Shown one piece after another: positions 1 through 40,470 of a stretch of 40,470 nt of DNA. Source of the stretch: Desulfovibrionaceae bacterium (GTDB taxonomy: Bacteria; Desulfobacterota; Desulfovibrionia; Desulfovibrionales; Desulfovibrionaceae); assembly GCA_031082225.1 (NCBI GenBank), contig JAVHLG010000034.1:1-40470 (forward strand), in the 5' to 3' direction. The position numbers were made by a program, and so were the translations under genes. The notes under the pieces were generated by a model. That model was not told the origin of the DNA. It was given only the letters and a program-made list of their open reading frames with translations, and did not search any database. Numbering within the stretch: the first letter of the stretch is position 1; every line of letters begins with the position of its first letter.

Positions 1-55
1 AGTCGCGCAGGGTGTCCGGCGCGCCGAAGATGGTGGTCACCCGGTAGCGGGCCCC
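1..55. repeat. 55-bp terminal direct repeat, left copy
   Basis: These bases are identical to 40416-40470. The repeat lies inside an epimerase gene whose two halves sit at opposite ends of the window and join in frame through it. This is the signature of a circular contig reported with a short assembly overlap; 55 is also a usual assembly word length. It is most likely one sequence counted twice, not a biological repeat. Confidence 0.95.
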
Positions 56-625
56 GTTGGCCAAAAGCGTGGGAATAAGCCCCATGCGCCCCCCGGACCG
101 GGGCAGGCCGAAGACCGAGCTTGGCCGGTAGACCAGGCCGCAAAGCGCACCAGCCGCAGCCAGGGCCCGCTCCTGGCGCAGCTTGAGTTCTCCGTAGGGA
201 CGCCTGGGGGCGGGAAGGGAACGGGGCGTGACGTGGCGCTGGCCCTCGAAAAGCCCGCCCGCCGAACTGACAAGGTGAAAGCGCGCCCCGCCGCCGGGGC
301 GATCCGCGGCCAGGGACCGGGCCAGATCGAGGACGTCGCAAAAATCGGCATATTCCCGGTCGGCCTGGGCCCGGTCCATGCCGAAGCCGCCTTTTCCCGC
401 GCTCCACAGCACATCCAGTCGGCCGGGAAGGGCCGCCAGCACGGCCCGGATGGCCGCCAGTTCGCCCTTTCGCCCAGGCGGCGATCCCCAGGAGAAAGGC
501 GGCCCGGCCGCCACCGCGTATCCGGCGGCGCGTAAAGACCCCGCGATGCGCCCGCCAAGAAGCCCCAGGCCGAACAGGGCCGCCGTGGCCCCGCCGCCTG
601 GCTCAGGACGGTGCAGGACCAGCAT
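1..625 (-). CDS. NAD-dependent epimerase/dehydratase (extended SDR), N-terminal part, continues at 40470
   Basis: N-terminal two thirds of a sugar-nucleotide epimerase/dehydratase-like extended SDR protein. Joined to 40054-40415 across the circular junction it makes 328 residues, the usual family length. Seen: an ATG at 625, a dinucleotide-binding glycine motif GLGLLGG near residues 18-24, a YGELK (YxxxK) active-site motif, and a following RPSSVFG segment typical of the fold. The start overlaps the 3' end of the upstream glycosyltransferase by 23 bp, so the two are probably translationally coupled. The glycine motif departs from the classical TGxxGxxG spacing, and the protein is an outlying SDR; the exact substrate (a nucleotide-linked or lipid-linked sugar) cannot be told. 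Its place in a long minus-strand glycan operon supports a role in sugar-nucleotide conversion or reduction. An unrelated 349-residue open frame on the same strand is out of phase and is rejected. Confidence 0.8.
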   Translation of the reverse strand, partial: MLVLHRPEPGGGATAALFGLGLLGGRIAGSLRAAGYAVAAGPPFSWGSPPGRKGELAAIRAVLAALPGRLDVLWSAGKGGFGMDRAQADREYADFCDVLDLARSLAADRPGGGARFHLVSSAGGLFEGQRHVTPRSLPAPRRPYGELKLRQERALAAAGALCGLVYRPSSVFGLPRSGGRMGLIPTLLANGARYRVTTIFGAPDTLRD

Positions 626-1622
626 GGCCGCGCTGCGTGAAATAGGTCCGCAAAAGGGCGTCCCGGGAGCGGTCCACCACGAAGAACACCGGCTTGCCCT
701 GGGTGTGGAGCAGCACAATGGACACGTATTCCAGGACGATGCCCAAAAGAAACAGGGTGATGCCGCCGATGAACATGATGGCGATCATGGTCGACGTCCA
801 GCCCTTGACCTCGATGACCTGGATCGGAAAAAAGGCGTTGAACACCAGATAGGCGGTAAACAAAAGGCTCAAAAGGAACATGGCCAGGCCTAAAAGGCCC
901 CCGGCCCGCAGGATCTTGGTGTGGGTGGACAGGACCATGCGCCGGGCGTGGGACAGAAGCTTGCGCAGGGTGTAGCCGCTTTTCCCGCTTTGGATGTGCC
1001 GGTCGTCGCGCAGGGGGGCGCTTATGGCCCGCACCTTGTCCGTGAACCAGGTCAGGGCGATGTCGAAATAGGTGTCGTGGCTGCACACGCTGCTGGCGGC
1101 CCGGGCCACGGACCCGCGCAGCAGGCGGAAGCTGCTGATGTGGCGGATGCCCTCGTTGCCGGTGACCAGGGCCAGGATTTTTTTGATGGAGCGCGATCCC
1201 AGGTCGCGGACCAGGTTTTTGTGCACGGCCTGGGAGGGGTGTACGTAGACGATGTCCGCCCCCTCAAAGGCCGCCTTGCGCAAAAGCGATTCGATCATCT
1301 CCGGCGGATGCTGCAGATCCTCGTCCAGGGTGACCACCCAGTCCCCGCAGGTGTGCAGAATGCCCGCCGCCGTGGCCGGATGCTGCCCGAAGTTGCGGGC
1401 CAGATGGATGACCCGGACAAAGGGATGGCGCGCGGCCAGGGCATCCAGCACGGCCGCGGAATCGTCCACGGCCCCGTCGTCCACGAAGACGGATTCCGCA
1501 AGACGCACCGGGGCCCCGTCGCGCTCAAAGGCCAGGCGCACGGCCTCAAGCCGCTCCACCAGCCCGGGAAGATAGGCCGCCCCGGAATAGACCGGGGTGA
1601 CCGTGGAAAGCGTGATCGTCAT
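603..1622 (-). CDS. GtrB/DPM1-like polyprenyl-phosphate glycosyltransferase, family 2
   Basis: Likely transfers a sugar from a nucleotide donor to undecaprenyl phosphate at the inner face of the membrane, giving a lipid-linked sugar used outside. The 339-residue protein has the GT2 nucleotide-binding motif FVDDGAVDDS (about 46-55), the NFGQH signature near 77-81, the LDEDLQHPPE metal/donor motif (D100, D102) and an SGKSGYTLRKL element seen in GtrB/ArnC/DPM relatives. Two hydrophobic segments (about 240-262 and 272-298) form the C-terminal membrane anchor typical of this subfamily. Length is normal. It is followed at once by the epimerase, with a 23-bp overlap. Family assignment is firm; the sugar and the final acceptor (O-antigen, lipid A or a glycoprotein) are unknown. 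Confidence 0.9.
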   Translation of the reverse strand: MTITLSTVTPVYSGAAYLPGLVERLEAVRLAFERDGAPVRLAESVFVDDGAVDDSAAVLDALAARHPFVRVIHLARNFGQHPATAAGILHTCGDWVVTLDEDLQHPPEMIESLLRKAAFEGADIVYVHPSQAVHKNLVRDLGSRSIKKILALVTGNEGIRHISSFRLLRGSVARAASSVCSHDTYFDIALTWFTDKVRAISAPLRDDRHIQSGKSGYTLRKLLSHARRMVLSTHTKILRAGGLLGLAMFLLSLLFTAYLVFNAFFPIQVIEVKGWTSTMIAIMFIGGITLFLLGIVLEYVSIVLLHTQGKPVFFVVDRSRDALLRTYFTQRGHAGPAPS

Positions 1623-1662
1623 ATCCGCCCTTTTCTCGTTTTCATGATCGCGGCTGTCCGTG

Positions 1663-1713
1663 GTCCGGATCCGGACGGCGGGCGCGCCCGCCGCAGGGAT
1701 TCGCCTGCGGCGG
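1663..1713. repeat. three adjacent palindromes between nadE and glycosyltransferase
   Basis: Three back-to-back inverted repeats: GTCCGGATCCGGAC (1663-1676), GGCGGGCGCGCCCGCC (1677-1692) and a stem-loop with 10-bp arms (1688-1697 and 1704-1713, loop GATTCG). They fill the short gap after the nadE stop. No T-run follows on the minus strand, so this is not a standard intrinsic terminator; it could stabilise the upstream transcript end, attenuate read-through or be a REP-like element. Confidence 0.6.
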
Positions 1714-1715
1714 CG

Positions 1716-3614
1716 TCAGCCCTTTAAGCCGCCGGAAAAACGTCCGGCCAGGGGCAGACGCCAGTCCTTGCCGAAGGCCCGGGGGGTGATCTTCACCCCG
1801 GGCGGGCTCTGGCGGCGTTTGTATTCGCTTTTTTCCACCAGCCCCACCACCCGGGCGCAGACGTCGGGCCGCCCCCCGGCGGCGATCATTTCCGGCAGGC
1901 TTGCGCCCCGTTCCACATAATCGGCCACAATTGCGTCGAGCACCTCATAGGGCGGCAGGGAGTCGGCGTCCACCTGTCCCGGGGCCAATTCCGCCGAGGG
2001 CGGCTTGCAAAGCGTCCCCTTTGGGATGACCGAAACCCCGGCCGGACCCAGGAACCCCAGGGCCTTTTTGCCCTCGGGGCCGTCTTCGGCCAGGGCGTTT
2101 CGCCAATGCGACAGGGCGTAGACCAGGGTCTTGGGCACGTCTTTTAAGACCGCAAAACCGCCTGCCGTGTCGCCGTACAGGGTGCTGTAGCCCACGGCGG
2201 TCTCGCTTTTGTTGCCCGTGGTCACCACCAGCCGCCCGAACTTGTTGGACAGGGCCATGAGCACCGTGCCCCGGGCCCGGGACTGCAGATTCTCTTCCGT
2301 GACGTCCGGGGCGCGCCCGGCAAAGGGTTCGGCCAGGGCGTCCAGAAAGGATTGAAAAATGCCGTCCACGGGGATGATCCGAAAGGCCAGACCCAGATTT
2401 TCGGCCAGGGCCCTGGCGTCGGCCAGGCTGTGGTCCGAGGAGTAGCGCGTGGGCATGGCCACGCCCATGACCTGTTCCGGGGACAGGGCGTCCACGGCCA
2501 GGGCCGCCGTGAGGCTGGAGTCGATGCCCCCGGACAGGCCGACGAGCACCCCGCAAAACCCGCTTTTACGCACGTAGTCGCCAAGCCCGGTGACCAGGGC
2601 GGCATAGACCTCGCAAAGGGGCGACAGCGGCGCACACGGCGTCCGGCGCGGTTTTGGCAGGCCCGGGCAGCCGTCGCCCGGGGCCGGTTCCCCGGCGGCG
2701 TCGGCGTCTCCCGTGGTCTCTGGGGCGGCAGGCGCGTCTGGGCCGGAACCCGGGTCGCAAAGGACGACCACCTCCGGCCCGATAGGCCCTGTTGGCCCGC
2801 CCGTCCCCATGGACCCGCCTGGGGCCATGGCCTGAAACGCGGTCCGGTCGCGCCGGTCGAAAAGACGCACCCGGGTCACAAGGGAAAAAGAAAGGTCGGC
2901 CACGATCAGGTCTTCGGCAAAGGCCGCGCCCCGGGCCACCAGTTCGCCGTCCGGGGCAAACACCAGACTTTGCCCGTCAAAGACCAGTTCGTCCTGGCCG
3001 CCGCACAGGTTGCAATAGGCCACATAGGACCGGCAGTCGGCGGCCCGCACGGACAGCATGCGCTCCCGGGCCGCGCCCTTGCCGTGGTGATACGGCGAGG
3101 CCGAGATGTTGACCACAAGCGTGGCCCCGGCCGCCGCCTCCCGGGCCGCCGGGCCGTCCGGATACCAGATGTCCTCGCAGATGCTCACCCCGGTTTGAAA
3201 AAGCGGCAGGGACACGATCATATCGCGCTGTCCCGGGGTGAAATAGCGCATCTCGTCAAAGACCCCGTAATTGGGCAGAAGCCGCTTGTAATAGGCGGCC
3301 GCGTTGCTGCCGTCATGGGCCACCACGGCCGCATTGCGGGCCTGGCCGTCCAGAAGCGGCGCGCCAAAGACCGCGGTCAGGCCCCGGGTCTTCCCGGACA
3401 GCCAGTCGGCCGCCTCCCGGGCCGCGGCCATGAACCGGGGCGACAGCAGCAGATCTTCCGGGGGATAGCCCGTCAGACACATCTCGGGAAACACCACCAG
3501 CCGCGCCCCGGCCTCCCGGGCCGCGTCCAGAAACGCGGCCATGCGCCGGGCGTTGCCCGTGACGTCCCCCACCGTGGGATTGACCTGGCACAGGGCCACG
3601 CGCAATCCGTCCAT
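1716..3614 (-). CDS. nadE: glutamine-dependent NAD+ synthetase
   Basis: Makes NAD+ from nicotinate adenine dinucleotide, ATP and ammonia released from glutamine; cytoplasmic. The 632-residue protein has an N-terminal nitrilase-type amidase domain with the Glu-Lys-Cys triad visible (E44 in FPEMCLTGYPPED, K110 in YYKRLLPNYG, C146 in GVSICEDIW) and a C-terminal PP-loop ATPase domain with SGGIDSS at 361-367, followed by TTGNKSE and the KPPSAEL and KRRQSPPG motifs of NadE. The chosen ATG at 3614 follows a G-rich ribosome site and gives the family N-terminus DGLRVALCQVNP; an open frame extends further upstream but is not conserved-looking. Between the domains (about 265-325) lies a Gly/Pro/Asp-rich low-complexity linker longer than usual. 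An unusual passenger if the molecule is a plasmid. Confidence 0.95.
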   Translation of the reverse strand: MDGLRVALCQVNPTVGDVTGNARRMAAFLDAAREAGARLVVFPEMCLTGYPPEDLLLSPRFMAAAREAADWLSGKTRGLTAVFGAPLLDGQARNAAVVAHDGSNAAAYYKRLLPNYGVFDEMRYFTPGQRDMIVSLPLFQTGVSICEDIWYPDGPAAREAAAGATLVVNISASPYHHGKGAARERMLSVRAADCRSYVAYCNLCGGQDELVFDGQSLVFAPDGELVARGAAFAEDLIVADLSFSLVTRVRLFDRRDRTAFQAMAPGGSMGTGGPTGPIGPEVVVLCDPGSGPDAPAAPETTGDADAAGEPAPGDGCPGLPKPRRTPCAPLSPLCEVYAALVTGLGDYVRKSGFCGVLVGLSGGIDSSLTAALAVDALSPEQVMGVAMPTRYSSDHSLADARALAENLGLAFRIIPVDGIFQSFLDALAEPFAGRAPDVTEENLQSRARGTVLMALSNKFGRLVVTTGNKSETAVGYSTLYGDTAGGFAVLKDVPKTLVYALSHWRNALAEDGPEGKKALGFLGPAGVSVIPKGTLCKPPSAELAPGQVDADSLPPYEVLDAIVADYVERGASLPEMIAAGGRPDVCARVVGLVEKSEYKRRQSPPGVKITPRAFGKDWRLPLAGRFSGGLKG

Positions 3615-3752
3615 CCCCCCCCCTTTTTGCTCGTTTCCGGGCTTTTCCGCCGGATGCGTCTTTTTCCCGGCCCTACACACGGCTTTTTGCCCCCTGCGGC
3701 CCGGTCGTGTGCGGCCCAGGGGTTCCACACAGTCGTCCATCTGGCCACGGGC

Positions 3753-4034
3753 CTACGGTTCGGCGTTGGTCTCGGTCTTGGCCCAATAGTCGTCGGGATA
3801 GGTTCCGGTCTCGTTTTTATCCAGGAAGCCGTCCCCGCTGGCGTCCAGACGCTGAAACAGGGTCATGGCCTTTTCCCTGTTCTGCTGCCGGGCCAAAAAC
3901 TCCGCCCGGCTGATCTGGCCGTCCTTGTCCGCATCCAGGGCCGCCGCCCCCTTGGACAGGCCGCCCTTGGGGGCGCACCCCAGACACAGGCCCACCACCG
4001 CCACCGTGCACACACCCGCCATCCATCGCGTCAT
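3753..4034 (-). CDS. small EF-hand lipoprotein, calcium binding
   Basis: A 93-residue exported protein. The ATG at 4034 follows a GAGGAA ribosome site. The first 20 residues are a signal sequence ending in LCLGC, so a lipid-modified cysteine is likely though the lipobox is not ideal. Two canonical 12-residue EF-hand loops are seen, DADKDGQISRAE and DASGDGFLDKNE, each with acidic residues at positions 1, 3 or 5 and 12. The pair would bind calcium in the periplasm. It lies upstream of nadE on the same strand with a gap of about 140 bp. Its role is unknown. Confidence 0.8.
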   Translation of the reverse strand: MTRWMAGVCTVAVVGLCLGCAPKGGLSKGAAALDADKDGQISRAEFLARQQNREKAMTLFQRLDASGDGFLDKNETGTYPDDYWAKTETNAEP

Positions 4035-4232
4035 TTGCCGTTCCTCGTTTGCGGGGCCGTCCCCGGTTTCACGCGCCACGCGCCTCGTGGCCCGCCATCC
4101 TGCCGCCCCGGCTTCAGACGGCCGGGTCGGGCGTGGCGTCTGGTTTTTTCCGGCAATGCCAAAAAAAGAAACAACACCCTGAAGTTATGCTTTTTTTTCT
4201 CTCAGAAACACCATTTTTCGCGCCCTCCCCGG

Positions 4233-5786
4233 CTAGCCCGTGGGCAGGTTTTTTTTCCAGTAGGTTTTCAGCCAGATGTCCTTGGGACCGCCCGGACAGC
4301 CGCGCATGGCCTCGTCCAACTGGGCCGGGGAAAGGCCGTCGCGCCAGGCCTGAAACCGGGAGTCCTCCAGTTGCCGGGCCGCCTGCCGCCGCTGTTCGTG
4401 TTCCTTTGCGGCCTGGTTGAGCAGTTCCTCCTCCCGGGAGACGTAGTCGGGGTGGGGCCGCAGGATGCCCCACCGGGCCAGGGCCGTGAACAGGTAGGCC
4501 TGGACGTTTCGCACCTTTTCGTTGGTGCTTAAGTCGTTGAGATGGCCGAATTTTTCAAGCTCCCACTCGCCGCGGTCCAGGCTTGTGCGCACCATGTCGC
4601 GCTCAAGCGGCCGCCCCAGGGTGCGGCGCATGTCAGCCACCCGGTGCAGATGCTCCATGCGAAATCCGGCGGCAAAGGTTTTTGGCCAGAAAAGGGCCAG
4701 AAGGTCGTCGGTCCATTCGGCCAGGGGATCCCCTTCCTGCTCCTGACGCTCTCCAGGAAGGATAGATTCTTTTCCTTCCTTCTTTAAGAGGGGGGTCAGA
4801 GTGGCTGGCTGTGTGGCTGGCTGAAAGACTGGCTGGCTGTGTGGCTGGCCTTGTGTGTGGTTTATAGTCTGGCCTTGAGACTGGTTAAAAGTCTGGCCTT
4901 GAGTGTGGTCTTTCTGGTGGTCCTCCAGGGACTGGCGGAAGGCCTGGCACAGCTCCTGGTTGAAGGCCATGCGCACCCCTTGCAGGTTGCCGTCCCGGGC
5001 CTTTTTGAAGGTCAGAAAATCCAGGGCCGCCAGACGCCGCAGGATGGTCCGGGCGCTGGCCTCGCCCAGGCCCGTGGACGCCGCAATCCGGGCGAAGGTG
5101 ATGATGTAGGGCCGGGCCTGCAATAAAAAAAGCAAGACCCGACGCTGGTTGGCGTTGAGCCGTGCCGCCGGGCCGGGATCGGACAAAAGGCCCAAACCGG
5201 CCGCAGCGGGCATGGGCCGGGCGTCACCCTTGGTCCCGGTGGTCGCCGGTTTGGGCGGCTTCGCCGGTTTGCCGGATGTGGCCGCCAAAGGCCCTGCCTC
5301 CGGAGAAACCGGGACGCGGGAGGGGGCGGCCGGTTCCGTAGGCGGGGTTTGGGAAGGGACCGAAAGGGACGGCCGGGCCGCGGACCAGTCGGAAGACCGG
5401 TCTATAGAGTGGTCTTGTGAGAGGTCTTGAGTGTGGTCTGGAGTGCGGCCCTGTGTAAGGTATTTTGTGTGGTCTTGTGTCTGGCTGGCTGTGTGGCTGG
5501 CTGACCGTTTGGCCTTGTGGCTGGTCGTCTGGCTGGCTGTGTGGTCTGGAGACTGGTCGAGTGGCTGGCTGTGTGGCCTCCCTTGTGGTCTGGAGTGTGG
5601 CCTGGAGACTGGCCTTGTCTGGGGCGGCGTGGGAGCAGGCGTCGCCGGGGTCTCCCGGCGGCCGGTCAAAAAGGCGATGGCCTCGGCCGGAAAGGCGTCC
5701 AGGGCCGGAAAGGCGTGGAACTGTTCCGCCGGGGGAATGCTGCGAAAAAGGTCGTCCGGGGACGGACTAGTCTTTTTGCTGGACAC
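4233..5786 (-). CDS. winged-helix protein with tetrapeptide repeats, partner of ParA
   Basis: A 517-residue protein I do not recognise as a named family. It starts with GTG at 5786, inside the end of parA (20-bp overlap, GAGG ribosome site), so the two genes are coupled. Order seen: N-terminal region (1-60); 19 four-residue repeats of the type DHTx/SQTx/GRPx (61-136); a Pro/Ala linker; a winged-helix domain (about 209-275, recognisable as LNANQRRVLLFLLQ then a helix-turn-helix and a wing); a second block of 10 four-residue repeats (289-328); a C-terminal helical domain with a charged coiled segment (450-480). Position suggests a centromere-binding ParB substitute or a replication initiator. 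The repeats are encoded by near-tandem 12-bp units, so the gene may also carry DNA binding sites. No classical ParB or Rep motif is visible. Confidence 0.75.
   Translation of the reverse strand: MSSKKTSPSPDDLFRSIPPAEQFHAFPALDAFPAEAIAFLTGRRETPATPAPTPPQTRPVSRPHSRPQGRPHSQPLDQSPDHTASQTTSHKAKRSASHTASQTQDHTKYLTQGRTPDHTQDLSQDHSIDRSSDWSAARPSLSVPSQTPPTEPAAPSRVPVSPEAGPLAATSGKPAKPPKPATTGTKGDARPMPAAAGLGLLSDPGPAARLNANQRRVLLFLLQARPYIITFARIAASTGLGEASARTILRRLAALDFLTFKKARDGNLQGVRMAFNQELCQAFRQSLEDHQKDHTQGQTFNQSQGQTINHTQGQPHSQPVFQPATQPATLTPLLKKEGKESILPGERQEQEGDPLAEWTDDLLALFWPKTFAAGFRMEHLHRVADMRRTLGRPLERDMVRTSLDRGEWELEKFGHLNDLSTNEKVRNVQAYLFTALARWGILRPHPDYVSREEELLNQAAKEHEQRRQAARQLEDSRFQAWRDGLSPAQLDEAMRGCPGGPKDIWLKTYWKKNLPTG
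4803..4922 (-). repeat. 12-bp coding repeats, block B (10 units)
   Basis: Ten degenerate 12-bp units inside the ParA-partner gene encode four-residue repeats (DHTQ, GQTF, NQSQ, GQTI, NHTQ and so on). On the plus strand the units read as variants of GTCTGGCCTTGA and GTGTGGCTGGCT. Confidence 0.75.
5379..5606 (-). repeat. 12-bp coding repeats, block A (19 units)
   Basis: Nineteen degenerate 12-bp units encode residues 61-136 of the winged-helix protein (SRPH, SQPL, DHTA, SQTT, DHTQ and relatives). The unit is the same type as in block B, on the other side of the DNA-binding domain. Period and sequence resemble iterons but sit inside coding DNA. Confidence 0.75.
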
Positions 5787-6567
5787 GCTCGATGACCTCT
5801 TTGGCCAAGGCCAGGTAGTCCTGCGCGCCGGATTTCGTGGCGTCGAATTCGAAAATGGTCTTGCGGTGGGAATGGGCCCGGTCGATGTCGATGTTCACCC
5901 GGATCTCCGTGTCAAAGACCGGGATGCCCTTGGCGTCGAAAAAGGCCCGGATGCGGCTTTTGTTTTTTTTATGCGTCACCGCCCGGCCGTCCATCTTGGT
6001 CAGGACCACCCCGAGCAGGTTTAAGGCCTTGTTTTGCTGCTTGGCCTGGAAAAGAACCTGGATGAAGGTGGAAAACCCGTCCAGGGCGTATTGATCCCCC
6101 ACCGGACAGGGCACCAGCACGGAATGCGAGATCAAAAGGGCGTTGCGCAGCATGGGCCCGATGTTGGGCGGGGTGTCGATGATCACGAAATCGTATTTGG
6201 AGATGTCCTTGTCGTTTTGCAACAGCCGTGAAAACCCCAGCACGCTGTCGATGCTCGAATAGGAACGCACCTCCCATTCCATGCACCGGATGGAATTGGG
6301 AACGATCTCCAGGTGTTCCGTACGCGTGGGGCAGGCATTGGGACTGAAGGCCCCCTCGGGATCCTCCAGGGCCTTGACCAGGCTGTAATTTTCCCGCAAC
6401 CCAAAATCCGGCAAAAGCGTGGATGTCGTGTTGGACTGGGGGTCGCCGTCAATGACCAGAACCTGATACCCGGCCGAAGCTATCCCTGCGGATAAATTGA
6501 CGCAGGTCGTGGATTTCCCCACGCCGCCCTTGTTGTTGCCGATGGTGATGATCAGGGGCTTGACCAT
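5767..6567 (-). CDS. parA: ParA-family partition ATPase
   Basis: Deviant Walker ATPase that positions or segregates DNA cargo. With the ATG at 6567 the protein has 266 residues and the family N-terminus VKPLIITIGNN; an in-frame ATG at 6606 would add 13 residues and cannot be excluded. Seen: KGGVGKST Walker A (13-20) with the signature first lysine, the A' motif DGDPQSN (40-46), Walker B VIIDTPP (D131), and the GVVLTKMD strand. There is no N-terminal helix-turn-helix, so it is a type Ib/Soj-like short ParA. A TTGACA hexamer on the minus strand at 6620-6625 could be the -35 of its promoter, with only a weak -10. The next gene downstream overlaps by 20 bp and probably supplies the DNA-binding partner; no ParB is present in the window. 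Confidence 0.92.
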   Translation of the reverse strand: MVKPLIITIGNNKGGVGKSTTCVNLSAGIASAGYQVLVIDGDPQSNTTSTLLPDFGLRENYSLVKALEDPEGAFSPNACPTRTEHLEIVPNSIRCMEWEVRSYSSIDSVLGFSRLLQNDKDISKYDFVIIDTPPNIGPMLRNALLISHSVLVPCPVGDQYALDGFSTFIQVLFQAKQQNKALNLLGVVLTKMDGRAVTHKKNKSRIRAFFDAKGIPVFDTEIRVNIDIDRAHSHRKTIFEFDATKSGAQDYLALAKEVIERVQQKD

Positions 6568-6997
6568 GTGAGAGACGCCTTGTTTAAGTTTTTGAAAGAT
6601 TTTCATGCCTGGAGAAAATTGTCAAACAAGGAAAAGCCGTGAACCCCAAAAAAGGGGAAAAAAGAGTTCGAGAATACAAGAAATTCGATTTTTCCTGTCC
6701 GCCCGATATCCCTGCGTGCGTTTCGAATCCGGTGGGCCTTTCCCGCCCCGGCCGCCGCACACAGTCCCCGGGTCCGTTATAATCCGCAAAAAGGACACGG
6801 ACCAGCCGGAACATGTCCCCCGACCCCGGCAAAGGATCGTGTCGGATCGGGAAGGAAAAGAAACGGTCCTTTTCCTGCCCCGGGCCGGGCCCTTGGAAAA
6901 CGCCTTGCAAAAGGGCAAGACAAGGGAAAAAAAGCCAAAAAGAAATCAACGGAAGGAAAACCCCGGGCCGCAGGGGATTTTTTTCCCGGAGGACGCC
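6568..6997. other. divergent intergenic region between parA and recombinase
   Basis: No convincing gene. It holds a minus-strand TTGACA (6620-6625) towards parA, a plus-strand perfect TATAAT at 6778-6783 without a good -35, and a stem with 8-bp arms AGGAAAAG/CTTTTCCT (6853-6860 and 6869-6876). It is a plausible place for promoters and for a partition or recombination site. Confidence 0.5.
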
Positions 6998-7591
6998 ATG
7001 CGCATGGGCTATGCCCGGGTCTCCACCCTGGAGCAGAGTTTGGAGGTGCAGAAAAACGCCTTGGCCCGGGCCGGGTGCGAGCGCATTTTTGAGGATCAGG
7101 CAGGCGGGGCCGCAGCGGACCGGCCCGGGCTGACGCGGCTTATGGACATGCTGCGCCCGGGCGACGCCGTGGTGGTCTGGCGGCTGGACCGCCTGGGACG
7201 TTCTCTGTCGCACCTCATCGCCCTGGCCGGGGATCTCGAGCGCCGGGGCGCGGCCCTGGTCAGCCTGACGGAATCCCTGGATACGGAGTCCCCGGGCGGG
7301 CGGCTGGTGTTTCACCTGTTTGCGGCCCTGGCCGAGTTCGAGCGCGGCCTGATCCGGGAGCGGACAAGGGCCGGGCTGGCCGCGGCCCGGGCCAGGGGGA
7401 GGATGGGGGGGCGGCCCAAGCGTCTGGATGCGGCCCGGCGGCGGATGGCCGTGGGGCTGTATCTGGAGCGCAAGACCCCGGTGGCCGAGATCTGCCGCCT
7501 GTTTGCGATCACCAAGCCCACCCTGTACGCCTACGTGCGCGAGCAGCACGGGGAGCCTAAATCCCACAAGGGGGGCGGCTCAAATGCCTGA
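6998..7591 (+). CDS. serine recombinase, resolvase/invertase family
   Basis: Site-specific recombinase of the Tn3-resolvase/Hin type, 197 residues, the normal length. The ATG at 6998 follows a GGAGGA ribosome site and gives the family start MRMGYARVST with catalytic Ser9. Other motifs: VVWRLDRLGRS (59-69), SLTESLDT (89-96), EFERGLIRERT (113-123) of the long E helix, GGRPKR before the C-terminal domain, and a helix-turn-helix at about 155-182 (VAEICRLFAITKPTLYAYV). On a circular molecule such an enzyme usually resolves multimers or inverts a segment. It is divergent from parA. A partial second copy of its C-terminus follows at once. Its recombination site is not identified; the palindromes at 7855-7918 are candidates. 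Confidence 0.93.
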   Translation: MRMGYARVSTLEQSLEVQKNALARAGCERIFEDQAGGAAADRPGLTRLMDMLRPGDAVVVWRLDRLGRSLSHLIALAGDLERRGAALVSLTESLDTESPGGRLVFHLFAALAEFERGLIRERTRAGLAAARARGRMGGRPKRLDAARRRMAVGLYLERKTPVAEICRLFAITKPTLYAYVREQHGEPKSHKGGGSNA

Positions 7592-7716
7592 ACCTGCCCC
7601 GGCGGCGGATGACCGTTCGGCTCTCTCTGGGGCGCAAGACCACGGTGGCCGAGATCTGCCGCCTGTTTGCCAGCCGCAAGGGGTACTCGGCCCGGTCCAA
7701 AAAAGGCGGCGCATAG
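7591..7716 (+). pseudogene. remnant copy of recombinase C-terminal helix-turn-helix
   Basis: Directly after the recombinase stop, an open stretch reads PRRRMTVRLSLGRKTTVAEI and then CRLFASRKG, matching residues 148-171 of the intact recombinase (RRRMAVGLYLERKTPVAEIC...). It has no catalytic domain or own start region and ends at TAG 7714-7716. It is a decayed tandem duplication or the tail of a lost paralogue. Confidence 0.75.
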
Positions 7717-8195
7717 TCGCCCCTGCCGCAGGCCGTCCGGCGTCGGGCCGTGACCCCCGGATCGTCGGGCAAAGACGGCATCACGTCCGGACGTCGATGC
7801 CCGGCGCATGCGACGGCCGTCCGCCCGGGCGCCCCGGGACACGGGCCCAAACCAAGGCGACGGATCCGCCCATGCCCTCGTCGAGCGGATCCGTCGCCTG
7901 GCGGGCATTGCACCCGCCGGGAGCCTGGCGATGCAACGCTCATCGCCGGATGCTGGCGATATAGCAGGAAGCATTCCATAAATAATCATTATTTTTTCCA
8001 GTGTGTTGGCGCTTCATGCCCGGGCTACGTTCCATGACTCTGGCCATATTTCCGGGCTTTGCCGAAATGCCGCGACCTGCCCCGCCGGGGGTGTGGCGGA
8101 CAGGTTTTTTGACAAAGGCCGCGTCGAGTCCGTAGGATGCGTCATCCGGCGGCCTGGCCTGGCGCGGAACGCGGGATTCCGGGGGCGACAAAGCG
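7717..8195. other. noncoding region with inverted repeats upstream of cheA
   Basis: No gene is supported. It contains a strong inverted repeat (7855-7869 and 7885-7899), a second small stem GGCGGG/CCCGCC (7900-7905 and 7913-7918), two CTGGCGAT direct repeats, and an AT-rich palindrome AAATAATCATTATTT at 7980-7994. The regulation of cheA or the action of the neighbouring recombinase could lie here. Confidence 0.5.
7855..7899. repeat. inverted repeat, 15-bp perfect arms
   Basis: Arms AGGCGACGGATCCGC (7855-7869) and its exact complement (7885-7899) flank a 15-base spacer. There is no T-run, so it is not an intrinsic terminator. Lying next to a serine recombinase and its remnant, it could be a recombination site, an operator or a replication hairpin. 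Confidence 0.65.
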
Positions 8196-9899
8196 GTGGA
8201 CGACAAAATTTTCGACATGTTCATGGAAAGCTGCCTGGAACAGCTTTCCGGCATTGAAAGCGCCGTCCTGGATCTCGAGAGGGCCCCGCCGACCGGGGCC
8301 CGGGCCACCATCGAGGCCGTGTTCCGGGCCGCCCACACCATCAAGGGCGACGCCGCGGCCATGGGCGCCGTAGCCCTGGCCGAACTGTGCCATGCCGTGG
8401 AGGGCGTGCTGTCCCAGGTGCGCGACGGCAAGCGGCCGTTTGACGTGGCCCTGGGCGGGGAGTTGCTGCAGGCCTTTGATCTGGTGCGCACCCTGGTGCG
8501 CCGCATCCGCCAGGTGCTGGCCGATCCCGGGCGCGCCGCCGGGATGGTGGCCCAGGAGATCGCCCGGCTTGCGGCCCTGGCGGCCGGTCCGCCCCCCGAT
8601 GACCAGGGTTTCGTCCCGGAAGGCGGACAGGCGGCCTGCCCGCCGCCCCAGGTCGCGCCGCAGACGCCGCCAGGGGCCGCACTCCCGTCCCGGTCCGCCC
8701 GGGACGAAACCCTGGAGCGCATCGAGAGCATCGCCATTCCGGCCGGGGAGCTGGATGTCCTGGTGGACCGGGTGGGGGAGCTGGGGATCGTGCAGGCCCG
8801 GCTGGAGAGTCTGGCCAGACGCCTGGGCGACCGGGAGTTTCTGGCCGTGGCCGAGGAGACGGGCCGACTGTGCGGCCTGCTGCGGGATCAGGCCCTGGGC
8901 ATGCGCATGCTGCCCCTGCAGGTCAGCTTCCTGAAATACCGCCGCCTGGTGCGCGACGCCTGCGCCACCCTGGGCAAGGAGGCGGAGCTGGTCCTGGAGG
9001 GGGAGAACACGGAGCTGGACAAGACCCTGATCGAACGCCTGAACACCCCGATCCTGCATCTGTTGCGAAACGCCGTGGATCACGGCGTCGAGACCCCGGC
9101 GGCCCGCCGCCTGGCGGGCAAGCCGCCCTGCGGCCGCATCAGCCTGTGCGCCCGGCAGGAAGGCAACGAGGTGGTCATCGAGGTGGCCGACGACGGCGCG
9201 GGCATCAATGCCACGGCCCTTTTGGAGCACGCCGTGCGGCGCGGGCTCGTGGATCCGGCCCGGACCCCGGCCCGGGAGGAACTGTTGTCCCTGATCTTCG
9301 TGCCGGGGCTGTCCACGGCCCAGGGGGTGGGGGCCCTGTCCGGACGCGGCGTGGGCATGGATGCGGCCCGGGAGGGCATCGAGAGCCTGCGCGGCAGCAT
9401 CGGGGTCGAAAGCCGGCCCGGGCAGGGCACGCGCTTCACCATCCGCATGCCCGTGTCCCTGGCCATCATCGATTGTCTGGAGGTGAGCTCCGGAGGGCAG
9501 GCCTTTTTCTTCCATCTGGACTATGTCGAGGAGTGTCTGGAGATCGCCCGGAACCTTTTGGCGGATTCCAACCGCCGGGTGCTCGATCTGCGCGGCAAGC
9601 CCCTGCCCATCCTGTGCCTGACGGAATTTTTCGGGCTTGCCCCGGACGCCTGCGACCGGGACGTCCCGGCCCACGCCGTGGTGGTGCGGACCGGCGGCGA
9701 GCGGTTCTGCATCCTGGTGGACGAGGTGCTTGGCCAGAAGCAGGCCGTGCTCAAGCATCTCGGCCCGGCCCTGGGGCATGTGGCGGGCATTTTGGGCGGC
9801 ACCGTGACCGAAGAGGGGTGTATGGCCCTGGTGCTGGACGTTCCCGGACTGGCCCAGACCGCCCTGGCTTCCCCCCGGGGGGGACAAACGCCGTCATGA
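8196..9899 (+). CDS. cheA: chemotaxis histidine kinase CheA
   Basis: Receptor-coupled histidine kinase that phosphorylates CheY-type partners. The 567-residue protein starts at GTG 8196. Domains in order: HPt (1-115) with AAHTIKGDAAAMG, phospho-accepting H47; a Pro-rich linker (130-170) in place of a recognisable CheY-binding P2 domain; dimerisation (about 172-235); ATPase with N box LLRNAVDHGVE (289-299), G1 DDGAGI (332-337), G2 GRGVGMDA (383-390) and GQGTRFTIRMP (409-419); C-terminal CheW-like domain (425-560). It overlaps the cheY region by ATGA. It is somewhat shorter than E. coli CheA because P2 is lacking. No chemoreceptor, CheR, CheB or CheW is in the window, so it must work with components elsewhere or regulate something other than motility. 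Confidence 0.95.
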   Translation: MDDKIFDMFMESCLEQLSGIESAVLDLERAPPTGARATIEAVFRAAHTIKGDAAAMGAVALAELCHAVEGVLSQVRDGKRPFDVALGGELLQAFDLVRTLVRRIRQVLADPGRAAGMVAQEIARLAALAAGPPPDDQGFVPEGGQAACPPPQVAPQTPPGAALPSRSARDETLERIESIAIPAGELDVLVDRVGELGIVQARLESLARRLGDREFLAVAEETGRLCGLLRDQALGMRMLPLQVSFLKYRRLVRDACATLGKEAELVLEGENTELDKTLIERLNTPILHLLRNAVDHGVETPAARRLAGKPPCGRISLCARQEGNEVVIEVADDGAGINATALLEHAVRRGLVDPARTPAREELLSLIFVPGLSTAQGVGALSGRGVGMDAAREGIESLRGSIGVESRPGQGTRFTIRMPVSLAIIDCLEVSSGGQAFFFHLDYVEECLEIARNLLADSNRRVLDLRGKPLPILCLTEFFGLAPDACDRDVPAHAVVVRTGGERFCILVDEVLGQKQAVLKHLGPALGHVAGILGGTVTEEGCMALVLDVPGLAQTALASPRGGQTPS

Positions 9900-9925
9900 C
9901 CCGTGACGGCGCAGCGGAGGACGTC

Positions 9926-10354
9926 ATGCCGCGCATACTCATCGTGGACGACAGCCGGTATCAGCGCAATCTGGTGGAGAAGGCCCTGCACGACGTGGGA
10001 CCCTGCGAACAGGCCGACAACGGGGCCATGGCCGTGCGTCTTTTCCAGGAGGCCCTGCACCGGGGGGAGTCCTACGACCTGGTGGTCATGGACATCCTCA
10101 TGCCCGTCATGGACGGCCACCGGGCCCTGTCCTGGATCCGGCGCATGGAGCAGCAGGCGGGCGTTTCCCGGCCCGTAAAGGTGATCATGCTGTCCAGCCT
10201 GGATGATCCGCACAACATGATCAAGGCCCAGTTCGAGGAGGGGGCGGGGGTCTATCTGACCAAGCCCTTTCACCCCGAGGACATGCAGGAGGCCCTGCGG
10301 GCCATGGAACTTGTAGACAACCCCCTTGATGATACGCCATGCGAGAACTTGTAA
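9926..10354 (+). CDS. cheY: single-domain response regulator CheY-like
   Basis: A 142-residue receiver protein with no output domain. The ATG at 9926 has a GGAGGA ribosome site; an earlier ATG at 9896 overlaps the cheA stop but lacks a good site. Receiver residues are in place: D8 and D9 in ILIVDDS, phospho-acceptor D56 in VVMDILMP, S90/S91 in the ML-SS strand, K113 in YLTKPF. The partner kinase is the CheA just upstream, and cheD overlaps its end by 16 bp, so the three form one transcription unit. Whether it acts on flagella or on another process is unknown. Confidence 0.92.
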   Translation: MPRILIVDDSRYQRNLVEKALHDVGPCEQADNGAMAVRLFQEALHRGESYDLVVMDILMPVMDGHRALSWIRRMEQQAGVSRPVKVIMLSSLDDPHNMIKAQFEEGAGVYLTKPFHPEDMQEALRAMELVDNPLDDTPCENL

Positions 10355-10887
10355 ATTTATATCCTGATCTGGAATCCGTCTATCTGCTGGTGGCCCAGGG
10401 CGGCGTGTACGAGCGGCCGACACTGGTGCAGACGGTCCTGGGGTCGTGCGTTTCCGTGGCTTTTTTTTCGCGACAGGCCGGAATGGGGGGCATTTTCCAC
10501 GCCCTGTTGCCGCACAGCGCCGACTATGAAAAGGTGTTGACGACAGGGAATCGATATCGCTATGTAGATGCGGCTGTGGCAGCGGTGGCGGCCTCTTTGG
10601 AGCGGCGCGGCGTGGATTTGTCCGAGACGGAGTGCAAGGTGTTCGGCGGGGCCTCGGCCTTGTTTCAGGGCGAGGTCGGGGTTGGACAAAAAAACGTGCT
10701 GGCCGCCTATGAGGCCCTGGCCAGGCATAAATTGCGGGTGACCGCTTCCCATGTCGGCGGGGAACGGGGCCGCAAGCTGGTTTTTTTCAGTCACACGGGA
10801 GAGGTGTTCGTCAAGTTTTTGAAGTCCGTTGGCGCGTCGTGCCGATATGGAGAAAACGGGCGTTTGCGACGCAGTGCGCACAGATGA
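10339..10887 (+). CDS. cheD: chemoreceptor glutamine deamidase CheD
   Basis: CheD deamidates receptor glutamines and can bind CheC to tune adaptation. The 182-residue protein shows the cysteine-hydrolase signature: VLGSCVSVAFF with catalytic C37, GGIFHALLP with H54, then the VFGGASALF and GVGQKN motifs of the family. The start overlaps the cheY end by 16 bp. No receptor is encoded nearby, so the substrate must be elsewhere in the genome. The last residues (after about 165) are poorly conserved and basic. Family assignment is firm. Confidence 0.92.
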   Translation: MRELVNLYPDLESVYLLVAQGGVYERPTLVQTVLGSCVSVAFFSRQAGMGGIFHALLPHSADYEKVLTTGNRYRYVDAAVAAVAASLERRGVDLSETECKVFGGASALFQGEVGVGQKNVLAAYEALARHKLRVTASHVGGERGRKLVFFSHTGEVFVKFLKSVGASCRYGENGRLRRSAHR

Positions 10888-11237
10888 TGCATGAGGGAGT
10901 GCTGCAGCGAACTGCCCGGAATACGGAAAAAAGTGCGGCCGCGCCGCCTGGATCATCGGGAAATTTTGTGCGTGTTTCCAACACTCCGTAATACATCAAG
11001 TATTTCAGAAAGTTATTCGCACCAAAAAAAGAGGCGGCAGGGAAGAGGTTTTTGAAAAAACGGTTGATGGAACGGCTTCTTTTTGGTATGTCTGCCTAAA
11101 GTAAAAACAGATGGTGTGAAGGGCTTTCGATGGAACCCTGCGGGAAACGGGTGTTGGAGTTTGAACAGAGGGAACAGGTTGATCGCCGGTTCGGCTCAAT
11201 GAAAAAGGGACCGGTATTTAAACAAGGAGGGTTGGAG
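10888..11237. other. intergenic region after cheD
   Basis: About 350 bp with no supported gene. It becomes AT-richer after 10990 and ends with a strong AAGGAGG (11224-11230) in front of the small secreted protein. No clear -35/-10 pair or terminator was seen. Confidence 0.4.
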
Positions 11238-11537
11238 ATGAAAAAGTTCGTACTCGCGATGGCGTTGTTTGTGGTTATGATGGGCGCCCAGGTCGTGCAG
11301 GCCGCGTGGTATACCTGCTCCGTGAATTCCACGGGTGCGGCTGCGGTGTATCTGACCGACACCGCGGCGACCCCGGCCTTCACCAACCAGTCGTATTCCC
11401 TGCCCACCACGGTGGCCACCCGCAACCAGATGCTGGCCATGATCCTGACCGCCCTGGCCGCCGGGAAAAACCTGTATGTGTCCCTGCCTTCGACGGCGCA
11501 GTGGACGACGATCGCCGGATTGCAGGTCCTGAACTAG
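11238..11537 (+). CDS. small secreted protein of unknown function
   Basis: A 99-residue protein with a classical signal peptide: MKK, a hydrophobic core to about residue 18, and a probable cleavage after VVQA. The mature part is about 77 residues, rich in Ala and Thr, and starts AWYTCSVNSTG. It has one cysteine after cleavage and no recognised domain. The ATG at 11238 follows AAGGAGG/GGAG. It stands alone: the unit is closed by a strong terminator at 11601. I do not recognise the family. The good ribosome site, signal sequence and terminator show that it is a real, probably well expressed gene. Confidence 0.8.
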   Translation: MKKFVLAMALFVVMMGAQVVQAAWYTCSVNSTGAAAVYLTDTAATPAFTNQSYSLPTTVATRNQMLAMILTALAAGKNLYVSLPSTAQWTTIAGLQVLN

Positions 11538-11600
11538 TGCTTGGATGACGATCCAAGACGCTTCAAAACGTACATGTAAACGAGCTCGTTGATTTTTAGG

Positions 11601-11640
11601 AAGGCCGGGCGCTTTTGGCAAAAAGCGCCCGGCCTTTTTT
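11601..11640 (+). terminator. intrinsic terminator of the small secreted protein gene
   Basis: A GC-rich stem AAGGCCGGGCGC plus TTTT pairs with AAAA plus GCGCCCGGCCTT across a short loop and runs into six T residues at 11635-11640. This is a textbook rho-independent terminator, 64 bp after the stop codon. Confidence 0.92.
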
Positions 11641-12360
11641 CGTGTCCGGAAAAAGGCCCCGATCCCGGGGCGGTCTTCGGCCTGGCCCGGCGCGCGGTCG
11701 TCCATACCCTGCCGGGAGGCTGGAAATCCCTGTCCGGCATGGTTTTGGGCCCTGCCCGGGACGGGCTGCAGCGTAGGGATTTTCCGGAAGCGGAAGGGCC
11801 ACAGGTGGCCCGTGGCACGCCCTGTGATCAGGTGTCATGGCTTGTTCCGCCATGGCCGCGGCAGCAGGGAACGCCGCATCCCTGGCGATATTCCCGCGTC
11901 GCACGGTGTTTCCTGGAAAAGGGTGCGTCAGGCCCGCCAGACGCGCACGTCACGGGGTGTTTCCCCTGAAGCGACGAATCGGGGAAGGCCCCTGCCCGGA
12001 CCACGACGCGAAGCGCCGCAGCAGGCGCAGGGGGCGGACGCACAAAAGGATGGCGAAACTTGCAACATGGGTCAGTAGCCTGTATGGGTCACGCAGGATG
12101 CCACGTATCCGTCGTTCAAAGGCGTGCCCGGAAACCCGCGACGACACAAGAACCGGAAAGATTGGAGCGAAAGGCCTGTCGGCATCCCCGACGCAGAAAA
12201 AGGCCGGGCAAAGGCGCAACCCTTTCGGCGCGCACCCCGCAAATTCGCATGATGCATGGCGAATGCCCAGGCCGCAGGGGCGAGGCGTGCTTTTCAGGGT
12301 GGCCGCAGGACGCGGTCCGGCGGTTGAGGGGAAACTGTGCAGGACGGAAAGGAGATGGCG
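11641..12360. other. 720-bp region without a supported gene
   Basis: Several open frames exist on both strands but none has a family-like protein, and they overlap each other in the manner of GC-rich noncoding DNA. An 8-bp direct repeat ATGGGTCA occurs at 12067-12074 and 12084-12091. An AAGGAG ribosome site for gmhA lies at 12348-12353. The promoter of the heptose operon should lie here but I could not place it. Confidence 0.5.
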
Positions 12361-12990
12361 ATGCTGCTCGATCCACGGATAAGAAATTGCAAATTTTCAG
12401 ACGGAATAGACATAAACTGCATGAAGAGCGAATACATGCTGTGGCTCACGAACGCCGTTGACGGCGTGGGCGGGGAGCTCCTGCAAAAAGCATGTCTGGC
12501 CTTGACGGTCGCCGCCCAAAACAAGAAAAGCATTTATATGGCCGGAAATGGCGGTTCGGCGGTTATTGCGGAACATTGTTGCGCCGACCTGACCAAGGGG
12601 ACGTATTTCAATGGCCAGCCTCCCATCCGGGCCATGGCCTTGTCGTGCAACACCTCTTTGAGCACGGCCATCGCCAATGATTTCGGCTATGAGAATGTGT
12701 TCATGAAGCAACTGGAATATTATGCCGAGGAAGGGGACGTGTTCATCGCCATTTCCTCCTCCGGGAACAGCCCCAACGTGTGCGACGCCGCAGAATTTGC
12801 AAAAAAGAGGAACCTGGTGAGCATCGGGTTTACCGGTTTTTCAGGGGGAAGGCTTCGCGACATCGTGGATATTTCCCTGCACGTTCCGTTTTCCAATTAT
12901 GGCGTTGTCGAGGATTCGCACCAGATCCTGCTGCATGTGCTCTCCCAGGCCATCATTCATGAACGTGGCAAGATGGAGGCAGGCAACTGA
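12361..12990 (+). CDS. gmhA: D-sedoheptulose 7-phosphate isomerase (SIS domain)
   Basis: First step of ADP/GDP-heptose synthesis: sedoheptulose 7-phosphate to D-glycero-D-manno-heptose 7-phosphate, in the cytoplasm. The 209-residue protein has the SIS fold with GNGGSA (62-67), the DFGYENVF segment (107-114) and SSSGNSPNV (132-140), all as in GmhA, plus the EDSHQILLH helix near the end that supplies the catalytic histidine. Start chosen at ATG 12361, 7 bases after AAGGAG; GTG 12337 and ATG 12355 are in frame but worse placed. The next gene starts 31 bp downstream, followed by the heptose kinase, so the whole pathway is in one operon. GmhA and related phosphoheptose isomerases are hard to separate by eye, but the context is decisive. 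Confidence 0.92.
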   Translation: MLLDPRIRNCKFSDGIDINCMKSEYMLWLTNAVDGVGGELLQKACLALTVAAQNKKSIYMAGNGGSAVIAEHCCADLTKGTYFNGQPPIRAMALSCNTSLSTAIANDFGYENVFMKQLEYYAEEGDVFIAISSSGNSPNVCDAAEFAKKRNLVSIGFTGFSGGRLRDIVDISLHVPFSNYGVVEDSHQILLHVLSQAIIHERGKMEAGN

Positions 12991-13021
12991 TGATCACAAC
13001 GGGCAGCGGGAAACAGGACGC

Positions 13022-14335
13022 ATGATTCAGGCGGTCTTTGTGGTGGGCGGTCGCGGAACCCGGTTGGGACTGACGGACCGGCCCAAGCCCATGGTCGATT
13101 TTTGCGGCAAGCCCCTGCTTGAACGCATGGTCGAGGAACTTGCCTCCCAGGGGGTGACGCAGTTTCTCTTTTTGACCCAATACATGTCGGAATATGTCAA
13201 AAACTGGTTTGGCGACGGGTCGCGGCATCATGCCAGGATCGACTATGTGGAGGAGGCCTCCCCCCTCGGCACGGCCGGATCCGTGCTGCATGCCAAAGAC
13301 CATGTGCAGGAGGAATGCATCGTCATCTACGGCGATGTTTTTTTTCAGATGGACGTGAAGCGATTCGTGGAGACGTCGCGAGGCAACGGGGGATGCGGAA
13401 CCCTGTTTGTTCATCCCAATGACCATCCCCATGACTCGGATCTGGTGCACATCGACCAAGACAATCGGATAGACCGGTTCTATCCGAAACCGCATGAACC
13501 CGGCCTGCTGGTCCGCAACAAGGTCAATGCGGCCATATATTATCTTAAAAAAGAGATATTGCAATATATCGAGACCAGGGATGGGGTTCAGGATTTCGGC
13601 CATGACGTTTTTCCGGCCGCAGTACAGCGCGGGGCGCGTCTTTATGCCTATAACAGTTCGGAATACGTCAAGGATATAGGAACGAAAGACCGGCTGGCCA
13701 GGACGATTTTTCACTGGAAACAGAACATTCCTGCCCTCAAGTCATATAAAAATGCCCAGCGGGCGGTCTTTCTGGACAGGGATGGCGTAATCAACGAAGA
13801 GATCGATGGCGTTTACCATCCGGATGATCTTGTTCTTCTTCCCGGTGTCGGCGAGGCCGTGGCCAAACTCAACGCCTCGACCTTTCTCGCCATCTGCATC
13901 ACAAACCAGCCCGGTGTCGCCAAGGGTTTTGTTTCTTTTGATGAATTGGACACGGTTCATGCCCGGATGGATATGCTGCTGGCGCAGTCGCGGGCATATC
14001 TCGATGATTTGTATTTCTGCCCGCATCATCCGGAGGCCGGATGGGAGGGCGAGGTGGCCGAATTCAAGATACCTTGCGCCTGCCGCAAGCCCGGGAATGA
14101 ATTGTTTTTACGGGCAGCGAAAAATCACCATATTGATCTCAAACGGTCTTTCATGGTCGGTGACAGGTTGTCAGATTTGGAGGCCGGAAAATCCGTAGGA
14201 TGTTTTACAATCCTGATCAGAAACGAACACAACAAAGATATTTTCGCGAAAGATGTCATTGACGCCGAAATTTCTTCACTTCATGAGGCGGTTGCCTTTA
14301 TCCTGCAACAAGAAAATGAGCAGGTTTACGTATGA
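13022..14335 (+). CDS. fused heptose-1-phosphate nucleotidyltransferase and heptose bisphosphatase
   Basis: A 437-residue two-domain enzyme. Residues 1-235 form a nucleotidyltransferase (VVGGRGTRLG at 7-16, RPKPMV at 20-25, YGDVFF at 103-108) of the HddC type that activates heptose 1-phosphate with GTP or another NTP. Residues 247-437 form a GmhB/HisB-N-type HAD phosphatase: FLDRDGVINEE with D252 and D254, TNQPGVAKG, the zinc site C333-x-H335 with C352-x-C354, and VGDRLSDLEAG. It would remove the 7-phosphate from the bisphosphate and then activate the product. ATG 13022 follows an AGGA; an upstream open extension lies inside gmhA and is not used. It overlaps the kinase gene by ATGA. Fusion in this order joins two non-adjacent-looking but consecutive steps of the pathway. 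Confidence 0.9.
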   Translation: MIQAVFVVGGRGTRLGLTDRPKPMVDFCGKPLLERMVEELASQGVTQFLFLTQYMSEYVKNWFGDGSRHHARIDYVEEASPLGTAGSVLHAKDHVQEECIVIYGDVFFQMDVKRFVETSRGNGGCGTLFVHPNDHPHDSDLVHIDQDNRIDRFYPKPHEPGLLVRNKVNAAIYYLKKEILQYIETRDGVQDFGHDVFPAAVQRGARLYAYNSSEYVKDIGTKDRLARTIFHWKQNIPALKSYKNAQRAVFLDRDGVINEEIDGVYHPDDLVLLPGVGEAVAKLNASTFLAICITNQPGVAKGFVSFDELDTVHARMDMLLAQSRAYLDDLYFCPHHPEAGWEGEVAEFKIPCACRKPGNELFLRAAKNHHIDLKRSFMVGDRLSDLEAGKSVGCFTILIRNEHNKDIFAKDVIDAEISSLHEAVAFILQQENEQVYV

Positions 14336-15315
14336 TTGTAAGCAGAACGCCGATGAGGATTAGCTTTGTAGGAGGCGGAACGGACCTTTCCAACTTCTAC
14401 AGTCTGTATGGCGGCGCCGTCATATCCATGGCCATCAACAAATATTTTTATTTGTCGATGCACAAGTCTTTCAAGGGATCAGGTTGTCTCATTAAATATT
14501 CAAAGGTTGAAAAAGTCACTGACATTCAGGAAATACAGCATCCGATTATTCGCCAGGTGTTTACCGACTGGAGCATTCGCAACGTTGATTTTTCAAGCGC
14601 TGCGGATATACCATCAGGGACTGGCCTGGGGTCTTCCTCGGCGTTTACCTGCGGACTGGTGTCGTTATGCAGCGCCTTCACCGGAAAATATTTTTCTCCG
14701 GCCCGAATCGCTGAAGAAGCCTGCCAGGTTGAAATAGAAAAACTTGGCGAACCCATCGGCAAGCAGGATCAATATGGCTGCGCCTTTGGTGGTTTGAAAA
14801 TGATAGAGTTTTTTCCCGATGAATCTGTTGTTGTGACACAGATATTTTTGAAACCATCAGAGCGATTAAAGCTTGAAAATAATCTGTTTTTGATATATAT
14901 GGGTGGAAGTCGGTCTGCAAGTGAAATGCTCATTCAGCAAACAGCCAATATCAATAAATCGGAAAGACTTGTTGACAACTTGAAGTACATGGCGAATCAG
15001 GCGCGTGAATTGCGCTTTGCAATTACTGAAAATGTTGATGTTCTCGGCGAATATTTGCACAATGGGTGGTTGCGAAAAAAAGAGCTCTCAGCGAGCATTT
15101 CAAATGAAATGATCGACAGCATTTATGAAACCGCAAGAAATGCCGGGGCTACCGGGGGAAAGCTGCTCGGCGCCGGTGGGGCGGGTTTTCTGCTGGTATA
15201 TGTACCCGAAAAGGATCATGCAAATTTTCAATCTGCCTTGTCGGGCTATTATATTCAAAAAGTAAAAATCGATCAGGCGGGTTCTGTTATCGTTTATGAT
15301 GACAACAATCATTAA
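14332..15315 (+). CDS. hddA: D-glycero-D-manno-heptose 7-phosphate kinase (GHMP family)
   Basis: Phosphorylates heptose 7-phosphate at C1 to the 1,7-bisphosphate, the substrate of the phosphatase domain encoded just upstream. The 327-residue protein has GHMP motif 1 RTPMRISFVGGGTDL (5-19), the ATP-binding SGTGLGSSSAF (95-105) and motif 3 GAGGAGFLLV (about 279-288). The N-terminus and the KLGEPIGKQDQYG segment are characteristic of HddA and of related fucose/heptose kinases. The start overlaps the preceding stop (ATGA). From within this gene the DNA becomes clearly AT-richer, with many A/T-ending codons, and stays so to about 19.1 kb. Confidence 0.92.
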   Translation: MIVSRTPMRISFVGGGTDLSNFYSLYGGAVISMAINKYFYLSMHKSFKGSGCLIKYSKVEKVTDIQEIQHPIIRQVFTDWSIRNVDFSSAADIPSGTGLGSSSAFTCGLVSLCSAFTGKYFSPARIAEEACQVEIEKLGEPIGKQDQYGCAFGGLKMIEFFPDESVVVTQIFLKPSERLKLENNLFLIYMGGSRSASEMLIQQTANINKSERLVDNLKYMANQARELRFAITENVDVLGEYLHNGWLRKKELSASISNEMIDSIYETARNAGATGGKLLGAGGAGFLLVYVPEKDHANFQSALSGYYIQKVKIDQAGSVIVYDDNNH

Positions 15316-15328
15316 TCGCGGGTAGCAA

Positions 15329-16111
15329 ATGCAAATTCCCATACTTGGATTTCATCGCAGCGGTACATCGGCGATCTCCCAACATCTCTCTTTATCTGGC
15401 CTGAACATTGGTACGGATTTGTTGGGGCCTAAGCCGTCGAACCCGTTCGGGCATTTCGAAGATTCCGAGATTTTTGATTTGCAACAAAAAATATTGCATC
15501 AAAATCAGGACACATGGTTGTCGGCCTGTCCGACGACATACATATTTACCAAGGATCATCTCAATGCCGGACAGCGAATTACGTTCAACAGGGATGCGCA
15601 ATACGCGCATTGGGGGTTCAAGGATCCCCGGACCTGCCTGCTTCTGGATTTCTGGGATATTTTTCTGTCAGAACCCCGGTACGTGATCTGTTTGCGGCAT
15701 TATCGGTCGTGCATTGATTCCATATTGCGACGAGAATTTTCGCTCATACCGACGGAACCTGTCCGGGCAAAAGCGCTCATTTATGGCAAGGTCGTGGCGG
15801 ATCCGAATATCATTTGCATGTCCTGGTGCACCTATATGCTTCCCGTGCTTCGGCTTCTCAGGCACAATCCTCAGGCCTGCGTCACCGTTCAGGTGCCGGA
15901 ACTTGATGAAAAGAATTCTATAGCCGCAACCTTGAACAAAAGATTTGGATTAGAATTGACTCCTCTCCCCATGCGCACGTCTTTTAATCCCAAGTATTTC
16001 AAAAAAACCATAAAACTTCCGATTGAACTTGATGCTGCTGTTGAAAAATATGCAGATTCAATATGGAACGACCTGACGAGTTTTTGCGATTTTATCGAAG
16101 AGGTAGAATAA
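15329..16111 (+). CDS. PAPS-dependent sulfotransferase-like protein
   Basis: A 260-residue cytoplasmic-type sulfotransferase. Seen: the 5'-phosphosulfate loop GFHRSGTSAISQHL (7-20), NPFGHFED (38-45, like the NPKGYxED element of carbohydrate sulfotransferases), WGFKDPRT (95-102) and the 3'-phosphate element ICLRHYRSCIDSI (120-132) with R123 and S127. Such enzymes move sulfate from PAPS to sugar hydroxyls or amines. It sits between heptose synthesis and glycosyltransferases, and an APS kinase gene is 4.6 kb downstream on the same strand, so a sulfated glycan is likely. AT-rich like its neighbours. The start is 13 bp after hddA with a weak ribosome site. The family as a whole also contains non-sulfating members. 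Confidence 0.82.
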   Translation: MQIPILGFHRSGTSAISQHLSLSGLNIGTDLLGPKPSNPFGHFEDSEIFDLQQKILHQNQDTWLSACPTTYIFTKDHLNAGQRITFNRDAQYAHWGFKDPRTCLLLDFWDIFLSEPRYVICLRHYRSCIDSILRREFSLIPTEPVRAKALIYGKVVADPNIICMSWCTYMLPVLRLLRHNPQACVTVQVPELDEKNSIAATLNKRFGLELTPLPMRTSFNPKYFKKTIKLPIELDAAVEKYADSIWNDLTSFCDFIEEVE

Positions 16112-16911
16112 TGAACCTTATTGCCTACCATAAAGAACAACCCGTTTTTGACAATGAAAATGCATTTCTCACGAATTCTGAGAAAGAGTTGTTCAAGCAC
16201 TGTAATGCCCAGGCATATATTATTCAGGATTATCGTTCTTTAACCGATCTTGCTTCGGTATTGTTCGCAACGAAACCTACGTTGATTATTTTAAATACCG
16301 CATGCGATTTTCACCATTTGCACCTGAACGTCGCCGCAGGGGATTTCTTTTTTTCGCCGTATGATGCTGTGTATGTTCCGGATAGCCTTGCCTACATGTT
16401 TCAAAAATATTCCTGGCTCGAAGATCACCGTGTTGATTCCGTGGCAAGCTGGGTTCATAGCCTAGTCAATTATCCCGATGATTTTTTTTACGGACGGTTT
16501 TATAAAGAGTTTTCCAAGCAAGATTATTTCAATGCTTTTAACAAAAATTTAGATATACGACTGGGAGAGGTTACGCGTTTTTTGTATATTTTCGGAAACG
16601 TGATGAGTAAAAAAATTTGCTCAACGTTTATTAAACGTTCAAACACTTTTTATTTGAATGAAGGTACTTCTGGAAGGCCTAACATTCTGTTTTTCTTACA
16701 TGATGATGTTGAATTGCTCAGTTCTTTGGAATTGGAGCAATCCACCCTGGTCGTGACGCCATTTTTTGCGCCTCCGACGTTTTCCGTTGAAGGCATCCTT
16801 GCCTCGCTGAAACAGTCACAGCCATATCCTTTTTTGCTCAAAAATGTATATCTCTATAAAAACTCTGAAGCGTATAGCTTCGGGTGTGTTGTTGGGGAGT
16901 TCGTATTATGA
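16111..16911 (+). CDS. uncharacterised protein in glycan cluster
   Basis: A 266-residue protein that I do not recognise. ATG 16111 overlaps the sulfotransferase stop (TAATG) and follows GAGG. It has no signal peptide or membrane segment. It is rich in aromatic residues and Asn, with a hydrophobic strand LIILNTACDFHHLHL (about 58-72), a SPYDAVYVPD segment and a strand-like NILFFLHDDVELL near 206. The alternation of strands and helices and the HDDVE element would fit a divergent nucleotide-binding or glycosyltransferase-like fold, but this is a guess. ATGA overlap with the next gene binds it to the operon. AT-rich composition. Confidence 0.8.
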   Translation: MNLIAYHKEQPVFDNENAFLTNSEKELFKHCNAQAYIIQDYRSLTDLASVLFATKPTLIILNTACDFHHLHLNVAAGDFFFSPYDAVYVPDSLAYMFQKYSWLEDHRVDSVASWVHSLVNYPDDFFYGRFYKEFSKQDYFNAFNKNLDIRLGEVTRFLYIFGNVMSKKICSTFIKRSNTFYLNEGTSGRPNILFFLHDDVELLSSLELEQSTLVVTPFFAPPTFSVEGILASLKQSQPYPFLLKNVYLYKNSEAYSFGCVVGEFVL

Positions 16912-17996
16912 CAAAATCGCGGACATTGTACATTATAGCCAATACCCACCCCGTTGAATTTGGCGGCATGATAAAAGCCCCTGGATTTCGTGCGTTCCAG
17001 TACTTTTGTCAGTCTAAAACACATTTTGCAAAGACGAAATACGTTCTTTTTGTAGAACGATATAATTTATATAACAACAAGATGGGCATTTATCAGCAGT
17101 ACAAAGCCAATAGTAATGTCATCATTCTTGCCCGCGATAACTTTGAAACATTTGTTGAAAGAATCGAAGATTCAAGTTTTGTGTTTACACAGGCGGATTT
17201 TGTCGCCGAAGCCTATTTGGCAAAAGAGAAGAACGATGTGTACTACGACATTCTTGCGCCGAAGCTTCTGGAATTGACGGTTGGCGGCTTCAATCCTGCG
17301 CAAATCAAAAAATATGAAGTTTATCACGACCACATGTTGCACCTGGCAAAGGAAGTTTTTGTCAACGGCGAAAAAACGTTGGACTGGATTCGCAGCGATT
17401 CTCAAAATACGGACATCGGCAAACTCAACAAGTTTACTCCAACACAGCCCTTTTCCATGCAAACCAGGAAAAACAGGGAATTCATTTTCTTTGGCGGAAC
17501 TACGCATAACTGGATCAACAATACACATTTTTTAAGGACAATGTATGCATATTTGAAGAAGGAACCGGACCAAAAAGCCTTTTTCCTTACAAATCCGGTA
17601 AACTTGCAGACACCGGCGAATCGTGAGATCTCGCAGCTTTCCCTGCTTCATAACGTGCATTTCATAACAAATGTCACGTTACATAATTATCTTGATATTC
17701 TCGGGATGTCTTTCGGTTTTCTGGATCTCAGCGACCACACGCTTGAGAGAGAATATTCCACATCAACACGTGTTTTACAGTCTATTTATGCTGGAGTTCC
17801 GGCCTTGCATCAAACCAACACGGGACTGGACAGTTTTTGGCCGGAATTTCCCGGTCTTCTTGTTGATGCGGATGCCTTCCATGCCGATCATGTTCATGAG
17901 TTTGTGCAAAACGCCAAGAAAAAGAACTATTCAGGTGCGTTGGAACAGGCGCGGATCATAAAGGATGAGATTTTGAACACGGATATTTTTTGTTAG
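16908..17996 (+). CDS. divergent glycosyltransferase (GT-B-like)
   Basis: A 362-residue protein, start ATG 16908 overlapping the previous stop. The C-terminal half looks like the nucleotide-sugar-binding domain of GT-B enzymes: a strand FIFFGGTTHNWINN (about 193-206), a middle segment with HFITNVTLHNYLDIL, and the distal RVLQSIYAGVPALHQTNTG motif in which GT4 enzymes usually have E-x7-E; here the acidic residues are replaced, so the match is imperfect. The N-terminal half has HPVEFGGMIKAPGFR, comparable with an acceptor-domain glycine loop. No membrane segments. Function as a transferase in glycan assembly is inferred from this and from its neighbours; donor and acceptor are unknown. Confidence 0.65.
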   Translation: MTKSRTLYIIANTHPVEFGGMIKAPGFRAFQYFCQSKTHFAKTKYVLFVERYNLYNNKMGIYQQYKANSNVIILARDNFETFVERIEDSSFVFTQADFVAEAYLAKEKNDVYYDILAPKLLELTVGGFNPAQIKKYEVYHDHMLHLAKEVFVNGEKTLDWIRSDSQNTDIGKLNKFTPTQPFSMQTRKNREFIFFGGTTHNWINNTHFLRTMYAYLKKEPDQKAFFLTNPVNLQTPANREISQLSLLHNVHFITNVTLHNYLDILGMSFGFLDLSDHTLEREYSTSTRVLQSIYAGVPALHQTNTGLDSFWPEFPGLLVDADAFHADHVHEFVQNAKKKNYSGALEQARIIKDEILNTDIFC

Positions 17997-18025
17997 CCCA
18001 TTCTCCACCATCACAGGACAATATA

Positions 18026-19033
18026 ATGAGCATCCCGCAGGATTCCGAATTTTCTGAAAAGAAAAGACGTGTCATATCAGTGGTTCCCAGCACAAGTTCG
18101 GTTGGCGGCATTGCAAAGGTTTTGGATTATGCCGTTCACGCCGGACGAGCTGGATATCAGAGTTATTTTGCCCCTCTCGGCAAGGTCTCTGGCGATGAAG
18201 GATTGTTCAGCAAGCCCTATTTCGTTGAACATAATTCTTTGGTCAATATTGTTCCCTTCGATGAAATTGAACCTCTGGAGTCAGATATTTTACTTTTTTC
18301 TTTGCCGTCAAACCATAAAAGAATAATTGCAAAATATTGTAATAACAACATTTCAACAAATCAACTTGTGCATCTTGTTCAAAATGTTCGCCACACTAAT
18401 ATATATTTTGACAACAACTATTCTTTTCGTTTGCTGACAAAACCGATGACTCGTATTTGCATAACGCAACAGGTGTATGACGAAGTATTTCCCTGGGTCG
18501 AGGATAAGGAAAATCTGCATTTAATCCCGCATGGATTTGACTTTCATTTTTTTGACAAAAAACCAATGCGGAATGAAGCTCCTTCGTTAGTCTACAACAC
18601 GTTCAAAGGTGATTTTGGCGGCAAGATTGTCGATGCTTTGAAAAAAACAAAGCATAAATTAAACGTGGTTAAAATTAATAGCGGAATTTCCTGGGATGAT
18701 CTGCGCGCAGCCTATCAAGGAAATACCATTTTTCTCGGTACCCCCCTGCGCGAGGAAGGCCTGTATCTTCCCTCCCTGGAGGCCATGGCCGCCGGGTGCG
18801 CGGTCGTCATGCCGGATGCCATCGGAAGTCGTTTTTATACGGTTTTCGGTATCAACTGCCTTGAGACAAAATATCAGGATGTCGACAGTTATGTTGAACA
18901 ACTTGTCGACTTGATTGATAATTGGAAGGAGCAGGGCTATTTGCTCCGCCTGAGCGCTCATTCTTTTGCAAAACGGGTCGGCCTTGAACCGGAATATGAG
19001 AAATTTCAATCGTTGTTGAACGCCATTTCCTAG
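18026..19033 (+). CDS. glycosyltransferase family 4-like protein
   Basis: A 335-residue cytoplasmic protein. ATG 18026 follows AGGA. Seen: an N-terminal SVGGIAKVLDYA glycine loop (about 22-33), a central LIPHGFDFHFF segment and the C-terminal EEGLYLPSLEAMAAGCAVVMPD, the E-x7-E motif that binds the donor sugar nucleotide in retaining GT4 enzymes. Length is slightly short for the family. It comes 29 bp after the previous transferase and 22 bp before the repeat protein. AT-rich except around the E-x7-E motif, where GC rises, which may be a patch of different origin. Substrates unknown. Confidence 0.8.
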   Translation: MSIPQDSEFSEKKRRVISVVPSTSSVGGIAKVLDYAVHAGRAGYQSYFAPLGKVSGDEGLFSKPYFVEHNSLVNIVPFDEIEPLESDILLFSLPSNHKRIIAKYCNNNISTNQLVHLVQNVRHTNIYFDNNYSFRLLTKPMTRICITQQVYDEVFPWVEDKENLHLIPHGFDFHFFDKKPMRNEAPSLVYNTFKGDFGGKIVDALKKTKHKLNVVKINSGISWDDLRAAYQGNTIFLGTPLREEGLYLPSLEAMAAGCAVVMPDAIGSRFYTVFGINCLETKYQDVDSYVEQLVDLIDNWKEQGYLLRLSAHSFAKRVGLEPEYEKFQSLLNAIS

Positions 19034-19055
19034 CATTTTAACAGGTGGAGCCATA

Positions 19056-20414
19056 ATGTCTGAGGAAATCAACACGCGCATTCGCGATTTTTTTGACGCT
19101 GATTTTTATCTTGCGACATATCCGGACATCATTTCTGAAAATTTTGATCCCTTACTTCATTATATGATGTTTGGCTGGCTTGAAGGCCGCGACCCGGCCC
19201 CGTGGTTTTCCACGTCGTTTTATCTCGCCCAGAATGCCGATGTGCGTGACTCAAAAATCAATCCCTTCGAGCACTACATTTTTTTCGGAATGGCGGAAAA
19301 CAGGCCCTGCGCCCCTGTGGACGAACCAACGTCGGAAGGTGCATCCGATCCATTCGCCCCTGAGGGCGTTCCCGAGACGGCGGCGGCGGCCGCAACGCCT
19401 GAGTCGGAAGCCCCGGGCCAAGACCGCGACGCGGCCAGCCCGGAACCGGCTGACGGCAGTCCGCCGGCGTCTGTCCAGCCGGAGGGCGGCGATGAGGCTT
19501 CACCGTCGCCAGAGGCATCAGCCCGGATGGATGGCGGCGAGGAGGCTTCACAACCGGCTGAGGCATCCGTGCTGACGGATGGCGGGGAAGAGGTCGCGCA
19601 GCCGCCTGATGCGGCCAGTGCCCCGGATAGCGCCCCTGAGGGCGTTCCCGAGACGGCGGCGGCGGCCGCATCGCCTGCGCCAGAAGGCCCGGGCCAAGAC
19701 CGCGACGCGGCCAGCCCGGAACCGGCTGACGGCAGTCCGTCGGCGTCTGTCCAGCCGGAGGGCGGCGAAGAGGCTTCACCGTCGCCAGAGGCGGCCAGTG
19801 CCCCGGATAGCGCCCCTGAGGGCGTTCCCGAGGCTGCTGCGGCGGCCGCATCGCCTGCGCCAGAAGGCACAGGCGAAGGCTGCGACGCGACCAGCCCGGA
19901 ACCTGCTGACGGCAGCCCGTCGGCATCTGTCCAGCCAGAAGGCGGCGAGGAGGCTTCACCGTCGCCTGAGGCATCAGCCCTGACGGGTGGCGGGGAAAGC
20001 CCGCCGCCGCCGCCTGCCCCCATCGACCGGGTTGCACTGTTTTTCGATGAAAAATTTTACATACAAAGAGGCTTTGATCCCCTCGTCGCCAATATGAACG
20101 CCCTCCAGCATTACAAACAACATGGCTGGAGAGAGGGGCGAGACCCTTGCCTCTGGTTTTCCGTGAAAACGTATCTGACCGCCTACCCGGACATTCAACA
20201 GGCCGACATCGATCCCTTCCTGCATTTCCTGGAATTTGGCCGGTCGGAAGGGAGAACGCGCTTCATGCCGACAGCGGCCCCCGGGAAGCAACCTGCGAAA
20301 CCCCAGCCTGCAAAGCCTCCCATGCACGACTATGCGGATTATTTTATGCTGAAGAATTTAACGCAAGGCAAATACATCGCAAGCCTTCTCGAACCATTTC
20401 AAGACAATAAATAA
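19056..20414 (+). CDS. repeat protein with F-Y-L-x-x-Y-P-D-I domains around a low-complexity linker
   Basis: A 452-residue protein without signal peptide. It has two short repeats at 11-83 (FFDADFYLATYPDI, then PLLHYMMFGWLEGRDP; second FSTSFYLAQNADV, then FEHYIFFGMAENR), a 240-residue acidic Pro/Ala/Glu/Ser linker (84-322), and two more repeats at about 328-402 (FFDEKFYIQRG, HGWREGRDP; FSVKTYLTAYPDI, FLEFGRSEGR). The same repeat type is known at the N-termini of many bacterial glycosyltransferases, and one copy occurs in the RgpF-HAD protein of this window. It is likely a non-catalytic binding or docking protein of the glycan machinery. The linker is built of 180-bp tandem DNA repeats, and its GC is far above the flanking AT-rich genes. 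Ribosome site AGGTGGAG. Function unknown. Confidence 0.8.
   Translation: MSEEINTRIRDFFDADFYLATYPDIISENFDPLLHYMMFGWLEGRDPAPWFSTSFYLAQNADVRDSKINPFEHYIFFGMAENRPCAPVDEPTSEGASDPFAPEGVPETAAAAATPESEAPGQDRDAASPEPADGSPPASVQPEGGDEASPSPEASARMDGGEEASQPAEASVLTDGGEEVAQPPDAASAPDSAPEGVPETAAAAASPAPEGPGQDRDAASPEPADGSPSASVQPEGGEEASPSPEAASAPDSAPEGVPEAAAAAASPAPEGTGEGCDATSPEPADGSPSASVQPEGGEEASPSPEASALTGGGESPPPPPAPIDRVALFFDEKFYIQRGFDPLVANMNALQHYKQHGWREGRDPCLWFSVKTYLTAYPDIQQADIDPFLHFLEFGRSEGRTRFMPTAAPGKQPAKPQPAKPPMHDYADYFMLKNLTQGKYIASLLEPFQDNK
19356..19995 (+). repeat. 180-bp in-frame tandem repeats in linker of repeat protein
   Basis: Three units begin with GCCCCTGAGGGCGTTCCCGA at 19356, 19632 and 19812. The last two are 180 bp (60 residues) apart; the first is lengthened to 276 bp by extra smaller repeats around GATGGCGGCGAGGAGGCTTC. 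Units 1 and 2 are nearly identical over long stretches, which points to recent slippage or unequal crossing-over. Each unit encodes AAAAASPAPEG and QDRDAASPEPADGSP-type sequence. Confidence 0.9.
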
Positions 20415-20694
20415 AATTCATTCAATATATAATTTCATGAATTCGTTGATTGAATACGTGTATATTGTTTATTTCGGAGGAGTTGCTTGTGCATCTATCC
20501 CCCAAGGCATGAACTCTGTAACGCCGGTTCGCTGGAAAATTGCGGCCTGAATTGGCGTCGGTTCGTCAGTACAGCCAAACCGCTAAATATGAAGTGCTCG
20601 GAATAAGAGAATTATTTTCTATTGCGCGTTATTGCGCTTGTGCCCAAAACAAAAGATGCAATGACTGCATCCATGCATACCCTGCAGAATACGT
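20415..20694. other. intergenic region upstream of the APS kinase gene
   Basis: AT-rich start, then mixed. A strong ribosome-site sequence GGAGGAG at 20476-20482 is followed by TTG/GTG but the frame stops after 8-10 codons, so it is either a tiny leader peptide or chance. A stem GATGCA/TGCATC (20655-20660 and 20666-20671) lies 24 bp before the APS kinase start and could be an operator. The string AATTTCATGAA at 20431-20441 recurs upstream of the minus-strand sulfotransferase. Confidence 0.45.
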
Positions 20695-22425
20695 ATGACC
20701 ATATCCTTTTCTGAAAACATGGCCAACGCCGAAAGCCTGATCGTGCACGGCCGACGCATCGAGGCCCTGCGACGCCAGGCGGTGGACATCCCGTCCGTCT
20801 TTCTCGACGAGACCGCCCTGTGCGACCTGGAGTTGCTCCTTAATCGCGGATACTTCCCCCTGTGCGGCTATGCCTCCCAGGAGCACTACCACAGCATCCT
20901 GGAGTCCATGCGCCTGCCTGACGGCACGGTCTGGCCCGTGCCCATTACCCTGGCCGTCCCGGCCGAGACCGCCCAGGCCATGGCCCCGGGCGACCATGTG
21001 GCCCTGCGCGACCGGGAAGGATACATGCTTGCGGTGCTCCGTGTGCAGGAGCTGTGGCAGCCGGACCTGCGACACGAGGCCCTGGCCGTGTACGGCACGG
21101 AGGATCCCGAGAGGCATCCGGCCGTGAAGCGGCTGCTTGCCCGGCAGGGCGTCTACTACCTCTCCGGGGGCGTGGAGGGGTTGTCCCTGCCCCAGCGCTA
21201 CGATTTCATGCATCTGCGCCGCACCCCGGCCCAGATGACCCGGCTTTTGTCGGAACGGGGCTGGCGCAAGGTCATCGGCTTTCAGGACGCCTCCCTGCTG
21301 CACCGCATGCACCGGGAGATGCTGTTGGCGGCTGCGGCCGAGCAGGGCGCCAGGCTCTTTTTGTCTCCGCTCATCACCCCGTCGCCGGTCACGGAATTGA
21401 GTTCTTTCCCGGTGGTGCGCTGCTACGAGCATTTTCACCGCCGCCTGCCCCGGGAGTCCGCCATGCTCGGCCTGACCCCCATGTACAACCGCCAGGCCGG
21501 ACCGCGCGGGGCCATGCTCCAGGCCATCGTCAACCGCAACTACGGATGCACGCATTTTCTCATCCATGCCAGGCACGACGACCCGTTTCCGGGCGATGAA
21601 GGGTTTTATCCCGAATGGTCGGCCCATGAGGCCATCGCCGCCCATGCCGAGGAACTGGAGATTGCGCCGCTTCGGGTCAGACCCCGGCGGTATGCCCCGG
21701 AATTTTCCCTCTACATGGCCCCGGACGAGATCACGGACGGCGTGGAAAGCCACGAGGTCAGCCAGGCCGATCTGGAACGGCGGCTGGCCCGGGGCGAGGA
21801 GATACCGTCGTGGTATACCTTTCCCGAGGTGCTCCGGGAGCTGGGCCGCCTGCATCCGCCGCCGAGCGCCCTGGGCTTCACCCTGTTTCTCACGGGGCTG
21901 TCCGGCGCGGGGAAATCCACCCTGGCCAAGGTGCTGTACATCAAGCTCCAGGAGTGCCAGGATCGGCCCGTGAGCCTTTTGGATGGCGACATCGTGCGGC
22001 GGCATCTGTCGAGCGAACTGACCTTCAGCCGGGAGCACCGCAACCTCAACGTGCAGCGCATCGGCTTCGTGGCCAGCGAGATCACCAAGAACCGGGGCAT
22101 CGCCCTGTGCGCCCCCATCGCGCCGTATCCCGAATCGCGCCAGCAGGTGCGGGACATGATTTCCCCCTGGGGGGCGTTCATCGAGATCCACATGTCCACC
22201 CCGCTGTCCGTGTGCGAACAGCGCGACCGGAAAGGCCTCTACGCCAAGGCCCGGGCCGGGGTCATCCACGGGGTCACCGGCGTTGACGATCCGTATGTGC
22301 CGCCGGAAAATCCGGAACTGCGCATCGACACCTCGGCCAGCACCCCCCAGGAGGCCGCCGAGCTCGTTTTGGACTTCCTGGTCAAAAGGCAGCTTATCGC
22401 CCCGGTCTGCACCCCCAGGATCTGA
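20695..22425 (+). CDS. fused sulfurylase-like domain and adenylylsulfate kinase
   Basis: A 576-residue fusion of an ATP-sulfurylase-type region (1-385) and an APS kinase (395-576). The kinase looks intact: P-loop GLSGAGKST (401-409), LLDGDIVRRHLS (428-439), FSREHRNLNVQRIG (444-457), APIAPYPESR and GLYAKARAGVIHGVTGVDDPY. It makes PAPS from APS and ATP. The sulfurylase part keeps the overall family pattern (DLELLLNRGYFPLCGY, MRLPDGTVWPVPITL, NYGCTHFLI), but the catalytic signature QxRNPxHxxH reads QDASLLHRMH (197-206) and the GRDHAGPG loop reads HARHDDPFPG (291-300). It has therefore probably lost sulfate activation and may be structural or regulatory. ATG 20695 has no clear ribosome site. A sulfate reducer can provide APS from its main Sat enzyme. 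The product would serve the sulfotransferases here. Confidence 0.9.
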   Translation: MTISFSENMANAESLIVHGRRIEALRRQAVDIPSVFLDETALCDLELLLNRGYFPLCGYASQEHYHSILESMRLPDGTVWPVPITLAVPAETAQAMAPGDHVALRDREGYMLAVLRVQELWQPDLRHEALAVYGTEDPERHPAVKRLLARQGVYYLSGGVEGLSLPQRYDFMHLRRTPAQMTRLLSERGWRKVIGFQDASLLHRMHREMLLAAAAEQGARLFLSPLITPSPVTELSSFPVVRCYEHFHRRLPRESAMLGLTPMYNRQAGPRGAMLQAIVNRNYGCTHFLIHARHDDPFPGDEGFYPEWSAHEAIAAHAEELEIAPLRVRPRRYAPEFSLYMAPDEITDGVESHEVSQADLERRLARGEEIPSWYTFPEVLRELGRLHPPPSALGFTLFLTGLSGAGKSTLAKVLYIKLQECQDRPVSLLDGDIVRRHLSSELTFSREHRNLNVQRIGFVASEITKNRGIALCAPIAPYPESRQQVRDMISPWGAFIEIHMSTPLSVCEQRDRKGLYAKARAGVIHGVTGVDDPYVPPENPELRIDTSASTPQEAAELVLDFLVKRQLIAPVCTPRI

Positions 22426-22458
22426 CCGCCGGGGGCGCACCGGCAAAGGAGACCCCCC

Positions 22459-22695
22459 ATGTTCGGCATCGGCGCCACGGAACTCATCATCATCCTGGTC
22501 ATCGTCCTGGTCATCTACGGCGGCAAACGGCTGCCGGAACTCGGCTCCTCCTTCGGCAAGGCCATCCGCAACTTCCGGGGGGCCGGGTCCGAGCCCGAGG
22601 AGATCGAGGTTCCGCCCAGACAATCCCCGGTCACGCCCCGCAAGGACGCCCCCGCGGCCGAACCGTCGGCCAAAAAGGACGCGGACCATCCGTGA
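22459..22695 (+). CDS. tatA: Sec-independent translocase subunit TatA/TatE
   Basis: A 78-residue twin-arginine translocase subunit: short N-terminal [21 protein letters not shown] membrane helix in two parts, the conserved FG hinge-like GGKRLPELG, then an amphipathic helix ([13 protein letters not shown]) and an acidic, Pro-rich tail. It forms the membrane pore for folded proteins. AAAGGAGA ribosome site. tatB and tatC are absent, so it must work with components from elsewhere. The stop overlaps the start of the next gene (GTGA). Its link to sulfate/glycan genes is not obvious. Confidence 0.93.
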
Positions 22696-23510
22696 CCCCA
22701 GCCCCCGCAGGGACCGCCCCGCCGGGCTGGGAGGCCAAGGCCGCGGCCGCCCGCGACATCCTTTCCCAGGCCCTCTCCCGCTTTACGCCCCACGGCCTGG
22801 CCATCGCCTGGACCGGCGGCAAGGACAGCACCCTGCTTGTGCATCTGGCCCGGCAGGCGGCCAGGGATGCGGGCTGCCCCATGCCCCAGGTTCTTTTCAT
22901 CGACGAGGGAGACCCGTTTCCCGAGATCACGGCCTTCATGGACCGCCTGGTCCGGGAATGGGGGATCGACCTGGCCGTGATCCGCAATGACGATCTGCTT
23001 GCGGCAGGCGTCGCGGGCGGCCCGGTCTCCACGGCGCGGCTCTCCCGGGAGAACCGCTGCGAGCTGGAGCGGGCGGGGTGGAGCGCCCCGGAATTTCACC
23101 TGGATCCCGAGGCCTTTCCGGCCAGCCATCTGCTCAAGACCGTGCCGCTACGCAGGCATCTGGAAGGGACCGGGATGGCGGCCCTGGCCACGGCCATCCG
23201 GCGCGACGAACACCCGGCCCGGCAGGCCGAGACGGTCTTCAGCCCCCGGGAGACGCCCCGACACGTCCGGGTCCATCCCCTGCTGTCGTTTCGGGAGCGC
23301 GAGGTGTGGGAGGCCACGTTCGGCCTGGGGCTGCCCTTTTGCGAACTCTACCGGGCGGGCTACCGGTCCCTGGGCTGCCGGTCCGGGACCGTGAAAAACG
23401 CCGACATCCCGGCCTGGGAGCAGGATATGGAGGGGACGCCGGAGCGCGCCGGACGGCACCAGGGCAAGGAGGCGGCCATGGCCCAGCTCCGGGCCCTGGG
23501 CTACATGTAA
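22692..23510 (+). CDS. PAPS reductase/CysD-family PP-loop protein
   Basis: A 272-residue adenine nucleotide alpha-hydrolase-type protein. Seen: PP-loop [14 protein letters not shown] (39-52), [10 protein letters not shown] in the place of the family's DTG/ETG strand, [11 protein letters not shown] (CysD-like RRDE motif), and [35 protein letters not shown] split over two stretches near 196-232, resembling the C-terminal part of CysD and CysH. GTG 22692 overlaps the tatA stop. It could be a CysD-like sulfurylase subunit, but no cysN is present, or a thiol/sulfate reductase of the wider family. Next to an APS kinase whose own sulfurylase domain is degenerate, a role in sulfur activation is attractive but not shown. 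Confidence 0.8.
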
Positions 23511-23555
23511 GGCGTACGGCGTCCTGGCTTTCCGGCGGGACGCGGCAGGGGCGGA

Positions 23556-24737
23556 TCAGGACTTGCCGGGGACCGGCGGGGGCGCGGCCTTGGCGGCGTT
23601 GAGACGCGCGCCGTACTCCCGCACCTTCTGGTTAATGAGCGGCCCGTTTCTCCGGAAATGCTGGGCGGCCCGCATGAGGAAGTAGGCCTGGTTCACGGCC
23701 GTGTCCTCCAGGGAAAGGGCCGTGTCGCGCAGGGTCTCGATCATCTTCTCCCGAAACGCGACGGCCGGGGGCGTCTTGTCCAGCCGGTAGGCGAACCCCC
23801 GGAACAGGGCCTTGATCAGGGTCGAAAGCTCCTCCGAAAGCGGCGACGGATCACGGATGACGGTCTTTCCCGCCGGATTGAAGATGCTTAGCCCGGCATC
23901 GTGAAAATAGACCCGGTTGAAGGTGGCGACGAACTCCCCCATGTGCCGCTGAAAGTGCTCATGCACCGCGGCGTCGTAAAATATCTCCGTCGGCCGTTCG
24001 GGACTCTGCCCTATGATCATGTCGGAGATGATCGTGCAAAAGGTTTCGGCGTATGCCGGTCCGAGTTGTTGCTTGTAGCACGTGTTGCACAGAAGGAGGA
24101 GCTGCGATTCGAAATAGGTCAGCGATCTGTTCACCTTCTTTTCGGACATGGGGGGCAACACGGCGGGATCGACCCCAAGACAGCGACACAGGGCCTTCTC
24201 CAGCCCCGTCACCTTTTCCGTGTCATAATGGAGCAGGCGGATATTCTTGAAATACTTCGCGAAGCGCTCCACAACCTGAAACTGCATCAACGTGGTCTGC
24301 GTCAGCCCGAAGACCCGGAAGGTTTGGTCATAGCCGTGCCGCTTGAGGTGCTGGAGGTAGGTCGAATAGGCCATGTCGTAGACGTCGCGCACAAAGGCGA
24401 TGATGTGGACCTCGAGCTTGAGGCGTTCGGCCAGGGTCTGGAGGTGGGCCAGGCGGTCGTCGTCCAGGGTCTGGAAGATCTCCGAGGAATACAGAATATC
24501 CTGGGGATACCGCTGCATGATGTCGGCCAGGATGGGTTCGACGGTCCCGTTCGTGATGCGTTGGACAAGCTCAAGCCCGTTGCCGGAGGTGATGGCGTAA
24601 TCGCCGAGCTTTTCCGGGGTGGGAAACGGATAGACGATGTGTTGCGACAGCAGGTGTTGGCGGTTGTTGGCAAGCCAGACCTGGAGGGCTGATGACCCCG
24701 TTTTGCCGCAGCCGATATGCAGATACAGCTTTCTCAT
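23556..24737 (-). CDS. sulfotransferase-like protein
   Basis: A 393-residue protein with the N-terminal PAPS loop LHIGCGKTGSSALQ (6-19) and a 3'-phosphate element FVRDVYDMAYSTYLQHLKR about 115 residues later, as in a large family of bacterial carbohydrate sulfotransferases (HIGxxKTGTSxLQ type). ATG 24737 gives this family N-terminus; an ATG at 24797 would add 20 residues. No signal peptide, so it acts in the cytoplasm. It is the last gene of the long minus-strand run and is convergent with the PP-loop gene, 45 bp apart. Together with the 15.3-kb sulfotransferase and the APS kinase it forms the sulfation part of the element. The acceptor is unknown. The C-terminal 80 residues are helical, Ala/Pro-rich at the end. 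Confidence 0.82.
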   Translation of the reverse strand: MRKLYLHIGCGKTGSSALQVWLANNRQHLLSQHIVYPFPTPEKLGDYAITSGNGLELVQRITNGTVEPILADIMQRYPQDILYSSEIFQTLDDDRLAHLQTLAERLKLEVHIIAFVRDVYDMAYSTYLQHLKRHGYDQTFRVFGLTQTTLMQFQVVERFAKYFKNIRLLHYDTEKVTGLEKALCRCLGVDPAVLPPMSEKKVNRSLTYFESQLLLLCNTCYKQQLGPAYAETFCTIISDMIIGQSPERPTEIFYDAAVHEHFQRHMGEFVATFNRVYFHDAGLSIFNPAGKTVIRDPSPLSEELSTLIKALFRGFAYRLDKTPPAVAFREKMIETLRDTALSLEDTAVNQAYFLMRAAQHFRRNGPLINQKVREYGARLNAAKAAPPPVPGKS

Positions 24738-25075
24738 GTCCGATCCCCGAAGCCGCGTTGCACGCCCGTTCTCGCTCTTGAAGAGGCGTTTCAGCATGAA
24801 GACGCCTGCTTTGCGCCTGAGGCACGCCTGGGGCGAGACCGGGGGTCAGGTCGGCACGTGTTGATTTCAGGCATGACGGGGCTCACTGCAAAAAGCCAAA
24901 ATCACAGCCTGTGAAAACGCAATTTCATGAAATGATGGATCACGCACCATTGCTCTTTGCCGAAGTTTGACTTTTGCAGGGACATGATGAAGCCGGAATC
25001 ATGCACGTCCCGAACGGGCCGAAGCGCCCTTCATGCACCAGGGGTTGCTGTTGCGCAAAAGCTACGTCCGGGCCG
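24738..25075. other. intergenic region upstream of the sulfotransferase gene
   Basis: No gene is supported. It contains the palindrome TCACAGCCTGTGA (24902-24914) and the palindrome ATTTCATGAAAT (24922-24933), 12 bases or fewer apart, possible operators for the sulfotransferase gene. The string AATTTCATGAA also occurs upstream of the APS kinase gene. Confidence 0.45.
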
Positions 25076-27022
25076 CTAATTCACCAACGGATTGCGCCCG
25101 ATCTTGTTCAGCAAAAATCCCCATTTCAGGATGCTTTTTTCATCAAGCTCCGGCAGATTGTTCAGGATGGACCCCATGCCCAGCATGAGGCATTTATCCA
25201 TGGGCGACAGAATGTGGAACGTCTTGAAGCCCTGTTCTTCGGGAATCTGGCGATCGGAAACCACGTTGTCCCCGACGTGGATATGGGAATCGAAAAGCCC
25301 GTTTTCCGTCAACTCCTTGCGAATGACCTTCCAGATGTCGCCCGTATCCTTGCGCATCCGTTCCTGGCTTGAAACGTAAAAGCGGCAACTGCACATGCCG
25401 CCGGCCTTTCGAAGCATCGTGGTGACCTGCTCGGCCGTGTAATAGGTGTCGGTCACGATGGACAGTTGTTTTCTATTGTCGACCAACTCGTTAAAGAGTT
25501 CTATCATCTCCGACTTGCCGCCGATCATGTTCAGATCCAGTTCGAATTCCTGGTCGGCCAGGGCGGGCCCCTCCTGCGGATCCAGGGACAGGCGCTTGGC
25601 GACTCGTTCATAGATTTCATAAATCGTCACGTCGCCGCGAAACTGTTGCTCCTTGCGAAGCGCAAGCTCCTCTTCGTTGCGGATCAGGACGAACTTCTTC
25701 GCATCACGCACCAATCCCCGTTGAGCAAGGATCTTGCCGAGCAGCAGCTTGGCGTAATCGGCAAAATAATATTCCCGGGAGATGAGGGTATCAAAAAGAT
25801 CAAAACTGATGGATTTTGACTCCAGCAGGACATTTCGCACGTGGGCAAGGGACAGGTGCTGATATTCGATCATGATGAAACTGGGATCTTCCGTGAAAAC
25901 GCCGCCGTCGGGCACATAATACAACTGTCTGTAGCCCTTGCTTTCCACCAGAAGCCCCAGGCAGCGTTCGATCCCATGTAAAATCGTGCCGTCGTTGGGT
26001 ATCGGCTCGGCAGGGAAATCGTCATAGGTGAATTCCGTGGACAAAAGGCGTTCCAGGGCCGCCGGACGGGCCCAGAACATGCCGCCGACGGGATAGGGCA
26101 GGAAATCCGTGGGGATGTCGAAGGAATACCGTTCGGCGAGCTCCTTCATGCCCTCCTTGTTGCGCAGGACATGGTTGGCGAAACCCGGCAGATACGGATA
26201 CGACACGGGATAATACAATCCATATTCCTCGTCCTCGGCAAAGGCGTTGAGCACACCGGTCACCACGCCGGGATTCAGCAGCAGGTATTCCGCAAGGTAA
26301 TCCGCCCACTGGGCGTTTTCACGTCCGGAATAGAGCGATTTTTTGGAATGCATATGGCAAAACAGGTCATACTCCAGTATTTTCTGGGAAAACTCCACCA
26401 GCAGGGGACCGAAGTTCCGGCCATGGTTCTTGACGCAGGCGCATTGCACCTCGCTGACGTTTTCCAGCTTTGAAAAGGCGGCGAGGGCCTTCTTCTGAAT
26501 CTTTTTTCCAACGGCGGTGCACAAAACATCCACCGTGACCGGCAGTTTTTCAATCATTTTGCAAAACTTCTTCACGAAATCCGCATAGAAAATATGCAAC
26601 ACAATGGCGATCTTGAAATCCTGGACCTTCGGCGACAGCGTCCGGGGGATATCGACGATATTTTTCGGCGTCCAGCGCTCCTGCTCTGGTGTGATCGAAC
26701 GGCCCTCCGTGACGCCATGCAGCAAATAATGCTGCAGCGGCGACATGCCGCTCACGAAGACGTCGGGGCTGGACCGATAATAGGCCTCGTTGTCAAGGCG
26801 GGGCGAAGGGGAGATGGTCGTGAATTTGGATCGATACAGATAGTCCTTGAAGGCCTCGTGGTCCGTTTCAAAGACGGCGCCGATCTTTTTTTCATACCAT
26901 GGCCTGTCGAACAGGCCCTTTTCCATGGCCAGGTTGTACAACTCGAGCATCGCCGGCTTCAAGACGGCTTCCGGCTCTTTGCCTTGATCGGCCGCTACAA
27001 ATTTTTTTAATGATTTCAGCAT
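25076..27022 (-). CDS. RgpF-type rhamnan synthesis protein fused to HAD domain
   Basis: A 648-residue cytoplasmic protein in three parts. Residues about 77-108 are a F/Y-Y-x-x-x-P-D-V repeat (NEAYYRSSPDVF, PLQHYLLHGVTEGR) like those of the 19-kb repeat protein. Residues about 137-375 match the rhamnan synthesis F domain: HIFYADFVKKFCKMIEKLP, VKNHGRNFGPLL, DLFCHMHSKKS and PYPVGGMFWARP. Residues about 403-640 form a HAD-type domain: SFDLFDTLISRE with D408, SIVTDTYYT and HVGDNVVSDRQ. It probably assembles or modifies a rhamnose-like polysaccharide. ATG 27022 follows AAAGGGAT. The HAD part resembles the first half of COG5610 proteins, whose second half is encoded by the gene just upstream. Confidence 0.85.
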   Translation of the reverse strand: MLKSLKKFVAADQGKEPEAVLKPAMLELYNLAMEKGLFDRPWYEKKIGAVFETDHEAFKDYLYRSKFTTISPSPRLDNEAYYRSSPDVFVSGMSPLQHYLLHGVTEGRSITPEQERWTPKNIVDIPRTLSPKVQDFKIAIVLHIFYADFVKKFCKMIEKLPVTVDVLCTAVGKKIQKKALAAFSKLENVSEVQCACVKNHGRNFGPLLVEFSQKILEYDLFCHMHSKKSLYSGRENAQWADYLAEYLLLNPGVVTGVLNAFAEDEEYGLYYPVSYPYLPGFANHVLRNKEGMKELAERYSFDIPTDFLPYPVGGMFWARPAALERLLSTEFTYDDFPAEPIPNDGTILHGIERCLGLLVESKGYRQLYYVPDGGVFTEDPSFIMIEYQHLSLAHVRNVLLESKSISFDLFDTLISREYYFADYAKLLLGKILAQRGLVRDAKKFVLIRNEEELALRKEQQFRGDVTIYEIYERVAKRLSLDPQEGPALADQEFELDLNMIGGKSEMIELFNELVDNRKQLSIVTDTYYTAEQVTTMLRKAGGMCSCRFYVSSQERMRKDTGDIWKVIRKELTENGLFDSHIHVGDNVVSDRQIPEEQGFKTFHILSPMDKCLMLGMGSILNNLPELDEKSILKWGFLLNKIGRNPLVN

Positions 27023-27135
27023 GGAGATATCCCTTTGCATCCGGTTTTCCGGGTCGCAACAGCTTGTATTTCTCAGTAAAAAACGTCTACGAACCGCGAC
27101 ATGGACTCTTGTGCCGACACCGTAACCGGACCAGG

Positions 27136-28200
27136 CTATGCAGGCGCTTTTTTATGAAGGAACAGGCTGATGAGATTTGGCGTGGAAAAGCCAATGATGA
27201 AATCATCAATCGTTAAAAATTCCTTCACATGGCCCGGGAAAAAATCCTTGTTATGCGTGTATGCGTCATACAATTCTTCAAGCTCCGGAAGATCAAAAAA
27301 TATGCCTTTTTCAAAACAATTGACGACATAATCCACGGCGCCGGAATGTATCTGGTCGACAAGCCCCCAATACCGTTGGGCCACGATCAACCGGCCATAG
27401 ACAAAGTGCCTCTGGCCGTTTTGTGTTTGAATGACATCAATAAGCTGGCCATGGGGCGCGGTCATGACCGATTCAAGAAACGACGAACGGTCAAGAAGCG
27501 CATACCCCGTGTCCCATTTGACGTTCTCGCGAAACGCGCCATGCAGATAGGCGGTATGCTCCCCGACGGGAACCTGCTGCTGCGTCGTGGTGACGAAATA
27601 TTTGCCATAGGTGTCCCGGGCAAGGGCCTTGGTCAGCATGGTCTGAATGCTTCCGGAATAGCCAAGGTCGAGGAATACGATTTTTTTCGCCGGATCATCC
27701 AGGCCGAGTTCGTGCAGGTAGTTTGAATAGGCCGCATGCGTTCCCTGGGTGATCCGCACCAGGTCGGGATATTTCTCCCGAAGCGCCACGAACAGCTCGT
27801 CCTTGTCATCCGGAAGAACGATGTCCTTTTTGAGATACAGGCTGGAGAAACACGAGGACATGTCCTGCGCCGTCAAGGCATAGCGATCCAGCAGCAGGGT
27901 TCCCACCGTGCCCATGAACTTATAATTCAGCGACTTCTTGAAGATCTCCTGGTCGCACAGGTAGGCCCGAAACAGCATGGCCCTGGAGGTGCGCAGATAG
28001 ACCGGCGGCTGGGGCGTCCTGGCCAGGCCCTTGTCCGACAGGGCCTGAAGCGTGCGGTGGAACAGCCACCCTTCACGTGACAGGCAGACGGGAAGATAGT
28101 CGTCCTTGTCTTCAAGGACAAACTGCATGTATTTGCATAAAAACGGACCGATGAAGTACGCGCCAAAATCATACAATTCACTATTACGCGGACATATCAT
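27136..28200 (-). CDS. protein like the C-terminal half of COG5610 HAD-family proteins
   Basis: A 354-residue protein. The region from about 10 to 60 (YDFGAYFIGPFLCKYMQFVL, then LPVCLSREGWLFHRTLQ) matches the part that follows the HAD domain in COG5610 predicted hydrolases, there usually written as a GP-x-x-x-F helix and a FLxREG strand. Later segments include VFLDLGYSGSIQTML (about 183-197), a Rossmann-like turn. There is no catalytic HAD motif in this polypeptide. Its gene is directly upstream of the RgpF-HAD gene, 113 bp apart on the same strand, so the two may form one complex that equals a full-length COG5610 protein. ATG 28200, ribosome site AGGGG. Function in glycan synthesis is inferred from context only. 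Confidence 0.72.
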   Translation of the reverse strand: MICPRNSELYDFGAYFIGPFLCKYMQFVLEDKDDYLPVCLSREGWLFHRTLQALSDKGLARTPQPPVYLRTSRAMLFRAYLCDQEIFKKSLNYKFMGTVGTLLLDRYALTAQDMSSCFSSLYLKKDIVLPDDKDELFVALREKYPDLVRITQGTHAAYSNYLHELGLDDPAKKIVFLDLGYSGSIQTMLTKALARDTYGKYFVTTTQQQVPVGEHTAYLHGAFRENVKWDTGYALLDRSSFLESVMTAPHGQLIDVIQTQNGQRHFVYGRLIVAQRYWGLVDQIHSGAVDYVVNCFEKGIFFDLPELEELYDAYTHNKDFFPGHVKEFLTIDDFIIGFSTPNLISLFLHKKAPA

Positions 28201-28301
28201 ATTTCTCTACCCCTGGATTCAAAATGGGCCGCCCGTATGCCGCAGACGCAACGTGCAGCCAGACGACGCCCCCCAACGGCGGCGTCGCAAAAGACCATGA
28301 T

Positions 28302-29006
28302 CTATTTTTTGACGATGATGCAGGCGTTGCCTATCCAGGCCATCATGTCGATGGTCCGCCCCAGGGCGATATCCGTATCGGTCAGGTTGTAGACGGACCG
28401 GATGTTCTCGTTGTCCGTGAGGTTGGTCGACGCGACGACCCGCGTCATGGCCAGGAGATAAAACACCGTGTCCTTCTGGTCGAGACTCATGTTGTACACG
28501 GGACGAAAATGGCCGAACGAGGTGCACAGATCCTCAAGGATATAGATGCCTCCCGGCTTGACGGCCGGAAACAACCTGCGGAATCCGATGATTTGATGAT
28601 GCCAGAGGTGGGAGGCGTCGTCCAGGACAAAGTCCCAGGGCATGGCCGCCAACTGTTGCAAAAATCCCACGTCGCCCAGGTCGCCGACATGGGTCTTGAA
28701 ACCCTCGGCCTGCAGCTTTGCAACGTTTGTATTGATGTCTGCGACGTGAAGGTTGGATGTATCCTTGAAGTATTCCTTCCAGCAGCGCATGGACGCGCCA
28801 ATGTTGTGGTCCGGACCCGCGCCGAGTTCAAGCAGCGTGAAGGGAACCTTTGTTCTCTTTTCGCGCAGGAAAAATTCATACCGGTCCAGCAGCGTCATCT
28901 TGTCTTCCATGGCGCCGTCGGGCTTGCGCCACCGACTGGATTTATTGGTGTTGTGTTTGACGCCAAAGATGTCAAGTTCCTTGAATTTCTTAAAAAATTC
29001 AGCCAT
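28302..29006 (-). CDS. SAM-dependent methyltransferase of the TylF/CmcI type
   Basis: A 234-residue class I methyltransferase. Motif I LLELGAGPDHNIGASM (about 61-76) binds S-adenosylmethionine; VADINTN and WDFVLDDASHLWHHQIIGF follow as motif II and the metal-binding region of the macrocin O-methyltransferase/cephalosporin hydroxylase group, then PGGIYILEDL. ATG 29006 follows AGGGAGAGA; an upstream open frame adds 35 poorly family-like residues. The likely reaction is O-methylation of a sugar hydroxyl in the glycan. It is one of two proteins of this group in the window. Confidence 0.82.
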   Translation of the reverse strand: MAEFFKKFKELDIFGVKHNTNKSSRWRKPDGAMEDKMTLLDRYEFFLREKRTKVPFTLLELGAGPDHNIGASMRCWKEYFKDTSNLHVADINTNVAKLQAEGFKTHVGDLGDVGFLQQLAAMPWDFVLDDASHLWHHQIIGFRRLFPAVKPGGIYILEDLCTSFGHFRPVYNMSLDQKDTVFYLLAMTRVVASTNLTDNENIRSVYNLTDTDIALGRTIDMMAWIGNACIIVKK

Positions 29007-29169
29007 GCGCGTCTCTCCCTGCACTTTTTTCATCCATTTCTTCGGGCCCATAGGTCGTTTTCCTGCCTCGTTTCCCATAGGCGCGCTGAGCATTATTCTT
29101 CGTCGATACAAATAGCAAGGCCGCGTCCCGCGATCTGTATTTCGTGTCCCATGCCCTGCGGCGGTCTGG

Positions 29170-30084
29170 TCATGATCCCGGAATCAGGGTCACGTCGCAG
29201 CGCATGCCGTCCTTGATGGCCAGATCCTGATTGTCCAGAAGGATTTCGATCTCGTAGAACGTGGGTTGCTGCAGGTACCTGGTCATGGTCACCTGGGACA
29301 ACCGGCTGATGCGGCTGGCATAGGTCTTGTCCGGAAAGGCGTGGAAGACCAGACGCGCCTCGTCCCCCGCGCGCAGCTTCACGGCCTGGATCTCGTGCAC
29401 GGCGCAGCGGACCATGATGGTCTCCAGCACGCCGACCTCGAAAAGCGGCTCCTTTTCGTCTGCGGTGAAGACCGCCCCGGGCATGGCCCGGGGGTTGACG
29501 TACAGCACATGCCCGGCAAAGGGCGCGGTGATGTAGAATTCCCTGGCAAGCGCGTCGCCCTGGGCTTCCACGCCGCGCTTGCGGGCCGCGGTCTCTTCCC
29601 GGGTGTTCATGCGGGCCTTTTCCGCCGCGATGATCTCGCGCAAAAAATCCAGGCGTTTTTGGAACACGTCGAGGGAACGCTCGAACAGGTGCAGGTCGGA
29701 CTCGGCCACCACGCCCTTGCTGGTCATCTCCCGCATTTCGTCGCGCCGGATCTTTTCCCGCTCAAAGGCCAGGGTGGCGGCCTGCAGCTGGGCCTCAAGC
29801 CCGGACAGGGTGTGCCGGGAGAGTTGCGACTTTTCGGCGATGAGCGTTTCCAGGGTGGGTTCGTATCCCGCCAGGCGGTCGTCCTTTTCCACGCGCTGGC
29901 CCACCCTGGCCAGCACCGAGGTGATCTTCAGACGCGGCTCGACGCCCGCCACCTTGGGCACGGTGATGGCGTCTTTAAGCAGACAGAAGGCCTTGCCCGT
30001 CACCGTGACGGGTTCCTGCGCCAGGGCGGGCTGGGTCAGCAGGCAGGCCGCCAGCACCATGGCGCATCGGAAAAAATGTCTCAT
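29170..30084 (-). CDS. HlyD-like periplasmic adaptor protein
   Basis: A 304-residue exported protein with signal peptide (cleavage near PALA-QEP, residue 22). Order: short biotinyl-lipoyl half (about 28-75, VLARVGQRVEKDDRLAGYEP), a long alpha-helical hairpin (about 78-175, many Glu/Arg/Lys), the second lipoyl half (FYITAPFAGHVLYVNPRAMPG) and a beta-barrel domain (VRCAVHEIQAVKLRAGDEA onwards). No N-terminal membrane helix remains. Adaptors of this type pair with exporters or, in some systems, with membrane polysaccharide synthases. No transporter lies beside it; the polytopic GT39-like protein upstream is the nearest membrane partner. ATG 30084 with a G-rich ribosome site. Confidence 0.85.
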   Translation of the reverse strand: MRHFFRCAMVLAACLLTQPALAQEPVTVTGKAFCLLKDAITVPKVAGVEPRLKITSVLARVGQRVEKDDRLAGYEPTLETLIAEKSQLSRHTLSGLEAQLQAATLAFEREKIRRDEMREMTSKGVVAESDLHLFERSLDVFQKRLDFLREIIAAEKARMNTREETAARKRGVEAQGDALAREFYITAPFAGHVLYVNPRAMPGAVFTADEKEPLFEVGVLETIMVRCAVHEIQAVKLRAGDEARLVFHAFPDKTYASRISRLSQVTMTRYLQQPTFYEIEILLDNQDLAIKDGMRCDVTLIPGS

Positions 30085-30221
30085 GCCCCGCCCTTGCCGC
30101 CCCAAACGCCCGGGCGGCTGGTCAATAGACCGGTACGCCGCCTCACGGCCGGTCTTCCGGTCCGGTTGCGCCCCATGGCGCAAAAGCCTGTCGTTGTGAC
30201 GCCATATCCCAGGCCCGCCGC

Positions 30222-32081
30222 CTACGGCAAGGCCGGGACGCCCGCCCGGTCCGGCCCGGCCGGGCCCACAAACAGCACGAAGTCGGCATAGGGCACGGGG
30301 GACGCCGGGTCGCCCAGGACGCGCCGCTGTGCGGCCCGGGACGCCAGATGCCCCATGAAGGCCTCTTCCCGCTCCGCCGTGCCGGGACGGCGGTAGCTGG
30401 CCGAATACAGCACGCACCAGGGCCTTTCGCCCTCCAGGATCCCGCGTATCTCCGACTCGAAATAGATGGGCTGGGGGATGTAGCTCAGCCCCGGCGGGGC
30501 CGGATGGTCCAGGAGGTAGTAGAGCAGGGAGGCGTTGTTGAAGCTTAAAAGAATCCTGTCCCGGCATCCCGCCTCGACATAGGCCCGCTCCACGGCCTCC
30601 AGCATGGCGGCCCGCTCCGGGGACTCCAGGATGCCGCGCAGCCTGGGGTTGGAAAGGACGGTCTTTGGGCCGGACAGGCGGGTCTCCCCGGTCCAGCCGC
30701 CGGTCTCCAGGTGCAAAAGGCTCCCGGCCACGAAGACCAGGGCGGCCAGGAACAGGCCCCAGACCATCCCCCGGGCCGGGGGGGCCGGGGCCGCGCCGCC
30801 CCTAAAAACGGGCCGGGACAGCAGCCACAGCCCCAGGGCCATCATCAGGCCCGAGACCGCGACCATGGAAAAGACCACGTAGATCTCGCTGTAGAAGGTC
30901 TGCTGCGCCCAGTACAGCACCAGGGCCAGGGCCGCAAAGGCCCCCCGACGCCATGCCGGGTCCGCCGTCCCGCCCGCCAGCGCCCCCCGGACCAGGCCCA
31001 GGCAGAGCAGGCCGTAGGCGAAGTGCGGCAGCAGGATGACCGGGTTCAGGGTGGGCAGCAGGTCCAGGGGAAATTCCGCCCGGCCCCCGCCGGCCACCAG
31101 GATGGACTTGGCCAGAAAAAGCGCGGCCGCGGCCGTCAGCAGCCACAGCCACCGGCCCAGGGGGTCGGCCCGGCGGCCGGGCCTGGAAAAAAGCCCGGCC
31201 ACCCCGGCCACGACCGCCCACAGGGCGGGCCAGGCCACGGCCAGAAGCACGATCTCCCCCAGGCGGCCATACAAAAACCCGTGCCCCTTGGGGACGTGAA
31301 ACAGCCGGTCAAGGCCGATGGCCAGGGCGTAAGCCCCGAGCAGCAGGACCAGGGACAGGCCGCAGGCCAGGGGGCAGGCGGCCAGGACCGGACGCCGCCG
31401 CCGCCAGGCCCGCCATAAAAGCCCCAGACAGATCAGGACCAGCCCCGGGGCCACGGTCAGGTTGGTCATGGCCGAGACGGCCAGGAAAAAGCCCGCCGCC
31501 GCGCCGAGCGCAAAGGCCTGGCCCGGCCAGTCCGACCGGTCCGGCCGGTCCCCCAGGAAATACAGGCCAAGTCCCAGGGCCAGAAAAAGCCCCGGGCCGT
31601 TGTGGTAATTGACCACCGAGGACAGTCCGGCCGCCAGGACGCAGCCCAGGCCCAGGGGGAGGGCCGCGCCGGCCGAGCCGGACGCGCCGGACGCGGCCGC
31701 CTGGCTCGGCGCGCCGGACGCCCCCCCTGTCCCGACCAGCAGGGCGGCCCCGGCCGCCAGGTTGCACAGGATGAAGGCGTAGCGCTGGGGCAGGTAGCCG
31801 TCCCCGAGAAAGAACATGAAAAAGGCGTTGACGAGGTGGGCCGGGGCCTGGGGCAGATAGCTGGCGATCTCGCCGTGGTGCAGGGCGCGCACGGCGTTGT
31901 ACAGATACCACGCCTCATCGCTGAACAGCACCCCCCGGCGCGGGGTGACGTACAGGACATAGAAGGCCGCAAGGCCCGCAAACGCCCCCCAGGCCGCCAC
32001 AGGGGCCCACCGGCACGGGGACGCCGGGCGCGGGGAGAGGGTCGGGCGTGGTTCGGCCATGGGCAGGGTCAGCCCCTTCAC
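30222..32081 (-). CDS. polytopic membrane glycosyltransferase-like protein (GT39/ArnT style)
   Basis: A 619-residue integral membrane protein with about a dozen hydrophobic segments and a soluble C-terminal domain of about 140 residues. The first periplasmic loop has GVLFSDEAWYLYNAVRAL (about 50-67), the D-E motif used by GT-C enzymes that take sugars from polyprenyl phosphate. Such proteins add the lipid-linked sugar to a periplasmic acceptor; the GtrB-like enzyme at 603-1622 could make the donor. The start is GTG 32081 overlapping the stop of the CmcI-like gene (GTGA). Extremely GC-rich with Gly/Ala/Pro-rich stretches between membrane helices. GT-C assignment is by topology and motif; the substrate is unknown. 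Confidence 0.75.
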   Translation of the reverse strand: MKGLTLPMAEPRPTLSPRPASPCRWAPVAAWGAFAGLAAFYVLYVTPRRGVLFSDEAWYLYNAVRALHHGEIASYLPQAPAHLVNAFFMFFLGDGYLPQRYAFILCNLAAGAALLVGTGGASGAPSQAAASGASGSAGAALPLGLGCVLAAGLSSVVNYHNGPGLFLALGLGLYFLGDRPDRSDWPGQAFALGAAAGFFLAVSAMTNLTVAPGLVLICLGLLWRAWRRRRPVLAACPLACGLSLVLLLGAYALAIGLDRLFHVPKGHGFLYGRLGEIVLLAVAWPALWAVVAGVAGLFSRPGRRADPLGRWLWLLTAAAALFLAKSILVAGGGRAEFPLDLLPTLNPVILLPHFAYGLLCLGLVRGALAGGTADPAWRRGAFAALALVLYWAQQTFYSEIYVVFSMVAVSGLMMALGLWLLSRPVFRGGAAPAPPARGMVWGLFLAALVFVAGSLLHLETGGWTGETRLSGPKTVLSNPRLRGILESPERAAMLEAVERAYVEAGCRDRILLSFNNASLLYYLLDHPAPPGLSYIPQPIYFESEIRGILEGERPWCVLYSASYRRPGTAEREEAFMGHLASRAAQRRVLGDPASPVPYADFVLFVGPAGPDRAGVPALP

Positions 32082-32848
32082 CCCATGCGCCTGAGGAATC
32101 CGTCCGGGGCCACGGTGAGCAACAGCTTGTCCTGGATGGCGCGGTCCACGGCGAATTCGGGATGCGCCTTCAGAAATTCCCAGACCGCGGTCTTGGGGTT
32201 GTCCCCCTTGTCCCAGGGACGATCCGGGAAGGAGCCCGGGGGCATGTCCTCCACCACGGTGTCAAAGACCACGCAGTAGCTTCCCGGGGTGACCAGGGGC
32301 GCGTAGGCCTCAAGCTCCGCCAGGACATGGGCCTGGGTGTGCATGGAGTCCAGGCAGACCATGACCCGGGAATGGCCCGCCGCCGCCGCGCGCACCTTTG
32401 CCACCACCTCCGGGGCCACGGAAGACCCTTCGATCATGGTGATGCGCGAGGCCATGGGGTGGGCCTCGATGGCCGCCCGGTTGTGGGCCCGGATGTCGAT
32501 GTCCAGCCCGATCACCCGGCGCGAGGACTGGCGGGGATCCATGGTCCGCCCGGCCTCGATGGCCTCGCACAGGTCCAAAAGGGCCAGCATGGAGGCGCTG
32601 AAGATGAGCGATCCGCCGTGGGCGATGCCCGTCTCCAGGATCAGGTCCGGACGCACGGCCCAGATGATCTCCTGCATGGCCGCCATGTCCTGGGGGTACT
32701 GGATGATGGGCCGGGAGAGCCAGGAGAAGTTGTAGGAATATCCGGCCCGCAGGGACTGCATGAGGAAGTCGTGGGCGGTCTGCCGCAGGGGGATGTCGTG
32801 GCCGTTTTGGGCGATGCGTTCCTGAACCTCACGCGCGAAATCAGTCAT
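32078..32848 (-). CDS. cephalosporin hydroxylase (CmcI)-family methyltransferase
   Basis: A 256-residue protein with the CmcI pattern: YSYNFSWLSRPIIQYPQDM (37-55), ILETGIAHGGSLIFSASML as the SAM-binding loop (70-88), GLDIDIRAHNR, a MVCLDSMHTQAHVLAEL metal-site helix and YCVVFDTVVEDMP. Family members act as O-methyltransferases on sugars, for example rhamnosyl O-methyltransferases. The start overlaps the upstream methyltransferase by 8 bp and the end overlaps the GT39-like gene by 4 bp, a tight operon. Confidence 0.88.
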   Translation of the reverse strand: MTDFAREVQERIAQNGHDIPLRQTAHDFLMQSLRAGYSYNFSWLSRPIIQYPQDMAAMQEIIWAVRPDLILETGIAHGGSLIFSASMLALLDLCEAIEAGRTMDPRQSSRRVIGLDIDIRAHNRAAIEAHPMASRITMIEGSSVAPEVVAKVRAAAAGHSRVMVCLDSMHTQAHVLAELEAYAPLVTPGSYCVVFDTVVEDMPPGSFPDRPWDKGDNPKTAVWEFLKAHPEFAVDRAIQDKLLLTVAPDGFLRRMG

Positions 32849-33986
32849 TGTCTATCCTTACGTACTGGAAGCCGGGGCCGGAGAATTCCCGTATTTCGTC
32901 ATAATAGTTTGAATTCATGACGAAGATCAGGTCGCCCTCACGCAAGGATAGCAATACGGACTCCGGGGCGTCAACTTTGAGCCCGGTGGCCGCCAGATGG
33001 CGGCCCTGTTTGGCGGGGTTGATGTCGATGACGTGATCGATGTCAAGGCCCCGCTGCTGCATGAGCAGGGAGAAGACCACCCCCTTGGAGGAGCCGCCCC
33101 ACACCGCCGCCCTGCGCCCCCCGCGTCCGTCCAAAAGCCGGGCCGAGCGGTTCACGGCCGCCAGGAAGTCGCCGGGCAGGGAAAACTCGTCCCCGGGCCG
33201 CCGCCTGGGACGGCGCAGGCTGGCCAGGTCCGCCGCCACATAGAGATACTGGCCGCCGAAAAGCCGCCCCGAGGCGCGCACCGCGCCGAACAGGGCCGTG
33301 AGATCCTCCAGCCGGAAATAGTTGACGTGCTCGTAGTAGATGTCGAAAAAGGCCCGGTGGCGGGCGATCCAGTCCAGGCACGGCACCTCGATGTATACCA
33401 GCCCCCCCCCGCCGTTGGCCGCCGCCACGCCCTGCAAAAAGCCCACGGGGTCCGGGATGTGCTCCAGCACGTGGCGCAGGATCACGCCCTGGGCCCGGAT
33501 GCCGAGCCCCGGCGAGAACGGGGCCCGGATCACGTCCGGGGCCGTGCCCTCGTAGGCCGGATCAATGCCCGTCACCCGCATCCCCCGGGAACGCAGAAGC
33601 TCCAGAAACCGCCCCTTGCCGCATCCGATCTCCACCAGGCTCACGTCCCCGAAGCAGTCCCTGACGATCCCGGCCACCGCGTCCAGGTGGTCCCGGAAGA
33701 CCTGGGAAACGGCCTGCTCGTTTTGGTAGTTCTCGTCGTAGACCAGAAGGGAGGGGTCAAAGGCGGCGTTGCGGATCAGGCCCGTGTCCATGTCCTGGAC
33801 CAGGTCCATGACCCCGCGCGGGCAGGCCAGGGCTTGGTCCGGGGTGTCGTAGACCCGGTTTTGCAGGACCGGCAGCCCGGGCAGCCGGTAGAGGGACCGC
33901 GCCTGCGGTCTGGCCGGGGTCTGGGCCAAAACGGGCAGGGGGCGGCCCGGCCGGGCCTCGCTACGTAATGCCGGATTGCCTTGCAT
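32841..33986 (-). CDS. class I SAM methyltransferase with C-terminal NAD-fold domain
   Basis: A 381-residue protein. ATG 33986 with AAAGGAG at good spacing; the open frame upstream of it reads unlike a family N-terminus and is not used. A SAM site VEIGCGKGRFLELL (about 116-129) is followed by GIDPAYEG and ILRHVLEHIPDPVGFL, then the YYEHVNYFRLEDL segment and a C-terminal Rossmann-like domain (RAAVWGGSSKGVVFSLLMQ, INPAKQGRHL) as in sugar C-methyltransferases of the NovU/TylC3 type. The N-terminal zinc-binding cysteine pairs of those enzymes are missing, so it may be O- or N-directed or a relaxed C-methyltransferase. Confidence 0.82.
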   Translation of the reverse strand: MQGNPALRSEARPGRPLPVLAQTPARPQARSLYRLPGLPVLQNRVYDTPDQALACPRGVMDLVQDMDTGLIRNAAFDPSLLVYDENYQNEQAVSQVFRDHLDAVAGIVRDCFGDVSLVEIGCGKGRFLELLRSRGMRVTGIDPAYEGTAPDVIRAPFSPGLGIRAQGVILRHVLEHIPDPVGFLQGVAAANGGGGLVYIEVPCLDWIARHRAFFDIYYEHVNYFRLEDLTALFGAVRASGRLFGGQYLYVAADLASLRRPRRRPGDEFSLPGDFLAAVNRSARLLDGRGGRRAAVWGGSSKGVVFSLLMQQRGLDIDHVIDINPAKQGRHLAATGLKVDAPESVLLSLREGDLIFVMNSNYYDEIREFSGPGFQYVRIDND

Positions 33987-34127
33987 GGAACATGCTCCTT
34001 TGCACCAGGCCGTGCACGAGGTGCAAGGCTGTTTCATCGCCCGTCCCGCAGGAATGGGGGGGGTGGTCGCGACAGGGGGACGGCGCGGACATGGCGGGGC
34101 AGGCATGGATGTGAAACGCATGCGACG

Positions 34128-34162
34128 CGCCGTGCACAACAGTGTGCAACATGTGCACGGCG
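34128..34162. repeat. inverted repeat, 11-bp perfect arms
   Basis: Arms CGCCGTGCACA (34128-34138) and TGTGCACGGCG (34152-34162) with a 13-base spacer, located 26 bp after the stop of the epimerase gene and about 140 bp before the next minus-strand start. No T-run follows. It could be a transcript-end hairpin or an operator for the methyltransferase operon. Confidence 0.6.
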
Positions 34163-34188
34163 TTTACAAGGACTTGGTCGGCGGAAAA

Positions 34189-35049
34189 TCAGGACAACAG
34201 GGTCATGCGGCGGGAGGCGTCGCCCCAGAAGGCCAGGGGCTCGTAATCGGGATAGGGATAGCGGCCAAGCTCCAGGCGCATGGTCCAGCCGTTTTCCGCC
34301 ATCCAGCGTTCCACCAGGGCGCGCACGGACACGGGGCGGCCGCTGGACACGTTGACGATCCCCTCCGCCCCGGGGGCAAGCGCGGCCCGGACCAGGAGGT
34401 CGGCCACGTCGGCCACGGGCAGATAGTCGCGCAGCTGCTCCCCGCCGGACATGGGGAAGACCGCGTCCCCCCGGGCCGCGGCCGCGGCCAGAAGGGGAAA
34501 AAGCGATCCCCTGGCCTGGCCCGGGCCGTACATGTAAAACAGGCGGCACCACAGAAGCGAAAAGGGAACCGTCCGAGACAAGGCCTCGAGCTGGCGGCGC
34601 AGGATGTCCTTGCCCAGGCCGTAGGGGGTCACGGGCCGGGCGGGCAGGGTCTCGGCCAGGGGGCCGCTTTGCAGGCCGTATTCCAGGCAGGTGCCCACGG
34701 CCGCCACCCGGGGCAGGCCGCCTTGGACCATGGCCTTCACAAAGGCGTAGTGGCGCGGGGCCTCGGTCTCGAAATGGGCCAGGTTCCGATAGTCGGGCAG
34801 GCCCCCCCAGGCCAGATGCACGAGCAGGTCGGGACGGCCCAGGGAGGTGAAAAGGGCCTGCGGCTCGGGAAGCTCCCGGGACAGGTCCAGGCAAAAGACG
34901 TCGTCCGGGGCGCAAACCCCGGGATGGGCCGCCGCAAAGGCCGCCGTGTCGCGCACCGCAGCCATGATGCGCACCCCCCGGCCCGCCAGGGCGGCCAGCA
35001 CGTGACGGCCCACAAACCCCCCGGCCCCGGTGACCAAAATCCGCTGCAT
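34189..35049 (-). CDS. NAD-dependent sugar epimerase/reductase (extended SDR)
   Basis: A 286-residue SDR protein. ATG 35049 behind GGAAGGGGG gives the classical start MQRILVTGAGGFVGRHVL with TGAGGFVG at 7-14. Active-site YGLGK (YxxxK) lies near 162-166, followed by LWCRLFYMYGPGQ. After the dehydratase, 3,5-epimerase and C-methyltransferase genes upstream it is well placed to reduce the 4-keto group of the methylated CDP-6-deoxysugar, which is the usual last step in such pathways. It resembles the junction epimerase in length and order of motifs. It could also be a UDP-sugar epimerase; the pathway role is inferred. Confidence 0.85.
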   Translation of the reverse strand: MQRILVTGAGGFVGRHVLAALAGRGVRIMAAVRDTAAFAAAHPGVCAPDDVFCLDLSRELPEPQALFTSLGRPDLLVHLAWGGLPDYRNLAHFETEAPRHYAFVKAMVQGGLPRVAAVGTCLEYGLQSGPLAETLPARPVTPYGLGKDILRRQLEALSRTVPFSLLWCRLFYMYGPGQARGSLFPLLAAAAARGDAVFPMSGGEQLRDYLPVADVADLLVRAALAPGAEGIVNVSSGRPVSVRALVERWMAENGWTMRLELGRYPYPDYEPLAFWGDASRRMTLLS

Positions 35050-35104
35050 GGCCCGTCCCCCTTCCGTTTCGCCGTCCCCCGTCACTGAAAAAAAACGTCC
35101 GTCG

Positions 35105-36331
35105 CTACACCACCCGCAGCCGGGGCACGGCCAGCACGAACCGGCCGCCCCACTGCCGGATGTAGGACAGTTGATCCGTCACCTCGGCCTCCAGGTTCCA
35201 GGGCAGGATGAGCACCACGTCCGGCCGGGCGGCCCGAAGATGCGCCTCGTCCACGATGGGGATGCGGCTGCCGGGCAGGCATTTGCCCTGCTTGGCCGGG
35301 TTTTTGTCCGCCACGTAGGGCACAAGGTCCGGCCGCACCCCGGCGAAATTGAGCAGGGTGTTGCCCTTGGCCGCCGCGCCGTAGCCGCCCACGGCCAGGC
35401 CCTGCCGGGCCGCGTCCAGGAGAAAGTCCAGCAGGGCGTTTTTCACGGCCACGGCCCTGGCCTGGAAACCGGCGTAAAAGGCCGTGGTCAGCATGCCCGC
35501 GTCGCGCTCCGCAGCCAGCATGGCGGCCACGGCGGGCGTGACCTCGCGGCGGCCCGTGTCCGTGCGCTGGGCGAAGACCCGCAGGCTGCCGCCGTGGGTG
35601 GGAAGCTTGTGCACGTCGAACACGGACAGGCCGTGGGCGGAAAAAATGGCCGTCACCGCCGTCAGGGACAGGTACGAATAGTGTTCGTGGTAGGCGGTGT
35701 CGAACTGGTTTTCGGCCACCATGCGCAGAAGGTGCGGAAATTCGAAGGTGGCCACCCCGTCCGGCCCAAGCAGCAGGGCGAACCCGGACACGAAGTCGCC
35801 GATGTCGGGCACGTGGGCCAGGACGTTGTTGGCCGTCATCAGATCCGCCTGCCGCCCCTCCCGGGCCAGCCGCCGGGCCAGGTCCGCGCCGAAAAACTCC
35901 TCCACGATCTCGATGCCCCGCTCCCGGGCGGCCGTGGCCGTGCTGCGGGTGGGCTCGATGCCGTAGCAGGGGATGCCCGCCGCCCGCACGTACTGCAACA
36001 GGTAGCCGTCGTTGGCCGCCACCTCCACGGCCAGGCTCTGCGGCCCCAGGCCGAAGCGCTCACGCATGGCCGCCACGTAGGCCCGGGCGTGGGCCAGCCA
36101 GGAGGAGGAAAAGGAGCTGAAATAGGCGTAATCGTCGGTGAAAAGCATCTCCCGCCCGGCATGGTCCTCGGTCTGCACCAGCCAGCAGCGGGTACAGGCC
36201 AGAAGCCGCAGGGGAAACCAGGTTTCCGGGGCGCGCAGGGCGTCCCGGGTCAGATAGGCGTTGGAGGGCGGGGCGCTGCCCAGGTCCAGGAAGGGCAGGT
36301 CCAGGACGGCCCCGCAGTGGCGACAGTTCAC
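35105..36331 (-). CDS. zinc-binding sugar C-methyltransferase (NovU/TylC3 type)
   Basis: A 408-residue protein with the complete architecture of sugar C-methyltransferases: N-terminal zinc site (C3-RH-C6 and C45-TR-C48 region), SAM domain (VEVAANDGYLLQYV, about 103-116; NNVLAHVPDIGDFV), the catalytic Tyr/His region TAYHEHYSYLSL, and a C-terminal domain with GGYGAAAKGNTLLNF and DKNPAKQGKCLPGS. These enzymes methylate C3 or C5 of nucleotide-bound 4-keto-6-deoxysugars, producing branched sugars. The ATG overlaps the stop of the rfbC-like gene (ATGA). With rfbF and rfbG it implies a CDP-C-methyl-6-deoxyhexose. Confidence 0.92.
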   Translation of the reverse strand: MNCRHCGAVLDLPFLDLGSAPPSNAYLTRDALRAPETWFPLRLLACTRCWLVQTEDHAGREMLFTDDYAYFSSFSSSWLAHARAYVAAMRERFGLGPQSLAVEVAANDGYLLQYVRAAGIPCYGIEPTRSTATAARERGIEIVEEFFGADLARRLAREGRQADLMTANNVLAHVPDIGDFVSGFALLLGPDGVATFEFPHLLRMVAENQFDTAYHEHYSYLSLTAVTAIFSAHGLSVFDVHKLPTHGGSLRVFAQRTDTGRREVTPAVAAMLAAERDAGMLTTAFYAGFQARAVAVKNALLDFLLDAARQGLAVGGYGAAAKGNTLLNFAGVRPDLVPYVADKNPAKQGKCLPGSRIPIVDEAHLRAARPDVVLILPWNLEAEVTDQLSYIRQWGGRFVLAVPRLRVV

Positions 36332-36891
36332 AGCTTCACCCCTTGGAAGGTTGCGTCGATCAGGGCGTGACCGGCGTCGCGTTGGGACACAAGGGCCACG
36401 GGGTCGGGCCAGGGGATGGCCAGCCGGGGGTCGTCGGGACGCAGGCCCCCCTCGGCCCCGGGGGCGTAGGGCGTGGAGTGCAGGTAGAGCATCTCCACGT
36501 CCGGGGTGCGGGTCTGGAAGCCGTGGGCAAAGCCCTCGGGGATCAGAAGCGAGACGTGGTTGTCCCCGGAAAGCGTCTCGGCGTGCCAGTGCAAAAAGGT
36601 GGGCGACCCGGCCCGGATGTCCACGGCCACGTCAAAGACCTGGCCGCGCAGGCAGCTCACCAGCTTTTTTTCGGCGTGGGGCGGGTGCTGGAAATGCAGG
36701 CCGCGCAGGGTTCCGGAGCGTGCGGTCAGGGTGCGGTTGATCTGGGCCACGGGGCCGGTCCAGCCCGCCGGGGCCAGTTCCTGGGCGCAGAAAAACCGCT
36801 CGAAAAAGCCGCGCGGGTCGCCCATGGGCAGACGCCGCACCACCACCAGCCCGGCCAGGGCCGTCTCCCGTATCTCGAAACGTCCGCTCAT
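36328..36891 (-). CDS. RfbC-like sugar-nucleotide 3,5-epimerase
   Basis: A 187-residue cupin of the dTDP-4-dehydrorhamnose 3,5-epimerase family: GDPRGFFERFF (24-34), the active-site RGLHFQHPPHAEKKLV, LRGQVFDVAVDIRAGSPTF, and IPEGFAHGFQT with the conserved Tyr region MLYLHSTPYAP. Because it lies between a CDP-glucose dehydratase and a C-methyltransferase, it probably acts on CDP-4-keto-6-deoxyglucose at C3 and/or C5, not on the dTDP sugar; rfbA, rfbB and rfbD are absent. It overlaps rfbG by 4 bp and the methyltransferase by 4 bp. Confidence 0.92.
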   Translation of the reverse strand: MSGRFEIRETALAGLVVVRRLPMGDPRGFFERFFCAQELAPAGWTGPVAQINRTLTARSGTLRGLHFQHPPHAEKKLVSCLRGQVFDVAVDIRAGSPTFLHWHAETLSGDNHVSLLIPEGFAHGFQTRTPDVEMLYLHSTPYAPGAEGGLRPDDPRLAIPWPDPVALVSQRDAGHALIDATFQGVKL

Positions 36892-37964
36892 GCCGCATCC
36901 CGCAAGCAGGCTTCATAGGCCGCAATCTCCGCCAGGCACAGTTCCCGGGCGTCCTCGCCGCGCAACTGCCGGGCGTACCAGGCCATGGTCCGGGCCACGG
37001 CCTCCTCCAGGGTCCACAGGGGCCGCACGTCCAGCGTCGTGCGGGCCCTGGCCGTCTCCAGGGCCAGCCATCCGGCCTCATGCGGGCCTTCGTCCCCGGG
37101 GCCGCATTCCACCTCGCCGCTGCCGAAGGCGGCCCGGGCCAGATCCACCACCCGGCGCACGGTGGCGGCCTCGAAGGTGTGGGGGCCGAAGTTGTAGGCC
37201 CCGGCCAGGCCGGGTTCCGTCAAAAGGCGCTGGGCCAGAACAAGGTATCCCGCCAGGGGCTCCAGCACGTGCTGCCAGGGCCGCACGGCGTCGGGACGGC
37301 GGATGTGCAGGGTCCGGCCGCTGGAAAAGGCCCGCACGGCGTCGGGAATCAGCCGGTCCACGGACCAGTCGCCGCCGCCGATGACGTTTCCGGCCCGGGC
37401 CGTGGCCAGGGCCACGCCGCGCTCCCGGAAAAAGGCGTCCCGGTAGCAGGCGGCCGCGATCTCGGATCCGGCCTTGCTGGCGCTGTAGGGGTCGTGGCCG
37501 CCCAGGTGGTCGTCCTCCCGGTAGGGGAAGGGCCATTCCCGGTTGCGGTAGACCTTGTCCGTGGTCACGGCCACCACCGCCCGCAGGTCCGGGCATTGGC
37601 GCAGGGCCTCGAGCACGTGGACCGTGCCCATGACGTTGGTGGAAAAGGTGCCCACGGGGTCGGCGTAGCCGGGCCGCACCAGGGGCTGGGCCGCCAGGTG
37701 AAAGACCACCTGGGGATCGGCCGCCCGGACGATGCGGGCCACGGCCTCCCGGTCCCGTATGTCCGCCGCGTGGTGCGCCGCGACACCCTCCACCCGGGCC
37801 AGGGAAAAAAGGGCGGGGTCCGTGGCCGGGGGCAGGGCCAGACCCGTGACCGCCGCGCCCAGGCGGCCAAGCCACAGGGACAGCCAGGCGCCTTTAAATC
37901 CGGTATGCCCGGTGAGCAGCACCCGGCGGCCGCGCCAGAAGTCAGGGGTTGGGCCGCTCACCAT
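36888..37964 (-). CDS. rfbG: CDP-glucose 4,6-dehydratase
   Basis: Converts CDP-glucose to CDP-4-keto-6-deoxyglucose. With ATG 37964 the protein has 358 residues: NAD-binding TGHTGFKGAWLSLWL (about 18-32), FHLAAQPLVRPGY, VTTDKVY and the YSASK (YxxxK) active site in DPYSASKAGSE, then AGNVIGGGDW and RPWQHVLEPLAGYL, all hallmarks of RfbG. The start overlaps the end of rfbF by 7 bp. An ATG 30 bp upstream is in frame but lies deeper in rfbF. Confidence 0.95.
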   Translation of the reverse strand: MVSGPTPDFWRGRRVLLTGHTGFKGAWLSLWLGRLGAAVTGLALPPATDPALFSLARVEGVAAHHAADIRDREAVARIVRAADPQVVFHLAAQPLVRPGYADPVGTFSTNVMGTVHVLEALRQCPDLRAVVAVTTDKVYRNREWPFPYREDDHLGGHDPYSASKAGSEIAAACYRDAFFRERGVALATARAGNVIGGGDWSVDRLIPDAVRAFSSGRTLHIRRPDAVRPWQHVLEPLAGYLVLAQRLLTEPGLAGAYNFGPHTFEAATVRRVVDLARAAFGSGEVECGPGDEGPHEAGWLALETARARTTLDVRPLWTLEEAVARTMAWYARQLRGEDARELCLAEIAAYEACLRDAA

Positions 37965-38737
37965 ATCTTCCACGGCGGGTTGCCCGCCTCCCACATCTGG
38001 TTGAGCTTGTCCATGTCGCGCTGGGTGTCCATGCAGTACCAGAACCCGGCGTGGCGGTAGACCATGAGCTGCCCTTCGGCGGCCAGGCGTTCCAGGGGGC
38101 CGTATTCCAGGTCGCAGTTCTCGTCCGGGGTCAGGTAGTCGAAGATGCGCCGGTCAAACACGAAAAAGCCGCCGCTGACCAGGTTTTCCGTGGTCTCCCG
38201 GGGCTTTTCCCGGAAATGCACCACCCGGTCCCCGGAAACGTGCAGCCCGCCGAACTGGGAGGTGGGATTGATGCCGGTCACGGTGCAGATCTTGCCGTGG
38301 GAACGGTGGAAGGCCACCAGGGCGTCCAGGTCGATGTCCGCCACCCCGTCGCCGTAGGTGAGCAGGAAGGACTCGCCCGTGACGTAGCGCTCCACCCGCT
38401 TGAGGCGGCCGCCCTTGAGGGTGCGCTCGCCGGTGTTGGCCAGGGTGATGGTCCAGCCGCGTTCGTCGTGGCAGTTGTGCAGGCACAGGGAATCCGGCCT
38501 GCCCAGCTCAATGGTGATGTCGTTATTCATCAGCTCGTAATGACAGAAATAATCCTTGATGACCTCGCCCTTGTAGCCCAGGGGCAGGATGAACTCCGTG
38601 TGCCCGTAGGCCGCGTAGATCTTCATGATGTGCCACAGGATGGGCCGCGGCCCCACGTTGACCATGGGCTTGGGCCGAAATTCCGTCTCTTCCCGAAGCC
38701 TGGTGCCCAGTCCGCCGCACAGGATGATCGCCTGCAT
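37958..38737 (-). CDS. rfbF: glucose-1-phosphate cytidylyltransferase
   Basis: Makes CDP-glucose from CTP and glucose 1-phosphate, the entry to CDP-6-deoxysugars. The 259-residue protein has the nucleotidyltransferase signature ILCGGLGTRLREE (5-17), RPKPMVNVGPRPILWHIM, the GYKGEVIKDYF segment, LTYGDGVADID and the C-terminal FWYCMDTQRDMDKLN typical of RfbF. It opens the cassette rfbF-rfbG-rfbC-like-methyltransferase-epimerase. Its upstream region carries six 11-bp repeats and an AT-rich stretch with a TATGAT hexamer on the minus strand that may be a promoter. Confidence 0.95.
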   Translation of the reverse strand: MQAIILCGGLGTRLREETEFRPKPMVNVGPRPILWHIMKIYAAYGHTEFILPLGYKGEVIKDYFCHYELMNNDITIELGRPDSLCLHNCHDERGWTITLANTGERTLKGGRLKRVERYVTGESFLLTYGDGVADIDLDALVAFHRSHGKICTVTGINPTSQFGGLHVSGDRVVHFREKPRETTENLVSGGFFVFDRRIFDYLTPDENCDLEYGPLERLAAEGQLMVYRHAGFWYCMDTQRDMDKLNQMWEAGNPPWKIW

Positions 38738-38800
38738 GTCGCTTGCCTTCCTTGCCGTTTCGTCGGCCCGCGCCGCCCGTTTCCATGCCTTGCCCCCGGT

Positions 38801-38866
38801 CAGGGCGCGGGCAAGGTGTGGTTAAGGTGTGGTTAAGGTGTGGGCAAGGCGCGGTCAAGGCGCGGC
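38801..38866. repeat. six tandem 11-bp repeats (iteron-like)
   Basis: Units at 38801, 38812, 38823, 38834, 38845 and 38856: CAGGGCGCGGG, CAAGGTGTGGT, TAAGGTGTGGT, TAAGGTGTGGG, CAAGGCGCGGT, CAAGGCGCGGC. The consensus is YAAGGYGYGGK. A period of 11 bp places each unit on the same DNA face. The array is in the gap between rfbF and the GT2 gene. Confidence 0.9.
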
Positions 38867-38910
38867 TGCCCCTGCTGCGGTCCCGGACCGGGGACGTTCG
38901 GCCGGAACCC

Positions 38911-38980
38911 TGAATATCATAAAAACGATATTTCTTCATTTTTTCATATTTGCGGGTCTCCCGGCCTATCCACAGGCCGG
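38911..38980. other. AT-rich stretch with DnaA-box-like site; candidate origin part or promoter
   Basis: Forty bases (38911-38951) are strikingly AT-rich against a very GC-rich background and contain the inverted repeat AATATC/GATATT (38913-38918, 38927-38932). At 38966-38974 CTATCCACA differs by one base from the DnaA box TTATCCACA, and sits in the stem-loop CCGGCCT-ATCCAC-AGGCCGG (38961-38980). With the adjacent 11-bp repeats this has the layout of a replication origin; a promoter for rfbF is the alternative. Confidence 0.45.
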
Positions 38981-39001
38981 ACCGCGACGCCCTGCGCCGC
39001 C

Positions 39002-39844
39002 TCAGCGGCACAGCACCTTGAAGAACACGTATTTCTGCAGGCGCTGCCAGCGGTCGCTGACCCACATGACCAGCCGGTCCAGCCCGGACAGGGGGATGGC
39101 GTTTTTTTTCGCGGACGCGGCCAGCTCCCGGGAGATGGTGTCGTAGCGGCGGTGGGTGTTGTTGCGGCTATGCAGGCGCAGGGCGATGAGCTGCTCCGGG
39201 ATGTGGTACATGTCCCGGCCCCGGCCCAGGGCGATGGAGAAATCCACGTCCGCGGTATGATACAGCTCGGGGTCGTAGCGCGTCTGTCCCACGGCCTCGG
39301 AGCGGATCAAAAGCGGGATGCCGAAGAGGTTGCGCGTGGTCAGGATGGAGGCCCGGGCCACGGCGTCGTTGGCCATGCGGCCCGAGCGCCGGAAGCGGCG
39401 GGGCATGATGGGCCGGTCCGATCCGTCCACAAAAAGCATGTCGCAGTGCACCTTGACCACGTCCGGGTGGGCCTCCATGACGGCATGGGCCTTTTCCAGG
39501 GCCGTGGGGTCGCGCAGGTAGTCGTCATGGGACAGGATGAGATAATATTTGGTGGGGATGTCCGTGAGGCAGCTGTTGTAGTTGCCCACAGAACCCAGAT
39601 CCTGGGGATGCTGCATCCAGACGATGCGCGGGTCATGGAGATATCTGGCCACGATGGCCGGGGTGTCGTCCGTGGAGCGGTTGTCCTTGATGACCAGCCG
39701 CCAGTCCTGAAAGGTCTGGGACAGCACCGAACGGATGGTCTGTTCGATGAAGTCCGAGCCGTTTTTCACCGGAATAAAGACGGCCACGGCCGGGGCGCGT
39801 CCCGCCGCCCCGCCTGCCTGCCCGCCCTGCCCCTGATCCGTCAT
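39002..39844 (-). CDS. family 2 glycosyltransferase
   Basis: A 280-residue cytoplasmic GT2 enzyme. ATG 39844 follows AGGGAAG; the open frame upstream is not family-like. Seen: VAVFIPVKNGSDFIEQTI (20-37), SVLSQTFQDWRLVIKDNRSTDD (in two stretches, 39-60) with the nucleotide-binding Asp, GNYNSCL and the metal-binding LSHDDYL (D107, D108) in place of DxD, then a C-terminal region with HTADVDFSIALG where the catalytic base is expected. It would add a sugar to the lipid-linked oligosaccharide from a nucleotide donor, perhaps the CDP- or GDP-sugars made here. The first 18 residues are a Gly/Ala/Gln-rich tail. No membrane helix. Confidence 0.9.
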   Translation of the reverse strand: MTDQGQGGQAGGAAGRAPAVAVFIPVKNGSDFIEQTIRSVLSQTFQDWRLVIKDNRSTDDTPAIVARYLHDPRIVWMQHPQDLGSVGNYNSCLTDIPTKYYLILSHDDYLRDPTALEKAHAVMEAHPDVVKVHCDMLFVDGSDRPIMPRRFRRSGRMANDAVARASILTTRNLFGIPLLIRSEAVGQTRYDPELYHTADVDFSIALGRGRDMYHIPEQLIALRLHSRNNTHRRYDTISRELAASAKKNAIPLSGLDRLVMWVSDRWQRLQKYVFFKVLCR

Positions 39845-39981
39845 GGTCCGCTTCCCTTGGCCGGTGCGCCGGGCACAGCCGGTTCCGACATGCCAGGGCG
39901 CTTTCAGCCCCGGCTCTGTTTTTGAAAAAAAGCCCGTCCCGGCCAGGGCGGACGACACGGCCGCCGCGCCGGGGGCGGTCC

Positions 39982-40004
39982 ATGCGCCCTGCCTGGGGGC
40001 GCAT
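39982..40004. repeat. stem-loop between GT2 gene and junction epimerase
   Basis: Arms ATGCGCCC (39982-39989) and GGGCGCAT (39997-40004) with a 7-base loop, in the 209-bp gap between two minus-strand genes. A second stem CCCGGGC/GCCCGGG spans the epimerase stop codon (about 40045-40067). Neither is followed by a T-run. Confidence 0.5.
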
Positions 40005-40053
40005 CCCTGCCGCGCCGGGCAAAACATTGCAAGCCCCCGCCGCCCCGGGCCCT

Positions 40054-40470
40054 TCACAAGCCCGGGCAGACCCGGAGCGCAGGGGAGGCGGCCACGGCCG
40101 GATCGTGCGGACCGGCGAACCCTTCCGGCAGGCCGGACAACAGCGCGTTCCAGACCTGGCGCACCGCCGTTTCCAGGCCCTCCGGACGCCAGCCCGGGGG
40201 CCGGGTTTCCGGGGAAAAGGTGATGTGGGCCGTGTTGTCCGAGGGGTCCGGGCGATAGGTGAGAAACGCCTTGCGGGCCAAAACCCGCTCCACCACGGCC
40301 AGCACCCCGGACAGGGACACGGGGCGGCAGGAGGCCAGGATCACCGCCCCAGGCGACCCCCCGGCCTCCCCCATGCGGCGGGCCACGTAGCGGGCCACGT
40401 CGCCGGCGGTCACGTAGTCGCGCAGGGTGTCCGGCGCGCCGAAGATGGTGGTCACCCGGTAGCGGGCCCC
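40054..40470 (-). CDS. NAD-dependent epimerase/dehydratase, C-terminal part, continues from position 1
   Basis: C-terminal third of the extended SDR protein whose N-terminal part is at 1-625. Position 40416 equals position 1, so the non-redundant part here is 40054-40415 (362 bases); 625 plus 362 makes 987 bases, an exact 329 codons with the stop. The segment carries the substrate-domain residues DTLRDYVTAGDVARYVARR, the usual SDR element in which an Asp-Tyr/Phe-Val-x-V-x-D-V pattern follows the active site, and then SCRPVSLSGVLAVVERVLARK. A GTG-initiated frame within it is only the truncated view caused by linearisation. Taken alone this would look like a fragment; the circular join explains it. 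Confidence 0.8.
   Translation of the reverse strand, partial: GARYRVTTIFGAPDTLRDYVTAGDVARYVARRMGEAGGSPGAVILASCRPVSLSGVLAVVERVLARKAFLTYRPDPSDNTAHITFSPETRPPGWRPEGLETAVRQVWNALLSGLPEGFAGPHDPAVAASPALRVCPGL
40416..40470. repeat. 55-bp terminal direct repeat, right copy
   Basis: Identical to 1-55. See the left copy; the two represent the same locus of a circle of 40,415 bp. Confidence 0.95.

Follow-up and report, generated by a model that had tools for sequence, protein, structure and literature searches.

A ParA-linked winged-helix protein of Desulfovibrionia plasmids as the proposed initiator of a replicon with its origin inside the initiator gene

The gene directly 3' of parA in this plasmid, here called X, probably encodes the initiator of a low-copy, theta-type plasmid replicon whose origin would lie inside the initiator's own coding sequence, a reading to which we assign a probability of about three in four. 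X is filled with short repeated sites and holds an AT-rich palindrome; a single gene thus appears to supply the initiator protein as well as the start point of replication. The window, that is, the whole stretch of 40,470 nucleotides that was analysed, is most likely an entire circular plasmid of ~40.4 kb from a sulfate-reducing bacterium. The initial annotation had proposed a new type of partition or replication module; such a module stands, being ParA-linked and without a known Rep or ParB profile, while the emphasis shifts to an origin inside the initiator gene, on the grounds of a dyad beside the iterons, GC skew in five of seven plasmids, relatives that lack parA, and the initiator PHROGs matched by a phage-borne homologue.

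The ParA reading frame spans 5767-6606 on the reverse strand and probably starts at the ATG at 6567; its product matches AAA_31 in Pfam (E 1.9e-36) and the ParA-like partition family phrog_164 in PHROGs (E 4.5e-57). X, which begins with GTG and encodes 517 amino acids, comprises a basic N-terminus, repeats, a winged helix, further repeats and a conserved C-terminal domain (Table 1). ORFs and profiles thus confirm the annotated pairing of ParA with a GTG-start protein of this length that carries a predicted winged helix between two repeat blocks. The two genes also overlap, as had been claimed, in a layout other than the one described, in which the parA stop coincided with the GTG of X: the stop (5767-5769) falls inside X, 15 nt past the GTG, and the overlap is therefore 20 nt. 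No further Rep was found among the 30 window ORFs scanned besides X and ParA, the window has no Rfam match at gathering threshold, and there is no E. coli-type DnaA box near X, the sole relaxed match in the window being at 17903.

Table 1. Features of the parA-X module in the window
Feature	Position	Strand	Basis
parA, Walker-type partition ATPase	5767..6567	(-)	ORF; alternative upstream ATG at 6606
X, proposed replication initiator gene with its own origin	4233..5786	(-)	ORF; homologue family
X codons 1-45, basic N-terminal segment	5652..5786	(-)	N-termini compared across members
Left iteron block, ~20 rows of 12 bp	5382..5621	(-)	read-out; motif; synonymous-shuffle test
Winged-helix codons, X residues 209-276	4959..5162	(-)	profile match; AlphaFold2 model
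Right iteron block, ~11 rows of 12 bp	4797..4931	(-)	motif; 10-mers common with left block
Dyad AGGAAGGA-10 nt-TCCTTCCT	4755..4780	(-)	inside AT-richest 36-mer of the X ORF
Conserved C-terminal domain, X residues 354-517	4236..4727	(-)	profile A1

Both repeat blocks reported initially are present and exceed a synonymous null, with the qualification that some of the 12-nt rows (20 on the left, ~11 on the right) are not clear copies. The best 12-bp motif in the window X has 18 copies, 13 to the left and five to the right of the winged helix. The linkers contain 141 exact 10-mer pairs, where permuting synonymous codons with the protein kept gives 8.2 +/- 4.4, and pairs common to both blocks number 71, against 3.4 +/- 2.8; not one of 300 shuffles was as high in either respect. 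Among relatives, 22 of 26 non-redundant parA-linked X genes (29 rows minus the near-duplicates L020, L100 and L103) lie above all 300 shuffles and four do not (L024, L025, L026 and L084); of 18 genes without parA, four exceed them all, two of these four being cut by a contig end. Identical ORFs were tested once in these counts, L028 was masked with N, and the linker test covered genes with a winged-helix profile match, leaving out L091-L094, L096-L099, L101 and L102. Inverted pairs exceed the null in 11/26 parA-linked genes versus 2/18 without parA. Two control genes in the window, a 674-codon ORF (1716-3740) and a repeat gene (19056-20411), likewise have more direct pairs than any of 200 shuffles, and the repeat gene also has more inverted pairs than any; shuffle tests alone therefore do not prove selection on DNA.

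Sites are spaced at 11, 12 or 13 bp in different members, with 10-35 copies per gene where there is a repeat signal; in eight non-redundant parA-linked genes (L022, L023, L026, L031, L064, L068, L074 and L080) a spacing of 13 bp occurs most often, tied with 26 in L026. The 30 copies in L074 fall 11/10/9 into frames 0/1/2, those in L068 9/9/8, the 25 in L145 8/9/8, and the 19 in L150, spaced at 11, 7/7/5. Across the parA-linked genes, 237 of 421 spacings of up to 30 nt between neighbours are not multiples of 3, and in one relative a single 12-bp unit encodes STRP, LPDR and YPTV. Only 4/197 iteron copies stand in a stop frame, an avoidance which was not counted as evidence because an open frame forces it. 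Motif clusters are confined to X, no 300-bp stretch outside it having more than two motif matches in nine modules on eight plasmids. Arrays in three frames and copies in both orientations led us to reject a peptide-level reading, and the X repeats are, as far as sequence can tell, DNA sites rather than peptide repeats, as the initial annotation had suspected.

These observations also bear on the idea that the repeats are a disordered protein linker growing by tandem duplication, with functionless DNA, which is largely refuted and retains hardly any credibility. Tandem duplication clearly occurs, since two alleles that are near-identical elsewhere differ in length by 60 bp, or five units (repeat number does vary, a point that the initial annotation had proposed to check), and the two control genes exceed the null as well. 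Such a linker, however, would not account for 11- or 13-bp arrays that run through all three frames, for inverted copies, for a site that recurs on either side of the winged-helix codons, for a dyad whose symmetry outlasts sequence change, or for sites that track the winged helix more than the C-domain. Motif similarity is correlated with winged-helix identity when the C-domain is controlled (partial r 0.42, p 0.0005), as against partial r 0.12 (p 0.11) with C-domain identity when the winged helix is controlled. The window and L017 form a counter-case, with winged helices 92% identical and a motif similarity of just 0.37, a discrepancy that may stem from motifs being called out of phase.

In most X members the stretch from the right array to the C-domain contains an AT-rich dyad, whose symmetry is kept while its sequence changes. 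The window dyad is weak when taken alone (18/200 synonymous nulls reach it), and L084, L090, L095 and L101 have none above the null. The covariation set held 36 of 38 selected dyads from 53 genes, omitting L092 (identical to L091) and L097, and the percentage paired is biased upward because genes were chosen for having a dyad. The GATA-type pattern occurs in 8/345 genomes, with all 10 places within X (3/10 from near-identical plasmids), and in none of the viral contigs; the AGT-type pattern occurs in 2/395 genomes, both places within X. In terms of sequence features, X accords with phage O-type initiators in having repeated sites and an adjoining AT-rich region inside the gene.

A first GC-skew run, which placed the minimum within X for five of seven plasmids, was set aside as confounded by the skew of the repeats, and skew was therefore recomputed with the module excised. 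The place of the module then lies in the lowest 10% of cumulative skew in 5/7 complete plasmids, the minimum itself being within 2 kb of the module in only 4/7 and 15.7 kb away in pDRET01. Once the module is excised, pDMC1, which carries two X modules, and D. sulfoxidireducens p1, which has a second, Rep_3-type initiator, have no signal at X; the G325:C3 plasmid type has none either.

Within Desulfovibrionia, 60 X ORFs were read, 34 of them directly 3' of parA, which upholds the claimed linkage against homologues always being found elsewhere, and 26 with no parA upstream. Ten regions outside the class comprise seven full X genes with a ParA-like ORF upstream and three fragments (L140, L146 and L147). 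Neighbours of parA-less X were scanned in 3/26 loci: conjugation genes adjoin X in L085 and L091, and integrase and excisionase genes in L075. Four of five copies in the G705 group were fetched. A scan of genome contigs with the single X protein gave no relatives, and a scan with A2 gave four loci. On the plasmids read, X is mostly annotated as hypothetical, with a late start or a split in five records; among the carriers are two S. magneticus plasmids and a 202-kb megaplasmid from Nitratidesulfovibrio vulgaris, and pDEVAL01 of D. vulgaris strain RCH1 bears the parA-X pair. No published description of the family appeared by title among the literature matches listed.

The winged helix of X has a MarR/ArsR-like fold in the AlphaFold2 model. 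Pfam returned weak winged-helix matches only (MarR_2, E 0.0034; HTH_IclR, 0.024; HTH_36, 0.031), all below Pfam's cut-offs, and by sequence the PDB gave nothing beyond weak winged-helix or chance matches. Neither Pfam nor NCBIfam returned a ParB-type or RHH profile at E up to 1, and membership of the ParB family was rejected, in line with the earlier remark that X bears no ParB signature. The RepA_N N-terminal profile (PF06970) is absent among the Pfam matches of the window X (E up to 1) and of X in L021, L138, L142 and L145 (E up to 0.01). Neither Rep_3 nor RepC was matched by the window X in the Pfam scan, which as a positive control found Rep3_N in the second Rep of D. sulfoxidireducens p1 (E 4.8e-7). 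In PHROGs at E up to 1, the window X matched no O-family profile, only phrog_32114 (0.027) and the DnaD-like loader phrog_7498 (0.28). The profile search thus did not yield the clear match to a known Rep or ParB that the initial annotation had named as refuting. The C-domain is modelled confidently (mean pLDDT 89) and has no significant PDB match by sequence or by fold of the model, which is no evidence for a new fold; the C-domains of 15 members match no described family at E below 0.03.

Protein searches of viral contigs and phage records gave no close relatives of X. A search of viral contigs for the AGT dyad gave ten stretches, five of which carry one near-identical X-like gene, with ParA upstream in 3/4 tested. 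This distant phage-borne homologue, in L150, matches the DnaD-like helicase loader phrog_186 over residues 218-443 (E 1.2e-7), the O-like phrog_678 (E 2.8e-5), and replication-initiation PHROGs. Elsewhere the dyad lies in a 302-aa ORF without tandem repeats (L148) or near an ORF start (L151, L154 and L155), and in L153 no ORF spans it.

X might instead be solely a centromere-binding protein, analogous to ParB or TubR, with the arrays as centromere and the plasmid replicated by another protein; we regard this as unlikely. Winged-helix centromere binders exist, one of them, from pNOB8 (4rs8), is among the fold matches, the TubRC and ParRC centromeres resemble 11-13-bp arrays, and parA lies directly upstream in 11/11 X loci from named plasmid records; a purely segregational X would, however, hardly be expected in 26/60 ORFs without parA upstream, the three examined adjoining conjugation or integration genes, or beside an AT-rich dyad. 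Nor does the search for another replication protein favour it, since the 30 further window ORFs include no Rep, and in pDMC2 (8.9 kb) no Rep profile was found in the five other proteins scanned, though two of these are DnaB-like helicase domains. A ParA-ParG pair distinct from the X module is present on pDRET01, and a further ParA on D. sulfoxidireducens p1. The initiator families matched by the phage homologue again speak for replication. A role for X in regulating transcription of the parA operon, by binding repeats in its own gene, would suit a MarR/ArsR-like winged helix and is nevertheless very improbable: the nine modules have no motif cluster outside X, the parA promoter included, the 10-35 copies are far above the needs of an operator, and the conserved C-domain and AT-rich dyad would go unexplained.

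If X is an initiator with an internal origin, the winged helices of several molecules would bind the 11-13-bp iteron arrays on both sides of their own codons, and the loaded arrays, as the putative origin, would strain and then open the adjoining AT-rich dyad. The C-domain could then bring in a host helicase or primase, a step proposed by analogy because this domain has no significant PDB match. The iterons would be kept as DNA and the encoded peptide tolerated as a disordered linker, which would let repeat number and frame wander with the sites still fitted to the winged helix. New incompatibility groups may arise when winged helix and iterons are exchanged together. ParA, from the same operon, would probably use array-bound X as its partner through the basic N-terminus, of which codons 1-45 are a possible contact; an N-terminal motif was counted in 21/27 genes with parA versus 4/24 without (two truncated genes dropped), in a count devised after inspecting the data and ignoring relatedness. 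The arrays may also have a centromere role, and we tentatively suggest, at somewhat less than even odds, that one gene combines initiator, origin and centromere, with the same iteron array serving as oriV and as ParA-dependent partition site. Two overlapping genes of ~2.4 kb would then form a complete replicon-plus-segregation unit, its specificity shifting by a swap of winged helix and iterons. The initiator role by itself would give a named replication system to a plasmid group without a recognised Rep, and replicons for vectors in sulfate-reducer hosts. It would also illustrate clearly how DNA sites can dictate protein sequence, the arrays being read in three frames, yet the gene staying open and conserved at both ends; and with a common C-domain set against an exchangeable winged helix and iterons, the origin of incompatibility groups becomes directly testable.

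Several known systems share parts of this arrangement. The pNOB8 centromere binder 4rs8, which we take to be AspA, is similar in fold to the X winged helix (Z 9.3, rmsd 2.5 over 82 residues) and, like X, goes with a partition ATPase; its chain differs in consisting of just one small domain, 84 residues long, and in lacking a C-terminal domain. TubR is likewise a winged-helix centromere binder, and in both AspA and TubR systems the centromere lies outside the gene. We know of no ParA in lambda O systems. X shares with lambda O its mid-gene iterons and AT-rich region, a combination that PMC7466680 gives for lambdoid initiators, and its phage-borne homologue matches O-like and DnaD-like PHROGs; lambda and Stx phages, in contrast, have 4-6 iterons, and the window X matches no phage O profile. 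In repABC, as PMC3155836 describes it, a ParA gene lies upstream in the operon and the coding sequence of the initiator RepC holds oriV, as proposed for X; repC, however, is described there as having no iterons, the operon includes the partition gene RepB, and the window X matches no RepC profile. The RepA_N initiators of pSK41 and pSK1 are portrayed in PMC5703833 as winged-helix proteins with the origin within their own gene (pAD1 is listed among RepA_N-type systems in PMC3155836). According to PMC5703833, pSK41 can do without its origin-encoded linker, members of a genus share a conserved C-terminal domain, and in pPR9 the DNA-binding part, whose HTH is pfam13730, was exchanged together with the origin; pfam13730 is also the family of the weak, sub-threshold X match (HTH_36, E 0.031). 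X differs from RepA_N in its missing RepA_N profile, its Gram-negative hosts, the ParA directly upstream, the AT-rich dyad, and iterons that flank the winged helix where those of RepA_N follow it, and from pSK41 in having 10-35 copies, in units of 11-13 bp and three frames, in place of four Rep boxes. Although by profile it belongs to neither family, X is most likely akin to lambda O and pSK41 Rep in carrying its origin within its own gene.

The repeats that flank the winged helix of X, the 517-codon gene lying 3' of parA, are best understood as DNA. Their peptides vary among relatives (VHPG, THESN, GQTK, VTRSD, STRP), and when the protein was kept and synonymous codons were shuffled 300 times, repeated 10-mers exceeded all 300 shuffles in 22 of 26 non-redundant parA-linked genes; 10-mer pairs across the winged helix were above this null in 13 of the 26, and inverted pairs (at most 1/300 shuffles) in 11. 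The corresponding figures for X genes without parA were 4/18, 3/18 and 2/18. Two other genes of the window also exceed the synonymous null, and tandem duplication can mimic the signal. One of the two, an ORF without a Pfam match, contains 2.4 tandem copies of a 48-bp unit and 2.1 of a 180-bp unit (90% matches); at the DNA level it lies above the null, inverted pairs included. As a sole account of the repeats in X, tandem duplication falls short, since it leaves unexplained the 13- and 11-bp spacing, the three-frame arrays and the lack of a cluster outside X in the nine modules scanned.

Because 13 bp is the most frequent spacing in eight non-redundant parA-linked genes, their arrays rotate through all reading frames. 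Motif copies in frames 0/1/2 number 11/10/9 in locus L074, 9/9/8 in L068, 7/7/5 at 11-bp spacing in the phage contig L150, and 4/3/11 among the 18 copies in the window. In L145, 25 copies of the 12-bp unit TCTACCCGACCG (frames 8/9/8) encode STRP, LPDR or YPTV depending on the block. A scan of nine modules (parA plus X), which lie on eight plasmids, gave at most two motif hits per 300 bp outside X, the counts inside X being by construction. The suggestion of the initial annotation that the 12-bp coding units could double as DNA sites is thus borne out, as far as sequence can tell, and repeat number does vary: L018 and L104 carry alleles that differ by five units and are near-identical elsewhere. 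Apart from 60 bp of additional repeats, the X of L104 (JROS01000134.1, Desulfobulbus sp. Tol-SR by title) is near-identical to its counterpart on D. sulfoxidireducens p1, which points to either a recent transfer or a mislabelled contig.

Coordinates of the module, its relatives and other features
Feature	Record	Coordinates	Strand	Remark
parA	window	5767-6567 or 5767-6606	minus	alternative starts
X	window	4233-5786	minus	20-nt overlap with parA
Identical 55-base ends	window	1-55 and 40416-40470		
ORF without Pfam match	window	19056-20414		
11-bp tandem repeat	window	38797-38865		about 6 copies, CGGTCAAGGCG
ParA-X module	L150	2273-4750		phage contig
Very long X ORF adjoining parA	L101	3148-6543		1,131 codons; N. 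vulgaris megaplasmid pDEVAL01
Very long X ORF adjoining parA	L095	2430-5429		about 1,000 codons
Rep3_N initiator, with a further ParA	L109 (NZ_CP045507.1)	14610-15548 (22756-23694)		plasmid also bears an X module

A second element lies between the winged helix and the C-domain, where the AT-richest 36-mer of the ORF is found in 41 of 53 genes, in many of them close to a dyad (inverted repeat), typically AGATAGATAGA-n-TCTATCTATCT. At most 2/200 synonymous resamplings equalled the best such dyad of this region in 18 of the 53 genes, and at most 10/200 did so in 29; the window dyad passes neither cut-off (18/200), and neither of the two very long X ORFs has a dyad above the null. The arms read AGGAAGGA/TCCTTCCT in the window, AGTAAGTAG/CTACTTACT in L032, TAGAGAGAGAT/ATCTCTCTCTA in L138 and AGTAGTAGTAGT/ACTACTACTACT in L142 and L145, flanking an AT core in the last, such that symmetry is kept while the letters change. 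Among rows of genes chosen for having a dyad, 7 of 11 pairs had both sides changed (equalled by 3/500 shuffles) and the covariation score was reached by 0/500, counts which support covariation. The dyad is also specific: a GATA-type pattern occurred in 8 of 345 genomes, with 10/10 places within X (three of the ten being near-identical plasmids), and an AGT-type pattern in 2 of 395, with 2/2 places within X.

As an out-of-sample test, viral contigs were searched with the AGT pattern, which recovered one near-identical X-like gene in five of ten stretches, some copies ending at contig ends. In full, this gene comprises 11-bp iterons, winged helix, dyad and C-domain, with parA just 5' in 3/4 tested. 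Among PHROGs, its L150 product matches a DnaD-like helicase loader family (E 1.2e-7) as well as replication-initiation families; the contig also encodes terminase, RecT, exonuclease and a second O-like protein, and is likely a phage-plasmid.

Complete plasmids that carry X homologues come from Desulfolutivibrio, Solidesulfovibrio (pDMC1, the 8.9-kb pDMC2 and pDCAR1), Nitratidesulfovibrio, Desulfobaculum and Desulfohalobium. The C-domain profile retrieved X from 50 of the 348 class genomes searched and from 8 of 395 phylum-sample genomes, two of these eight belonging to the window's own genus. Winged helix and C-domain are common to members, with ten X ORFs giving no match to the winged-helix profile. 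In five public records (L017, L018, L019, L020 and L023) X is split or starts too late, leaving its repeat-coded N-terminal part without annotation. A ParA ORF lies immediately 5' of X on the same strand for 34 of 60 class ORFs, near-duplicates kept in, these 34 including 11/11 from named plasmid records. The other 26 have no ParA upstream, the contig stopping there in L027 and L078; of the three whose neighbours were scanned, L091 lies beside genes for TraG/VirD4, TrbI and topoisomerase, L085 beside T4SS and TrbL genes, and L075 beside integrase and excisionase genes. Repeats of a near-palindromic TGATACCgATCA type occur, in both orientations, in eight parA-less relatives (L091-L094, L096-L099). 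The plasmid of L109 likely combines two replicons.

The window, one contig of 40,470 bases, begins and ends with the same 55 bases and so most likely represents an entire circular plasmid (40,415 bp). Pfam scans of 30 further window ORFs found no Rep among them; these ORFs include polysaccharide genes, CheA, a resolvase and an EF-hand protein as cargo. Of seven complete plasmids, five had their GC-skew minimum within X; as the repeats are themselves skewed, we cut the module out and recomputed. At most 10% of positions then lay below the module's place in five of the seven (window 1%, D. sulfodismutans p1 3%, pDRET01 1%, pDMC2 10%, D. bizertense 9%); four of these have the minimum no more than 2 kb from the module, and pDRET01 has it 15.7 kb away. 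The misfits are pDMC1, with two X modules, and D. sulfoxidireducens p1, where a second initiator, of Rep_3 type, is present; among draft contigs, G324:C30 and G040:C6 fit the signal, and the three contigs of the G325:C3 type depart from it. Skew thus lends moderate support to an origin at X.

Iteron sequence follows the winged helix. In 26 genes with signal, motif similarity correlated with winged-helix identity when the C-domain was allowed for (partial r 0.42, permutation p 0.0005), and not with C-domain identity when the winged helix was allowed for (0.12, p 0.11). Three gene pairs with C-domains 80-87% identical have winged helices of 12-23% identity and different iterons; as a counter-case, the window and L017 share winged helices of 92% identity with a motif similarity of just 0.37. 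Of the five X copies in genome G705, the four compared show C-domain identity of 75-91%, winged-helix regions of 30-36% and differing repeats, as coexisting, compatible replicons would need.

Overall, we favor X as a replication initiator with its origin inside its own coding sequence, at a probability of roughly three in four. That X is solely a centromere-binding protein, and the arrays its centromere, seems improbable. The AlphaFold2 model, confident for the winged helix and the helical C-domain and disordered in the right linker, does not separate the two: the predicted winged helix resembles MarR/ArsR proteins, the DnaD N-terminal domain (2v79) and the pNOB8 centromere binder (4rs8), and would suit either role, and the C-domain has no match in PDB. 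Given its ParA linkage, the lack of another partner gene in the window operon, and an N-terminus that is basic in most members linked to parA, X may also be ParA's partner.

By layout, X may work like lambda O and pSK41 Rep, although by profile it belongs to neither family. According to PMC7466680, the lambda origin places iterons and an AT-rich element inside the initiator gene O, the same two elements that X carries in its own gene; and the pSK41 origin, according to PMC5703833, lies inside rep, as is proposed here for X.
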